The notes under the pieces are model-generated. The model searched no databases and was not told the origin of the DNA. It saw nothing but the letters and a program-made list of their open reading frames with translations. From assembly GCA_020846875.1 (NCBI GenBank), contig JADLDB010000007.1, forward strand, positions 1 through 53,033: a stretch of DNA of 53,033 nt, given 5' to 3'. The DNA is from Myxococcales bacterium. Lineage in GTDB: Bacteria > Myxococcota > Myxococcia > Myxococcales > Myxococcaceae. The translations under genes and the position numbers were made by a program. Below are positions 1 through 53,033 of this stretch, one piece after another (position 1 is the first letter of the stretch; every line of letters starts with the position of its first letter).

Positions 1-22
1 GCGATTTGCGTCGCATCCCGTC
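1..22. repeat. 22-bp exact inverted repeat, copy 1
   Basis: The first 22 bases of the window recur as an exact reverse complement at 36613-36634. The second copy sits where a minus-strand gene loses its 5' end. Only the right side of this copy is visible because the window begins here, so the full repeat may be longer. The two copies are inverted relative to each other, so recombination between them would flip the intervening 36.6 kb. This role is inference. Confidence 0.6.
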
Positions 23-228
23 GTTGCTCCTCGGTCAGTTGCCCACCAGCAGCTTCCCTCGTCGCGCCTTGGTCTGCTCGCAACTCACCGACGTCACTCG
101 GTCCGCCAACCTGATCGGCGCTCTAGCGGTTGATGCCGGTGGCGAGCAGCGACAGGACGAGCGCGAGGGACGAGGCGCATCAAGCTACGCGGGGCGCAGC
201 AACTCCAGCGGGGGCTGGCCCGCCGGCC
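23..228. other. Non-coding left edge
   Basis: I see no convincing gene here. Short open frames on both strands lack recognisable protein content. Bases 90-126 resemble, at about 26 of 37 positions without gaps, the segment 36636-36672 just upstream of a lipoprotein gene. This may therefore be a leftover promoter region whose gene has been lost. Confidence 0.4.
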
Positions 229-1377
229 TCACTGGGCGACGCCCAGAATCCACGCCCTGCGGATGAGCCGGCCGCAGCGCTCGGACGCGAAGCCGTGCCC
301 CCCGGCGTCGGGGTTGTTCGGGTCGTTGGTGTTGCTGGTGTCGCGGCGGGCGATGATGCCGTACCAGCGCTTGGTCGCGTCAATCCACGGGTAGAAGCCG
401 AACGCGCCGGCGCTGCTGAACGCGCCGTCCCCATCGACTGGATCGTCCTCGACCCAGTGGCCGATGGAGTAGTGGTAGCTGTGCGTCGAGGGAATGGGGG
501 CGTTGCGAGCCTGCGGGCAGGTGGCCGGGTTGGTGCAGACGGCCTCGGTGCCCAGGGCAGCCCACATCGCCAGCCGGCCCGAGAGGATCTTCCGCAGGAA
601 CAGGGCGTAGGTGTCGGCGCTGCTGACGATGCCCCCGGCCAACTGCGGCTGGCTGTAGACGAGCGGCCCTACGTCGCTGCCGAGCTGGGCGAGGATGGCC
701 GCCGCCAGCCCCGCGTTGTCCAGGGGCCCCAGGCCGTTGAGGCTCGCGTGCTTCTCCATGTGACCGCCGCCGTAGGCGAACAGGCCGTCGCTGAGCGGCG
801 AGTGCACGTCGTTGTTCTGGTAGGCCACGCACTCGTCGACGGTCTGGGTCGCCAGGCAGCGTGAGAAGGACGTGTAGCCGCTGCGGAACGTCAGGAAGGT
901 GATGTCGCTGGCCGTCAACTGGCCCTGCCGAAGCTGGACGACGTAGGCGCCGTAAATCCACTTCGAAGCCGACGCGATGGGCAACAGCGTCGAGCCCGTG
1001 TACGTCGGGGTGCCCATGTTCGAGGGCACCGAGCCAGAGCCGAGCCGGGAGGACTGGTCGCCCACCTCCCAGAAGAAGGGCTGAATGCTGGCGCAGGCGT
1101 TGGTGCCGCTCTGCGCGGTGTCGGTCGCCGCGGCGATGCGCGCCGCGAGGCTGACTCCGCCGTCGTCGCCCGGAAGCCCCCCATCTTCCGCAGTCCCGCC
1201 GTCGGCGCCCGGAAGGCCCCCATCCTCCGCAGGCCCGCCGTCGGCGCCGGGCAGCCCGCTGTCCGCCACCGGGGGCCCGCCATCGGGGTCGAGGCCCGCG
1301 TCAGCCGCCACCCCTCCGGCGCCGCACCCGCAGAGCCAGACCGTCAGCACCAGAAATCCAGTCGAAGGTTTCGTCAT
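229..1377 (-). CDS. Serine hydrolase-like lipoprotein (beta-lactamase/DD-peptidase type)
   Basis: 382 residues. The N-terminus (MTKPSTGFLVLTVWLCGC) is a lipoprotein signal with cysteines at 16 and 18, so the protein is probably anchored outside the cytoplasm. An Asp/Gly/Pro linker made of tandem repeats follows. The globular part contains an SxxK motif (Ser136-Ala-Ser-Lys139, in IASASKW), as in class C beta-lactamases and penicillin-binding hydrolases, and later HYSIGHW and GGHGFASERCG segments. I infer a serine-type hydrolase; the substrate is unknown and no clear KTG box was identified. The frame stays open far upstream, but the lipoprotein signal and the low-complexity character beyond it support the ATG at 1377. 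A decayed paralogue lies at 14214-14438. Confidence 0.7.
   Translation of the reverse strand: MTKPSTGFLVLTVWLCGCGAGGVAADAGLDPDGGPPVADSGLPGADGGPAEDGGLPGADGGTAEDGGLPGDDGGVSLAARIAAATDTAQSGTNACASIQPFFWEVGDQSSRLGSGSVPSNMGTPTYTGSTLLPIASASKWIYGAYVVQLRQGQLTASDITFLTFRSGYTSFSRCLATQTVDECVAYQNNDVHSPLSDGLFAYGGGHMEKHASLNGLGPLDNAGLAAAILAQLGSDVGPLVYSQPQLAGGIVSSADTYALFLRKILSGRLAMWAALGTEAVCTNPATCPQARNAPIPSTHSYHYSIGHWVEDDPVDGDGAFSSAGAFGFYPWIDATKRWYGIIARRDTSNTNDPNNPDAGGHGFASERCGRLIRRAWILGVAQ
1157..1273 (-). repeat. 39-bp tandem repeat in lipoprotein linker
   Basis: Three consecutive 39-bp units (1157-1195, 1196-1234, 1235-1273; the last is more diverged) encode 13-residue repeats rich in Gly, Asp, Ala and Pro between the lipoprotein signal and the hydrolase domain. 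Being a multiple of three, changes in copy number would alter linker length without a frameshift. Confidence 0.75.
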
Positions 1378-1433
1378 CGCCGCCCCAACACCCGAGCCCT
1401 GCTTTGGTTGCGGACCCCGGTACACAAAAAGTT

Positions 1434-2378
1434 TCACCACACCCTGCGCACCGTGAGGCTCAAGGCGATGGCGTCGGGGGCGGAGGACGCCTCGCTTTGC
1501 AGCGCCGGGGGGCTCCACATGCCGTGGAAGCCGAAGGAGAGCTGCTTCCAGGTGAGCCCCACCCCCAGCACCGGCCCGAAGGCCATGCGGGGCCGCTGCG
1601 TCCTCGGGTGCCAGTAGAGCATCGTCCCGAAGCCGCCTTCCGCGTAGAGGTCGAGGCCGTTGTCCAGCGGGAGGTGCCCCGCCACCGAGACGCCCAGTTG
1701 CACGAAGCTGGTGGCCGACAGCGGGCTGAGGAGGAACACCAGCCCGGTGTACAGGTAGCCCATCAAGAGGAAGGCGAAGGCGAAGAAGGCGGGGAAGAGC
1801 TTCAACAGGAAGTACTTCGCTCCGTCCGCCACCAGCCAGTTGCCGACGGTGCCGAAGGCCTGGGTGGTCCAGGCCCCCGCGGCGATGCCGTGGTTCACCC
1901 AGTACTGCACGCGGTCCCACTGAGTGAGGCCCCAGGAGGCGCGGATGCGCAGGCCCAGCCACGGGCTGAAGCGGACCTCGCCCAGCCCCTCCAGCGCGGC
2001 GCCCCAGCCCACCCACGCGTCGCTGACGGCGAAGGTGGCCACGCCGATGCCGGCCACCAGGTCGAAGTGGGTGCGGTAACCGGGCGCTGGCTCTCCGGCC
2101 GGCGGCGTGGGTGCGGGCGCGGGGGGCGCGGCGTCGACGGGCGGCGGCGCGGGAGGCGGAGGGGCTGGCTGCGCGGGCTGGGGCGCGGGTTCGGCCTGCG
2201 GCAGCGTGGGCGGCAGCGGCGGCGGCGTGGGCGTCGTCTGCGGCGGCGGGCTCCACTCCGAAGGCGCCGAGGCCTGGGCGCGGGCCACCGTGGGCGCGAG
2301 GACCAACAGGAGGACGACGGCGCTCCACCGGGTGGCGGGACGGCGGGCCTGGCACGGCGGGCGAGAGACGTGGCTCAT
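1434..2378 (-). CDS. Proline-rich secreted / outer-membrane-type protein
   Basis: 314 residues, family not recognised. After a basic N-terminus there is a hydrophobic signal segment (VVLLLVLAPTVARAQA). A Pro/Ala-rich linker of about 60 residues follows. The remaining 200 or so residues alternate aromatic and small residues in patterns such as LGEVRFSPWLGLRIRASWG and end in a hydrophobic aromatic residue (RRVW), as many outer-membrane beta-barrels do. Barrel identity is inference. A strongly hydrophobic stretch near the middle (FLLKLFPAFFAFAFLLMGY) is unusual for a barrel and could instead be membrane helices. The ATG at 2378 has GGAG just upstream. Confidence 0.65.
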   Translation of the reverse strand: MSHVSRPPCQARRPATRWSAVVLLLVLAPTVARAQASAPSEWSPPPQTTPTPPPLPPTLPQAEPAPQPAQPAPPPPAPPPVDAAPPAPAPTPPAGEPAPGYRTHFDLVAGIGVATFAVSDAWVGWGAALEGLGEVRFSPWLGLRIRASWGLTQWDRVQYWVNHGIAAGAWTTQAFGTVGNWLVADGAKYFLLKLFPAFFAFAFLLMGYLYTGLVFLLSPLSATSFVQLGVSVAGHLPLDNGLDLYAEGGFGTMLYWHPRTQRPRMAFGPVLGVGLTWKQLSFGFHGMWSPPALQSEASSAPDAIALSLTVRRVW

Positions 2379-2560
2379 CGGCTCCGGTTCTCCGAGGTGC
2401 GCGGTGACGGGTGGAGCATACAGCCTCTGTCCGGTGCCTGTTTCCTGGTGGCGCTACCGGGAAGAGCCAGGCCCACCTCCCGCGGCTCACGGGCCGAGGG
2501 GCGCGACGGGCCACGGAGGTGGGCGCCAACGCCGCTGCCAGCCGCGACGCGGGGCCGCTG

Positions 2561-3634
2561 TCACGCGCTTGGTGCCGGGGCCGCGGCGCGCGCCTCGTGC
2601 TCGAGCAGCCACTGCTTCCTCGCCAGGCCGCCGGCGTAGCCCGTGAGCGCCCCGTCGCTGCCCACCACCCGGTGGCAAGGAATCGCCAGCGCCAGCACGT
2701 TGGAGCCGATGGCCCTCGCCACCGCCCGCACCGCCTGAGGACGGCCCACCGCGCGCGCCACCTCCGCGTAGGTCCGCGTCGTCCCCGCCGGAATGTCTGA
2801 CAGGCACCGCCACACCGCACGCTGGAAGTCCGAGCCGCCTACGGCCAGGGGCGCCGTGAAGGACAGCCGCGCGCCAGCGAAGTACGCCGCCACGTCCGCC
2901 TCCACCGCGTCCAGCGGCCCCGTCACGCCCGGCACGACGGCCGCGCCCCGCTGCGCGCGCAGGCGCAACAGCTCCTTCTCCAGTCCGCGGCGGTCGGCGA
3001 ACTCCAGCAGGTGCACCCCTGCGTCGTCCCCCACCGCCACCATCGGGCCCAGCGGCGTCTCCAGCCACTTCGCGTGCAGCACCGCCGTCCCCTTCGCCCT
3101 CGCAGGCGGTGCGCCCAACACCTTGCGGAAGGCGTCGCGGAAGCCGCTGCCCGACTCCCACTCCGCCGCCTGCTGCGCCTCGATGACGGGCGCGCCACCG
3201 CGCAATTCGCGGAAGGCCTGGCCGAGGCGCCGGGCGCGGGCGAACTCCACGAAGGTCATCCCGTAGCGGGCGCGGAAGAGACGGCGGGCGGTGGACGGGT
3301 CCACCCCCAATTCGCGCACCGAAGCGCCGCTCCAGCGCTTCGACGGCTCCTTCTCCAGGGCCGTCACCAGGCGCTCCACCACCGGCGGGGCGGTGTGGGC
3401 GGACAGCGGCCGGCACCTCAGGCAGGCGCGGTAGCCGGCCACCATCGCCGAGCGCACGTCGCCGAAGAACTCGCAGTTCTCCTGCTTCGGCTTCTTCGCC
3501 GAGCAGGTGAGGCGGCAGAAGATGCCGGTGGTGCGCACCCCCACGAAGGCCAGGCCTTCGTACTCGGTGCTGCGCGCCAGCAGCGCGCGGTACAGCGACT
3601 TCGCGTCCGGGAGCGGTGAGGTGGTCGGTTCCAT
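2561..3634 (-). CDS. ada: Bifunctional Ada: DNA alkylation repair protein and transcriptional regulator
   Basis: 357 residues with the full Ada order. The N-terminal zinc domain has the four cysteines Cys40, Cys44, Cys71 and Cys74; in the family Cys40 takes the methyl group from phosphotriesters. An AraC-type helix-turn-helix region (about 90-170) is next, and the C-terminal O6-alkylguanine methyltransferase domain has the active-site PCHRV (Cys320). In the family this protein repairs methylated DNA irreversibly and, once methylated, activates alkylation-response genes including its own. The cluster of three activities in one chain matches E. coli Ada (about 354 residues). The frame extends upstream, but MEPTTSPLPD at 3634 gives the normal length. 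It appears monocistronic here. Confidence 0.93.
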   Translation of the reverse strand: MEPTTSPLPDAKSLYRALLARSTEYEGLAFVGVRTTGIFCRLTCSAKKPKQENCEFFGDVRSAMVAGYRACLRCRPLSAHTAPPVVERLVTALEKEPSKRWSGASVRELGVDPSTARRLFRARYGMTFVEFARARRLGQAFRELRGGAPVIEAQQAAEWESGSGFRDAFRKVLGAPPARAKGTAVLHAKWLETPLGPMVAVGDDAGVHLLEFADRRGLEKELLRLRAQRGAAVVPGVTGPLDAVEADVAAYFAGARLSFTAPLAVGGSDFQRAVWRCLSDIPAGTTRTYAEVARAVGRPQAVRAVARAIGSNVLALAIPCHRVVGSDGALTGYAGGLARKQWLLEHEARAAAPAPSA

Positions 3635-3726
3635 GGACGGTCTCGTAGCGCCCACCCGCTGCCGGCGCCGACGAGGAGCACGCAGGGAATTTCTCTTCCC
3701 CCGCTGCACCCGCCGGCCCGCGCGGC

Positions 3727-4467
3727 TCACGGCGCCGCCGCGTCGGTGAGCAGCTCGTAGGTGAGGTGGACGTCGGCGCTCTCGCGCGAAATCGTCAGCC
3801 GCGCCCCTGAGCCGCGCTCCGTCAGCGTCACCTCGAAGCGCTCGGGCACCTGGCCGTAGCCGCCGTCGTCGGGCCGGGGCTCCCAGCCGTCCGGCAGCGC
3901 GCCGGCAACCCACTGGCCGTTGCCCTGGAGCAGCTCCGCCACCTGCCGGGTGAGGAAGCCCGCGCGCGAGGGCGGCTGCGCCCGGTAGCGCAGCTCCAGC
4001 ACGAAGCGCTCTTCCTCCACCGGCAGGCCGCGGGGCAGGTACAGCCCCATCTCCATCGAGGAGATGGCCAAGGGCGCTTGCATCACCTTGTCCACCGTCG
4101 CCAGGTCCACCGGCAGCCACAGCACCAGCGTGGACGGCGCGAGGCGCTCGAGGTGGAGCGGCCCGCGGACCAGCCCACCGTCGGCGCCGGGCGCGAAGCG
4201 GTTGCCCTCCACCGCCCGGGTGAAGGCCTCGTCGGACAGCGCGGCGTAGCGGCGGGTGAGGGAGGCGCGGCCGCCGGTGATGAAGGCGCCCCGGTACTCG
4301 GGGAAGGCCACGATGAGGGCGGTGCGCAAGTCGACGGAGCGCTTCACCCGCGCGCGGCCCGCGTCGGGCACGGACGGGCCGGCGTCGGAGACGGCCTGGG
4401 CGCCACAGCGCGCGCACGACGCGAGGGCGGCGAGGAGGAGGACCAGGGCGAGCCTTGCGAGCTTCAT
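3727..4467 (-). CDS. Hypothetical lipoprotein coupled to glpK
   Basis: 246 residues, not recognised. It starts with a lipoprotein signal (MKLARLALVLLLAALASC), then a short Asp/Ala/Pro linker and a domain of about 200 residues with no familiar motif. The start codon overlaps the glycerol kinase stop in an ATGA, which implies translational coupling and one mRNA with glpK. A link with glycerol metabolism is only positional. The frame continues upstream inside glpK, but the signal peptide fixes the start at 4467. Confidence 0.75.
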   Translation of the reverse strand: MKLARLALVLLLAALASCARCGAQAVSDAGPSVPDAGRARVKRSVDLRTALIVAFPEYRGAFITGGRASLTRRYAALSDEAFTRAVEGNRFAPGADGGLVRGPLHLERLAPSTLVLWLPVDLATVDKVMQAPLAISSMEMGLYLPRGLPVEEERFVLELRYRAQPPSRAGFLTRQVAELLQGNGQWVAGALPDGWEPRPDDGGYGQVPERFEVTLTERGSGARLTISRESADVHLTYELLTDAAAP

Positions 4468-5945
4468 GCGCGCTTCACCGCGTCGCGCCACTTCCCCAGG
4501 TGCCGCGCGCGCTGCTCCTGCGTCATCTTCGGGGTGAAGACCTTCTCGGCCTTCCACGCCTTGCGGATGTCTTCGGGGCTCTTCCAGAAGCCCACGCCCA
4601 GCCCGCCGAGGAAGGCCGCGCCCAGGCTGGTGGTCTCTACGTTCCTCGGCCGCACCACGTTGACGCCGAGGATGTCCGCCTGGAACTGCATCAACAGGTC
4701 ATTCTTCACCGCGCCGCCGTCCACCTTGAAGGCGGGGAGGTCGCGGCCCGAGTCCAGCCGCATCGCCTCGGCCAGGTCCTGGAGCTGCAGCGCGACGCCT
4801 TCCAGCACCGCGCGCGCCAGGTGGCCCCGGGTGGTGGAGCGGTCGATGCCGGCAAACAGGCCGCGGGCGTCCGGCCTCCAGTGCGGCGCGCCCAACCCCG
4901 CCAGCGCGGGGACGAAGACGACGTCACCCGTGTCCTTCACCGTCTTCGCCAGGGCCTCCACGTCCGACGCCTTCTTGATGAGGCCCAGCCCGTCGCGCAG
5001 CCACTGCACCGCGGCCCCGGCGATGAAGGCGCTGCCTTCCAGCGCGTACGTCGTCTGGCCGCCCAGCTTCCAGGCCACCGTGGTGAGCAACCCGGAGGTG
5101 GACGCCACCGGCTCGCTGCCGACGTTCATCAAGAGGAAGGCGCCAGTCCCGTAGGTGCACTTGGACTCGCCCGGCGAGAAGCAGGCCTGGCCGAACAGCG
5201 CCGCCTGCTGGTCTCCGGCCATGCCCGACACCGGCACGCCGTCGGGCAGCGACTTCATGCCGCGCGTCACGCCGTACACCTCGGCGGACGGGGCGATGCG
5301 GGGCAGCACCGCGCGCGGCACGTCGAGGAGCGCCAGCATGCCGCTGTCCCAGTCCAGCGAGGCGAGGTCCATCAACAGCGTGCGCGAGGCGTTGGACGCG
5401 TCGGTGACGTGCGCGGCCCCCGCCGTCATCTTGAAGACGAGCCAGGTGTCGATGGTGCCGAAGCACAGGTCCCCGGCCTCGGCGCGGGCGCGCGCGCCCT
5501 TCACCGTGTCGAGCAGCCAGCGCAGCTTGGTGCCGGAGAAGTACGGGTCCAGCACCAGCCCCGTGGTGGCCTTGACGCGCGGCTCTTCCCCGCGGGCCTT
5601 CAAGTGCGCGCACAGTTGGCTGGTGCGGCGGTCCTGCCAGACGATGGCGCGGTGGAGTGGCTGGCCCTTCCTGTCCCACAGGCCCGTCGTCTCGCGCTGG
5701 TTGGTGAGGCCGATGGCGGCGATGTCGGTGCCCTTCACCTTCGCGGCCTTGAGCGCCTTGCCCACGCAGGCCTCGACGGTGGCCCAGATTTCCTTCAAGT
5801 CGTGCTCGACGTAGCCGGGCCTGGGGAAGTGCTGGGTGAATTCCTGCTGGCCGACGCCTTTGACGCGCAGCCTGGCGTCGAGGACGGTGGCGCGGGTGCT
5901 GGTGGTGCCCTGGTCGATGGAGAGGACGTAGCGCTGCGTGGCCAT
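4464..5945 (-). CDS. glpK: Glycerol kinase
   Basis: 493 residues, the usual length for GlpK. It phosphorylates glycerol to glycerol 3-phosphate with ATP in the cytoplasm, feeding glycolysis and lipid synthesis. Family features include the N-terminal phosphate-binding DQGTTSTR (residues 11-18), NQRETTGLWD, YGTGAFLLMN, and the C-terminal VDGGAVKNDLLMQFQAD and TSLGAAFLGGLGVGFW segments of the FGGY kinase fold. I placed the start at MATQRYVLS (5945) rather than 15 codons upstream because that matches the conserved N-terminus. A lipoprotein gene overlaps its stop. No glpF or glpD is nearby. Confidence 0.96.
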   Translation of the reverse strand: MATQRYVLSIDQGTTSTRATVLDARLRVKGVGQQEFTQHFPRPGYVEHDLKEIWATVEACVGKALKAAKVKGTDIAAIGLTNQRETTGLWDRKGQPLHRAIVWQDRRTSQLCAHLKARGEEPRVKATTGLVLDPYFSGTKLRWLLDTVKGARARAEAGDLCFGTIDTWLVFKMTAGAAHVTDASNASRTLLMDLASLDWDSGMLALLDVPRAVLPRIAPSAEVYGVTRGMKSLPDGVPVSGMAGDQQAALFGQACFSPGESKCTYGTGAFLLMNVGSEPVASTSGLLTTVAWKLGGQTTYALEGSAFIAGAAVQWLRDGLGLIKKASDVEALAKTVKDTGDVVFVPALAGLGAPHWRPDARGLFAGIDRSTTRGHLARAVLEGVALQLQDLAEAMRLDSGRDLPAFKVDGGAVKNDLLMQFQADILGVNVVRPRNVETTSLGAAFLGGLGVGFWKSPEDIRKAWKAEKVFTPKMTQEQRARHLGKWRDAVKRA

Positions 5946-6020
5946 GCGGGTCGCCTCGTGCGTGAAGAGGAGGCGGTTTTCAAAGCGCACTTTCCGCGCG
6001 GAGGCACGCGCTAACCCCCG

Positions 6021-6800
6021 TCAGGGCGGCGCGACGGCGTCGAAGAACTCGGCCAGGGTGGTGATGGCCAGGGCGCGGTCGGCGTCGCGGGGGATGATGT
6101 GGCGCCCGCGCTGCAGGGCGACGAGGCGGGAGCGCGGCAGGCGGCGCTGGAAGGCCTTCACCGCCTCGAAGTCGACGACGCGGTCCTGCCGCGCGGCCAG
6201 CACCACCGAGGCGCAGCGCACGTCCGGCAGCGCCGCGAAGGCGAGGTCCTGCAGGGTGAAGAGGTCCAGCACGCGGGCCAGCGGGTAGCGCGGCATCAGC
6301 GGGGACTCGGCGCGCACCTCGTCCAGCTCGAGGTCGGTGGTCTCCTTCTTCACCCACTCGGGCACCAGCCCGCGCAGGGGCAGCTTGCGGACCGCGCGCA
6401 GGAAGCGGGCCCCGCCGCGGCGCACCTGCACCACCGGCGCCATCAACCCCAGGCCCCGCACGCGAGAGGGGTGACGAGCGGCCAACAGGGTGCCCAGCAG
6501 CGCGCCCATGGACAGGCCGGAGATGACGAGCTGCTCCGCGTCCTCCAGCGCGCGCAGCGCGTCTTCCGCGGCGGCCAGCCACTCGCGCCACGTCACCCAC
6601 AGCATCGCCTCGGGGGTGCCGCCGTGGCCGGGCAGCAGCGGCGCGTAGACGCGGGAGCCGCGGGCGGCCAGGGCCTCGCCCAGCGGGCGCACCTCCCACG
6701 GGCTGCCGGTGAAGCCGTGCAGGAGCAGCACCGCCGTCTTCGCCGCGGGCGGGCCCAGCGTGAAGGGCGCCGTCTTCCCGGTGGTGTGCGGGGCCTGCAT
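6021..6800 (-). CDS. Alpha/beta hydrolase (carboxylesterase / lipase-like)
   Basis: 259 residues. A single alpha/beta-hydrolase domain runs nearly the whole length: the oxyanion-hole HGFTGSPWE (28-36), the nucleophile elbow GLSMG with Ser97, a late acidic region (LAARQDRVVDFEAVK) and the catalytic His in GRHIIPRDAD. This pattern fits the Est30-type carboxylesterases and monoacylglycerol-lipase-like enzymes; the substrate is unknown. A GTG at 6833 would add 11 residues and sit one base from the helicase stop, so an operon with the SNF2 gene is likely with either start. Confidence 0.85.
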   Translation of the reverse strand: MQAPHTTGKTAPFTLGPPAAKTAVLLLHGFTGSPWEVRPLGEALAARGSRVYAPLLPGHGGTPEAMLWVTWREWLAAAEDALRALEDAEQLVISGLSMGALLGTLLAARHPSRVRGLGLMAPVVQVRRGGARFLRAVRKLPLRGLVPEWVKKETTDLELDEVRAESPLMPRYPLARVLDLFTLQDLAFAALPDVRCASVVLAARQDRVVDFEAVKAFQRRLPRSRLVALQRGRHIIPRDADRALAITTLAEFFDAVAPP

Positions 6801-6834
6801 CGCGGGGCGTGAGGGTAGCACCTGGCCCACCACC

Positions 6835-9753
6835 TCAGTCGAAGAGCGCCAGCAGGTCGTCCTTCGTCAGGCCCGCCGCGCCTGCGCCGCCGTCCAGCGC
6901 AGCCTCGAACAGCGCCCGCTTCTTCTCCTGCAAGGCGAGGATGCGCTCCTCCACCGTGCCCTGCGCCACCAGGCGGTAGACGAAGACGGGCTTGTCCTGC
7001 CCGAGGCGATGGGCGCGGTCCGCCGCCTGCGCCTCCACCTGCGGGTTCCACCAGGGGTCGACGAGGAAGACGTGGTCCGCGGCGGTCAGCGTGAGGCCGG
7101 TGCCGCCCGCCTTCAAGGACATCAGCATCACCGCCGGGCCTGCCGCCGCCTGGAACTGCTGCACCAACTCGCCGCGGTTGGTGGTGGAGCCGTCGAGGCG
7201 CGAGAAGGACAGCGCCGCCGAGGCCAGCGCCGGCTCGATGAGGTCCAGCATGCTGGTCCACTGGCTGAAGACGAGGCAGCGGTGCCCGTCGGCCACCGCG
7301 GTGGACAAGGCGTCCACCAGCGCCTCCACCTTCGACGACGTCTTCGCCTGCTGGCCCGGCACCAGCGCGCTGTGACAGGCGGCCTGGCGCAGCCGCAGCA
7401 ACGCCTCGAGCGCCTTGAGGACGCTGCCCCCCTGGAGCAGCGTCACCACCTCGGCCTTCGTGGCGGCGTGCACCGCGTCGTAGACGGCGCGCTCCTTCTC
7501 CTCGAGGGTGACGAAGCGGACGGCCTCGGTGCGCGCGGGCAGCTCGGGGGCCACCTCCCGCTTGAGGCGCCGCAGCAGAAACGGCGCCACCTTCTTCCGC
7601 AGGGCCTGCGTCTTCTCCACCGAGCCCGCCTCGATGCCTTCCGCGTAGCGCGCCTCGAAGTCGCGCCGCCCGCCGAGGAGGCCCGGGTTGGCGAAGTGCA
7701 TCAGGCTCCACAGCTCCTCCAGCCGGTTCTCCAGCGGCGTGCCCGTCACCGCCAGCCTCAGGGCCCCGCGCAGGCGGTGCGCAGCGCGCGTCACCTGGCT
7801 GTCCGGATTCTTGATGGCCTGGGCCTCGTCCAGCACCACCACCCGCCAGTCCTTCGCGGCCAGCGCGTCGGCGTCGAGGCGCAGCAGGGCGTAGGTCGTC
7901 AGCGTCACGTCGGCGTCGGACAGCGCGCGCGCGGGCCCGTGGTAGGTGTTGACGGACAGCGGCGGACGGAAGCGCTCCAGCTCCGCCTTCCAGTTGGCCA
8001 GCACGCTGGTGGGGCACACCACCAGGCTGCCCTTCTCCAGCGCGCAGATGGTCTGCAGCGTCTTGCCCAGGCCCATGTCGTCAGCCAGCACGCCGCCGAG
8101 GCCGGCGGACTTGAGGAAGGCCAGCCAGTCCACCCCCTGGCGCTGGTACGGCCGCAGCGTGGCCGCGAGTCCTTCCGGCAGCGCGGCGGAGGGCAGCTTC
8201 TCGAAGCCCTCGAGGAGGGGCTTGAGGCGCTCGAGGCCCGGAGGAGGAGGACACTCCAGCGACTCGCACACCTCGGCCAGCGCCGGCAGCGCGTGGTTGG
8301 CCACCTGCCCCGACTCCGCGCGCGCGTCGAGGAGCGCCTGCACCCGGGCGCCGTGGGAGTCGAGCCACGCCTGCGGCAGGGGCGCCCAGCCGCCGCCCTC
8401 GAGGGGAACGAGGCCCAGGCCTTCCTTCCACGCGCGCAGCACCGCCTCGCCCGACACCGACGCGCCGGCCGCGCCACCCTCCACGTCGAAGCGCAAGGAG
8501 AAGGCCGCGCGCGGTACGCCGAAGCCGTCGAGGCCGCCCTTCACCTCGAAGCGGGGGACGAGCGAGAGGCCCGTGCCCACCACCCGCCGCGCGTCGCCGG
8601 TGAGGCCGCCGCGGAAGTCCCTGAGTGCGTCCACGAAGCGCGCCAAGTCGGGCCCGGAGAAGACGGTGCGCCGCCCGGGCACCAGGCCCAGGGACTCGCG
8701 CAGGTGCTGCACCGCGCGCGCCTCCGCCGCCTCGTCGCGCAGCGGCATCGCGCCGCCCAGGTGCTTCAAGGTGCCCGCGTCGACGCGCGCGGAAGGCGGG
8801 CTGCCGTAGACGAGGGTGGGCAGCGCGGAGAGGCCGGTGTCCAGCTGCGCCAACTCCAGCTCGATGCGCGGCTTCAAGGTGCGGTCGATGCGCGGCAGCC
8901 GCCCGGAGTGGTTGTCGACGGGGAAGCGGCGCGCCAGCTCCGGCAGGACGCGGCTCATCAGCTCGCCCACGCGCCCCGCGTCGTAGCGCCGCACGCTGGG
9001 CAGGTTCTCAAGGTATGGGCCCGACAGCGCCGTCTCGCCCAGTTGGCACACGACTTCTCCGCAGCGCGCCACGCCGCGGCTCACCACCTCGGACACGCGT
9101 GGGTCTCTGTGGATGGTGACGACGACGTCGCCTCCCTCGTCCTCGACGCGCACGCGCGGCAGCACCACCTCCTTCGAGAAGGCCACCGGCTGCCCCTCGA
9201 GGAGGACGTTGCGCGCGCTCTCCAGCAGGCCCAGCAGGCCCTCCAGCCTCTCGGGAGGCAGCGCCCCGCGCCACGGGCGCTCCAGCACGCGGTCCGCCAG
9301 CAGGTCTCCGTTCTCCACCTGCAACGTGCCCAGCTGGCCGTTGGCCATCATCGACTGCAGCGAGGCGGGCAAGGTCTCGCGTCGGCCGTCGGCGTGGAGC
9401 AGCTCGCGGGCGACGGTGAGGCCGCCCTCCAGCTTGGTGAAGCGGTAGACGAGGCGCGTCCAGGTCTTCGCGGTGGTGGCGACGGCCTCTCCGCCCTGGG
9501 CCAGGGTGATGGCCGCGGCGACGACGTGCTCGCAGGGGTCGAAGGCGCCGTCGCAGCTGCACTCCCACGCGTCGTCCGGCGTGAGGTACACGGTGAAGGC
9601 CACGGGCCGGCCGGCCGGCTTCACCCGGAAGACGTACTCGGCGCCCTGGCGCTTCTCGAGGGCCGCGGCGCCGGCGCGGGCCAGCTTCACGCCGTTGGCC
9701 CACAGCGCGGGCTTGGCTTCTTCACGGATGGCGTCCAGCAGCGCCTGGGACAT
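6835..9753 (-). CDS. SNF2-family DEAD/DEAH helicase with N-terminal SWIM zinc finger
   Basis: 972 residues. A SWIM-type zinc finger (Cys65, Cys67, Cys74, His76) is near the N-terminus. A long middle region of unknown fold is followed by a SNF2 ATPase core: [15 protein letters not shown] (Walker A, motif I), [11 protein letters not shown] (motif II), [13 protein letters not shown] (motif III) and the C-terminal helicase half with [26 protein letters not shown] and DRAHRLGQ (motifs V and VI). Bacterial members resemble RapA/HepA and are thought to move on double-stranded DNA or remodel protein-DNA complexes; the exact role is unknown. The start at 9753 ([15 protein letters not shown]) gives the usual SWIM/SNF2 length. 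It probably shares a transcript with the following hydrolase. Confidence 0.94.
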
Positions 9754-9865
9754 CGCGCCGGGTGTTTAGCCTCTCGGCCGCCCGACTTCCCAACCTGCGA
9801 CGAGGTTCACGCTGCACCTTGTAAACTCGGCGATAGGCACTGACTTTTCTGGGTATGCTCCGGCC

Positions 9866-11020
9866 GTGATGATCCCCAGGCAGGCTCATCTGGCCGCGGT
9901 CGAGCGGCTCCTCAAGCGCAACCCGGTCGTTGCGCTCCTGGGCGCGCGGCAGGTCGGCAAGAGCACGTTGGCGCGGGAGGTCGCACGGAGATTCTCTGGC
10001 CCGCACGACTTCCTCGACCTCGAAGCACCAGAGAGCCTGCGCGCGCTCTCCGAGCCGGCCTCCTACCTGAGCGAGCAGAAGGGGCTGGTCGTTCTCGACG
10101 AGGTTCAGCGACGACCGGAGCTGTTCCCGGTGCTGCGGGTGTTGGCGGACCGGCCAGGCAGCACTCGCTTCCTGGTGCTGGGCAGCGCCTCGCCCGAGCT
10201 GCTGCGGCAGTCGTCCGAGTCGTTGGCCGGCCGAATCGCGTTTCATCACCTGCCTCCCCTTTCTCTTGGCGAAGTGGGCGCCAACCGGCAGCGCAGGCTG
10301 TGGCTGCGAGGCGGCTTCCCCCGTTCCTTCACCGCGCACGCCGATGCGGACAGCGCCGCCTGGCGCCGCGACTTCGTCAGGACCTTCCTCGAGCGCGACC
10401 TTCCGCAGCTCGGAGTCCGCGTCCCCGGGGCCACCCTCGCCCGCTTCTGGGCCATGCTCGCGCACGTCCACGGGCAAGTCCTCAACTGGTCCGAGCTCGG
10501 GCGATCGATGGGGGTCTCAGACACCACGATTCGTCACTACGTCGACCTGCTGGCACAGTCCTTCGTCGTGCGGCTGTTGCCGCCGTGGCACGAGAACCTG
10601 TCCAAGCGCCAGGTGAAGTCGCCCAAGGTCTACGTCAGCGACTCCGGGATCGTGCACTCGCTGCTCGACATTGACACCTACGCCGGCCTTCAGCGGCACC
10701 CGAAGTGTGGCGCCAGCTTCGAGGGCCACTGCCTGGAGCAGGTGGTGCAGCGCCTCGGTGCGCGACGGGACCAGTGCTTCTTCTGGGCCACCCAGAGTGG
10801 CGCCGAGCTGGACCTGCTCGTCCTTCGCGACGGGAGCCGGCGCGGCTTCGAGGTGAAGTACTCCGATGCGCCAACCCTCACCCCGTCGATGAGGCACGCG
10901 CTCGAGGACCTGCGGCTCGACTCGCTGGAGGTGCTCTACCCGGGCTCACACACGTACTCGCTGCACGAGCGGGTGCGCGCCGTCCCCATCGCCAGGCTCC
11001 TCCTGGACGTGGACCCGTGA
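9866..11020 (+). CDS. ATP-binding protein, AAA plus DUF4143 type
   Basis: 384 residues. The N-terminal AAA_14-type ATPase has Walker A GARQVGKST (27-35) and Walker B LVVLDEVQR. The C-terminal DUF4143 region includes YVSDSGIVHSLL and a nuclease-like end with GAELDLLV and GFEVKYSDAP, which resembles the ELD...EVK pattern of PD-(D/E)XK folds. Members are common and often horizontally spread; their role is unknown. Starts GTG and ATG are adjacent (9866, 9869). A TATGCT -10-like box at 9854-9859 lies only six bases before the GTG, suggesting a leaderless transcript. Confidence 0.88.
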   Translation: MMIPRQAHLAAVERLLKRNPVVALLGARQVGKSTLAREVARRFSGPHDFLDLEAPESLRALSEPASYLSEQKGLVVLDEVQRRPELFPVLRVLADRPGSTRFLVLGSASPELLRQSSESLAGRIAFHHLPPLSLGEVGANRQRRLWLRGGFPRSFTAHADADSAAWRRDFVRTFLERDLPQLGVRVPGATLARFWAMLAHVHGQVLNWSELGRSMGVSDTTIRHYVDLLAQSFVVRLLPPWHENLSKRQVKSPKVYVSDSGIVHSLLDIDTYAGLQRHPKCGASFEGHCLEQVVQRLGARRDQCFFWATQSGAELDLLVLRDGSRRGFEVKYSDAPTLTPSMRHALEDLRLDSLEVLYPGSHTYSLHERVRAVPIARLLLDVDP

Positions 11021-11079
11021 CGCTGCGAGGGGGCGGCGCGCCACTTCCAGGGCCCCTAGATTCGAAGCCAGGCCCGGCG

Positions 11080-11565
11080 CTACCGGCGCGCCGCGTCCTC
11101 CACCGCGGCGATGAAGGCGGCCGGCGCCTCGGGCGACACCAGCAGGGGAAGGCGGCCCTCGAAGGTGAGCAGCACCAACCCGTCGGTGCGGGAGATGTCC
11201 AGCTCCACCCAGCCCCGCGAGGAGTACAGCCACCCGAAGCCGCCGAACAGCCCGCCCACGCCCACGCGCAGCGCCCGGCCGAAGCGCGCGCGCAGCTGCC
11301 GGCTGTCGATTTCTTCCGCCGTGGTGAGGCCCTTCAGCGAGACGCGCTTGGTGCGCACCGGGTACTCCAGGAGCAGCGCGCCTGGGTCCACCGTGAAGCG
11401 CCGGGGCCGGTGGACCAACCACACCTCCACCACCAGGAGGAGCAGCGCAGCGCCCGGCCAGACGAGGAAGAGGCGCGCCGGCGAGTGGTTCCACAGCCCT
11501 TCGGCGAGGAAGAGGAAGGGCAGCAGCACGAAGAAGGCCGTCAGGCCCCAGATGAGCCTGTCCAT
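11080..11565 (-). CDS. Membrane protein with bacterial PH-like domain
   Basis: 161 residues. Two hydrophobic segments lie at the N-terminus (about 4-22 and 32-50), followed by a soluble region containing RRFTVDPGALLLEYPV and an even beta-strand pattern, as in bacterial PH-like (DUF304-type) proteins. Function unknown; probably inner-membrane with a cytoplasmic PH-like fold. The frame continues about 130 codons upstream, across the DUF3467 gene on the other strand, without plausible content, so I use MDRLIWGLTAFF at 11565. Confidence 0.65.
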   Translation of the reverse strand: MDRLIWGLTAFFVLLPFLFLAEGLWNHSPARLFLVWPGAALLLLVVEVWLVHRPRRFTVDPGALLLEYPVRTKRVSLKGLTTAEEIDSRQLRARFGRALRVGVGGLFGGFGWLYSSRGWVELDISRTDGLVLLTFEGRLPLLVSPEAPAAFIAAVEDAARR

Positions 11566-11679
11566 CTTCGCGAGGGGGAAGGAGCGCCGCACCGGCTCCA
11601 CTGTAGCCCCTCGGGAGAATGTCGCCGCAGGCCTCTCGTCCTTCCGGCATGCCCCGCGCCGCTGTGCTAGGTGACAGCC

Positions 11680-11970
11680 ATGTCCGACACGCCGAAGCCT
11701 CCGGAAGTTCAGCTGCAGATCCAGCTCGACGACGACGTGGCCAACGGCCGGTACGTCAACATGGCGCTGGTGAACCACACCGAGACGGAGTTCACCCTGG
11801 ACTTCATCTACGTCCAGCCGCAGCAGCCCCGGGCCAAGGTCCTCTCGCGCATCATCACCAACCCCAAGCACATGAAGCGGCTGCTGCTGGCGATGCAGGA
11901 CAACCTGGCCAAGTACGAGTCGAAGTTCGGAGCCGTCGAAGTGACGGACCCCGGAACGCCGGTACACTGA
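11680..11970 (+). CDS. DUF3467 family protein
   Basis: 96 residues. The sequence QLDDDVANGRYVNMALVNH, then EFTLDFIYVQP and RIITNPKHMKRLLLAMQDNL, is the DUF3467 signature. This is a small, widely conserved family of unknown function, probably cytoplasmic. The ATG at 11680 starts MSDTPKPPE, normal for the family. The following secreted-protein gene begins six bases after the stop, so the two probably share an mRNA. Confidence 0.9.
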   Translation: MSDTPKPPEVQLQIQLDDDVANGRYVNMALVNHTETEFTLDFIYVQPQQPRAKVLSRIITNPKHMKRLLLAMQDNLAKYESKFGAVEVTDPGTPVH

Positions 11971-11975
11971 GGGGC

Positions 11976-12746
11976 GTGAGAAAAACCCTCCCCCTCGCCG
12001 CGGTGCTGCTGGCCCTGGGCGGGGCGGGGAGCGCCCACGCCGCGTGTCAGGCCGACGGGCTGCTCGTCTTCCCGGCGCCGGGCGCGGTGGTGCCCACCAA
12101 CGTGCAGTTCATCCTCGAGGGGGTGGGCGCCGAGCAGTCGCGCATCGCCGAGCTGGCGGGCACCGACGCCATCGCCCTCACCGCGCCGGGGGAGGACGCG
12201 GTGCAGGTGCGGGCGGAGCGCGGCTGGGTGAGCCAGGAGAAGCGCATCGCCGTGCGCTTGAAGCCGAAGAAGCCCCTCAAGCCCGACACCGAGTACACGC
12301 TGCAGTTGGGCGCGGCCTTCGCACAGGTGCCGGTCCTCAACGACGCGCTGGGGGACAACTCGCTGCGGTGGACCACCGGCCCCCACCCGGACAAGGCGGC
12401 GCCGAAGTTCCGCACCCGGCCGTCGGTGGCCGAAGGCTTCTACTTCCAGGACAAGGAAGGCGGGCTCACCCGGCTGCTCAAGCTGCGCTCGACGGTAGAG
12501 GACAAGTCCCCCGTGTACCTGCTCATCACCATGCAGCGGGTGAGCGGCTCGCAGGTGAAGCAGGTGTACCCGGTGCCGCTGGACGGCGGCGAGCTGAAGG
12601 TGGGCCACGACGGCTGCAGCGGCACCTTCGGCTTCGACGACGGGCGGGCGTACCGCCTCAACTTCGAGCTGTTCGACGCGGCGGGGAATCGCTCGGCGGA
12701 GAAGGGGAAGCTGGACCTCACCGCGCCGCGCAAGCTTGGCCCCTGA
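11976..12746 (+). CDS. Secreted protein with Ig-like fold, unknown function
   Basis: 256 residues from a GTG. The signal peptide is MRKTLPLAAVLLALGGAGS with an AHA-A cleavage site. The mature part has an N-terminal beta-rich domain (PAPGAVVPTNVQFILEG ... LKPDTEYTLQLG), which resembles bacterial Ig-like domains that start with PxxGAxxVPxN and end with L.P.T.Y.L. A second domain follows, with one Cys in GHDGCSGTFGF and a closing YRLNFELFDAAGN strand. No enzyme motif is visible. It begins six bases after the DUF3467 stop. Earlier in-frame codons run through the DUF3467 gene in another frame and are not coding. Confidence 0.75.
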   Translation: MRKTLPLAAVLLALGGAGSAHAACQADGLLVFPAPGAVVPTNVQFILEGVGAEQSRIAELAGTDAIALTAPGEDAVQVRAERGWVSQEKRIAVRLKPKKPLKPDTEYTLQLGAAFAQVPVLNDALGDNSLRWTTGPHPDKAAPKFRTRPSVAEGFYFQDKEGGLTRLLKLRSTVEDKSPVYLLITMQRVSGSQVKQVYPVPLDGGELKVGHDGCSGTFGFDDGRAYRLNFELFDAAGNRSAEKGKLDLTAPRKLGP

Positions 12747-12900
12747 CTGACGCCTCGCTGTTTCACCCGCGAGGACACCTGCCCACCGCCGTGCACAGTG
12801 ACCAGCGCGGTGGTGGGCGCCGCGCCGCCCAAGGTGGAAAGCGCGGTGACAGGCTCCCTCGGAGGGGGCGGTTGGCGCGGGCCTCGCAGTACCGGGAAGC

Positions 12901-13320
12901 GTGCGGACGCTGGCCGTCACTCTCGGGTTTCTGGCGCTGGCCTCGGGCTGCGTGGTGGGCGAGGCCAGCGCGCTGCCGGAGGAGCTGGCGGTGTACGACT
13001 TCACCGCCACGGTGGCGCCGGCGGCGGGGAACAAGGCGGGGGGCGCGGTGCAGGTGAGCCTCGAGGTGATGAGCCGCTCCAACCTCTCGGTGGAGACGGA
13101 CGTGGTGCTGAAGGTGAACAAGCCCGACGGCACGCCAGTGGCCGAGCGGCACTTCGGCGGGGTGCTCTTCCACCCGGAGGAAATCTGGGTGCTGGTGGAG
13201 CGCTTCCTGCCGGGCGCGAGCGACCGCGGCGAGCTGCACTGCGAGGTCATCGTGTACGCGCACGACACGGGCGAGGAGCTGTGGCGCTCGCCGGCGCCGA
13301 CGCCGCTGCTGGTGCAGTAG
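12901..13320 (+). CDS. Small lipoprotein
   Basis: 139 residues from GTG. The signal MRTLAVTLGFLALASGC is a clear lipobox (LASGC, Cys17). The mature part is a single beta-rich domain with no known motif; segments such as VQVSLEVMSRSNLSVETDVVLKV look like one immunoglobulin-like or C2-like sandwich. Function unknown. It converges with the peptidase gene downstream. The 154 bp before it (12747-12900) holds nothing recognisable apart from its likely promoter. Confidence 0.7.
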   Translation: MRTLAVTLGFLALASGCVVGEASALPEELAVYDFTATVAPAAGNKAGGAVQVSLEVMSRSNLSVETDVVLKVNKPDGTPVAERHFGGVLFHPEEIWVLVERFLPGASDRGELHCEVIVYAHDTGEELWRSPAPTPLLVQ

Positions 13321-13336
13321 GGCCGGCCCCGCAGCG

Positions 13337-14128
13337 CTACTTCACGCCCGGCGACACCTCGACCAGCCGGGCGCGCAGGGTGCGGGTGATGTTCTTCGGC
13401 GCGGCGGGGAAGTCGGACTGCTCGAGGTTGCGCACCGAGGCCATGAAGTCGTCGGCGCGCCACACGTACTCGCCGCCCGTCCAGCCGTGGGTGGCCACCA
13501 GGTACTCCACGCCGTCCTTCTCGAAGTGCCCTTCGATGACGGCCCAGTGGGCGCGCTTGCCGTCGTAGAGGCCGGGGTTGCCCTGCTGGTCCACGTCGAA
13601 GCCGATGAGCGCGGGGCGGCCCCGGTCGAGGACGGCGTGCAATTCCTCGAGGGTGAAGTCGGCGTTGACGGTGGCCTTGTAGCCGAAGCCGCGGGCCAGG
13701 GAGGCGAGCTGCGAGGCGTAGAACATCTCGCCCTGGGTGGTGAAGCCCTTCGCCTTCGCCTCGTCCAGCAGCCGCCGCGAGGTGTCGGCGGGCACGGAGT
13801 GGCTGTCCCAGCGCACCACGTCCTCGCTGCGCACGTAGGGGTTGAGGTTGCGCGCGTCCTTCTTGTCCCAGTAGTCCATCACCATCCCCAGCGCGTACAG
13901 CCCGCAGGTGGGGCCGTCCTGCACGCGGGCCGGCACGTCGGCGCCCAGCCGCAGCGCCTTCTTCGTCTCTGCCGCCAGCGCCGCCCGGTCCACCGCCGAG
14001 AAAGACGTGCCGTTGGCCAGCGTCACGGCGAGCGGATCCGGCCGGGCCGACGGCGTGAAGGACGGCGTCGTCACCGGGCGCCGCGGGGTGACGGTGGAGG
14101 TCGAGACCGGTCCAATCGGAGGAGGCAT
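13337..14128 (-). CDS. Papain-like cysteine peptidase (C39-like)
   Basis: 263 residues. A Thr/Pro-rich N-terminus of about 30 residues precedes a peptidase-like domain with the probable nucleophile Cys75 in DGPTCGLYALGMVMDYW and a probable catalytic His in RAHWAVIEGHF. The order Gln/Gly-Pro-Cys-Gly followed by His-Trp/Ala-Val matches bacterial C39_2 and related papain-fold proteins. It has no signal peptide, so a cytoplasmic role or non-classical export is possible. The substrate is unknown. I prefer ATG at 14128 (MPPPIGPVST), which has GGAGG-like bases nearby; a GTG at 14185 would add 19 residues. Confidence 0.65.
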   Translation of the reverse strand: MPPPIGPVSTSTVTPRRPVTTPSFTPSARPDPLAVTLANGTSFSAVDRAALAAETKKALRLGADVPARVQDGPTCGLYALGMVMDYWDKKDARNLNPYVRSEDVVRWDSHSVPADTSRRLLDEAKAKGFTTQGEMFYASQLASLARGFGYKATVNADFTLEELHAVLDRGRPALIGFDVDQQGNPGLYDGKRAHWAVIEGHFEKDGVEYLVATHGWTGGEYVWRADDFMASVRNLEQSDFPAAPKNITRTLRARLVEVSPGVK

Positions 14129-14213
14129 GCGACATTGTCGGACATGCCCGCACCTCGGTGTCTTGTAGCTATGGGCTACATGCAAGCCATTGAAATAACA
14201 CGTTTGTTACAGA

Positions 14214-14438
14214 GCCTCAAGGCCTGGGGCCTTTCCGGTAACGCGGCGCTGGCCACGGCCAGCTCGGCGGCGACCTCGGTCCGCTCCAGCCGCAGTTGGC
14301 GGGCGGCGTGGTCAGCAGCGTCGCCCGCGTGGACAGGAGCGGCACCAGCGACCCGGGCGATCCCGACGCCGGAGGCCACGGCTTCGCCTCGGCGCGCTGC
14401 GGGCAGCAAGGCGTGGATTCTCGGCGTCCCACAGTGAG
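14214..14438 (+). pseudogene. Decayed fragment of serine-hydrolase lipoprotein gene
   Basis: On the plus strand this piece aligns with the C-terminal half of the hydrolase gene at 229-1377. It matches the part encoding NAGLAAA...QPQLAGGIVSS, then skips about 100 codons and resumes at the part encoding NPDAGGHGFASERCG, ending with AWILGV-Q and a TGA. In the fragment the matching peptides (QPQLAGGVVSS, DPDAGGHGFASARCG, AWILGVPQ) fall in more than one reading frame, so it has internal deletions and frameshifts. It is a dead paralogue, perhaps from a former tandem or dispersed duplication. Confidence 0.75.
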
Positions 14439-14491
14439 CCGGCCGCGACGCGCGGGGCCAGCGCACCTCCCGCCCAGGCCGGTGGGCGACC

Positions 14492-17365
14492 TCAGCCCTC
14501 CACCGCCACCATCCGCAGCTCACACACGTACCGCTGCCCCTCTGCGTCCCCAAGCCACACCTCGTCCGGCGCCGGGAGCATCTCGGTGAGGACCACCTCT
14601 GGCGCGCCGCGGAGGAACTTGCACGCCAGGTCCACCAGCGTGGGGCTCTCGAAGTCGACGTAGATGGGCTTCACCTCGGCGGGGCTGCGCAGGAAGACGA
14701 AGCGGGGGAAGCCGCAAGACAGGGCCCAGGCCGTCGCGCCGAGGAAGCGCTCCTTCGCGTCGGAGGAGGAGGCCCAGGCGAGGGCTTCGGTGCCGACGCG
14801 CCAGGCCTCGCGGGCGACGACGACCTCGTCCAGCCAGACGCGCGGCCGGTGGCGGCGCCAGGAGAAGAGGTGCAGCTCGCTGGCGGCGCGCAGCTTCATC
14901 CGGCGCTCGAGGACGTGGAGGAGGGGGAAGGCGGGGCTTCCCTCCCCCGAGGGGGACACCCACAACCCGCCGCGCCGGCGCGTCACCACCAGGCCGGCGA
15001 CGCGCAGCACCCGCGAGGACGGCAGCGGCGAGGTGTTCCGGAAGCCGAGGTCCACGTGCCAGCGCGTGGAGTCCTTCGCCAGCCGCGCGTCGTGCGTGGA
15101 GCGCGCGAAGTCCTCCCACGGCACCGGCGTCACGTGCGGCCCGGGCAGGTCCGCCGCGTACAGCTTCTCCAATTCGGCCCGCACCGGACAGTGGGCCAGC
15201 ACCGACAGCGTGGTGAAGGGCGTCACCCCCACGTGCAATTCGCCCAGCACCGGCACCACCTCGCCGCTCCGCACCGCCAGCATCACGTCCGGCGCGTGGT
15301 GCTTCGCGCCCGGCCAGGCCTCGCCCTTCGCCTCCAGCGCGCGGCCCAGCTTTCGGCGCACGTCCGCGCTGGAGAAGCGTTGTTCGCGCGACGCCTCGTC
15401 CAGCGGCATCGCCTTCGCGAAGCGCGCCTCGAGCGCCCTCGCCTCCTTCGCCACCACCGCCGGCGGCTGGCCGTCGAACAAGCCGCCCGTCTCCCGCCAC
15501 AGCACGTCCAGCGGGATGCGGCCACCGCCCAGCGCGTCAAAGCGGCGCTCGACGCCCCCAAGGAAGCCCTGCGCCACCCGGCTGGTGAAGGTGCGGGCCG
15601 CGTCGAGGAGGAGCGCGAGCGGCGCGGCCAGCTTCGCCCGGAGATTTTCGCCGAAGCGCCAGGTGCCCGCCCGCCGCGTCTCCTCGTACACCAGCGCGCG
15701 GCCCGCATAGGCCCGCCCCTCGTGACGCGTCGCCGCCTGGCCGGTGAGGGCGGTGAAGGTGGCCTCGAGGTGCTCCAGCGCCGTGCCCAGCGCCGCCGCG
15801 TCCCCCGCCGCCGAGGCGACCTCCACCCGCCCGCCCTCGAGGGCGTTGAGCGTCCGGGTGAGGGTGTCGCGGAGCGCCGGCGCGAGGGACTTCGCCGCCG
15901 CGAGGAGCCGCCGCGCCGGGTGCGGCTCGATGGTCATGGGCAGCGCCGGGAGCAGCAGCCCGAGCTCCACGAGGCGGAAGAGGGCGTCCACCGTCTGCGC
16001 CTCGTCGGGGAAGCGCGCGGGCCAGCGCCGCTTCGCCGCCGCCGCCAGCGCCAGGGCGTGGCGCTTCCCGTCCGCGAGCGAGAGGAGCGCCGCGTCGTCC
16101 TCCGACGCCTCCGGCTCCCCTGCCACGCGCAGGCGCACCTCCGGCGCGCGGCTCGCCCGCGCCGCCCGCACGCTGGCCTCCCGCTCGACCGCTGGGGCGC
16201 CCACCCGCCCTGCCCGTGCGCCGTCCGCTGCCGCGCGGCTCGCTCGCCCTGCCCGCAGGCTGCCCGCCTCCTCGTCCGCTGCGGCGCCCACCCGCCCTGC
16301 GCGCAGACTGCCCGCCTCCTCGTCCGCCGCGGCGCCCACCCGCCCTGCCCGCAGGCTGCCCGCCTCCTCGTCCGCCGCGTCGCCCACCCGCCCTGCCCGT
16401 GCGCCGTCCGCTGCCGCGCGGCTCGCTCGCCCTGCCCGCAGGCTGCCCGCCTCCTCGTCCGCCGCGGCGCCCACCCGCCCTGCCCGTGCGTCGTCCGCTG
16501 CTGCGCCCACCCGCCCTGCCCGTGCGCCGTCCGCTGCTGCGCTGACCCGCCCCGCCTGCAGGCTGTCCGCCTCCTCGTCCGCCGCGGCGCCCACCCGCCC
16601 TGCCCGTGCGCCGTCCGCTGCTGCGCGGCTCGCTCGCCCTGCCCGCAGGCTGTCCGCCTCCTCGTCCGCCGCGGCGCCGCGAGGCCCACGCCCGCCTCCG
16701 ATGACCCGCGCCTCCTCGGCTCGCTCCAGCCGCACCGAGCCGGGGAGCCGCAGCGGCACCAACTCCGCCAGTTCGCGGCACGCCGCCAGCGCATCGACGA
16801 CGGCTTCCACCACCCACGGCTCGAAGAACGTCTCCCGCGCGTCGAGGAGCTTGGCCCCGGGCGTCGCCGTGATGGCCGCCGACTGCCCCGCGTCCCAGCG
16901 GCCCCACCCCACCGGCCCGAAGAAGCCGATCGTCTCGCACTTCGCCGCGTAGCGCTGGAGGTAGCTGGCCACCAGCAACTCCTTCTTCCGCGCGCGCGAG
17001 TCGTCCCGCTCCGGGTGCCGGAGGAGGGCGTCGAGCCCCGTCACCACCGCGCCCCGGTTCTGCCAGGTGACCGCTTCGCGAAACCGCGACGAGGACGCCG
17101 TGGCGCGGAGGAGCGTCCGCTGGCGCTCGCGCGCCGAAGGGAAGGCCGCGTCGAACGCTGGACGGGTGAGAGGGTCCGTCGCCGCCAGGCGCGCCAGCGC
17201 GGAGAGGCCGGGCTCCGCGAGCGCGAGGACGTCGCTGAGGGGGAAGCCCGCGCCGCGGACCAGCACGTGCGGCCAGAGCGTCCAGGGGGACTGGAGGAAA
17301 ACCCGCCTTCCCCTCTCCCCCTCCCTCTCCCCACGGGGAGAGGGTGATGGGCGCTGCTTCAGCAC
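14492..17365 (-). CDS. Lantibiotic dehydratase-type protein (small LanB, glutamylation domain only)
   Basis: 957 residues. Family hallmarks: an N-terminal WTLWPHVLVRGAGFP, the central RYAAKCETIGFFGPVGW, and a C-terminal end with KPIYVDFESPTLV and LTEMLPAPDEVWL. These belong to the LanB N-terminal (tRNA-Glu-dependent glutamylation) domain. No SpaB_C elimination domain follows, so this is a small LanB, as in split dehydratases or peptide aminoacyl-tRNA ligases. A 160-residue block of Ala/Arg/Gly repeats interrupts it at about residue 228-390. It follows the ATP-grasp gene with a 7-bp overlap and belongs to an operon starting with a 46-residue peptide. The GTG at 17365 is uncertain: the first 22 or so codons are made by a palindromic repeat, and no better start is visible. 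Confidence 0.8.
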   Translation of the reverse strand: MLKQRPSPSPRGEREGERGRRVFLQSPWTLWPHVLVRGAGFPLSDVLALAEPGLSALARLAATDPLTRPAFDAAFPSARERQRTLLRATASSSRFREAVTWQNRGAVVTGLDALLRHPERDDSRARKKELLVASYLQRYAAKCETIGFFGPVGWGRWDAGQSAAITATPGAKLLDARETFFEPWVVEAVVDALAACRELAELVPLRLPGSVRLERAEEARVIGGGRGPRGAAADEEADSLRAGRASRAAADGARAGRVGAAADEEADSLQAGRVSAAADGARAGRVGAAADDARAGRVGAAADEEAGSLRAGRASRAAADGARAGRVGDAADEEAGSLRAGRVGAAADEEAGSLRAGRVGAAADEEAGSLRAGRASRAAADGARAGRVGAPAVEREASVRAARASRAPEVRLRVAGEPEASEDDAALLSLADGKRHALALAAAAKRRWPARFPDEAQTVDALFRLVELGLLLPALPMTIEPHPARRLLAAAKSLAPALRDTLTRTLNALEGGRVEVASAAGDAAALGTALEHLEATFTALTGQAATRHEGRAYAGRALVYEETRRAGTWRFGENLRAKLAAPLALLLDAARTFTSRVAQGFLGGVERRFDALGGGRIPLDVLWRETGGLFDGQPPAVVAKEARALEARFAKAMPLDEASREQRFSSADVRRKLGRALEAKGEAWPGAKHHAPDVMLAVRSGEVVPVLGELHVGVTPFTTLSVLAHCPVRAELEKLYAADLPGPHVTPVPWEDFARSTHDARLAKDSTRWHVDLGFRNTSPLPSSRVLRVAGLVVTRRRGGLWVSPSGEGSPAFPLLHVLERRMKLRAASELHLFSWRRHRPRVWLDEVVVAREAWRVGTEALAWASSSDAKERFLGATAWALSCGFPRFVFLRSPAEVKPIYVDFESPTLVDLACKFLRGAPEVVLTEMLPAPDEVWLGDAEGQRYVCELRMVAVEG
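16195..16680 (-). repeat. Coding minisatellite inside the LanB-type gene
   Basis: About 490 bp of degenerate tandem repeats. The main unit is 48 bp (16 residues, AADEEAGSLRAGRVGA-like), alternating with shorter 36-39 bp units (AADGARAGRVGA-like). All changes keep the frame. The block is rich in Ala, Arg, Gly and Asp and should form a flexible or helical insert. Near-identity between units implies recent expansion by slippage or unequal crossover. Confidence 0.85.
17323..17344. repeat. Perfect GC palindrome at the LanB start
   Basis: Ten-base arms (CCCTCTCCCC / GGGGAGAGGG) separated by two bases form a perfect hairpin. It lies within the first codons of the LanB-type gene and just downstream of the ATP-grasp stop. 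Such palindromes are typical dispersed intergenic repeats. Here it could reduce read-through into, or translation of, the LanB gene, or mark a mis-called start. It has no T-run, so it is not a standard terminator. Confidence 0.6.
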
Positions 17366-18732
17366 GGATACACGATGGTCATGCCCATCTCGTCCGGCGG
17401 CGGCGAGAGGATGAGCCCCGGCGCGTCCGGCGCGTACCGCGCCAGCGCCCCGCAGAAGCGCCCCTGCACGATGAAGGGCGTCAGCTCCACGCGGACGTCA
17501 ATCCACTCCACGTGCCGCCCGTCCACCAGCACCGGCATCTGGGCGCGCGGCATCGGGTAGTACGCCTGCACCACGTACTCGTTCCCCAGGGCCGCCCGCT
17601 CCACCGCCTCACGCCAGGCCTTCGGCTTCGTGGAGATGCCCACGAAGGTGTCCTTCCCCGAAAACGCCCGCTTCAGCACCAGCCCCTGCCGGTCCTTCGT
17701 CACCCACCCCACGTCGTCGCCCGACACGTAGCGGGTGTCCGCCGCGTCCAGCTCGAAGCCGTCGTCCAGTTTCGCGGGGAACAGCCCCAGGTCCAGCATC
17801 CACGGCAGGGTGCCCTTGTCCACCGCCACCCCCGCCCAGGGCTTCAGAATCGGCGCCCGCCCCACGTGCGTCCCGCGCAGCACCTTCGCCTCGCGGCGAA
17901 ACTGCTCCGGCGTGTCGAGGAAGCTGCACCCGATGGTCACCACCACCACCAGGTCCACTTCCCGCTTCGAGCCCTTCACGAAGGCCCGCCCGTTGCGCAC
18001 CGTGAAGTCCCCTTCGTGCGCCAGGGACACCGTGAAGCCGCGCGCCTTCAGCTTCTGGAGCGCCTGCTGCACCTGGTGCCGCACCCGCGGGGTGCTCTCC
18101 ACCACGCTGGGCCACTCCTCGCTGTGCGAGACGAGCGCCACGTGCGCCGGGCGCTTCCACCCGAGCGTGCGGTCCATCAGGTCCACCCAGTGGCCGAAGG
18201 GCTTCTCGATGACGTCCGCGCGGAAGGGCTTGCCGTCGAAGAGCGGGTGGTGGGCGAAGAGGTCCGCCAGCACGTCGGTGTACCCGATGCTGACGATGAC
18301 GCCGTTGCCGTAGTTGATTTCCGAGAGGACGTAGCGGTCGCGGTAGAGAAACCCGTCCGGGCGGAAGTGCGAGAGGAACAGCTCGCTGTCCACCGCGCGG
18401 CGCAGGTCCACGTTCCGGAAGAAGGCCTCGCCCACCGGCACGCGCTGGTGGAGCCACCTCGGCTGCGCGGCGTGACGGCGGAAGTGCCCGGCCACCTGCG
18501 CCACCGCCCGGTGAAGGCCCAGGCTCAGTTGCTCGAGGCGCTGCCGCGGAATGAACAACGGCCGCAGCGGGATTCCGACCCCGTGCAGCGTGTCGACGCC
18601 CCGGCGCTTCCACCGCGACTCGAACTGCTGCACGACGTCCCGCATGCGGCCGTGGTGCTGCTTCAGCCTGCGACGGAACAACGCCACCAGCGCCTCGTCT
18701 TCCGGGAGGCGCTCTGCTCTCTCAGGTGCCAC
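17359..18732 (-). CDS. Circularly permuted ATP-grasp-like enzyme in LanB operon
   Basis: 457 residues. It resembles the glutathionylspermidine-synthase-like, circularly permuted ATP-grasp group. The N-terminal half has RYVLSEINYGNGVIVSIGYTD; the C-terminal half has the nucleotide-binding-type GLVLKRAFSGKDTFVGIS, EYVVQAYYP, and a final strand region RFCGALARYAP. The same order is seen in the gene at 21713-22960. Family members form amide bonds by way of acyl phosphates; the substrate here is unknown, possibly the neighbouring peptide. The chain ends in YPC. The GTG at 18732 has a strong ribosome binding site (GGGAGGGGAG at about 18737-18745); farther upstream the frame only shadows the peptide gene. 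Confidence 0.6.
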   Translation of the reverse strand: MAPERAERLPEDEALVALFRRRLKQHHGRMRDVVQQFESRWKRRGVDTLHGVGIPLRPLFIPRQRLEQLSLGLHRAVAQVAGHFRRHAAQPRWLHQRVPVGEAFFRNVDLRRAVDSELFLSHFRPDGFLYRDRYVLSEINYGNGVIVSIGYTDVLADLFAHHPLFDGKPFRADVIEKPFGHWVDLMDRTLGWKRPAHVALVSHSEEWPSVVESTPRVRHQVQQALQKLKARGFTVSLAHEGDFTVRNGRAFVKGSKREVDLVVVVTIGCSFLDTPEQFRREAKVLRGTHVGRAPILKPWAGVAVDKGTLPWMLDLGLFPAKLDDGFELDAADTRYVSGDDVGWVTKDRQGLVLKRAFSGKDTFVGISTKPKAWREAVERAALGNEYVVQAYYPMPRAQMPVLVDGRHVEWIDVRVELTPFIVQGRFCGALARYAPDAPGLILSPPPDEMGMTIVYPC

Positions 18733-18766
18733 CGACTCCCCTCCCGTTGCTACCGAGGGGCGGCGC

Positions 18767-18907
18767 TCACTCCAGCGGCTTGCCCGGCTTCGGCCCCCAG
18801 CCCTTCCTCGGCTTCGGCGCCTCGGTGGTGGGCTTGGACGGCTTCGCCGGCTTCCGCTCCGTCTTCGGGGTGCGAGGGGTGCTGCCCGGTCCAATGCGCT
18901 TCGCCAT
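18767..18907 (-). CDS. 46-residue Lys/Pro-rich peptide, candidate RiPP precursor or scaffold peptide
   Basis: Starts MAKRIGPGSTPRTP and ends GKPLE. It has about six Ser/Thr, one Trp in KGWGPKP, no Cys, and repeated KPxKP-type motifs. Third codon positions are about 93% G/C, like real genes here. GGGAG at 18915-18919 lies seven bases before the ATG, a good ribosome binding site. The stop is 34 bp before the ATP-grasp start, so it heads the operon with ATP-grasp and LanB-type genes. I infer a substrate or scaffold peptide for these enzymes. It could instead be an unrelated small basic protein; nothing in its sequence alone proves modification. Confidence 0.6.
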   Translation of the reverse strand: MAKRIGPGSTPRTPKTERKPAKPSKPTTEAPKPRKGWGPKPGKPLE

Positions 18908-18941
18908 GACGTTTCTCCCGAGTGCGACGTTTCACGACACT

Positions 18942-19040
18942 CTACACCTCCACCACCCCGACGGGAAGCAGGCCCCCGCCCTGGTGCACGTTGACGACGG
19001 GGCCTGCGTGCACACGGGCAAAGACACCGCCGAAGCGGTC
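18942..19040 (-). pseudogene. 3' relic of a second ATP-grasp-like gene
   Basis: Bases about 18949-19035 match 21720-21806, the 3' end of the ATP-grasp-like gene at 21713-22960. The match is 70 bases exact, then one mismatch, then 16 more identical. The relic keeps the frame of RFGGVFARVHAGPVVNV and ends GVVEV-stop where the intact gene ends GVVDE. Upstream of it the similarity stops. It lies just upstream of the small peptide gene, so the operon seems to have been assembled next to, or in place of, an older ATP-grasp gene. Confidence 0.8.
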
Positions 19041-19093
19041 CCTGTGCATGAAGCTGCAGCAGCTCGCGCTGCCGTCGGGGCCATGGGGCGACC

Positions 19094-21562
19094 TCAGAGC
19101 CCCAGGTACACCCGCAGCTCCGTCCTGGTCCACACCGCCACGTCCGGCTTCCCGTCGAGGTTGGCGTCGTACTGCACGCTCGCCTCCCCTGCCCAGGGGC
19201 CGTCCGGGCCCGCCTGGAACGCCCCCGTGCCCAGCCCGAAGCGCACCGGCTGAAGGGGCAGCGACTGCACCGCCAACAGGTCCGCCTTCCCGTCCCGGTT
19301 GTAGTCGGCGCAGAAGAGGCCTCCGGCGGGGCCGAAGTTCGCGGCGGAGGCCGGACCGGCGCTGAAGCCCGCCTGCGCGTCTCCCAGTAGCACCTGGTAG
19401 CCGTTGATGGTCGCGCCGCGGCCCATCACCGCCAGGTCGGCCTTCCCGTCGCCGTTGAAGTCCGTCGTCACCGCCTTCTCCGGCAGGGGCGACACGGTCG
19501 CTGCCGCCGCGCTGGCGATGAAGGTGCCGTTGCCTACCCCGGACAGCACGCGCACCTCACCGCTGGTGGCCACCAGGCCCGCTCCGGAGCCGACCGCCAG
19601 GTCCACGCCGCCGTCGCGCACGAAGTCTCCGACGACCAGGCTGTAGGGGTAGACGTTGGCGCCCGAGCCCACCAGGGTGCTCGTCGGCGCGGACAGCCCC
19701 CCGTCTCCCTGGTTGAGCAGCACGCTGACCCTGCGGGTGCCGCCGGTGAAGTCGTAGTACGCGATGCACACGTCAGGGCGCCCGTCGCCCTGCAGGTCGG
19801 CCGTCTGCAGCACGTAGTTGGTCTGCGCCCCTGGTGGGGTGGCCGGCAGTTGGTAGCCCGCCTGGAAGGTGCCGTCGCCGTTGGACAGGTAAATATGGAG
19901 GGCGTTGAGCGAGCCCAGCGACAGGTGGTCGTCCAGCCCGTCGCCATTGACGTCCACCAGGGCGATGCCGAACAGGTTGCCCCCGAAGCCGCTGGTGGAG
20001 GTGGCCGGCGTAGGCGCGGAGGGCTGGCCGCTGGCGGACCCCAGAAAGACGACCGAGGGCTGGCTGCCGTTGCGGGGGTTCAGCACCAGGTCCGGGTAGG
20101 CATCTGCGTTGACGTGGCCCGTCACCAGCAGCGCGCCGTTGGTACCAGACGAATACGCGGAGGTGAGCGGCGGCGCGAAGACGGCCCCCCGGCAGGTGCC
20201 AGGCGCGCCCAGACAGATGAAGGAGGCGCAGTCCCCCGGCGCGTTGCAGCTCTGCCCGGTGGCGCAGCGCGAGCACGAGCCCCCGCAGTCCACGTCCACC
20301 TCGCCCTGGTTCTTGATGCCGTCTACGCACGACGGATCCGCTGCGCACAGGGAGCCCAGGCACAGGCCGCTGGTGCAGTCGGTGCCCGTCAGGCAGCGCT
20401 GGCCCATGGTGCAGCGCCGAGGACAGCCGCCGCCGCAGTCCTCGTCGCTCTCGGTGCCGTTGCGCGCGAAGTCCGTGCAGCTAGGGGGTAGGCAGACGCC
20501 CGCGTCGGCGTCGCAGACGTAGTCCAGGCAGTCGTTGCCCACCCGGCACCCCTGTCCCGTGGGGCAGCGCAAGGGACAGGTGGGCCCACCACAGTCCACG
20601 CCTGTCTCGTCGCCGTTGTGGTTGGTGTCGCTGCAAGACGCGGAGGCGCACTTGCCGGCGGTGCACAGTCCCGACTGGCAGTCGGTGTGGCCAGCGCACC
20701 CGCCGTCGTCCGCGCAGCGGGCCACGCAGTCCGGGCCACCGCAGTCCACGTCCGTCTCGGTGCCATTCCTCTGGGTGTCGGAGCAGGTGTTGGCCTGGGT
20801 GCACACGCCCGCCGCGCACCCGCCCGTCTGACAGTCCGTGGGCGCGCTGCAGCCCTGGCCAGCCCGGCACTTCGCGGGGCAGGTCCCGCCGCAGTCCACG
20901 TCCGTCTCGTCGCCGTCCTTCACGCCGCTGGTGCAGTGGGTCGCGGAGCCGCAGCGGCCCGAGACGCAGTTGGCGGTGTCGCAGTCGGAGGAGGTCGCGC
21001 AGCGTTGGCCCTCGCGGCACTTCGCGGGGCAGGCGCCCCCGCAGTCCACGTCCGGCTCCGCGGTGCTCACCAGGCCGTCCATGCAGGTGGCTGCCTGACA
21101 CAGGCCCAGCCGACACACGTCCCCCGAGGGGCACACCACACCCTGGCAGGCTCCGTCGACGCAGGCGTTGTTGACGCACGCCTCGCCCAGGGCGCAGTCG
21201 CCGGTGGTGCAAGCGGAGCTCAAGCAGGTGCCGCCCAGGCAGGCCTGACCGGTGGGGCACACCACCCCCAGGCAGGCGCGCTCCACGCACGCCTCCGAGG
21301 GACATACCTGCGACGGGCTGCAGTCGGCGCCGGCGCAGTCCCTGGCGTAGCAGGCGGACTTCACGCAGGCCTGGGCGGCGCCGCAGGCGGTGTCACAGGC
21401 CCCGCAGTGGGCGTCGGACTGGGTGAGGTCCACGCACTCGGCGCCGCAGGCGGTGAGGCCGGCGCGACACTCAGGTGGCCCCACCGGCGAGGTGCTGGAG
21501 CAGGCGGTGAAGAGCGGGGACAGGACCAACAGGCAGGTGAGGCGCAGGCAGGCAGTGGCCAT
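19094..21562 (-). CDS. Large Cys-rich lipoprotein with VCBS/FG-GAP-like repeats
   Basis: 822 residues. Lipoprotein signal MATACLRLTCLLVLSPLFTACSS. Residues about 30-190 are Cys-rich short repeats (C.....C....C). Residues about 190-450 hold seven or so copies of a motif like NG.ETDVDCGG.CP.RC.. followed by DC.SG.C, each probably a disulfide-bonded module. Residues about 455-822 form a beta-propeller-like region with calcium-type loops (DVNGDGLDD, DFNGDGKADL, DYNRDGKADL, DANLDGKPDV), as in integrin-like VCBS/FG-GAP proteins. It is likely a surface-anchored adhesin or binding protein. The start at 21562 is set by the signal. It looks unrelated to the flanking enzymes. Confidence 0.85.
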   Translation of the reverse strand: MATACLRLTCLLVLSPLFTACSSTSPVGPPECRAGLTACGAECVDLTQSDAHCGACDTACGAAQACVKSACYARDCAGADCSPSQVCPSEACVERACLGVVCPTGQACLGGTCLSSACTTGDCALGEACVNNACVDGACQGVVCPSGDVCRLGLCQAATCMDGLVSTAEPDVDCGGACPAKCREGQRCATSSDCDTANCVSGRCGSATHCTSGVKDGDETDVDCGGTCPAKCRAGQGCSAPTDCQTGGCAAGVCTQANTCSDTQRNGTETDVDCGGPDCVARCADDGGCAGHTDCQSGLCTAGKCASASCSDTNHNGDETGVDCGGPTCPLRCPTGQGCRVGNDCLDYVCDADAGVCLPPSCTDFARNGTESDEDCGGGCPRRCTMGQRCLTGTDCTSGLCLGSLCAADPSCVDGIKNQGEVDVDCGGSCSRCATGQSCNAPGDCASFICLGAPGTCRGAVFAPPLTSAYSSGTNGALLVTGHVNADAYPDLVLNPRNGSQPSVVFLGSASGQPSAPTPATSTSGFGGNLFGIALVDVNGDGLDDHLSLGSLNALHIYLSNGDGTFQAGYQLPATPPGAQTNYVLQTADLQGDGRPDVCIAYYDFTGGTRRVSVLLNQGDGGLSAPTSTLVGSGANVYPYSLVVGDFVRDGGVDLAVGSGAGLVATSGEVRVLSGVGNGTFIASAAAATVSPLPEKAVTTDFNGDGKADLAVMGRGATINGYQVLLGDAQAGFSAGPASAANFGPAGGLFCADYNRDGKADLLAVQSLPLQPVRFGLGTGAFQAGPDGPWAGEASVQYDANLDGKPDVAVWTRTELRVYLGL

Positions 21563-21712
21563 GAGCCTCGGAGCCTAGCAGCAGGAGAGCGGGGCTGACG
21601 GGACGCCTGGCGACTTCAGCGCGAGGCGCGCGGCCGACGGCCGGCCTTCGGGGCGGTGGCGAGGCCGCACGGCGCCACCCGGAGCGCCGAGGGGCGCGAG
21701 GGCTGCGACGCC

Positions 21713-22960
21713 CTATTCATCCACCACCCCGACGGGAAGCAGGCCCCCGCCCTGGTGCACGTTGACGACGGGGCCTGCGTGCACACGGGCGAAGACACCG
21801 CCGAAGCAGCCCCGGTGCACCCAGGTGCTCAAGACGACGTTCCGCGCCGCCAGCGTGACGCCCCCGTGTTCGTCGGGCACCGGGAAGTCCTCCGTCGGTG
21901 GCGCCCGGTACTCCTGGAGGATGAAAGGCCGAGGGGCCTCCAGTGCTTCGCAGAGGCTCCGGCTCCAGGCCGCGTCGTCCACCGCGGGCCCCACCACCAC
22001 CCCGAAGCCGCCGTAGCCGTCCGACGGCTTGAGCACCCACTGGGCGCGCGCAGCCGACACGGCTTGCTGGTGGGCCCTCTCCAGCCGGCGCGTCTTCAGG
22101 TACGCGGCGCGCGCGGCGGGGCCGGGCTCCACCTCCGGCAGGAGCGAGAGCAGCACCTTGGAGTCCGCCACCACGCTGCCGGCCGGGTTGTCCACCGCCA
22201 CCGCGCCCTTCACCCAGGCGTCCAGCAGCGGGCGGCTGGCCTCCGCGAAGCGGGGCTCGAGCAGGTCCTCGAGGCTGTCCCGCACCACCCGGTCCACCCG
22301 CCGGCCTCGCCAGCGCAGCGCCGCGCCGTCGAAAGAGAGCTCGTCGGGGTCCGCGAGGACCGCGTCCACGCCTTCCGCGCGGAACACCTGCGCCACCAGC
22401 GCGTGGTCGAACTGCACGAAGGCGCTGCGCTGAATGGCGAAGACGACCAGCCCGGCCCGCAAAGGCTCAGGCGCGATGGAGCGGCGCAGCGAGGACGCCA
22501 CCGACTCGCAGGAGGCGCCTGCCAGGGCCAATTCCGGCGCGAAGTGCTCGGCCAGCACGTGCTGCATCCCCATGCCGGACGGGTCGCCCGCCTGCACCTC
22601 CAGCAGCCCCAGCGCCTGCGTCTGGGGCTCGAAGGTGAAGTCGAAGCGCACGTGGCCGAAGGGGTGGCCGCCGCGAATTTCCTCGCGGGCGCGCTCCACC
22701 ACCAGGGCGGGCAAGGGCACGGCGTCGGCCAGCGCGCCCGCCTCCCAGCGCTGGAGCACGCGGTGCATCGCCTGCCAGAGCTCCAGGGTGGTGCGCGCGA
22801 GGAGTGCCTGCTGCGCTCGGCTCAACAGGTAGGGCCGCAGCACCGGCGCCAGCGTGTCCATGCGGTGGCGCGCGCGCAGGGCGAGGAAGCGGCCCAGCGC
22901 CTCGCCGCCCTCTGTGACTGCGCGCGCGTTGAGCAGCTCGGACGCCTCGCCCCGCGTCAC
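21713..22960 (-). CDS. Circularly permuted ATP-grasp-like enzyme paired with an alpha-oxoamine synthase
   Basis: 415 residues from a GTG that overlaps the stop of the upstream synthase gene (GTGA). Recognisable parts: LLEVQAGDPSGMGMQHVLAEHF in the N-terminal half; QWVLKPSDGYGGFGVVVG (ATP-binding-type Lys/Gly loop), PFILQEYRAPP and FGGVFARVHAGPVVNVHQGGG near the end. This matches the glutathionylspermidine-synthase-like ATP-grasp fold and aligns with the 457-residue protein at 17359-18732. I infer a ligase that acts on the product of the coupled alpha-oxoamine synthase; the substrate is unknown. Its 3' end was duplicated at 18942-19040. Confidence 0.65.
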   Translation of the reverse strand: MTRGEASELLNARAVTEGGEALGRFLALRARHRMDTLAPVLRPYLLSRAQQALLARTTLELWQAMHRVLQRWEAGALADAVPLPALVVERAREEIRGGHPFGHVRFDFTFEPQTQALGLLEVQAGDPSGMGMQHVLAEHFAPELALAGASCESVASSLRRSIAPEPLRAGLVVFAIQRSAFVQFDHALVAQVFRAEGVDAVLADPDELSFDGAALRWRGRRVDRVVRDSLEDLLEPRFAEASRPLLDAWVKGAVAVDNPAGSVVADSKVLLSLLPEVEPGPAARAAYLKTRRLERAHQQAVSAARAQWVLKPSDGYGGFGVVVGPAVDDAAWSRSLCEALEAPRPFILQEYRAPPTEDFPVPDEHGGVTLAARNVVLSTWVHRGCFGGVFARVHAGPVVNVHQGGGLLPVGVVDE

Positions 22961-24192
22961 GCCGTCTTCCCTGGCCGCTCGAGGCGCTCGCGCGCGTCCG
23001 CCAGGGCCCGGGCGAAGCCTTCAAGCTGCGCGTCGGTGTGCTCGACGGTGAGGCACAGCCGGAGGATGGACTTCCCCCGCGCCACCACCGGGAAGAAGGC
23101 CACCGACGGGAGGTACCCGCAGGCCAGCAGTGCCTCACCCAGCGCGCGCGCGAGGTCCTCGTCGCCCACCGCCACGGTGCGGATGGGGCTGAAGTCGCGG
23201 GCGTCGCAGCCCACGCGCTCGTCGAACTTCGCCACCCGGGCGCGCAGCGTCTTCTGCAGCGCCTCCACCGTGCCGTCCAGGTGCAGCTCCACCACCTCCA
23301 GCGCGGCGCCCACCACCGAGAAGTCCAGCGGCGCCGAGAAGGCGTACGTCATGCCGAAGCTTCGCACCCTTTCCGCCTGCCACTTCGAGGGCAGCAGCAC
23401 CCCGCCGCCGTTGCAGCCGAAGCCCTTGGCCAGCGAGTAGGTGATGAAGACGTGGCCGGGCAGCTCTTCGCCGAAGGCCCCGCGCGCGTAGCCCTCGCCG
23501 TTCTTCCCGAAGATGGAGGTGCCGTGGGCGTCGTCGAGGTACAGCACCAGGGGGTAGCGCTCGGACAGCTCGAGCAGCTCCGGCACGGGGCTCACCCCCC
23601 CCATCGAGTACACGCCGTCGGCCAGGTACACCACCGTCTGGCCGCGCGCGGACGCGTCTTTCAGCTCGTCCTCCAGCGCGTTCAAGTCGTTGTGGCCGAT
23701 GACGGTGACGGCCTCGGCTTCCTCGGCGATGACGGGGCGGAGGAACTGCATCGAGGCGTGCGAGTTCTTGTCGAAGACGAAGCGGGTCCGACGCGGGTAG
23801 TCGTCGGGCAGCAGGTCCCCCGAGGCCAGCAGCGGCAAGGTGGACATGTGCGCCGTCGTCACCGAGGGGAAGGTGATGGCGTGGCCGCGGAAGAGGCGGG
23901 ACAGCTTGTCCTCCAGCGCCACGTTGGGCTCGATGGAGAGGCGGGTGCGCGCGCAGCAGAAGTGCAAGCCGTACTGGTCCAGCACCCGGCGGGCGCCTTC
24001 CAGCGCGCGGGGGTGGGTGTCGAGGCCCAGGTAGCTGCAGTTGATGAACTCCACCGCCTCGCGGCCGTCGGGCAGGCGCACCGTCTTGCCGTCGCGGGCG
24101 CAAAAGTGGGTGTGCATCAGGCCCGCGTCGCGCGCGCGGGAGATGCCCGGCTCGGCGGCCTGCACGACGAAGCTGGTGTTCCGGGCGGACAT
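22957..24192 (-). CDS. Alpha-oxoamine synthase (PLP-dependent, AONS/KBL/SPT family)
   Basis: 411 residues, the normal length. The family condenses an amino acid with an acyl-CoA, losing CO2. Seen: FINCSYLGLDTHP near the N-terminus, DKNSHASM (PLP-stacking His region), YLDDAHGTSIFGKNGEG (the DDAHG motif), and YSLAKGFGCNGGG, containing the probable PLP lysine. It could be 8-amino-7-oxononanoate synthase, a serine palmitoyltransferase, or a dedicated synthase for a secondary metabolite or signal. The translational coupling to an ATP-grasp enzyme and absence of biotin genes make the last more likely. Start MSARNTSF at 24192. Confidence 0.85.
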   Translation of the reverse strand: MSARNTSFVVQAAEPGISRARDAGLMHTHFCARDGKTVRLPDGREAVEFINCSYLGLDTHPRALEGARRVLDQYGLHFCCARTRLSIEPNVALEDKLSRLFRGHAITFPSVTTAHMSTLPLLASGDLLPDDYPRRTRFVFDKNSHASMQFLRPVIAEEAEAVTVIGHNDLNALEDELKDASARGQTVVYLADGVYSMGGVSPVPELLELSERYPLVLYLDDAHGTSIFGKNGEGYARGAFGEELPGHVFITYSLAKGFGCNGGGVLLPSKWQAERVRSFGMTYAFSAPLDFSVVGAALEVVELHLDGTVEALQKTLRARVAKFDERVGCDARDFSPIRTVAVGDEDLARALGEALLACGYLPSVAFFPVVARGKSILRLCLTVEHTDAQLEGFARALADARERLERPGKTA

Positions 24193-24594
24193 ACGGACGA
24201 GACACCCGGCATGGTGTCACAGTGCAAGCCTCGCCGTCCTGGGCGCAGGCCTTCCGTCACCACAGCGAGAGCAGCAAGGTGCCCGCGCGCCAGCTCCGCT
24301 CCTCCTGTGAGGACTTTCCGCGCGCGCTGGAGGCAAGCCCCCTCGGGCTCGAGTACTGGGGCGGGCGGGCGACACCCTGGCGCACGCGCAGCTCTGGGCT
24401 GCGGCCATCCGCCTCCTCGGCCAGGCGCTCGTCGGACGCTGCGTCGTCCTCGGTTCAGACGCAAAGGGTGCGCGGCGAGAGCTCCGACGTCGCCGGCCTT
24501 CTCGGACGAGAAGCCGAAGGACGCGCAGAGCCTCGCCGGGCCTTCGCCGCCGCACCCCAGGTCGAGGTGGGCGTCGGCCACCAGCGCTGACGGG
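24193..24594. other. Intergenic region, possibly containing a gene remnant
   Basis: About 400 bp between the synthase start and the sigma-54 activator stop. It must hold the synthase promoter. On the plus strand, peptides that look gene-like occur in two neighbouring frames (SCEDFPRALEASPLGLEYW, then LAHAQLWAAAIRLLGQAL), so a small gene broken by a frameshift is possible. No complete gene or RNA is recognisable. Confidence 0.3.
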
Positions 24595-25563
24595 CTACGG
24601 CTTTGGCCGCGGCGGCCAGCGTCGCGTCAAGGTGCGCACGCTGACGCCCAGGCTCTTCGCGGCGCGCGCCTTGTTCCCCTGCGCCTTCCGCAGCACCGCG
24701 TCGATGAAGCGCTCCTCCACCTCGGCCAGCGTGGAGGACAGCGGCAGCTCGAGGCGCTCGGGGCTGCCCGGGTCCCCCACCACCGGCGCGGGCAGGTGCT
24801 CGGCGCGGATCCGCTCGCCGGGGTGCAACAGGCACAGCTGCTCCACCAGGTTGCGCAGCTCGCGCACGTTCCCCGGCCAGGGGGCGCCCACCAGCAGCGC
24901 CCGCGCCCGCCGCGACAGCCGGGGCCGCGCCACGCCGTGCCGGGCGGAGAAGCGGTCGAGGAAGAAGTCCAGCAGAGGCTCGATGTCCGCCCGGCGCTCG
25001 CGCAGGGGCGGCACCGTCACCGTGATGCCCTGGATGCGGTAGTAGAGGTCCGCCCGGAAGCGCCCCGCCTTCACCTCGTCCTCCAGCGGGCGCAGCGTGG
25101 CCAGCACCAGCCGCACGTCCGCCCAGTGCTTGGTGGTGCCGCCCAGCCGCATGAAGCGCTGCCCCTCGAGGAAGCGCAGCAGCTTCGGCTGCACCGACAG
25201 CGGCAGCTCCGCCACCTCGTCGAGGAAGAGGGTACCGCCCGACGCCGCCTCGATTTTCCCCATCGCCCGCTCGCTGGCCCCGGTGAAGGCGCCGCGCTCC
25301 CGGCCGAACAGCTCGCTCTCGAACAGCGCCTCGGGGATGGCCGCGCAGTTGATGGGGACGAAGGGCCCCTTGCGCCGCGCCGACAGCTCGTGGACCCGCC
25401 GCGCCAACACGTCCTTCCCGGTGCCCGACTCCCCCCAGAAAGTGACTACCACGTCCTTTTCAGCCACCTGGCGGAGCGTTTTTTCAATCCGTTTCAGCGC
25501 CTGTGACGCCATGACAGGCTCGAAAAGCACGTCAAGTCGTCCGGTTCTGCTGCTCGCCGTCAT
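24595..25563 (-). CDS. Sigma-54-dependent transcriptional activator (no receiver domain)
   Basis: 322 residues. Nearly the whole chain is the AAA+ activator domain: Walker A GESGTGKD (44-51), the sigma-54-contacting GAFTGA (91-96), Walker B TLFLDEVAELP, and a sensor/arginine region (FRADLYYRIQG). A C-terminal Fis-type helix-turn-helix follows (GNKARAAKSLGVSVRTL). There is only a short N-terminus, so the sensing function must reside in a partner or in the short leader. It is divergent from the methyltransferase/DAB operon with 61 bp between start codons, and a sigma-54-like promoter lies between. Regulation of that operon is inference. Confidence 0.92.
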   Translation of the reverse strand: MTASSRTGRLDVLFEPVMASQALKRIEKTLRQVAEKDVVVTFWGESGTGKDVLARRVHELSARRKGPFVPINCAAIPEALFESELFGRERGAFTGASERAMGKIEAASGGTLFLDEVAELPLSVQPKLLRFLEGQRFMRLGGTTKHWADVRLVLATLRPLEDEVKAGRFRADLYYRIQGITVTVPPLRERRADIEPLLDFFLDRFSARHGVARPRLSRRARALLVGAPWPGNVRELRNLVEQLCLLHPGERIRAEHLPAPVVGDPGSPERLELPLSSTLAEVEERFIDAVLRKAQGNKARAAKSLGVSVRTLTRRWPPRPKP

Positions 25564-25587
25564 GACACCCTCATATTCTCATGGGTT

Positions 25588-25601
25588 GGGGTTTGGAATG
25601 C
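25588..25601 (+). promoter_or_regulatory. Candidate sigma-54 (-24/-12) promoter for the DAB operon
   Basis: GG at 25588-25589, ten bases, then GC at 25600-25601, in the context TTGGGGTTTGGAATGCT, matches the invariant GG-N10-GC of sigma-54 promoters; flanking bases fit the consensus only partly. A start of transcription near 25612 would leave about 12 bases before the ATG at 25625. The neighbouring gene encodes a sigma-54 activator, which supports the call. Confidence 0.4.
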
Positions 25602-25624
25602 TCCCTGCAGTCCGGCCCCACCCG

Positions 25625-26389
25625 ATGTCTGGCAAGGCAGGGAGAATCAGCGCGGCGCTGCGGCGAGGCGACTTCGTGAAGGACCGCGACTTCGACCGGC
25701 TGCTGTCGGCCGAGCTGCGGGGCAAGTCGCAGAGCTTCTTCTCCAGCGTGGTGGTGGCGCAGACCGCCGCGCGCTGGCTGAAGGCCTCCGGCCGCACCCG
25801 GGTGCTGGACGTGGGCGCGGGCGTGGGGAAGTTCTGCGCGGTGGCGGCCCTCACCACCGGGCGGCCGTACGTCGGCCTCGAGCAACGCGGCACCCTGGTG
25901 GCGGAAGGGCGCAAGCTGGTGGCGGCGCTCGCCGCCGAGGTGCAGTTGGTGGAAGGCGGGCTGGCCGACGTCGAGCCGTCCACCTTCGACGGCTTCTACT
26001 TCTACAACCCCTTCGCCGAGCACATCGCCGACAAGTACGAGCGCATCGACGACACGCTGGAGTGCTCCGCCGACGACTACCTGCGCGACGCCCGCACCGT
26101 CGAGCGCTGGCTGCGCGCCGCTCCCGCCGGCACCGCGATGGTGACGTACAACGGGCTGGGCGGGCGCATCCCCCTCTCCTGGCGCTGCGAGCGCGAGCTC
26201 AGGCTGGCCGGCAACATGCTGCGCCTGTGGGTGAAGCAGCCGGACGCGGAGGCCTCCGCCGACGCCTACCTCGAGGTGGAAGATCGCCTCCTCCCCGCCA
26301 GCGTGCTGGCCGAGCTGGTGCGCCGCTCGCCCCGCGCCTCCATCGAGGACGGCCTGGTGGCGCGCCTCGTCCTGCCGGAGGACCCGTAG
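25625..26389 (+). CDS. SAM-dependent methyltransferase-like protein
   Basis: 254 residues. A class I SAM-binding motif VLDVGAGVGKF (60-70), then VGLEQRG (acidic ribose-binding position) and FYFYNPFAEH, where the methyltransferase active-site motif (here NPF) would lie. The target is unknown. It is the first gene of the operon that leads into the inorganic carbon transporter genes; the next start is two bases after its stop. An upstream ATG at 25599 is possible but would overlap the suggested promoter. Confidence 0.75.
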   Translation: MSGKAGRISAALRRGDFVKDRDFDRLLSAELRGKSQSFFSSVVVAQTAARWLKASGRTRVLDVGAGVGKFCAVAALTTGRPYVGLEQRGTLVAEGRKLVAALAAEVQLVEGGLADVEPSTFDGFYFYNPFAEHIADKYERIDDTLECSADDYLRDARTVERWLRAAPAGTAMVTYNGLGGRIPLSWRCERELRLAGNMLRLWVKQPDAEASADAYLEVEDRLLPASVLAELVRRSPRASIEDGLVARLVLPEDP

Positions 26390-26390
26390 C

Positions 26391-26807
26391 GTGGAGTCTC
26401 CTCCCGCGGTGGCGGTGGTGGCCGGGCCCGCCCAGTCGGCCGAGGGCGAGGGCCTCGAGCGCTTCCTCGTGGAGCGCGGCATCGCGGCGGTGCGCCTGCC
26501 CGAGCTGCCGCCGGCCCCGTCGCTGGCGCCGGTGAAGGACGCGGTGGTGCTCTTCACCAAGGGCCTCGAAGCCGCAGCCACCCGCCGCTGGCTGGACGCG
26601 GTGCGCGCGGCCGACGCCCGGCGCCTCGTCATCATCGTCACCGCCAGCCTGCCCGCCTTCGCCGACCTCGCCGCGTCCCGGGGCGCGCCGGTGCTGGTGC
26701 TGGCCGCGCCGGTGCTGGCCTGGCAACTGGTGGACGTCATCCGCAACCACCTGGCGCGCCGCGAAGAGGCGGCCGCCGCGAAGCCGGAAGGCCCTCATGG
26801 CGAGTGA
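26391..26807 (+). CDS. Small Rossmann/receiver-like protein preceding dabA
   Basis: 138 residues from GTG. It has alternating beta-strand and helix pattern (VAVVAG, DAVVLFTKG, RLVIIVTA, APVLVLAAP) and a final helix, resembling a receiver or flavodoxin-like fold. The phosphorylation Asp and Lys of receivers are not evident. No family is recognised. Its 3' end overlaps dabA by 11 bp and its start is two bases from the methyltransferase stop, so it is surely co-expressed with the carbon transporter. A regulatory or assembly role is a guess. Confidence 0.6.
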   Translation: MESPPAVAVVAGPAQSAEGEGLERFLVERGIAAVRLPELPPAPSLAPVKDAVVLFTKGLEAAATRRWLDAVRAADARRLVIIVTASLPAFADLAASRGAPVLVLAAPVLAWQLVDVIRNHLARREEAAAAKPEGPHGE

Positions 26808-29800
26808 GCTCCTCACCGACGACGCGCTGCGCGACCTCCACCGCGCGGCCCACGTGCTGCCCGCGCAGGGGCCCATCGAAGTCTTCATCCACCACAACAC
26901 GCTGCACGCCTTCCAGGCGCTGCCCTTCCACGAGGCCGTCGCGCGCGCCGAGGACGAGTGGGGCGTCACCGGGTACCTGGACGAGGCGGAGTACCGCGCC
27001 GCCTACGCGCAGGGGCGCATCGGCCCCGACGACCTGGACTGGGCGCTTCTGCGCCTGGCCCCGTGGGACGCCGCGAAGGACCTGCCCGTCGACGCCCGAG
27101 ACCTCTTCAGGGCCTTGCTCTTCGGCACCCCCGCGCCGATGAGCAGGGACGTGCTGGAGCTGCTCAAGGCCGAGGGCCGCTGGGCGACTTCGCTGGACCC
27201 GCTGCTGGACGGCAGCGTGCGCGCCAACCTCATCGCCGACACCACCACCTGGCTGGACGAGGCCCTGCGCCAGGACGAGTCCTTGCTTCCCTTCGCGCAC
27301 CGGCTGGTGGGGCCGCGGGTGGACCTCCTCGCCGAGGGGCTGGTGAAGCGCGGGGCGTCTGTCGAAGCGGCCGAGGAGGAGGCGGTGCGGCGGGTGCTGG
27401 CCCCGCTGGGCCTCGCCCCGGAGCGCCGGGGGCTGGTGAAGGCCCTGGGCACCCACGGCGAGGCGCTGGCGGCCTTCAGCCTGTGGGGGGCGTGCGTCGA
27501 GCTGTTCGGCGGGGCCCACGCGCTGGGGCGGGCGCCCTTCGAGCCGGTGGAGCAGAAGGCCACCGAGCTGGTGAACGCCTTCCTCATCCCCCTGTGCGCC
27601 AGCTTCGTCGACCGCGGCGTCGCCCGCTGGACGATGCCCGGGCGCGAGGCCGGCTTCTTCAGCGCCTTCCGGGCCCTCTACGCGCGCGGCGGCGCGGTGC
27701 CGGCGTGGCTCGACGGCCTGGCGGCCACCCTGCGCGCCAGCCTGGAGCGCGGGGCGACGGCCGAGGACGTGGTGCGCGCGCTGCCTGGGCCGTCCCGCGT
27801 GGAGACGCTGAAGGCCCTGCTGCTGCGGCTGCCCGGGTGGGGCGGCATGTTCCACCGGCTCGAGCTGTTCCCGGTGGAGGAGCTGCCCCGCGTGCGCCTG
27901 CTGGACTTCGTGGCGGTGCGGCTCCTCCTCGAGCCCTTCGCCCGCGCGGCCGCCCCCGGGCTGGTGCGCGGCGTGGAGGAGACGCGCCCGGTGGTGGTGG
28001 ACCACGGGGTGCTGGCCCTCTACGCCGGGGCCCAGCGGCTGGGCCTGTCGGCGCGGGTCCTCAACACCCTGCCCCCGCCGCGGCGCGAGGCCCTGGTGCG
28101 CGTGGCCCGCCGCTTCGACCGCCGCGCCCGCGCGGTGGTGTGGCAGGAGGCGTACGAGCGGCACCACGCCGTGGAGGTGGTGGGCGCCCTCAAGGCGCAC
28201 GCGCCGCCGGCGCCCCCTCCCCACACCCTGCAGGCCATCTTCTGCTTCGACGACCGCGAGGAGTCCTTCCGCCGCCACCTCGAGGAGGTGCTGCCTTCCG
28301 TGCGCACCTACGGGGTGGCCGGCTTCTTCGGCGTGGCGGTGGAGTTCCTGCCCTTTGACGACGTGGCCGGGGCGGCCCTGGCTCCGCTGGGCGTCGTGCC
28401 CGGCCACCGGGTGGAAGAGGCGCCCCACCCCGAGGACGCCCAGAAGGCGCTGGCCCGCAAGGAGCGGCTGGGCGCCCTGGCCCGGTGGCGCGCCCTCTGG
28501 CGGTGGGTCACCCGCGGGGTGGCGGGCGGCGGGCTGGCGTCCTTCGTCCTGGGCCCCTTCGCCCTGCTGGAGCTGGCGGCCCGGGTGCTGGCCCCTCGCA
28601 CCACCCGGAAGGTGGAAGACGCCTTCCGCCACGCGGTGCTGCCCGAGGTGCGCACCGTGCTGACGGGCGAGCGCGAGTCCGACGAGTCCCGCTCCATCGA
28701 CGGGCGGTACCTGGGCTTCTCTGCCGACGAGAAGGCGCAGCGGGTGGCCGCCACGCTGGAGAACCTGGGCCTCACCAGGGACTTCGCGCCGCTGGTCGTC
28801 CTGGTGGCCCACGGCTCCACCTCGGTGAACAACCCGCACCGCTCGGCCTACGACTGCGGCGCCTGCGGCGGCCGAAACGGCGGGCCCAACGCGCGCCTCT
28901 TCGCCCGCATGGCCAACCGCCCGAAGGTGCGCGAGGCGCTCAAGGCCCGCGGCATCGAGCTGCCCGACTCCACCTGGGTGCTGGGCGCGGTGCACGACAC
29001 CTGCACCGACACGGTGACCTTCTTCGACGAGCACGAGGTGCCCGCGGCGCACCAGGGCGCGGTGGAGGAGGCGCGCGCCACCTTCGCCGAGGTGTGCCGT
29101 CGCTCGGCCCATGAGCGCTGCCGGAAGTTCGCGGCCGCCCCGAAGTCCCTCACGCCGGAGGCGGCGCACCGGCACGTGGAGGCCCGCGCGGCGGACTTCG
29201 GCCAGGCCCGGCCGGAGTTGGGCCACGCCACCAACGCGGTGGGAGTGGTGGGGCGGCGCGCGCTGACGCGGGGGCTCTTCCTCGACCGGCGCGCCTTCCT
29301 CATCTCGTATGACTGCACGGCGGACGCCTCGGGCGCGGTGCTGGAGCGCCTCCTCGCCGCGGTGGGGCCGGTGGGCGCGGGCATCAACCTCGAGTACTAC
29401 TTCTCGCGCGTGGACAACGAGGGGCTGGGCTGCGGCACCAAGCTGCCCCACAACCTCACCGGGCACGTGGGGGTGATGAACGGCGCCGCGTCGGACCTGC
29501 GCACCGGGCTGCCCCTGCAGATGATTGAAATCCACGAGCCCTTGCGGCTGCTGCTGGTGCTGGAGGCCGAGACTGACGTGGTGCTGGCCGCCGTCTCGCG
29601 CCAGCCGCTGGTGAAGGAGCTGGCGCTGGGCAGGTGGGTGCGCGTCGTCACCGTCTCGCCGTCGGGGCGCGGCTGGTTCTGCCTTCAGCCCGACGGCACC
29701 TTCACCCCCTGGGACGGGCCGGACGTGCACCTGCCCACCGTGCGCGGCTCGCGCGCCTGGTACGAAGGCCACGAGGGCTTCCGGCCGCCGGCCCAGGTGC

Positions 29801-29835
29801 TGCCCGAGCGGCGAGGAGCGCCCCGTGTGGCGTGA
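26797..29835 (+). CDS. dabA: DabA, inorganic carbon transporter subunit (DUF2309)
   Basis: 1012 residues, typical for DabA (UPF0753/DUF2309). DabA is the cytoplasmic, carbonic-anhydrase-like subunit of the DAB system, which uses ion flow through DabB to drive CO2 hydration to bicarbonate. The zinc and catalytic ligands are recognisable: Cys483 and Asp485 in IFCFDDREE, His672 in VLVAHGSTS and Cys687 in YDCGACGG; the 15-residue His-Cys spacing equals that of the studied Halothiobacillus protein. N-terminal EVFIHHNTLHAFQ is also conserved. It overlaps the genes before and after it. In a myxobacterium, DAB probably serves anaplerotic carboxylation rather than autotrophy (inference). Confidence 0.95.
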   Translation: MASELLTDDALRDLHRAAHVLPAQGPIEVFIHHNTLHAFQALPFHEAVARAEDEWGVTGYLDEAEYRAAYAQGRIGPDDLDWALLRLAPWDAAKDLPVDARDLFRALLFGTPAPMSRDVLELLKAEGRWATSLDPLLDGSVRANLIADTTTWLDEALRQDESLLPFAHRLVGPRVDLLAEGLVKRGASVEAAEEEAVRRVLAPLGLAPERRGLVKALGTHGEALAAFSLWGACVELFGGAHALGRAPFEPVEQKATELVNAFLIPLCASFVDRGVARWTMPGREAGFFSAFRALYARGGAVPAWLDGLAATLRASLERGATAEDVVRALPGPSRVETLKALLLRLPGWGGMFHRLELFPVEELPRVRLLDFVAVRLLLEPFARAAAPGLVRGVEETRPVVVDHGVLALYAGAQRLGLSARVLNTLPPPRREALVRVARRFDRRARAVVWQEAYERHHAVEVVGALKAHAPPAPPPHTLQAIFCFDDREESFRRHLEEVLPSVRTYGVAGFFGVAVEFLPFDDVAGAALAPLGVVPGHRVEEAPHPEDAQKALARKERLGALARWRALWRWVTRGVAGGGLASFVLGPFALLELAARVLAPRTTRKVEDAFRHAVLPEVRTVLTGERESDESRSIDGRYLGFSADEKAQRVAATLENLGLTRDFAPLVVLVAHGSTSVNNPHRSAYDCGACGGRNGGPNARLFARMANRPKVREALKARGIELPDSTWVLGAVHDTCTDTVTFFDEHEVPAAHQGAVEEARATFAEVCRRSAHERCRKFAAAPKSLTPEAAHRHVEARAADFGQARPELGHATNAVGVVGRRALTRGLFLDRRAFLISYDCTADASGAVLERLLAAVGPVGAGINLEYYFSRVDNEGLGCGTKLPHNLTGHVGVMNGAASDLRTGLPLQMIEIHEPLRLLLVLEAETDVVLAAVSRQPLVKELALGRWVRVVTVSPSGRGWFCLQPDGTFTPWDGPDVHLPTVRGSRAWYEGHEGFRPPAQVLPERRGAPRVA

Positions 29836-31162
29836 CCTCGTCGAGGCGCTGCTCCTCTCGTCGCTGGCCCTGCCGCCGGTGGCCCTCTCCGGCCTGGGCC
29901 TGGCCTGGCTCGTCGGCCTGCCCGTGCCGGAGGCGGCCGTCACCCGCGTCTCGGTGCTGGCCACCGGCCTGGCCGCCGTCTTCACCGGCGCGGGCGCCGC
30001 CATCGCCCTGTGGCAGGGCCTGCTCCCGGTGGAGTTCGGCCCCTACCCGTGGTTCTCCGTGGGCCACTACACCTTCACCTTGAGCTTCCGCTGGGACGCG
30101 GTGTCGCTGGTGATGGCCCTGGGCAGCACCGTCCTCTCCGGGCTGGTGGTGGGCTTCTCGGTGCCCTACCTGCACCGGGAGCGCGGCCTCTTCCGCTACT
30201 TCGCGTTGATGCTGCTCTTCTCCGGCGCCATGCAGTGGCTGGTGGTGGCCGGCAGCTACGAGCAGCTCTTCCTCGGCTGGGAGTTGGTGGGGCTCACCTC
30301 CATCCTCCTGGTGGCCTTCTTCAGCGAGCGCGCCCAGCCGGTGCACGCCGCGGTGCGGGTGATGATTGTCTACCGCCTGGCGGACCTGGGCCTGCTCATC
30401 GGCGCGGTGGTGATGCACCAGGTGGCCCACGGCACCCACTTCGGCAACCTGCACCAGGCGCACCTCACCGAAGGCCAGGCCACCGCCATCGCGCTGCTGC
30501 TGCTGCTGGCCGCCTCGGGGAAGGCCGCGCAGCTACCCTTCGGCACCTGGCTGCCGCGGGCGATGGAGGGCCCCACGCCGTCCTCGGCCGTCTTCTACGG
30601 GGCGCTGTCGGTGCACGCGGGCATCTACCTGCTCATCCGCAGTGCGCCCCTCTTCGAGCAGTCCACGGTGGCCTCGGTGGCCGCGGTGCTGATGGGCGGC
30701 ACCACCGCCTTCGCCGGGGCCCTGGTGGCGCGCGTGCAGGCCGACGCCAAGTCGTCCCTGGCCTGGGCCAGCATGTCGCAGCTGGGGCTGATGGTGGTGG
30801 AGGTGGGCCTGCACCTGCCCACGGTGGCGCTGGTGCACCTCTTCGGCCACGCCAGCCTGCGCGGCTACCAGATGCTGCGGGCCCCCAGCCTGCTGCACGA
30901 CACCATCGGCCTGCGCAAGGCGCTGGGCGTGGGCAGCCTGGCCCTGGGCGCGCACCCGGCGCCGGGCTGGCTGTACCGGGCGCTGCGCGACGGCCTCTTC
31001 ATCGACGTGGTGGTGGAGCGCTACCTGGTCCGCCCGGTGCTGTCGCTGGGCGGCGTCTTCGAGCGGGTGGAGCAGGCCTGGGCCAGGCGGGTGGGCGGCG
31101 AGCTCCAAGCGCGCCGGCCGGTGGAGCCCACGTCCCCCGAGGCGCAGGAGCACCCCCGATGA
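29825..31162 (+). CDS. dabB: DabB, NuoL-like ion-translocating subunit
   Basis: 445 residues, almost entirely hydrophobic helices, of the proton-conducting membrane transporter (NuoL/MrpA/ND5) family. Conserved pieces: LGWELVGLTSILLVAFF, MIVYRLADLGLLIG, GKAAQLPFGTWLPRAMEGPTPSSA with the channel Lys, and HAGIYLLIRS. It starts with GTG 11 bp inside dabA, so the two are coupled. In DAB the DabB subunit supplies the ion gradient used by DabA. It is somewhat shorter than many DabB proteins (about 500 or more); the next gene encodes a second antiporter-like subunit. Confidence 0.9.
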   Translation: MWRDLVEALLLSSLALPPVALSGLGLAWLVGLPVPEAAVTRVSVLATGLAAVFTGAGAAIALWQGLLPVEFGPYPWFSVGHYTFTLSFRWDAVSLVMALGSTVLSGLVVGFSVPYLHRERGLFRYFALMLLFSGAMQWLVVAGSYEQLFLGWELVGLTSILLVAFFSERAQPVHAAVRVMIVYRLADLGLLIGAVVMHQVAHGTHFGNLHQAHLTEGQATAIALLLLLAASGKAAQLPFGTWLPRAMEGPTPSSAVFYGALSVHAGIYLLIRSAPLFEQSTVASVAAVLMGGTTAFAGALVARVQADAKSSLAWASMSQLGLMVVEVGLHLPTVALVHLFGHASLRGYQMLRAPSLLHDTIGLRKALGVGSLALGAHPAPGWLYRALRDGLFIDVVVERYLVRPVLSLGGVFERVEQAWARRVGGELQARRPVEPTSPEAQEHPR

Positions 31163-32754
31163 CGGCCCTGTGGGGGCTTCCGGCGATGGTGGCGCTCCCG
31201 CTGTTGGGGGTGGGGCTGGTGCTTTCCCTCAAGCAGCCCAGGCACTGGACGGCGGTGGCCGCCTTCTTCACGGGCCTGGGCACCGCGCAGGCCCTGTCCA
31301 GCGCGGTGGGCGAAGGCAGCGGCGTGTCCGCGGCGCTGGCCGTCAACGCCGCCATCTCCACGGTGGTGCTTCTGGGGCAGCCGCGGCGGGGCCTCACCCA
31401 GCGCGACACCCTGATGCCGTTGGTGTGGGTGGCGGCCAGCGCGGTGGTGCTGCGCTCGGACGACGCGCGCCTCGTCGCGGCGGGCTGGGTGGCCCCGCCG
31501 GCCATCGTCTTCTTCACCCTGCGCCGCCTCTCCGAGCGCGAGCTGCGGGCCCGGCGGGTGGTGGGCACCTACCTCTTGCTGGGCGCGCTGCTGCTGGTGG
31601 TGGCGGTGGCCCTCTTCGCCCTGGCGGCGGCCGGCGCCGGCGCCCAGGAGCCCTTCCGGCTCTCCACCTGGCGGACGGTGCCGCTGCCCCCGCACCTGGC
31701 TGGCCTCATCTTCCTCCTGGTGGCGGCCTCGGTGATGGCCCGGCTGGGCGTGCCGCCGCTGCACAGCTGGCAGCCCGCCCTGGCCGAGGCGCTCCCGGCG
31801 GGCACCATGCTGGCCCTCACCAGCGTCCAGATGTCGGTGCACGTGATGGTGCAACTGGCCCTGGTGCCCCTGCCGCAGGCGGTGCCCAGGCAGGCGCTGG
31901 TGGTGCAGGCACTGGGCGTGGCGGGCGTCGTGTACGCGGCGGTGATGGCCGCCTCGCAGCACCGGCTGCGGCGCCTCATCGCCTACGTGGTGGTGGCCCA
32001 GTCCAGCGCCCTCATGGTGGGGCTGGCGACGGGCGACCTGGTGTCGGTGTCGGGCGCGCTAGCCAACGCCATCTCGGTGGCCATCACCTCCCGCGGGCTG
32101 ATGCTGGCCGCCGGCACCATCGAGGCGCGCGTGGGGCCGGTGGACGTGCGCGCGCTGCACGGCCTCTCTCACGTGGCGCCGCGGCTGGGCGCGGCGGCGT
32201 TGATGCTGGCCTTCGGGGCGGCGGGCCTGCCCGGCAGCCTGGGCTTCGTGGGCGAGGACTTGATGCTGCAGGGCTTGATGCGCGAGCGCCCGCTGGTGGC
32301 CGGGGTGATGGTGGCCTGCACCGCGCTGGTAGGCATCGCCCTCTTGCGGGCCATGTTGAAGACGTGCTTCGGCCCCGTGCAGCCGTGGGCGGCCACCGCG
32401 CCGGACCTCTTCCCCCGGGAGCGCGCGCTGGTGCTGCTGGCGGTGGCGGTGGTGCTGCTGGGGGTGTGGCCCCAGCCGCTGGTGCAGGCGCACCAGCATG
32501 ACGTGGCGGCGCTCCGGGAGGCCCTCGCCTCCTCGGAAGGGGCGACGCCACGCGACGACGGCCCTCCAGCCCCCTCCTCGGCCGACGCCTGCGCGGTAGC
32601 GGAGGCGGCTCGGCCGGCCCTGGCGAGTGAAGGGGTGGCCCTGCCCCACCCCGGGGCGAAACCAGCGTTCACCTGGGCGGCGCACGGGGCGGGAGCGCCC
32701 GTGGCTGACGAGCGACACCGCCAGCGCGTGGGAGGCGCTCCCCCGGCCCTGTGA
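31159..32754 (+). CDS. NuoM/N-like membrane subunit, third gene of DAB locus
   Basis: 531 residues. About 12-13 hydrophobic helices with family features such as MARLGVPPLHSWQPALAEALPAGT, HRLRRLIAYVVVAQSSALMVGL and a late FGAAGLPGSLGFVGEDLML, which match NuoM/NuoN/MrpD-type subunits. The last 90 or so residues are a charged, proline-rich tail without membrane helices. The ATG overlaps the dabB stop (ATGA), so it belongs to the same operon. Two-component DAB systems have only one such subunit, so this is an extra proton-channel-like protein. Confidence 0.85.
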   Translation: MTALWGLPAMVALPLLGVGLVLSLKQPRHWTAVAAFFTGLGTAQALSSAVGEGSGVSAALAVNAAISTVVLLGQPRRGLTQRDTLMPLVWVAASAVVLRSDDARLVAAGWVAPPAIVFFTLRRLSERELRARRVVGTYLLLGALLLVVAVALFALAAAGAGAQEPFRLSTWRTVPLPPHLAGLIFLLVAASVMARLGVPPLHSWQPALAEALPAGTMLALTSVQMSVHVMVQLALVPLPQAVPRQALVVQALGVAGVVYAAVMAASQHRLRRLIAYVVVAQSSALMVGLATGDLVSVSGALANAISVAITSRGLMLAAGTIEARVGPVDVRALHGLSHVAPRLGAAALMLAFGAAGLPGSLGFVGEDLMLQGLMRERPLVAGVMVACTALVGIALLRAMLKTCFGPVQPWAATAPDLFPRERALVLLAVAVVLLGVWPQPLVQAHQHDVAALREALASSEGATPRDDGPPAPSSADACAVAEAARPALASEGVALPHPGAKPAFTWAAHGAGAPVADERHRQRVGGAPPAL

Positions 32755-32772
32755 GGGCGTCGCCCTCACAGG
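32748..32772. terminator. Palindromic hairpin at the end of the DAB operon
   Basis: Two 12-base arms (CCTGTGAGGGCG / CGCCCTCACAGG) around a single base form a perfect palindrome that includes the stop codon of the last DAB gene. It lies between convergent genes, where a bidirectional terminator is expected. There is no T-run, as usual in very GC-rich genomes. A dispersed palindromic repeat is the alternative. A second short GC hairpin (GCCGGC) is near 32808-32824. Confidence 0.5.
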
Positions 32773-32841
32773 CAGGCGCCAGCGAAGAGGCTCGGCGCGA
32801 GGTGTGGCCGGCGAGGCCGGCGCCTTGCGGAAGGCCTTCAG

Positions 32842-34230
32842 TCAGTCGCAGGCGACGGCCTCCAGCCCTTCCACGAAGGCGTTGGCCGGAGGCGTGACGC
32901 TGGAGACGGGCGCGAGGCACACGGGCCCGGTGAAGGTGCGCGGGGCGACGGCCGGGTCATTCACCGCCAGCGAGAGGACGCCGTTGGCCAGCATCAGCCG
33001 GGCGCCGCGGCTGGCCGTCGGCGCGAGGAAGCGCACCGTCGGCTGCCCGCTGGGGGCGGTCAACGACGCGTCATAGCGGGCGCCGCGAAACTCCTTCGCG
33101 AGGGCGCGGCCCAGGTCCGCCTCGAGGAGCTCCAGGTTGGAGGCGACCTGGAGGTCCAGCCCCGGTGACGTCACCAGGACGCTGAGGCTGCCCGCCTCGG
33201 CGGTGGCGGTGAAGTCCGCGGCGCGGCCGTGGCGGGAGTTCCAGTCGACGACGAAGGCGTCCTGGCCCCGGTAGCGGAGCACCGAAGGCCCGCTGCCCAG
33301 GCTGACCCGCTCGAGGCGGTGGGCCTGCCCGTCCTGGACGACCAGGGCGCCGGTGACGCCCGCCAGGGACAGCTGCGCAGGGCCAACCAGCGCGTCATCG
33401 AGGAGGTCCCCGCCCAGGCCCGCAGCGTCGAGCTGCCCCAGGTTGACGGCCAGCGTGAGGCGCCGCGCCGGACCCTCCACGCGCAGCGACAACAGCGTGC
33501 TGGCGGCGACGCTCAACGTCCGGCGCACGCCGTCGGACGGGGTGACGGCGAGGTTCAGCGGGCTGAGCACGGACTGCGAGAAGGTGAAGTCCTGGGGGCC
33601 ATTCTTCTCCAGCCGCACCTCGACGCGGCCGGCGCCCTGGACTTGCGTCGGCGCGCCGCCAGACAGCGCGGCCCACGCCGCGAGGACCTGCGCGAGGTCC
33701 GACTCCAGCGCCAGGCTCTTCCCTTCCCGGATCCGCAGCGTCAGCACCTCGAGGTGATCGGCGCCGACGCGCAAGGTGAGATCCACCTGGCCCTGCGCCA
33801 GCACGTCGAGCTGCAGCCGGTCGACCTGCTCGACGCAACCCGGCGGGGGCGCGGCCCCGTTCCTGCCGGCGCACACGTCGACTCCGCGGACGCGAAAGAC
33901 GATGGCGCCTCCACTGCGGCTCACCACGTTGGCCTCGGTGAGGACGCGGCCCACCAGGGCCGACACCTCGTCGAGGCTCGGGTCCAGGTTGGACACGCCG
34001 GCCAGGCGCGGGCGGCTCGCGGCCGCGCCGGCGAGGCCCGTGTTGACGAAGAAGTCGTCGACCGAGCGCCAACTGTTGGTGAGCGCGCCGGTCTCGTAGG
34101 CCTCGCGCACCAACTGCTTGACCTCCGCGGAGGTCCTGGCGGCGACCTCCTCGGGGGTGGGGGGCGTGCAACCGAACGCGAAGACGGTGAGCGCGGCGAC
34201 GACGAGGCTACGAGGGGCCCGACAGACCAT
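32842..34230 (-). CDS. Hypothetical lipoprotein
   Basis: 462 residues, not recognised. Signal MVCRAPRSLVVAALTVFAFGC is a lipobox (FAFGC). The mature protein has a helical N-terminus (SAEVKQLVREAYETG) and then long, regular beta-strand patterns (VEVRLEKNGPQDFTFSQSV, LSLRVEGPARRLTLAVNL) with three spaced Cys (VDVCAG, PPGCVEQ, GPVCLAP). This looks like a large beta-sheet, perhaps a lipid-binding or outer-membrane-associated fold, but that is inference. It converges with the DAB operon. Confidence 0.7.
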   Translation of the reverse strand: MVCRAPRSLVVAALTVFAFGCTPPTPEEVAARTSAEVKQLVREAYETGALTNSWRSVDDFFVNTGLAGAAASRPRLAGVSNLDPSLDEVSALVGRVLTEANVVSRSGGAIVFRVRGVDVCAGRNGAAPPPGCVEQVDRLQLDVLAQGQVDLTLRVGADHLEVLTLRIREGKSLALESDLAQVLAAWAALSGGAPTQVQGAGRVEVRLEKNGPQDFTFSQSVLSPLNLAVTPSDGVRRTLSVAASTLLSLRVEGPARRLTLAVNLGQLDAAGLGGDLLDDALVGPAQLSLAGVTGALVVQDGQAHRLERVSLGSGPSVLRYRGQDAFVVDWNSRHGRAADFTATAEAGSLSVLVTSPGLDLQVASNLELLEADLGRALAKEFRGARYDASLTAPSGQPTVRFLAPTASRGARLMLANGVLSLAVNDPAVAPRTFTGPVCLAPVSSVTPPANAFVEGLEAVACD

Positions 34231-34331
34231 TGAGGTTTCCTCCTGGAAGGTGTCCGGGCGCTTGGTAGCCGCGGCGGCCTGAAACGATCACCCCGGGAAG
34301 CTGTCACCACGGCGTGACAGGCCCGCGGGCC

Positions 34332-34646
34332 TCACCCCGGCCCGAGCGACTGCATCACCTCGACGGTGACGTCCTTCCCGCCGCCCAGGTTCTGCACCAA
34401 GGCCATCGGCGTGTAGATGAAGCCCCACGGAATGCCCCACCAGCCGAGGAAGAGGGACAACAGGGTGTACGGCAGCCCGGCCAGCACCGCGCTGTCGCCC
34501 GAGCGCAGGAAGTGGATGTCGCTGGAGCGCTTGAAGGTCATCACCAGGATGGAGATGCAGTAGCTGTAGATGACGAACTTCCCGCCCTGGCGAATCTGGT
34601 CCTGCACCTCGCCCACGCTCATCCCGTCGATGCCCTTGATGTCCAT
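34332..34646 (-). CDS. Small membrane protein, unknown function
   Basis: 104 residues. After a polar N-terminus there are two hydrophobic segments: KFVIYSYCISILVMTF and GLPYTLLSLFLGWWGIPWGFIY, so it probably spans the inner membrane twice. The motif GWWGIPWGFIYTP is typical of a conserved bacterial small membrane protein family that I cannot name. The frame is open far upstream, but the ATG at 34646 gives a compact protein. It sits 18 bp downstream of the PRPP synthetase gene and is probably cotranscribed with it. Confidence 0.75.
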   Translation of the reverse strand: MDIKGIDGMSVGEVQDQIRQGGKFVIYSYCISILVMTFKRSSDIHFLRSGDSAVLAGLPYTLLSLFLGWWGIPWGFIYTPMALVQNLGGGKDVTVEVMQSLGPG

Positions 34647-34664
34647 GGTGGCTCCTCGAAGAAG

Positions 34665-35570
34665 TCAGTCCAGCAGCGGCCTGAGCGCCGCGGCCAGGGC
34701 CGGGGCGGAACGGACGCGCTCCAGCGGGAAGCGCGGCGACACCGGCGCGGGCACCGAGTCGGTGACGACGACGCGGGCCAGCGGCAGCGCGGCGAGGCGC
34801 TCGTTGGCCGGCCCCACGAAGAGGCCGTGCGAGGCCACCACCGTGACGGGCGGCTTCGCCCCGTGGGCCAGCACCGTCTGGACCGCCGCGGCCAGGGTGC
34901 CGCCGGTGGAGATCATGTCGTCCACCACCACCACGTGCTGCCCTTCCACCTCGCCGACGATGCGCTCCACCTTCACGTCCTGCCCGGACAGGCGCTGCTT
35001 GTGCACCACCGCCACGCCCAGGCCCAGCGGCCGGGCGAAGGCCTCGGCGCGCTTCACCGCACCCAGGTCCGGTGAGACGACGACGGCGGGCGACAGCACG
35101 CGGGTGCGCAGGTGCTCGATGAGGGCCGGCACCGCGGCGGCGTGCAGCACCGGGCGCTCGAAGCAGCCCTCCACCGCCTTGGAGTGCAGGTCCAGGCACA
35201 CCACCCGGTCCAGGCGCGAGGCCGCCATCAACTCCGCCAGCACCCGCGCCCCCAGCGGCTCCTTGCCTGACTCGCGGCGATCCTGCCGGGCGTAGCCCAG
35301 GTACGGCACCACCGCGGTGACGCTGCCCGCGCCTTCCCGCCGCACCACGTCGGTGAGGAGCGCCAGCTCCAGCAGGTGCTCGCCGGTGGGGTGGTGGAGG
35401 CCCTGCACCAGCACCACGTGGGCGCCCCGCACGTCCTCGGCCACCTCGATGTCCAGCTCGCCGTCGGGGAAGCGGCGCACCGCGCAGGCCCCCAGGGGGC
35501 GCTTCAGCTCGGCCGAGAGGTCCGCGGCCAGCGCGGGGTGCGAGGTGCCAGCGAGGAGGACGGTGCGCAT
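34665..35570 (-). CDS. prs: Ribose-phosphate pyrophosphokinase (PRPP synthetase)
   Basis: 301 residues, slightly shorter than the usual 310-315. It makes PRPP from ribose 5-phosphate and ATP for nucleotide, His and Trp synthesis. Motifs: PDGELDIEV, PYLGYARQDRR (ATP loop), DLHSKAVEG, VSPDLGAVKRAE, and the PRPP-binding VVVVDDMISTGGT. DLHSKAVEGCF differs from the DLHAxQIQGFF of standard Prs, so this may be a divergent or second copy; genomes with two are common. The adjacent small membrane gene follows on the same strand. Confidence 0.85.
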   Translation of the reverse strand: MRTVLLAGTSHPALAADLSAELKRPLGACAVRRFPDGELDIEVAEDVRGAHVVLVQGLHHPTGEHLLELALLTDVVRREGAGSVTAVVPYLGYARQDRRESGKEPLGARVLAELMAASRLDRVVCLDLHSKAVEGCFERPVLHAAAVPALIEHLRTRVLSPAVVVSPDLGAVKRAEAFARPLGLGVAVVHKQRLSGQDVKVERIVGEVEGQHVVVVDDMISTGGTLAAAVQTVLAHGAKPPVTVVASHGLFVGPANERLAALPLARVVVTDSVPAPVSPRFPLERVRSAPALAAALRPLLD

Positions 35571-35682
35571 GGGCGAGCCGCGGAGGTTGTCTCACCGCCG
35601 TCACCGCTGCAACGGCGAACGCGACGCCGCCCGTGAGGACTCCCCACGGACGGCGCCGGTCTCCCCTTGTCTTTGAGCCAGG

Positions 35683-36639
35683 TCAGGCCGCGGCGGACAG
35701 GGCCTGCTGGAAGACGCGGCGGAGCAGCTCGCCCAGGTCCTCGCGGACATGGCTCATCGCGTCCTTCGCCACCTTCGGGTCCCTATCAAAGCCGGTGGTG
35801 GCCTCGTGGAAGCGCTCGAGGTTCTTCACCAGGTCGGTGAGCAGGTCCTTGAGGCTCTGCTCCTCGCACTTCTGGCCCTCGGGGCGCTCCGGCCGGCGGG
35901 CCTCGTCACCGCCCCGGCACCGCTTGTGCTGCTCGCAGGTGACGACGTCCAGGTTCTCCAGCGTCTTGCCGTAGTCGGGGCGCGAGTGGTCGAGGTGCTT
36001 CTGGTAGCCGTCGCAGGCCTTCGACAGCTCGGCGTCGGACGCGCAGCTGGCCCACTTGGACAGCTTGTGCACCTCCCCCTCCCGGGTGCGCAGCGCGCCT
36101 TCCAGCACGCCCAGCTTGCTGCGGGAGTTGCCCTCGGCCACCGGGTCCTTCCCGCACACCTGCTTGAGCTCGTCGCGCAGCTTCGCGATGTCGGCCTTGA
36201 GCTCGCCCGAGCCGCGCTGCCCGCAGCGGTGCTGGTACTTCTTCAGGTCCTCGTGGGAAATCGGCTTGCAGCTCGGCCGCTCGTACCGGCTCAAGATGTC
36301 CAGCTTCTTCTGCGCGTTGGCGGCGGCCGTCGGGTCCTTGTGCGCGCCCGTCTTCGCGTCGCGCAGCTCGCCCAGCACCTTCGCCTTCTCCTGCCGCAGC
36401 TCGGCCGGGCTCAGCTTCGAGGCCTTCACCGAGTAGCCGACCTGGTCGAAGAAGCCCATCGGCTTGGTGGGCACCTCGCGGGGCAGCGCGCCCTGCAGTT
36501 GGTCCCTGAAGCGGCCGAAGGTCTCCTGGCCGAGGAGCTCCAGCTTCTGCTTCGCGTCCGCGGCCTTCTTGGGGTCGCGATCGAAGCCGGTGGTGGCCTC
36601 GTGGTAGCCGCAGACGGGATGCGACGCAAATCGCCGATG
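35683..36639 (-). pseudogene. 5'-truncated charged, helical protein
   Basis: The frame is open from a stop at 36640-36642 down to the TGA at 35683. A GTG at 36474 would give 263 residues, but the codons upstream of it are clearly coding: HEATTGFDRDPKKAADAKQ repeats the C-terminal HEATTGFDRDPKVAKDAM. Between 36474 and the upstream stop there is no ATG, GTG or TTG, so the original start is lost. The break falls at about 36612, where the 22-bp inverted repeat begins. The protein is rich in Lys, Glu and Cys-containing helices; no known family. It may still be translated from 36474. Confidence 0.6.
36613..36634. repeat. 22-bp exact inverted repeat, copy 2
   Basis: Exact reverse complement of bases 1-22. 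It lies at the point where the minus-strand gene to its left loses its 5' end and just before the lipoprotein promoter region to its right, so it looks like the scar of a rearrangement. Confidence 0.6.
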
Positions 36640-36672
36640 TCACGACGGGAGCTAACCTGTTCGGTGCGCTAG
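36636..36672 (+). promoter_or_regulatory. Probable promoter region of the S74 lipoprotein gene
   Basis: This 37-bp stretch ends 12 bases before the ATG and shares about 26 of 37 positions with 90-126 (common core AACCTG-TCGG-GC-CTAG). A CTAG/TAGG near its end could serve as a -10 box with a short leader. A conserved upstream region without a conserved gene at the other site suggests a shared promoter type. Confidence 0.35.
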
Positions 36673-36683
36673 GCTGCACGGCC

Positions 36684-37535
36684 ATGCGCACGCTCGTCCT
36701 GGCCGTCGCGACCCTCCTCGTCGGTTGCAGTGGCACATCTCCCTCGAACGACAGCGGAGCCGGAGGCGGCGGCAGTGTCGGCGGAGGCGGCGGCAGTGTC
36801 GGCGGAGGCGGCGGCAGCGTCGGCGGGGGCGGCGGCAGTGGTGGTGGCGCCGGGGGTGGAGGCGGCGCGGTGGATGGAGGGGCGTGCAGTCCCGGTTGTG
36901 GGTTCGGCCGCACCTGCTGCGGGAATGTGTGCGTCAACACGGAAAACGACCCGACCAACTGCGGCGCGTGCGGCGTCACGTGCAGTGACCCGTCGCCGTA
37001 CTGCGGAGGCACCTGCCAGCCGATTCCGTGCGGGCTGGACGGCGGCTCGTGCGGGGGCGGGGGGTTCTGCTGCGGCACCTCGTGCTGCAACACCGGCCAG
37101 TTGTGCTGCGATCCTCAGGGGCCGGTCTCCAGAGCGCCCCAGTGCTACACGCCGACGGTGGGTGCGCCGACGTGCCCTCAGGGCTGTGCACCGCAGTGCG
37201 CGAGCGACCGGAACCTCAAGCGTGACATCACGCCCGCCGACGAGCGCGCGGTGCTGGAGACGGTGGCGGCGCTGCCGCTGTCCACGTGGCGCTACGTGAA
37301 CGAGCCGTCGGACGTGCGGCACCTGGGGCCGATGGCGCAGGACTTCCGCGCCGCCTTCAACCTGGGCGACAGTGATCGCACCTACAACGCCATCGACGCG
37401 CACGGCGTCTCGCTCGCGTCCATCAAGGCGCTCTACCAGTTGGTGCAGGAGCAGAACGCACGGCTGTCCCGCCTCGAGGAAGAGAACTCGAAGCTGCGGG
37501 CGACATGTCCACAGGTGCCCGCGAGCCCGCGCTGA
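36684..37535 (+). CDS. Lipoprotein with Gly-rich linker and C-terminal S74-type chaperone domain
   Basis: 283 residues. Signal MRTLVLAVATLLVGCSG (lipobox Cys15). A linker of GGGGSV repeats (18-bp units) follows, then a Cys-rich region (about 68-172, 20 or so Cys, with motifs such as CCGNVCVN and CGACGVTC). The C-terminus is a peptidase S74 / intramolecular chaperone domain: SDRNLKRDI (catalytic-type Ser174), HLGPMAQDF, and a coiled-coil end (LVQEQNARLSRLEEEN). In phage tail spikes this domain trimerises the protein and cuts itself off. Here it suggests a trimeric surface lipoprotein. Self-cleavage would release nearly the whole N-terminal part. Confidence 0.85.
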   Translation: MRTLVLAVATLLVGCSGTSPSNDSGAGGGGSVGGGGGSVGGGGGSVGGGGGSGGGAGGGGGAVDGGACSPGCGFGRTCCGNVCVNTENDPTNCGACGVTCSDPSPYCGGTCQPIPCGLDGGSCGGGGFCCGTSCCNTGQLCCDPQGPVSRAPQCYTPTVGAPTCPQGCAPQCASDRNLKRDITPADERAVLETVAALPLSTWRYVNEPSDVRHLGPMAQDFRAAFNLGDSDRTYNAIDAHGVSLASIKALYQLVQEQNARLSRLEEENSKLRATCPQVPASPR

Positions 37536-37543
37536 CCGAAGGG

Positions 37544-38137
37544 CTACCCGCCCGCCACCACCTTCCGGGCCGCGGCGATGACGGTGTCGATGTCCTCGGG
37601 CCTCACGTCGAGGTGAGTCACGAAGCGCACCTGATTCCTTCCGGTCGCGAGCACACCCTGCTGCGCCAGCCCCCGAACGAAGCTCGCCACCAGCGGCTCC
37701 TCCACCGTCACCCAGACGAGGTTGGTCTGCGGTGGCTCCACCGTCAGCCCGGGCACCTCCTGAAGGCCCCGCGCCAGCCGCGCCGCGTTCTCGTGGTCCT
37801 CGGCCAGCCGCACCACGTGATGCTCCAGCGCGTACAACCCCGCCGCGGCCAGCACGCCGGCCTGGCGCATCCCTCCGCCGAGCGTGTGGGCCTCCTGCCC
37901 GACCAGGTACTCGTCGCCGCGCTCGCAGTGGCTCATCAGCGCGGCCAGGTTGGACTGGGTGCCGGACGGGAAGAAGAGGCCTGCCTCGAAGCCCAGCCGC
38001 CCGGCCAGCGTCGCCTGCAGGTGGTTGACGGTGGGGTCGTCCCCGAAGACGTCGTCGCCCACCTCGGCCTGCGCCATCGCTGCGCGCATCCCGGCCGTGG
38101 GGCGGGTGACGGTGTCGCTGCGGAGGTCGATGGGCAT
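37544..38137 (-). pseudogene. ltaE: L-threonine aldolase with large internal deletion
   Basis: 197 residues versus about 335 in the family. N-terminal 84 residues match LtaE ([53 protein letters not shown]). The sequence then jumps directly to [19 protein letters not shown] and the normal C-terminus. The missing 140 or so residues include the PLP lysine (SKGLG in E. coli LtaE) and the HxDGAR region, so it cannot be an aldolase. The reading frame is intact, so the deletion is in frame or the product has another role. The junction is near 37880-37892. An assembly error is possible. Confidence 0.85.
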
Positions 38138-38214
38138 GGACGAGAACCATCGTCCCGCCTCGCGCCGACTTCAACGGTTGACCGGCATGCGCGCGCGGGC
38201 CAGCGTGCCGGCCC

Positions 38215-39000
38215 ATGACGACCCCAGTGACCGTGGAGCGCGACGGCGCGGTGCTGCTCATCGGCATCAACCGTCCGGACAAGCGCAACGCCTTCAACCT
38301 CGCCGTCATCGACGCGCTGGCCGACGCCTACCAGCGACTGGGCGACGACGAGTCGGTGCGGGCGGGGGTGCTGTTCGGCCACGGCGAGCACTTCTCCGGC
38401 GGCCTCGACTTGGCCGAGGTGGGCCCGGTGGTGGCCCAGAAGGGGCCCGAGGCCCTCGCCGGCGGGAAGAAGTACGACCCCTTCGGCGTGTGGGCGCCGC
38501 TGGTGCCCAAGCCGGTGGTGATGGCGGTGAGCGGCATCTCGCTGACGCTGTCCATCGAGCTCGCGCTGGCCAGCGACGTCGTGGTGGCCGCCGACACGGT
38601 GCGCTTCCGCCAACTGGAAATCGCCCGCGGCATCCTCCCCTTCGGCGGCGCCACGCTGCGCGCGCCGGCGCGGCTGGGCTGGGGTAACGCGATGCGCTAC
38701 CTCCTCACCGCCGAGGAGTTCGGCGCGGCCGAGGCGCTGCGCATCGGCCTGGTGCAGGAAGTCGTGCCCTTCGGCCAGCACCTCACGCGGGCCCGCGCCC
38801 TCGCCCAGCTCATCGCGAAGCAGGCGCCCCTCGGCGTGCGCGGCACCCTGTCCAGCGCGCGCGTCTACGAGGACCAGGGGCACGCGGCGGCCGTCGCCCA
38901 CCTGAAGGAGTTGCTGGCGAAGGTGATGACCAGCGAGGACGCGGCCGAGGGAATGCTGAGCTTCGTCGAGCGCCGCGAGGCCGCCTTCAAGGGCCGCTGA
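38215..39000 (+). CDS. Enoyl-CoA hydratase/isomerase (crotonase) family protein
   Basis: 261 residues, standard crotonase length. Motifs: [10 protein letters not shown] near the N-terminus, [13 protein letters not shown] (oxyanion-hole and active-site region), KPVVMAVSG and [11 protein letters not shown] (the second oxyanion-hole Gly position is changed to Ile-Ser-Leu, [12 protein letters not shown] instead of the usual xGxxxGGG). This change means that the activity is uncertain. The usual reaction is hydration of trans-2-enoyl-CoA; other members isomerise or hydrolyse. Start ATG at 38215. It converges with the squalene/phytoene synthase gene, four bases apart. Confidence 0.85.
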
Positions 39001-39003
39001 CGC

Positions 39004-39933
39004 TCAGGCCTGCACGCGCGCGCGCACGTCCAGCGGACGGCCGGCGGCCAGCTCGCCCTGCAGCACGCCCAACAGCCGCGCCACCTCCAGCCGCGACACC
39101 TTGGCGCCGGCGCCCTGCTCCTCCAGCGTGTCGAGCGCCTTGTACGCGAGCGCCAGGGAGATGCCGGTGAAGGCCATGAAGCCCTTCGGCGCGCCACCGG
39201 CCTGCAGCGCCTTCACGTACTCGTTGGCGGCGTCGAGGTCGGCTCGCGCGAGGTCGAAGATGTCCGACTTCGGCGTGGAGGCCGGCAGGTATACCCGGCC
39301 GTCGCGCGCGTCGTCCCCCGCGTCCTTGAGAATGTTGACCAACTGCAGGCCCTCGCCGAAGGCCACCATGCGCCCGGTGAGCGCCTGCTTCTGGCTGGCC
39401 AGCGACGGCGCGTCGTGGAGGAACACCTCGGTGAGCAGCTCCCCCACGATGCCGGCCACGAGGTAGCAGTAGTCCTTCAGGTCCCGCACGCTGGCGAGCC
39501 GCAGGTTGCCCTGCTCGTCCGCGCGCGCCACCACCGCGGCCATGCCGTCCGAGGTGCGCACCGTGTGGCGGATGAGAATCTCCCGCACGCCCGGCGCCAT
39601 CGAGTCCAGCTCCCGCAGCACGCCCGCCGTGTCCCGGAGCAGCTGCAGGTAGCCCTCGTGCGTCACCGGCGGCGTGGCCAGCCACTTCCTCACCAGCGGC
39701 CCCACCTGCGCCTCGCGCGCGTCTCTGGGCAGCTGCACCAGCTTCGTGAACTCGCCCAGCGCCTCGATGCGCTGCGAGCGCGGCCAGTCGGTGGCGTCCT
39801 CGAAGGTGTCGGCGATGCGGAACAGCAGGTACGCCACGCCCACCGCGCGCCGCGTGGGCTCGGGCAACAGCGGAATCGCCAGCGCGAAGGTGCGGCTCGT
39901 CTTCAGCAGCAGGTCGTCGAGGTCGACAGCCAT
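39004..39933 (-). CDS. Squalene/phytoene synthase family protein
   Basis: 309 residues. Two Asp-rich motifs bind the diphosphates through Mg2+: DTFED (42-46) and NILKDAGDDARDG in the C-terminal half. Other features are KTSRTFALAIPLLP and YCYLVAGIVGELLTEVF, as in squalene and phytoene synthases, which condense two prenyl diphosphates head to head. The start is at MAVDLDDLLLKTSRTF (39933); the frame upstream is non-coding. It is divergent from an FAD monooxygenase resembling squalene epoxidase, so squalene rather than phytoene is the likelier product; this is inference. Confidence 0.85.
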   Translation of the reverse strand: MAVDLDDLLLKTSRTFALAIPLLPEPTRRAVGVAYLLFRIADTFEDATDWPRSQRIEALGEFTKLVQLPRDAREAQVGPLVRKWLATPPVTHEGYLQLLRDTAGVLRELDSMAPGVREILIRHTVRTSDGMAAVVARADEQGNLRLASVRDLKDYCYLVAGIVGELLTEVFLHDAPSLASQKQALTGRMVAFGEGLQLVNILKDAGDDARDGRVYLPASTPKSDIFDLARADLDAANEYVKALQAGGAPKGFMAFTGISLALAYKALDTLEEQGAGAKVSRLEVARLLGVLQGELAAGRPLDVRARVQA

Positions 39934-39983
39934 GACGACGCCGCTGCTACACGAATCACCGCCGCCGCGCACCCGCGCGCCCC

Positions 39984-40014
39984 CTGACGGTTGTCACTGA
40001 GTGACGCCTGTCAG
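39984..40014. promoter_or_regulatory. Nested palindromic operator-like element
   Basis: A perfect 13-bp palindrome (GTCACTGAGTGAC, 39993-40005) is flanked four bases away on each side by CTGAC (39984-39988) and GTCAG (40010-40014), giving a 31-bp dyad. It lies between the divergent synthase and monooxygenase genes and upstream of a plus-strand promoter, so it is a likely binding site of a dimeric or tetrameric regulator acting on both. Confidence 0.5.
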
Positions 40015-40034
40015 CGTTTTCCCTCGAGGAAGGG

Positions 40035-40063
40035 TTGAAGCGCGAGTCGGCCGGCGACTATTC
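40035..40063 (+). promoter_or_regulatory. Candidate promoter of the FAD monooxygenase gene
   Basis: TTGAAG (40035-40040), a 17-base spacer and CTATTC (40058-40063) resemble a sigma-70-type promoter. It lies 38 bp before the start codon and 20 bp downstream of the nested palindrome. No experimental support. Confidence 0.35.
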
Positions 40064-40101
40064 GTGGGCGCGTTTTCGGACAACTCACGAGGGCACCACC
40101 C

Positions 40102-41481
40102 ATGTCGTTTGAAGTCGTCGTCGTCGGGGGGGGATTCACGGGAATGGCCGCGGCCGCCGCGCTTTCGCAGCGGGGCGCGCGCCTGACGGTGCTGGAGGCC
40201 GCCCAGTCCACGCCGCCGCAGTTCCGCGGCGAGCTCATCCACCCCAAGGGCGTGCGCGCGCTGGACGTCCTGGGCCTCAAGCAGGCGCTCTTCGAGGGGG
40301 GCGGCGTGGCGGTGCACGGCTTCGCGGTGACGCCCGACGCCAACCAGGAGGCGGTGGTGCTGCCGTACGCGGACACCGCGGGGCCGGGCCTGGGCATCGA
40401 CCACCCGCTGATGGTGCTCACCATGCGCCGCGAGGTGGGCAAGCGGCCGGGCGTGTCCGTCTCCACCGGCGCGCGGGCGGTGGACTTCGTGCGGGAAGGC
40501 GAGCGCATCGCGGGGGTGAAGCGCGCGGACGGCACGGTGCACCGGGCGGACCTGGTGGTGGTGGCGGACGGCCGGCAGTCGAAGCTGCGCCCGCTGCTGG
40601 GCCTGCAGCCGGAGGTGAAGCTCCTGTCGCACACGGTGGCGGTGGCGGTGGAAGGCGCCCTGCTGCCGTGGGGGATGAACGGCCACGTCTTCCTCGGCGC
40701 GCCCGGCCCCATCCTCGCGTACCCGTACGCCCCGCGGAAAATCCGCTTCTGCATCGACGTGCCGGTGGGCCTGGCGAAGGGCAAGGCGGCCTTCGTGGAG
40801 CTGCTGGAGACGAAGTACGCGCCCTTCGTGCCGCAGCCGCTGCGCGACGCGCTGGTGAAGGCGCTGCGCGAGGAGCCCTTCGAGGCGGTGGCCACCCACT
40901 CCATCTCCACCGACGCGTGCGCGGCGCCCGGGGTTGTGCTGGTGGGGGACGCGGGGGGCTGCGCGCACCCGCTGACGGCCTCGGGGATGACCAACGCGCT
41001 CAACGACGTGCTGTCGCTGGCGGAGGTGGTGGGCGAGCAGGGCCCTTCCGACGCCGCGCTCGAGGAATACCAGCGCCGCCGCTACGACTTCATCCGCATG
41101 CGCGAGCTGTTCACCGACGCGCTGTACGAAGTGTTCCGCGCGCACGACCCGGGCTCGAAGAGCCTGCAGGCGGGGGTGTTCCGCTACTGGAGGTCCAGCG
41201 AGCGCAGCCGCCAGGCGTCGATGGACATTCTGTCGGGCGAGGACGTGCGCACCAGCCGCTTCGTGGCCGAGTACAGCCGCGTCTTCGGGCTGTCGGCGCT
41301 GGACGTGCTGGCCAGCCTGAAGCGCCGGGCGCCCCTCAAGGACACCACGCTGCAGATGCGCTCGCTGGTGAAGACGGGCTTCGGGCGCCTCGAGGCGGCG
41401 ATGGGCCGCACCGCGCGCAAGGTGGTGGACCGCTACCGGCTGAAGCTGCACCGGGTGCCCGGCGAGCAGCCGAGCGCCTGA
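40102..41481 (+). CDS. FAD-dependent monooxygenase, squalene-epoxidase-like
   Basis: 459 residues. N-terminal dinucleotide-binding motif VVVGGGFTGMAAAAAL, central VVADGRQSKLRPLLG (DG motif of flavoprotein monooxygenases), and GDAGGCAHPLTASGMTNALND (GD motif), whose HPLT..GMT..L continuation is the pattern of squalene monooxygenase. The C-terminal 150 residues are helical, as in that family. The upstream divergent gene is squalene/phytoene synthase-like, so a triterpenoid route (squalene to 2,3-oxidosqualene) is plausible; myxobacteria are known for sterol-type triterpenoids. No cyclase is in the window. Start ATG at 40102. Confidence 0.8.
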   Translation: MSFEVVVVGGGFTGMAAAAALSQRGARLTVLEAAQSTPPQFRGELIHPKGVRALDVLGLKQALFEGGGVAVHGFAVTPDANQEAVVLPYADTAGPGLGIDHPLMVLTMRREVGKRPGVSVSTGARAVDFVREGERIAGVKRADGTVHRADLVVVADGRQSKLRPLLGLQPEVKLLSHTVAVAVEGALLPWGMNGHVFLGAPGPILAYPYAPRKIRFCIDVPVGLAKGKAAFVELLETKYAPFVPQPLRDALVKALREEPFEAVATHSISTDACAAPGVVLVGDAGGCAHPLTASGMTNALNDVLSLAEVVGEQGPSDAALEEYQRRRYDFIRMRELFTDALYEVFRAHDPGSKSLQAGVFRYWRSSERSRQASMDILSGEDVRTSRFVAEYSRVFGLSALDVLASLKRRAPLKDTTLQMRSLVKTGFGRLEAAMGRTARKVVDRYRLKLHRVPGEQPSA

Positions 41482-41582
41482 CGAGTTAGGCAGGACGGCC
41501 GGCGTCCCACTTCCGTTTCCTCGCCGGCCCCCCGCTGTCGTGGCCAGTCACGCCGGCGACGCGGCGCGCCGCCGCAGCCGCT

Positions 41583-41879
41583 CTACTTCGGCGGCCCCGT
41601 CAGCCTGCGCGCGAGGGCCTGCCACTCCTCTGCGCTCGTGTCGTTGGTCGGCTTGATGGCGACATCGATGTCAGCGGTGAACCGTGGCACGCCTCGGGCG
41701 ATGACGGCGACGCCGCCGATCACGGTCCCCCGCGCGCCCGCGCTTCGCAAGAGGAACCCCCGTGGGGCCGCGGGTGCTTCGACAGGGCGCGGAGCTTTGC
41801 CTTGCGCCACAGCTCGCGCACGGGCGCGTCCTCTCGTTCGCGGACTCTTCGGGCGTCCGGACTTTGTACGAGCGACCAT
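41583..41879 (-). pseudogene. Truncated nucleotidyltransferase (DNA polymerase beta-like fold)
   Basis: The frame encodes GTVIGGVAVIARGVPRFTADID, the core of MNT/AbiEii-like nucleotidyltransferases (GG and DxD). A stop comes only 25 residues later, whereas family members are usually at least 150-200 residues, so the gene lacks its C-terminal half. The N-terminal 40 residues are a low-complexity basic stretch that overlaps the upstream gene in another frame. It follows a helical protein gene on the same strand, as in two-gene toxin-antitoxin-like modules; compare the intact pair at 48838-49658. Confidence 0.6.
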
Positions 41880-42025
41880 GCGGCCTCGATCATTTCGAGA
41901 GAGAGCGCGACGGCCCGCGCGGGATCAAGACCGGCGCGCCGCTTGAGCTCACGTTCCACCTCAGCCGCGCGCGCATGCCCTACCAGCCATCTCCGCGCCC
42001 GCTCGGCCTTCCCTTCGTTCGCCAC
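41720..42025 (-). CDS. Small helical protein upstream of truncated nucleotidyltransferase
   Basis: 101 residues from GTG. Strongly helical and charged (KAERARRWLVGHARAAEVERELKRRAG; ARAVALSLEMIEAAW), like the antitoxin-type or accessory partners of nucleotidyltransferase genes. It overlaps the next gene by 160 bp in a different frame, so the 3' end of one or both is probably altered. The family is not recognised. The frame stays open for about 160 codons further upstream with low-complexity content, so the start is uncertain. Confidence 0.45.
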   Translation of the reverse strand: MANEGKAERARRWLVGHARAAEVERELKRRAGLDPARAVALSLEMIEAAWSLVQSPDARRVREREDAPVRELWRKAKLRALSKHPRPHGGSSCEARARGGP

Positions 42026-42182
42026 GCGTCCATTCTGGCGTGGAGACGCGGGAAGCGCGAGGCCGATGAGCGTGAGCAGCTTGTCGTGGTGCGGCCGCCG
42101 CGCGGCAGCGAGCTCGTTGAGCCCGGCCTCCCGGACTCCGAGCGGGCGAGGAACCTCACGGCCGCAACGAGAGCGTGGCACG

Positions 42183-43802
42183 ATGGGCGGCATGCCCCGT
42201 CTTCGAGTCCCCCTCGTCGTGGTGGTGGCGCTGTCGGCCGCGGGCTGCGGCACCGAGGTGCCGTCGCCGTGCGAGCCGTCGAGCTGCACCGGGTGCTGCA
42301 GCACAACGGGAGAGTGCCTCGCGGGCGATACGCTCGACGCGTGCGGGCACGGCGCCGGCGCGTGTGAGGCGTGTGGCGCGGGCCTCGAGTGCCGTGCGGC
42401 CAGCTGCGTGACGCCCGGCACGGGAGGGGGCGCGGGGGGCGGCCTCGGCGGCGGTGGGGGCGATGCCGGCGGAGCCGGAGGCGGTGCGGGGGGCGGCGGT
42501 GACGACGGCGGCACGGGCGGTGGAGGTGGAGGTGGAGGTGGAGGCAGCGCGGACGCCGGCGCCGGCGGCGACGCGGGCGCGCCGGTGTGGCTGCTCGATA
42601 CGGGGCTGACCGCGAACGAGCTGGGCGTGCTGGTGAACGAGCTCGACCCGCAGTCCGTCCTCGTCGGCGACCGCTACGTGGCGGCGCGCGGCATCCCGGC
42701 GCGGAACGTGGTGCGGCTCTTCTTCGACGCCGGCACGGCCACCACGCTGCCCTCCGCCGTCTTCGCGCCGCTCAAGGCGCAGGCCGACGCGGTGGCGCTC
42801 GACGCGGGGCTGCAGGCCTGGGCCATCACGTGGACCCGGCCCTACCGCGTGGACTGCATGTCCATCGGCACGGCCTTCGCGGTGGGCTTCGACGCGGGCT
42901 TCTGCAGCACGCCCTGCCGCGCCACCGCCGCGCTGCCCACCTTCGACGACGAGGGCGGGCGCGACGGCGGGCGCTCGGCGCACCGGCCCTTCGATAGCTT
43001 CGGCGTGCGGCCCACGATGATGCTGGCGACGGGCGCAGACGCGGCCACCGCCTTCGACGTCATCGCGCGCGGCGTCGCGGCCGACGGGACCAACCCGCGC
43101 GGCTCGGGCTGGTTCTTCCGCACCACCGACGCGGCGCGCAGCGTGCGCTGGAGCGAGTTCCGCAACGTCACGCTGCCGCAATGGACACCGGACGGAGGGC
43201 TCGACCTCACGTACGTCGACGCGATGGACGGCGGCGCCCAGGTGCTGTCCCAAGCCACCGACGTCCTGTTCTACTTCCAGGGCCTGGCCAGCGTCGCCAG
43301 CATCGACACCAACACCTACCGGCCGGGGGCGGTGGCCGATCACCTGACGTCCTACGGCGGCCAGGTGCCCACCAGCGGGCAGATGAGCGTGCTGCGGTGG
43401 CTCGAGGCGGGCGCGACCGCCAGCTACGGCACCGTCGTCGAGCCGTGCAACTACACGGCGAAGTTCCCCAACACGACGGTGCTGCTCAGCCACTACTACC
43501 GCGGGGAGCCCATCATCGAGGCGTACTGGAAGAGCGTGTCCATGCCCGGCGAAGGGCTGTTCGTCGGCGAGCCGCTGGCGCGGCCGTGGACGCCGAGGTG
43601 GACGTGGGACGCCGCCACGCGCACCTTGACGCTCACCACCACGCAGTTCAAGCCGGGGCTGCGCTACGGCGTCGAGGCGGCGCCGTCCTCCGCAGGTCCG
43701 TGGACGCGCGTGCAGTCGGGGCTGGCGACGGCGCGGCACGGGCCCACGACGCTGACGGTGCAGCCGGCGACGCAGGCCTTCTATCGGCTGGTGCGCGAGT
43801 GA
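42183..43802 (+). CDS. TIGR03790-type lipoprotein
   Basis: 539 residues. Signal (MPRLRVPLVVVVALSAAGC) and a Gly/Asp-rich linker precede the domain. The linker (about 80-140) follows a Cys-rich segment with CCSTTGEC. The domain has the TIGR03790 landmarks: VLVNELDPQSVLVGDRYVAARGIPARNVVRL near its start, YFQGLASVASIDTNTYRPGAVADHLTS in the middle and HYYRGEPIIEAYWKSV towards the end. The family is uncharacterised and found in Myxococcota, Acidobacteria and others. It also has a C-terminal beta-rich tail. It is divergent from the helical protein gene. Alternative start: ATG at 42192. Confidence 0.8.
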   Translation: MGGMPRLRVPLVVVVALSAAGCGTEVPSPCEPSSCTGCCSTTGECLAGDTLDACGHGAGACEACGAGLECRAASCVTPGTGGGAGGGLGGGGGDAGGAGGGAGGGGDDGGTGGGGGGGGGGSADAGAGGDAGAPVWLLDTGLTANELGVLVNELDPQSVLVGDRYVAARGIPARNVVRLFFDAGTATTLPSAVFAPLKAQADAVALDAGLQAWAITWTRPYRVDCMSIGTAFAVGFDAGFCSTPCRATAALPTFDDEGGRDGGRSAHRPFDSFGVRPTMMLATGADAATAFDVIARGVAADGTNPRGSGWFFRTTDAARSVRWSEFRNVTLPQWTPDGGLDLTYVDAMDGGAQVLSQATDVLFYFQGLASVASIDTNTYRPGAVADHLTSYGGQVPTSGQMSVLRWLEAGATASYGTVVEPCNYTAKFPNTTVLLSHYYRGEPIIEAYWKSVSMPGEGLFVGEPLARPWTPRWTWDAATRTLTLTTTQFKPGLRYGVEAAPSSAGPWTRVQSGLATARHGPTTLTVQPATQAFYRLVRE

Positions 43803-43849
43803 CGGCGTCGCGCGCCTGACGTCGCAGGCCAGAAGGTCGGCTTCCCTCT

Positions 43850-44785
43850 TCAGTTCTGCGCCAGCGCGACCCAGCCCCCGTTGGGGTGCAGGACCACCAG
43901 CGTCAGCTCTCGGTCAATGCGCGCGGACTCGTCCAGGAGCGCGCGGAGCTTCGGCGGCAGGTTGGACGAGTGCGCGCTGTAGGCGCCCTGCACCGACGCG
44001 ACCCACTCACCGTCGGCGCGAATCGAGACAGAGTGCAGCTTCGCCAGGCCACCAGAGAGGTTGTCGACACTCACGACGAGCGCAGAGGGGACGCCGCTCG
44101 CCTCCCGGTAATTGCGTCCAAAAACGATGAGGTAGCCATCACGCGAGAAAGCCAGGTGGTGGAGCTTCCCCCCGTCGTCGGACGCTCGCTGCGCGGCCGC
44201 AGGGAAAGCCGCGGCGATGCCCTCGTTGGACCACATGATCGATCTCTCTGCGTGGATGAAGGCCCAGCCCCCCGTAGGCGTGAAGACCACCGAGCGAATC
44301 TCCTCCGCGCGCTGCGCCACCTTGGACAACTCATCGACGAGGGCCTTCGGCGCGCCACGCGCATGCACCGCGTTCTTGCCCCAAACGAGGACGATGCCTT
44401 TCCCGTCGGGCGTGAAGGCGATGGTCGAGATCCGAAAGCCCGCCTCGACGTAGTTGCGGATGATGGCGAAGTGGTCCGCCGACAGGCCTTCGTGCCACAT
44501 CCGCGTGGCTCCCTTCGCCTCCTTCTTCATCCTGGGCACGGAGCGAAGGGCCTGGCGGCTCTCTTCACGCGCCGCCTCGACGTGCTTGGCCTTGAGCTCC
44601 TGCTCTTGTCTCTCCAGCTCGCGCCGATGCGCCTCCTGCTCCTTCCGGCGCTCGTCTTCTCGCTTCTCTTCCCGATGCCGCTCCTCACGCTCCTCACGCT
44701 CTCGACGCTCTTCTTCGAACCACTCATCGGCGAGCACGGCACCTGACGCCAGCGTCACGCAAATCACCACAATGGGTTTGAGCAT
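43850..44785 (-). CDS. Secreted coiled-coil protein, unknown function
   Basis: 311 residues. Signal peptide MLKPIVVICVTLASGAVLA. Then about 60 residues are almost entirely charged (repeated EER, REE, KRE), predicted as one long helix or coiled coil. The remaining 200 residues have four or so similar beta-strand units with short repeats such as GGWAFIHA, DGYLIVFGR, DGEWVASVQG and GGWVALAQN, resembling a WD/beta-propeller-like repeat. No enzyme motif. Neighbour genes give no hint. The frame extends to 44833, but the ATG at 44785 gives a good signal peptide. Confidence 0.7.
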   Translation of the reverse strand: MLKPIVVICVTLASGAVLADEWFEEERREREEREERHREEKREDERRKEQEAHRRELERQEQELKAKHVEAAREESRQALRSVPRMKKEAKGATRMWHEGLSADHFAIIRNYVEAGFRISTIAFTPDGKGIVLVWGKNAVHARGAPKALVDELSKVAQRAEEIRSVVFTPTGGWAFIHAERSIMWSNEGIAAAFPAAAQRASDDGGKLHHLAFSRDGYLIVFGRNYREASGVPSALVVSVDNLSGGLAKLHSVSIRADGEWVASVQGAYSAHSSNLPPKLRALLDESARIDRELTLVVLHPNGGWVALAQN

Positions 44786-44926
44786 GCAATGCAGCGTAGC
44801 AAAGAGCGGCCCTGTGGCTAGTCCGTGGAGCAACGCCGGCGCCGCTCGCGGCGGTAGAGGGAGAAGGCGGTGACGGTGTAGCGGCTCACGCCCTTCGGCG
44901 CGCGGAGGCGCGTGCGTCTCGCGCCG

Positions 44927-46483
44927 TCACTCGGGCCAGTGCACCACCGTGCCCAGGAGGCCCACGCCCCACAAGTCCTCTTCGCTGGTGCCGGTCAGGT
45001 CGCGCAGCCCCACGCCGCCGTCGTACAGCACCTCCCAGCGCTGGCCGTTCCACCGCCGCACGCTGCCTTCGTCTTCCACCGCGTAGACGCGGCCGAGACC
45101 AAAGGCGCGCACGCCGGTGAAGTCGTTGGCGGTGGGAAGCGGCGGTAGCCGGAACCAGCCGAAGGGCGTGCGCTCCAGCGCCGTCCCCTCGTCTCCCACC
45201 GCCACCACGCGCTCCGCGTCCAGCACCCAGACGGCGCGCAGCGCTCCGCGCGGAAGGCCCCGCAGCCGCTCGACGTGCTCGTCCACCCAGCCGCCGTCCG
45301 CGCCCAGGCGGAAGGCCTTCATCCGCGTCGGGAAGGCGGACGAGTCGTAGCCCACCGCGTACAGCGACGAAGGGTCCACCCCGTGGAGGTCCTCGAAGCG
45401 GAAGCTGGGCGAGAGGTTGGACGGGCGCTCCTGGCTGGTCAGGCCGTAGGTGCCCCACACCGTGCGCCCGTTGCGCAGCACGCCCACCAGGTCCACGCCC
45501 CCGTCGGCAGTGGAGAAGCCGACGAGGCCGTGCACCGGGTCGGACAACTGCCGGAAGCTGGTGCAGGCGGCGGCGCCCAGGTCGTGCGCGGCGACGCGGC
45601 CGATGCCGTTGTTGCCGCCCGAGAAATACCCGCGGCCGCTCGCCTGGGCCCAGCAGGTGTTGATGTTGCTCGGGCAGGCGGCCGAGACGTCCACGAAGGC
45701 GCCCCCGTCGCGGCGCACCCGCACCTCGCTGCCCCCGGCCAGCCACAGCGCGCCCGGCGCGAAGCTCCAGGCCGTCTCCCAGGTGGGCCCGCCGCCCAGC
45801 ACCCGCGCCCAGGTGACTCCCGCGTCGGCGCAGGCCCCCTCGTCCACCTGGCCGTCGCAGTCGTCGTCCAGCAGGTTGCACACCTCGCCCGCCCCCGGGT
45901 GCGAAAGCCCGTCGCCGTCGTTGCAGTCCCCGTCCACCGGGGCGCGCCAGGCGCCGCACAGGAAGCCGCCCGAGCCCGGCCGACCGAAGGCGTCGAGGTC
46001 CAGGTCCTCGAAGGTGAAGTCGGTGCACATCACCCACCCGGCGTCGAAGCCGCCGCCGGAGTCGATGGGCCCTCCGTCCGGCAGCACGCAGGTGGTGGTG
46101 AAGCAGTCCACCACGTCGAGCGCGCCGCCCAGCTTCAGCTCGCGCCCGTGCGGGTCGACGAGGAAGACGTCGTACCGGCCCGCCGCCACCCCGCCGGGCA
46201 CCACCGCGGCCACCACCGTGTCGGACTGCCAGGTGACGGCCTGAAGGTCCACCTCGACGCCCGGCGCGGACAGCCGCCCGGTGAAGGTGCTGTCCACCAC
46301 GGACTTCGAGGGGTGGTCGAAGTCCAGCGTCACGGAGGGCTTCAGGTGCTGCCCCTGCAGCTCGATGGCGCCGCCCGCCACCTCGTCCACCTTCGACGGC
46401 AGCACGCCGGTGAGCGACGGCGCCGGCCCGGGCGAGGAGCAGCCCACGAAGAGCACGCTGGAGGTGAGGAGGACGACGCGCAT
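44927..46483 (-). CDS. Lipoprotein with MopE-type Asp motif and propeller-like repeats
   Basis: 518 residues. Signal MRVVLLTSSVLFVGCSS is a lipobox. Residues about 20-120 look like an IPT/TIG-like beta-sandwich (GVLPSKVDEVAGGAIELQG). A MopE-type metal-binding motif follows at about 185-225 (DGDCNDGDGLSHPGA, LLDDDCDGQVDEG), with calcium-like loops. The C-terminal half has blade-like repeats ending GTVVHWPE (WGVGLLGTVVHW, VVAVGDEGTALE), as in beta-propellers. Probably cell-surface. Codons upstream of the ATG are not lipoprotein-like, so 46483 is chosen. Confidence 0.8.
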   Translation of the reverse strand: MRVVLLTSSVLFVGCSSPGPAPSLTGVLPSKVDEVAGGAIELQGQHLKPSVTLDFDHPSKSVVDSTFTGRLSAPGVEVDLQAVTWQSDTVVAAVVPGGVAAGRYDVFLVDPHGRELKLGGALDVVDCFTTTCVLPDGGPIDSGGGFDAGWVMCTDFTFEDLDLDAFGRPGSGGFLCGAWRAPVDGDCNDGDGLSHPGAGEVCNLLDDDCDGQVDEGACADAGVTWARVLGGGPTWETAWSFAPGALWLAGGSEVRVRRDGGAFVDVSAACPSNINTCWAQASGRGYFSGGNNGIGRVAAHDLGAAACTSFRQLSDPVHGLVGFSTADGGVDLVGVLRNGRTVWGTYGLTSQERPSNLSPSFRFEDLHGVDPSSLYAVGYDSSAFPTRMKAFRLGADGGWVDEHVERLRGLPRGALRAVWVLDAERVVAVGDEGTALERTPFGWFRLPPLPTANDFTGVRAFGLGRVYAVEDEGSVRRWNGQRWEVLYDGGVGLRDLTGTSEEDLWGVGLLGTVVHWPE

Positions 46484-46607
46484 GGCGACCCTGCAGCCGG
46501 CCAAAGAAGCCGGCGCCAGCGTACCAGAAGCCTCCCTCCTGCGCTCTGGCGCGACACTTGACGACAGGCCCAGCCGCGGCCTCGGGTTGGCTCGCGCCGC
46601 GCAGGCG

Positions 46608-47855
46608 CTACAGCGACGCCAGCGCGGTGGTGAGCGCGCGGTGGTGCGCCTGGCTTCCCGAGAAGGCGAGGTGCCCCACGCCCGGCGCAAACAGCGTCGC
46701 GGTGAGCGACCGAACGTCGTCGGCGGTGACGTTCGCGATGGCCTCGAGCTCGCCCTCGAGGCCGCGGCGGTCCTCCTCCAGCCACCTCGCGCCGAGGAGC
46801 CCGCCGTGCTGAGCGGGGTCCTGGCAGAGCTCGTCGGTGACGCGGAGCATGCACTCCTTCGCCGCGGCGAGCTCGGCGGCCTCAGGGCCCTTGTCGCGCA
46901 GGTCTTTCACGGTGGCGATGACCTCCTGGGCGCAGGCGACGGTGTTCTCCAGTGAGGCCTCGACGTCGATGACCTGCAGGCCGAAGGCGGCCCAGCCGTA
47001 CAGCGCGGCGCGACAGGCATAGGCGATTCCCCGACGGAAGCGCAGCGCGCGGAACAGCCGCCCCTGCGGCCCGGCGCCGAGGAGTTCGTCGACCACCACC
47101 CGCACGGTGTCGCTGCCTTGCCGGCGCAGGAAGGGGAAGCTGAAGCGCAGGTCGCAGCGGCGAGACGGGTTCTCGAAGTGCACGGCGCCGCGCTGGGGAG
47201 CGGGCACCTGAGCGCAGGTGTGCGGCAGCCCGGGCGGGAGCGCCTCGAAGGGGCGCGCGGCCGTGCGGAGCTCGTCGAGCGGGTGCGGGCCGACCACGAT
47301 GAGCGCGAGGTTCCTGCCGACGAAGTAGCGCTGCAGGTGCGCGCGCACGTCGGCCTCGGTGATGGAGGCGATGCTGAGCGCAGTCCCCAGGGGGGAATGG
47401 CGGAAGTGCCCGCGGGCGCCCCACGCCTGCTTCACGCAGCGCTGCTCCGTGGACTCGCCGTCGGCGGCGCGCTGGCGCTCGTCCATGACGACGCGGCGCT
47501 CGACCTCCAGGCCGTTGAGGAGCGGCCGGCACACCATGTCCGCGAGGGCGGCGACGGCGCTGGCGAGGTGGCGCGGCCGCGTCTGGAGCATGAGCGCCGT
47601 CCGGTCGAAGGTGGTCCAGCCGTTGGCGCGCGCGCCGAAAGAGGCGAGGTGCTGCGACAGCTCGCTCGCCGACGGGAAGCGCTCGCAGCCGCGAAAGAGG
47701 AGGTGCTCGACGAAGTGCGCGAGGCCGGAGCGCTCCGGTGGGTCTTCCCGGCTGCCGACGCGGGCGAAGACTTGCGTGGACGAGACGCGGGCGCCCGGCA
47801 GCTCGGCGAGGACGAGCTCCAGGCCGTTGGGCAGGGTGGCGCGGTGCGTCTTCAT
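46608..47855 (-). CDS. M16 family zinc metallopeptidase
   Basis: 415 residues. Inverted zinc motif HFVEH (His47, Glu50, His51) near the N-terminus in GLAHFVEHLLFRG, followed by the expected acidic region (RRVVMDERQRAADGE) that supplies the third ligand. PRHLASAVAALADMV and a C-terminal half with VVVDELLGAGPQGRLFRALR are typical M16 parts. Normal M16 length for the single-chain bacterial members is about 420. Some members are processing peptidases, others insulinase-like; the substrate is unknown. It has no signal peptide, so it is likely cytoplasmic. It is divergent from the SDR gene. Confidence 0.9.
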   Translation of the reverse strand: MKTHRATLPNGLELVLAELPGARVSSTQVFARVGSREDPPERSGLAHFVEHLLFRGCERFPSASELSQHLASFGARANGWTTFDRTALMLQTRPRHLASAVAALADMVCRPLLNGLEVERRVVMDERQRAADGESTEQRCVKQAWGARGHFRHSPLGTALSIASITEADVRAHLQRYFVGRNLALIVVGPHPLDELRTAARPFEALPPGLPHTCAQVPAPQRGAVHFENPSRRCDLRFSFPFLRRQGSDTVRVVVDELLGAGPQGRLFRALRFRRGIAYACRAALYGWAAFGLQVIDVEASLENTVACAQEVIATVKDLRDKGPEAAELAAAKECMLRVTDELCQDPAQHGGLLGARWLEEDRRGLEGELEAIANVTADDVRSLTATLFAPGVGHLAFSGSQAHHRALTTALASL

Positions 47856-47942
47856 CGAACCGCCCAGCGTAACCCACCTTCACCGTCGCCGCGCGGACAA
47901 GCCCCGTGGCGCGTGAAGGCCGAGGCAGCTAAGGGGCTGCCC

Positions 47943-48758
<816 letters not shown>

Positions 48759-48837
48759 GTTGGGCGCGCTTGGGCGCTCCTCATTTGCCGCCTCGAGCGA
48801 CACGCCCTGTCACCGCGCGACGCGGAGCCCTTGAGGT

Positions 48838-49146
48838 ATGCTGCTCGTCGTGGAACAGGTCCGCCAGGTGCTGACGCGCCAACTGGTTCATGCCCGTCGC
48901 GGGTTCACCCTTTCTCGGCAGCGGGAAGAGGTCCGTGAAGCGGCCCTCGAGTGGCTGGCCTTGCACCCCAGCGGAAGGGCCGACGTGGATGAGTGCTGGC
49001 GCGAGGCGCTCTGCGGCGATTCCGAGTTCTCCCGCTTCCTCCAGGGCGACGGCTCGCTAGACGCCTGGACGGGTGGCCTCCCGCTGCGGTGCCTCGTCAG
49101 CTCCCACCCCTTTCCGGATCTCTGGCGATGGTCGGTCCCCCGGTAG
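48838..49146 (+). CDS. Small helical protein, first gene of nucleotidyltransferase module
   Basis: 102 residues. Helical and charged N-terminal half (QVRQVLTRQLVHARR, REEVREAALEWLALH), then a mixed region ending PDLWRWSVPR. It overlaps the nucleotidyltransferase gene by 19 bp, so they are coupled. I infer an antitoxin or accessory protein by analogy with toxin-antitoxin modules; no family is recognised. A GTG at 48850 is a possible start: TATGCT at 48837-48842 resembles a -10 box and lies seven bases upstream of it, suggesting a leaderless mRNA like that of the gene at 9866. Confidence 0.55.
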   Translation: MLLVVEQVRQVLTRQLVHARRGFTLSRQREEVREAALEWLALHPSGRADVDECWREALCGDSEFSRFLQGDGSLDAWTGGLPLRCLVSSHPFPDLWRWSVPR

Positions 49147-49658
49147 CCTGGCGCGTGGCGCAGGACGCGGCGCGGCTCATGAAGGACGGTGAGCTCGTCA
49201 TCTTCGGGAGCGCCGCACTTGCCTTCTGGCTCAGGGAGCCGCCGCAGAGCCGCGACGTGGACGTGTGGACCGAACCCCGCGAGCGCGGCGCTCTCATCGA
49301 GGCGCTGATGGGCGAGCTGTCTTGGTACCACGACAAGTTCTCGATTCACGCCGAGGTCTGGGGGCCGGAGACGTTCAAGGCGCCTCCAGGTTGGCGAGCG
49401 CGGGCCAGGGTCTTTTCCTTCGACGAAGCGTCGGCTGTTCGCGTCGTCTGCGCCCATCCGCACGACGTCGTGCTGGCGAAGCTGGAAAGGCTGGACCCGA
49501 AGGACCAGGAGCAGATCCAGACCGTCCTCCGTCAACTGCCGATGAGTACCCAGCGACTCGATGAGCTGCTGCGGGAATACGACCAGCCGCGCGACGCACA
49601 GCGCGAGGCCCGATTCCAGGCGAGCCTGGCCTGGCTGCGCCGGGAGTTGACGTCCTAG
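49128..49658 (+). CDS. Nucleotidyltransferase-like protein (DUF6036 type)
   Basis: 176 residues. The motif LVIFGSAALAFWLREPPQSRDVDVW contains the GS and D-x-D of minimal nucleotidyltransferases. The rest has HDVVLAKLERLDPKDQEQIQTVL, a helix common in DUF6036/AbiEii-like proteins. Some such proteins are toxins that modify tRNA ends; function here is unproven. It starts at ATG 49128, overlapping the gene before it; the frame is open upstream without gene-like content. The final residues overlap the converging lipoprotein stop. Confidence 0.65.
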   Translation: MVGPPVAWRVAQDAARLMKDGELVIFGSAALAFWLREPPQSRDVDVWTEPRERGALIEALMGELSWYHDKFSIHAEVWGPETFKAPPGWRARARVFSFDEASAVRVVCAHPHDVVLAKLERLDPKDQEQIQTVLRQLPMSTQRLDELLREYDQPRDAQREARFQASLAWLRRELTS

Positions 49659-50065
49659 CGCAGGCCGCCTGAGCGGGACTCGCGGTCGCGCTCGCAGGCA
49701 AAGCCCCCGTCTTCGAGCTGCTGCACCCAGAGGTCCACGCCTGCGTCGTTGATGGAGACCGACACCCGGTGGGGCTGGGGTGCCCCGGGCGCGCCCGCGT
49801 CCTGCGCCCCCTTGAAGAGCTCCTGCGCGTCGAGCCCCGCGACCTCGAGGAGGTGCTCCGAGAGGCACGCCACCGCGCACCGCTTGCGCAGCTCCTCGGG
49901 CAGGCTCGCGACCGCCTGGTCGCATCGCAGGGTCACCGCTCGAGCGCGCTTGAGTTGCTTCGTCATCGCCTCCGGGGAGAGGGCCTCGTCGGGGCGGACC
50001 TCAAGCTTCGGCGCGCAGGCGAGCGCGACGACGACGGCGAAGAGGCTCAGCAGCAGCCGCGGCAT
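49655..50065 (-). CDS. Small lipoprotein
   Basis: 136 residues. Signal MPRLLLSLFAVVVALAC, lipobox Cys17. The mature part has a helical, partly charged region (MTKQLKRARAVTLRCDQAV), Cys at RCDQ, RCAVAC and FACERD, and an end that looks beta-like. No known motif. It lies nine bases downstream of a GNAT gene on the same strand and converges with the nucleotidyltransferase gene, whose stop overlaps by four bases. Probably an outer-membrane or periplasmic lipoprotein of unknown role. Confidence 0.7.
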   Translation of the reverse strand: MPRLLLSLFAVVVALACAPKLEVRPDEALSPEAMTKQLKRARAVTLRCDQAVASLPEELRKRCAVACLSEHLLEVAGLDAQELFKGAQDAGAPGAPQPHRVSVSINDAGVDLWVQQLEDGGFACERDRESRSGGLR

Positions 50066-50074
50066 GCCTTCTCC

Positions 50075-50653
50075 TCAGCTCGCGCGCCTGGCGCCCTGCG
50101 TCAGCACCGGCGAGCGCAGCCGGTACAGCACGTGCCGCCGCAGCGGGTGGCCTTCCGGCAGCCTGGGGTGGTCGAAGTCCTCGCGCGGGTCCCTCGTCAT
50201 CCCCAGCTTCTCCATCACCCGCCGCGACGGCAGGTTGTCCGGTACGGTGAAGGCCACCAGCTCGTCCAGCCCGAGGTTGTGGAAGCCGAAGTTCACCACC
50301 GCGCGCGCCCCCTCCGACGCCAGCCCCCGGCCGTGGTACGGCGACGCCAGCCTCCACCCCACCTCCACGCACGGCGTGAAGGACGCCTCGAAGTTGGGCC
50401 GCGACAGCCCGAGGAAGCCGATGAACTCGCGCGTGTCCTTGAGCTCCGTCGCCCACAGGCCCCAGCCCTCCGCCGCCATGAAGAAACGAATCCGCCCCGC
50501 CAGCGCGTCGCTCTGCGCGCGCGTCAGCTTCGCCGGGAGGAAGCGGGACACCACCGGATCCGCGTTCAACTTCGCGAAGGGCTCCAGGTCCTCGTCGCGC
50601 CACGCCCGCAGCGCCAGCCGCTCCGTCTGCAGCTCCTCGACCGGCCGCGTCAT
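50075..50653 (-). CDS. GNAT-family acetyltransferase (RimJ/RimL-like)
   Basis: 192 residues. LQTERLALRAWRDEDLEPFAKLNADP at the N-terminus and the acetyl-CoA site YHGRGLASEGARAVVNFGF, then VAFTVPDNLPSRRVMEKLGM, are the signature of RimJ/RimL-type N-acetyltransferases. These usually acetylate ribosomal protein N-termini or small amines; the target is unknown. ATG at 50653 is preferred; a GTG one codon upstream is possible. The downstream lipoprotein gene starts 10 bases after its stop. Confidence 0.92.
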   Translation of the reverse strand: MTRPVEELQTERLALRAWRDEDLEPFAKLNADPVVSRFLPAKLTRAQSDALAGRIRFFMAAEGWGLWATELKDTREFIGFLGLSRPNFEASFTPCVEVGWRLASPYHGRGLASEGARAVVNFGFHNLGLDELVAFTVPDNLPSRRVMEKLGMTRDPREDFDHPRLPEGHPLRRHVLYRLRSPVLTQGARRAS

Positions 50654-50709
50654 CACCCCTTCTTACCCCATCGGATCGTCCGCCTTGCCAGTGGCAACCA
50701 AGGTTTGCA

Positions 50710-51318
50710 ATGACGGCGCTCGCCCTCAGTCCACGCCTGATGACGAACGAGCTCGCCACGCTGGCCGACCCGCTGCGCCCCCTGGCGCTGGCCGCTCGCG
50801 ACGGCGAAAGCGTGGCGTTTACGCGACTTTACGAGCGAACCCGGGAGCAGGCCTGGCGGGTGTTGTACCGCGTGGTGGGCCACAGCCCGGACCTCGAGGA
50901 CCTGGTGCAGGAGGCCTACCTTCAGTTGATGAAGGCGCTGCAGCACTACCGCGGCGACTCGAAGGTGAGCACCTTCCTCCACCGGGTGTGCGTCAACGTG
51001 GGGTTGATGTACCTGCGCGGCAAGCGCCGCCGGCCAGAGGAGCTGTCCGACGAGGTGCCGGAGCACCCGACCGGCGAGAACGAGGACCCGGAGCGCGCGG
51101 CGCAGGTGAAGCAGGCGGCGGCGCTGGTGCAGCAGGCGCTGTCCTCGCTGTCGGAGGAGAAGGCGGCCGTCTTCGTGTACCACGACCTCTTGGGGATGAA
51201 GCCGGAGGAGATTTCCGAAGTCGTGGCCTGCCCCGTCAACACCGTGCGCAGCCGCTTGAATCGCGCGCGGCAGGACTTCACCCAGGCGGTGGCGAAGCTG
51301 AAGGGGGGCGCGCGATGA
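50710..51318 (+). CDS. ECF-type RNA polymerase sigma factor
   Basis: 202 residues. Region 2 (about 35-105) has RLYERTREQAWRVLYRVV, DLEDLVQEAYLQLMKAL and KVSTFLHRVCVNVGLMYLRGKRRR; region 4 (about 140-195) has LSEEKAAVFVYHDLLGMKPEEI and VNTVRSRLNRARQDF. This is a two-domain ECF sigma-70 protein. Its stop overlaps the start of the anti-sigma-like gene (ATGA), so the pair is translationally coupled and the sigma factor probably controlled by its neighbour. The true start may be the ATG at 50740 (MTNELATL). Confidence 0.93.
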   Translation: MTALALSPRLMTNELATLADPLRPLALAARDGESVAFTRLYERTREQAWRVLYRVVGHSPDLEDLVQEAYLQLMKALQHYRGDSKVSTFLHRVCVNVGLMYLRGKRRRPEELSDEVPEHPTGENEDPERAAQVKQAAALVQQALSSLSEEKAAVFVYHDLLGMKPEEISEVVACPVNTVRSRLNRARQDFTQAVAKLKGGAR

Positions 51319-52811
51319 GCCACGTCCCCCACGAGACGCTGTGGAGCCTCGCCCGCGCCGAGCTGCCCGACGACGCCGCCTCGGACGCGCGCGCGCACCT
51401 CGCGCTGTGCAGCGAGTGCCAGGCCGCCTTCGCCGACGTGCAGGGCGCGCTCGACGTGCTGTCGGCGTTGCCGGCGCCCCCGCCCATGCCCGAGGCGATG
51501 GCGCGCCGGGTGGGCGTGAAGCTGGCCGAGGAGCTGGACCAGCGCGCGGCGAAGGGCCTGCGCTCCTGGTGGGCCACCCTCTTCACCCCGCGGCTGGTGC
51601 TGGTGGGCGCGCTGGGGGTGGTGCTGGCCGTCGTCGCCGCGTACGTGGTGACGCGCCCCGGGCCCGCCGACGCGCCCGCGCCCCTCGCCGCGCCCACGCC
51701 TCAGCAGCCCGCGCCCGAGGTGACGCCGCCGCCGGTGCCCGAGCTGCCGAAGGCGGCGCCGAAGAAGCTGACCGCCCGGGTGGCCTCCGCGAAGAAGGCG
51801 AAGGCGTCGGGAGAGAAGGCGGCGAAGGCGCAGGTGCTGGCGGAAGGCGCGGTGGTGAAGACGGAGAAGGGCGGCAGCCTGTGGATGAAGCTGCCCGACG
51901 GCACCAGCGCGGGCCTCACCAGCCAGTCCGAGGTGACGCTGGCGAAGCTGGAAGAGAAGGCGCTCACCCTCGACGTCGCGGGCGGCAGCCTGGCGATGGT
52001 GGTGCCGCACCGCGAGGACCGGGTGCTGACGGTGCGCGCCGGCGAGGTGGAGGTGAAGGACCTGGGCACGCGCTTCCTCGTCTCGCGCGAAGTCAACCGG
52101 GTGCTGGTGGCGGTGGAGGAAGGCAGCGTGGAAGTGAAGACGCCGTCCTCCACGGAGACGGTGCGCGCGGGCCGGGCGGTGGCGTGGCGCGACGGCAAGC
52201 TGGAGTCGATGCCCTGGGCGTCGCGCGAGGAGGCAAAGGTGGCGACGTCGTCCGCCGCCAAGTTGACCGAGGAAGACGAAGAGACGCCGCCCGTCGAGGC
52301 CGCGGTGGAGGACGAGCCGGTGGACAACGGCCCGCCCCCGCCGCCGCCCACCTCGTCAGACCCCGACGAGCAGTGGGACACGCCTTCGGGCTTCGTGCGC
52401 CCGCCGGGCGAGCCCGTCGCGCCCGGCCAGCCTCCTCCGCCGCCGCCCAACGTGACGACGGTGCAGCCGCCCAACGCCGGGCCCGCCGCGCCGCGCACCC
52501 GCCGCGGAGGCTTCAACCTGGGCGAATTGGAGCGCCGCATCCGCGAATTCTCCCGCGAGGTGCAGAAGCCCTTCCAGCAGCTCGACGGCCGCGTGCGCGA
52601 GCAGCAGGCGGTGGACGTGGCGCGGCTGGCCGACGTCGGCGACTGCGAAGGCAGCCTGGCGCTGGCCAACGCGTGGCTGAAGGACTCCAACCGCGCCGCC
52701 GATGCGGACCCGGTGCGGCGCGGGGTGCTGCTCCAGAAGATGCGGTGTCTGAATCACCTCGGGCGGACGGCCGAGGCGGAGGCGGTGCGGCTGGAGCTCC
52801 AGCAGCCCTGA
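51315..52811 (+). CDS. Zinc-finger anti-sigma protein with FecR domain
   Basis: 498 residues. N-terminal zinc-finger anti-sigma motif HLALCSEC (His-x3-Cys-x2-Cys, about residues 28-35). One membrane helix at about 94-115 (LVLVGALGVVLAVVAAYVV). A Pro/Ala/Lys-rich linker leads to a FecR-like domain in the periplasm (LPDGTSAGLTSQSEVTLAKLEE, VEVKDLGTRFLVSREVNRVLVAVEEGSVEV). Pro-rich segments and a helical C-terminus with two Cys follow (GDCEGSLALANAWL, MRCLNHLGRTAEAEAV), resembling a TPR-like unit. I infer that the N-terminus holds the upstream ECF sigma factor and that a periplasmic signal releases it. Confidence 0.88.
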   Translation: MSHVPHETLWSLARAELPDDAASDARAHLALCSECQAAFADVQGALDVLSALPAPPPMPEAMARRVGVKLAEELDQRAAKGLRSWWATLFTPRLVLVGALGVVLAVVAAYVVTRPGPADAPAPLAAPTPQQPAPEVTPPPVPELPKAAPKKLTARVASAKKAKASGEKAAKAQVLAEGAVVKTEKGGSLWMKLPDGTSAGLTSQSEVTLAKLEEKALTLDVAGGSLAMVVPHREDRVLTVRAGEVEVKDLGTRFLVSREVNRVLVAVEEGSVEVKTPSSTETVRAGRAVAWRDGKLESMPWASREEAKVATSSAAKLTEEDEETPPVEAAVEDEPVDNGPPPPPPTSSDPDEQWDTPSGFVRPPGEPVAPGQPPPPPPNVTTVQPPNAGPAAPRTRRGGFNLGELERRIREFSREVQKPFQQLDGRVREQQAVDVARLADVGDCEGSLALANAWLKDSNRAADADPVRRGVLLQKMRCLNHLGRTAEAEAVRLELQQP

Positions 52812-52938
52812 GGGGCGGGCCGGCGCTGAATGCCCCCTCGTCGAAGGGGCGCGCTTCGGCGCTTGACTCAAGGAGAGCCCCGTTGCCGAATCGCCGCCTT
52901 CGGTCCGCGTCGGACCACTTCAGGGGAGAAAACCCAAC

Positions 52939-53033
52939 ATGATGAGCTCGATGATGCGCGCGGCGATGGCCGTGGTGGTGCTGTGCGGTGGTGTGGCCCT
53001 GGCGCAGGGCGCTCCGCCCCCCGCGGCCAAGCC
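52939..53033 (+). CDS. Secreted protein, start only
   Basis: The window ends after 31 codons. The N-terminus MMSSMMRAAMAVVVLCGGVALA looks like a signal peptide with AQG cleavage and then a Pro/Ala-rich start. GGGGAG lies 12 bases before the ATG. It follows the anti-sigma gene by 127 bp and could be a target or partner of that sigma factor. No identity can be given. Confidence 0.55.
   Translation, partial: MMSSMMRAAMAVVVLCGGVALAQGAPPPAAK

Follow-up and report, generated by a model that had tools for sequence, protein, structure and literature searches.

The pearlins of the 3-thiaglutamate (tgl) and ammosamide/bha systems combine a peptide (TglA, AmmA/BhaA) with LanB-type peptide aminoacyl-tRNA ligases (PEARLs) such as TglB (PMC9303977, PMC11117183, PMC11962472). 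The residues diagnostic of a PEARL are Asp542, Glu564-x-His and Glu801-x-Arg803 in TglB, while split LanBs carry Tyr and Leu at the PEARL Asp and Arg sites (PMC11117183). The ATP-site residues were tested in BhaBCTrp (PMC11962472), and PEARLs have been proposed to be descendants of ATP-grasp ligases (PMC11117183).

The locus analyzed here resembles the pearlin systems in that a LanB protein without an elimination domain is accompanied by a short peptide of its own whose C-terminus is conserved. The same ATP-site residues are present and, by analogy, a C-terminal extension from aminoacyl-tRNA would be expected. Unlike in the pearlins, the peptides here end in P[VL]E rather than PLALA. The LanB is joined by an alpha-oxoamine synthase (AOS) and by a pair of circularly permuted ATP-grasps, and neither a flavin enzyme nor an MNIO of the TglHI type was seen at the locus. 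In the LysW/ArgX-LysX systems, a small carrier protein has a conserved C-terminal Glu onto which an ATP-grasp loads a building block. Neither LysX nor ArgX is circularly permuted, LysW is a zinc protein of acidic character, and none of these is related in sequence to the proteins of the locus.

Organization of the gene cluster

The window (the whole stretch of 53,033 nucleotides that was analyzed, from a Myxococcales bacterium) contains the following features.

22957..24192, minus strand: AOS, a BioF/Kbl-like PLP enzyme that heads the conserved cluster (Pfam and NCBIfam matches)
21713..22960, minus strand: ATP-grasp A, the second circularly permuted ATP-grasp (Pfam matches, 3n6x profile match)
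19094-21562: FG-GAP gene inserted within the operon
18935..19057, minus strand: duplicate of the ATP-grasp A 3' end, 123 bp, 89% (direct repeat, translations)
18915..18919, minus strand: ribosome-binding site GGGAG, 7 nt 5' of the peptide ATG (sequence)
18767..18907, minus strand: gene of the putative scaffold/precursor peptide, 46 aa (translation, position and C-terminus kept in relatives, pN/pS)
18767..18778, minus strand: codons for the C-terminal Pro-Leu-Glu and stop, proposed ligation site (conservation of the ending)
17359..18732, minus strand: ATP-grasp B, predicted circularly permuted ATP-grasp ligase, 457 aa (AlphaFold2 model, VIA-align, invariant motif)
14492..17365, minus strand: PEARL-type LanB, 957 aa, without elimination domain (Pfam Lant_dehydr_N, invariant residues, model of a homologue)
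16145..16718, minus strand: in-frame tandem-repeat insertion in LanB, rich in Ala, Arg, Gly and Glu (Tandem Repeats Finder)

The genes thus run, all on the minus strand, in the order AOS, ATP-grasp A, peptide, ATP-grasp B and LanB, with the FG-GAP insert between the second and the third. AOS and ATP-grasp A share 4 bp at the stop of AOS, the peptide gene is separated from ATP-grasp B by 34 bp, and the LanB open reading frame overlaps the ATP-grasp B stop codon. The succession of the last three genes agrees with a first-pass annotation made from the sequence without database searches. The three genes of its operon are real, but AOS and ATP-grasp A, which belong to the operon as well, had been overlooked. 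In the window genome these two genes are split from the peptide gene by the FG-GAP insertion, at which the duplicated 3' end of ATP-grasp A lies beside the peptide gene; no FG-GAP gene occupies the equivalent position in the other loci.

The peptide and its conserved C-terminus

Positions 18767-18907 (minus strand) translate as MAKRIGPGSTPRTPKTERKPAKPSKPTTEAPKPRKGWGPKPGKPLE*. The 46-residue reading frame, the GGGAG seven bases 5' of its ATG and a third-position G+C of about 93% (93.5% as recalculated) had been correctly described, and the peptide genes of L030, L032, L033, L035 and L036 likewise have GGAG-type sites before them. Peptides in the matching position and with the conserved C-terminus were detected in these five loci and in L037. 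Seven of eight peptides end in P-[VL]-E-stop, while that of L034 is one residue shorter (RPV-stop). Such an ending occurs in 1 of 4,010 other reading frames, and the binomial chance of its recurrence is ∼5e-25. Chance alone does not account for the peptide, since loci of other genera and phyla have one in the corresponding place, again with the C-terminus conserved. Coding constraint, which had been named as a check, is supported by a pN/pS of 0.35 for the peptide genes of L032 and L033. On sequence evidence, the peptide gene is genuine, conserved and constrained as coding sequence.

The N-terminal parts of the peptides are unrelated between the myxobacterial and the non-myxobacterial groups, which indicates that selection acts on the C-terminus. 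The non-myxobacterial peptides are 91-123 aa in length, are not Lys/Pro-rich and retain only the P-[VL]-E ending. Richness in Lys and Pro, by which the peptide had first been described, was rejected as a conserved trait, as the alphaproteobacterial peptides lack it; the conserved feature is the C-terminus (W-x-P ... P-[VL]-E-stop).

The same comparison bears on whether the pathway might yield the Lys/Pro peptide itself, for instance as a cationic, proline-rich antimicrobial peptide with a C-terminal cap added by the ligases. The KPxKP composition of the peptides of the window, L030, L032 and L033 would suit such a role, but those of L034, L036 and L037 are not of the cationic Lys/Pro type and nevertheless share the ending (L034 one residue short). 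Moreover, neither a signal peptide nor a dedicated transporter is conserved at the loci, and we regard this role as improbable.

The LanB protein

The sole Pfam match above the cut-off in the LanB is Lant_dehydr_N (PF04738; 2.1e-14), and no C-terminal domain was detected, in keeping with the earlier description of a glutamylation-type domain without SpaB_C. As encoded, the protein (957 aa) is not the small LanB that had been proposed; it becomes one after a low-complexity repeat insertion of ∼200 aa, missing from every aligned homologue, is discounted, whereupon the LanBs measure ∼690-760 aa.

Residues D693, E709-x-H711 and E949-x-R951 of the window LanB are invariant in all of the full-length homologues aligned, as are their counterparts in the L036 LanB (D413, E435-x-H437 and E669-x-R671), where the spacing is 22/234 versus 22/237 in TglB. 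By this assignment, made by motif and spacing from alignments of its homologues only, the LanB carries residues of the PEARL type and not of the dehydratase type. Searches of PDB sequences with the LanB and ATP-grasp B profiles yielded nothing relevant, so that fold comparison was needed. The model of the L036 LanB matches TbtB, MibB and NisB, with TbtB the best by Foldseek E-value.

The match to TbtB and the Lant_dehydr_N domain would both be in line with a split glutamyl-tRNA-dependent dehydratase acting on a lanthipeptide- or thiopeptide-like precursor, which the first-pass annotation had offered alongside a PEARL. Of these two alternatives the PEARL is retained. The Asp and Arg specific to PEARLs are invariant, where split LanBs have Tyr and Leu; no protein with the PF14028 elimination domain was found in the window genome or in seven related genomes, in a search whose positive control was the presence of PF14028 in 42 of 92 family genomes; and the peptide lacks both Cys and a conserved Ser/Thr core. 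The PEARL residues and the absence of PF14028 largely refute the dehydratase, which we consider very improbable.

The ATP-grasp proteins and AOS

ATP-grasp A matches the Pfam families CP_ATPgrasp_2 (1.2e-10) and CP_ATPgrasp_1 (2.6e-7), and by profile it also matches 3n6x, a glutathionylspermidine synthase of solved structure (5e-9). ATP-grasp B has no Pfam or NCBIfam match, and its assignment consequently rests on the predicted structure. The AlphaFold2 model (pLDDT 86.5, pTM 0.87) was aligned by VIA-align over nearly its full length with YgiC (Z 25.8) and GspS (Z 23.5), with 356-369 residues aligned at an rmsd of 4.2-4.8. The modelled fold is of the glutathionylspermidine-synthetase/YgiC type, which bears out the likeness to glutathionylspermidine synthase claimed earlier. 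Z is 21 for Cp1B and ∼8 for the ArgX/LysX structures. The alignment of homologues contains the invariant residues R124-x-D126 and E138-x-N140, which we take to be equivalent to R316, D318, E330 and N332 of GspS. The predicted fold and the R-x-D ... E-x-N metal/ATP motif are shared with glutathionylspermidine synthetase, YgiC, YjfC and the eukaryotic-type glutathione synthetase. In contrast to that group, ATP-grasp B shows only 10-15% identity to it, lacks a Pfam match and has a PEARL gene and a peptide gene as its operon partners.

AOS matches Aminotran_1_2 in Pfam (2.6e-16) and NF005697/PRK07505 in NCBIfam (386.6 bits, versus a cut-off of 342 bits).

Distribution among genomes

The gene set is rare in bacteria and mostly myxobacterial: ten of the 13 known loci are from myxobacteria and two from alphaproteobacterial MAGs, while one is without taxon assignment. 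AOS stands first in all ten loci whose contig extends far enough, ATP-grasp A was found in 11 of the 12 loci that could be assessed (missing from L030), and the tree of ATP-grasp B agrees with that of LanB. The search of plasmids for further loci gave no ATP-grasp B. Among 391 genomes of the order of L036, the sole match was its own genome, and 294 genomes of the phylum of L037 contained, apart from its own, only distant ATP-grasps, none of which adjoined a LanB. Two other pairs of a circularly permuted ATP-grasp and a LanB (L074 and L076) lack a P[VL]E peptide.

The expectation that a small open reading frame would always lie upstream holds for eight of the 13 loci, in myxobacteria and alphaproteobacterial MAGs, where the peptide directly precedes ATP-grasp B. 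It fails, in the way that had been named as a refutation, for five loci of one genus, g26 (L026-L029 and L031), in which the enzymes are present and a recognizable peptide is absent from the locus. A scan of these loci for conserved small reading frames produced no candidate, and a search of the g26 genomes with the DNA pattern for PG[KR]P[VL]E-stop and with a profile produced nothing convincing elsewhere.

These five loci would be accounted for if the LanB and the ATP-grasps acted on a free small molecule (the AOS aminoketone, amino acids), with the peptide in an accessory, inhibitory or immunity role. The closest plasmid relatives of the LanB clade, on Streptomyces plasmids, lie mainly beside NRPS genes, so that the LanB could act on a small molecule. 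SnaE, the NRPS-associated PEARL of Stackebrandtia nassauensis, extends a nonribosomal intermediate (PMC11212132), and the fungal Cp1B, which has the ATP-grasp B fold and ligates small acids, is an ATP-grasp enzyme that belongs to the NRPS-independent pathway to E-64 (PMC12568646). The likeness to SnaE would, by analogy, be that of a LanB-type enzyme for amide bond formation; unlike in SnaE, a conserved ribosomal peptide takes the place of NRPS genes. The strong conservation of the free P[VL]E-stop terminus amid varying N-termini, and the tight coupling of the peptide gene 5' of ATP-grasp B, speak against a free small-molecule substrate, which we judge unlikely.

Proposed pathway

In the favored reading, to which we assign a probability of about 0.68, the cluster is a pearlin-like operon in which the C-terminus of the peptide serves as a scaffold that is loaded by the PEARL and the ATP-grasp ligases, and the loaded part is then tailored and cleaved off. 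A conserved free C-terminus combined with varying N-termini is expected of a C-terminal ligation substrate. The 46-aa peptide would be a scaffold dedicated to the pathway, with a Lys/Pro arm that is flexible and variable and terminates in W-x-P ... K-P-[VL]-E-COOH, the terminal Glu being the putative attachment point. The LanB, acting as a PEARL, would use ATP to phosphorylate the C-terminal carboxylate and would then join this carboxylate to the amino group of an aminoacyl-tRNA. The two ATP-grasps, both circularly permuted, would have their carboxylate-phosphate chemistry in common with glutathionylspermidine synthetase and may create additional amide bonds at this terminus or close to it. 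Given an amino acid and an acyl-CoA, AOS would produce an aminoketone, the amine that would suit the ATP-grasps most naturally; the loaded units are probably this aminoketone and a tRNA-borne amino acid. The loaded residue or residues would subsequently be tailored and cut off by a protease, although no protease common to the loci was found. That result, the g26 loci without a recognizable peptide, the shortened L034 peptide and the NRPS neighbors of the closest plasmid LanBs weigh against this reading. A more specific proposal, put forward tentatively, is that the PEARL and the two GspS-like ATP-grasps act sequentially on one P[VL]E carrier C-terminus, ligating the aminoketone and the tRNA-borne amino acid in a new class of scaffold-peptide pathway.

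Few pearlin pathways have been worked out so far, and the locus would add one. As had been claimed of the gene set, no paper describing a PEARL with circularly permuted ATP-grasps and AOS was found in the literature searched. If the proposal is true, the pathway would be distinct in its scaffold end, in scaffold N-termini unrelated across phyla, in having tRNA-independent peptide ligases beside a PEARL and in its aminoketone-forming enzyme; given the distinct scaffold end, ligases and aminoketone enzyme, its product should be a new type of small molecule. LysW-like carrier logic would be fused with pearlin chemistry, and PEARLs would operate beside their presumed parent ATP-grasp family. The descent of PEARLs from ATP-grasps could be tested on such a cluster, in which both would remain together on a single peptide, and C-terminal protein labelling is a conceivable use of the P[VL]E tag and its ligases.

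The position of the LanB that matches, by motif, the CCA-contacting Arg208 of BhaBCTrp appears to be occupied by Lys, invariant in the alignment (K92 of L036; K142 of the window LanB); the charge is kept but the residue differs, a point against the favored reading.

Organization of the operon

The three minus-strand genes reported in the first-pass annotation (peptide, ATP-grasp-like enzyme and LanB) are present exactly as described, by sequence, translation and Pfam, as are the GGGAG motif seven bases before the peptide ATG and the 34 bp to the next gene; third-position G/C of the peptide gene, given as about 93%, was computed as 93.5%. The conserved operon exceeds these three genes and also includes those of an alpha-oxoamine synthase (AOS) and a second circularly permuted ATP-grasp (ATP-grasp A), which overlap by 4 bp.

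22957-24192, minus strand: AOS (NF005697, above cut-off), start of the conserved unit
21713-22960, minus strand: ATP-grasp A (CP_ATPgrasp_2, 1.2e-10)
19094-21562, between ATP-grasp A and peptide gene: FG-GAP/Cys-rich (MXAN_6577-like) gene
18767-18907, minus strand: peptide, 46 aa, RBS GGGAG
17359-18732, minus strand: ATP-grasp B
14492-17365, minus strand: LanB (sole Pfam match above cut-off, Lant_dehydr_N)

The FG-GAP gene, absent at the corresponding place in relatives, is an insertion into the operon of this genome, which left a duplicate of the ATP-grasp A 3' end. The two copies (18935-19057 and 21706-21828; 123 bp, 89% identical) flank the gene, the former adjoining the peptide gene.

Distribution of related loci

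Of the 95 other genomes examined from the family, nine contained a clear match to the ATP-grasp B protein. A profile search of one-per-species bacterial and archaeal genomes yielded 12 loci. Nine of these are myxobacterial; the other three come from MAGs of Sphingomonadales (L034) and Rhodobacter sp. (L036) and from an unassigned bacterium (L037). The window brings the total to 13. ATP-grasp B is followed by LanB in all 13, with an intervening gene in L033 and in five loci of a single genus (L026-L029 and L031). The AOS gene comes first in all 10 loci with a sufficiently long contig, and ATP-grasp A occurs in 11 of 12 assessable loci (L028 counted on a weak match; missing from L030). Since the ATP-grasp B and LanB trees agree in their main groupings, the two genes have travelled as a pair.

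The non-myxobacterial clusters carry variable extras, including MaoC, an HpcH/CitE-type lyase, a zinc-type (PIG3-like) oxidoreductase, a 2OG-Fe(II) oxygenase, an alpha/beta hydrolase and a 299-aa protein of unknown type. In L037, ATP-grasp B is frameshifted near its start (7360-7524), the N-terminus lying in a different frame, through either assembly error or decay.

The LanB as a putative PEARL

In TglB, Asp542, Glu801 and Arg803 separate peptide aminoacyl-tRNA ligases (PEARLs) from glutamylating LanBs, and in PEARLs a conserved His replaces Asn two residues past Glu564; split LanBs carry Tyr and Leu at the Asp and Arg positions (PMC11117183). These diagnostic residues were tested further in PMC11962472. 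In our alignment D413, E435-x-H437 and E669-x-R671 (L036 numbering) are invariant, with spacing near-identical to TglB; the window equivalents are D693, E709-x-H711 and E949-x-R951. The same residues are kept in LanB relatives on Streptomyces plasmids, mostly next to NRPS genes. As a departure from known PEARLs, the Arg of BhaBCTrp that contacts the tRNA CCA end (PMC11962472) appears to be replaced in these LanBs by an invariant Lys.

The L036 LanB model (pLDDT 76) significantly matched only TbtB, MibB, NisB, MadB and GodF. No protein with the elimination domain PF14028 was detected in the window genome or in seven other cluster-bearing genomes; the domain is present in 42 of 92 family genomes. 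The window LanB also contains an in-frame expansion (16145-16718) of ~84-87-bp GC-rich tandem repeats, encoding ~200 low-complexity residues and found in no homologue.

The ATP-grasp enzymes

ATP-grasp B has no Pfam match. Its model (pLDDT 86.5) aligned over nearly its full length (Z 21-26) with YgiC, YjfC, glutathionylspermidine synthetase (GspS), glutathione synthetases and the fungal ligase Cp1B, and thus supports the GspS-like assignment made initially. R124-x-D126 and E138-x-N140 are invariant and spaced like GspS R316, D318, E330 and N332. Enzymes of this kind activate a carboxylate by phosphorylation and then join it to an amine. It has been proposed that PEARLs descend from this ATP-grasp family (PMC11117183).

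The peptide and the proposed pathway

The first-pass annotation raised the question of whether a short Lys/Pro ORF always lies upstream. An ORF immediately precedes ATP-grasp B in 8 of the 13 loci; no such ORF was recognised in the five single-genus loci, and Lys/Pro richness is not general. The peptides of the window and of four other myxobacterial loci have in common a stretch rich in Lys/Pro or in Pro, in which W-x-P stands 10-17 residues before the C-terminus; in L030 this stretch is the C-terminal half of a longer peptide (113 aa). The L034, L036 and L037 peptides (91-123 aa) have a different, mutually related N-terminal domain. Seven of the eight peptides end in P-[VL]-E-stop (L034, R-P-V-stop). 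Of the remaining 4,010 reading frames with at least 25 codons in the same loci, one has this ending (binomial, about 5e-25). A GGAG-type RBS precedes the peptides of the window, L030, L032, L033, L035 and L036. Substitutions between L032 and L033 fit a coding gene, in line with the coding constraint considered at the outset (codon-position identity 0.92, 0.81 and 0.67; pN/pS 0.35, and 0.22 for ATP-grasp B). In L030, the locus without ATP-grasp A, an additional ~100-aa ORF (MPKKKSGAGLLALFETQRK...; about 2870-3180) lies between peptide and ATP-grasp B.

We read the operon as a scaffold-peptide pathway, resembling those of the pearlins (small molecules built on a scaffold peptide); its substrates, order of steps and product we infer from the observed architecture and conservation. 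The free conserved C-terminus would be the point of attachment, to which the LanB would append an amino acid from aminoacyl-tRNA; the ATP-grasps would form further C-terminal amides, plausibly with an AOS-derived aminoketone, before tailoring and release. The MaoC, CitE-type lyase and reductase of the alphaproteobacterial clusters are acyl-CoA-handling enzymes and would fit acyl-CoA supply for the AOS.

In the main rival reading, the substrates of the enzymes would be free small molecules, as they are for the LanB-type SnaE (PMC11212132). It draws support from the single-genus loci, where the enzymes are intact, no such peptide was found in the locus, and pattern and profile searches of the genomes gave nothing convincing. 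Against it stands the C-terminal ending conserved among otherwise unrelated peptides.

As the first-pass annotation held, no described pathway pairing a small LanB, this ATP-grasp and a peptide was found in the open-access literature. The terms "lantibiotic dehydratase" and "circularly permuted ATP-grasp" did not occur together in any paper there, and none combined oxoamine synthase, RiPP and precursor peptide; the titles and abstracts of open-access pearlin papers did not show this gene set. With coverage limited to open access, these absences are not proof.

Additional genes near the clusters

Downstream of the window LanB, on the same strand, a C39-like/ACTMAP-like cysteine protease gene (13337-14026), not conserved at other loci, is a possible releasing protease. 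A Peptidase_M24 (Xaa-Pro aminopeptidase type) gene directly follows LanB in L037 (10936-12720), and a gene that looks similar lies convergently in L036 (13721-15529, minus strand); in view of the Pro-rich peptide, these could possibly process the scaffold.

In the Sphingomonadales cluster, two similar genes (L034, 320-1108 and 2435-3250) lie immediately upstream of the AOS gene, the second matching the Avidin family (3.8e-7). Streptavidin occurs with stravidins and, by analogy, the placing of a biotin-binding protein next to the BioF-like AOS may point to a product related to biotin.

Other myxobacterial small LanBs adjoin circularly permuted ATP-grasp-like genes (L074, 7102-11054; L076, 9124-12883), without a P[VL]E peptide and, in one of the two, in a PKS region; the pairing may therefore be broader than this cluster.
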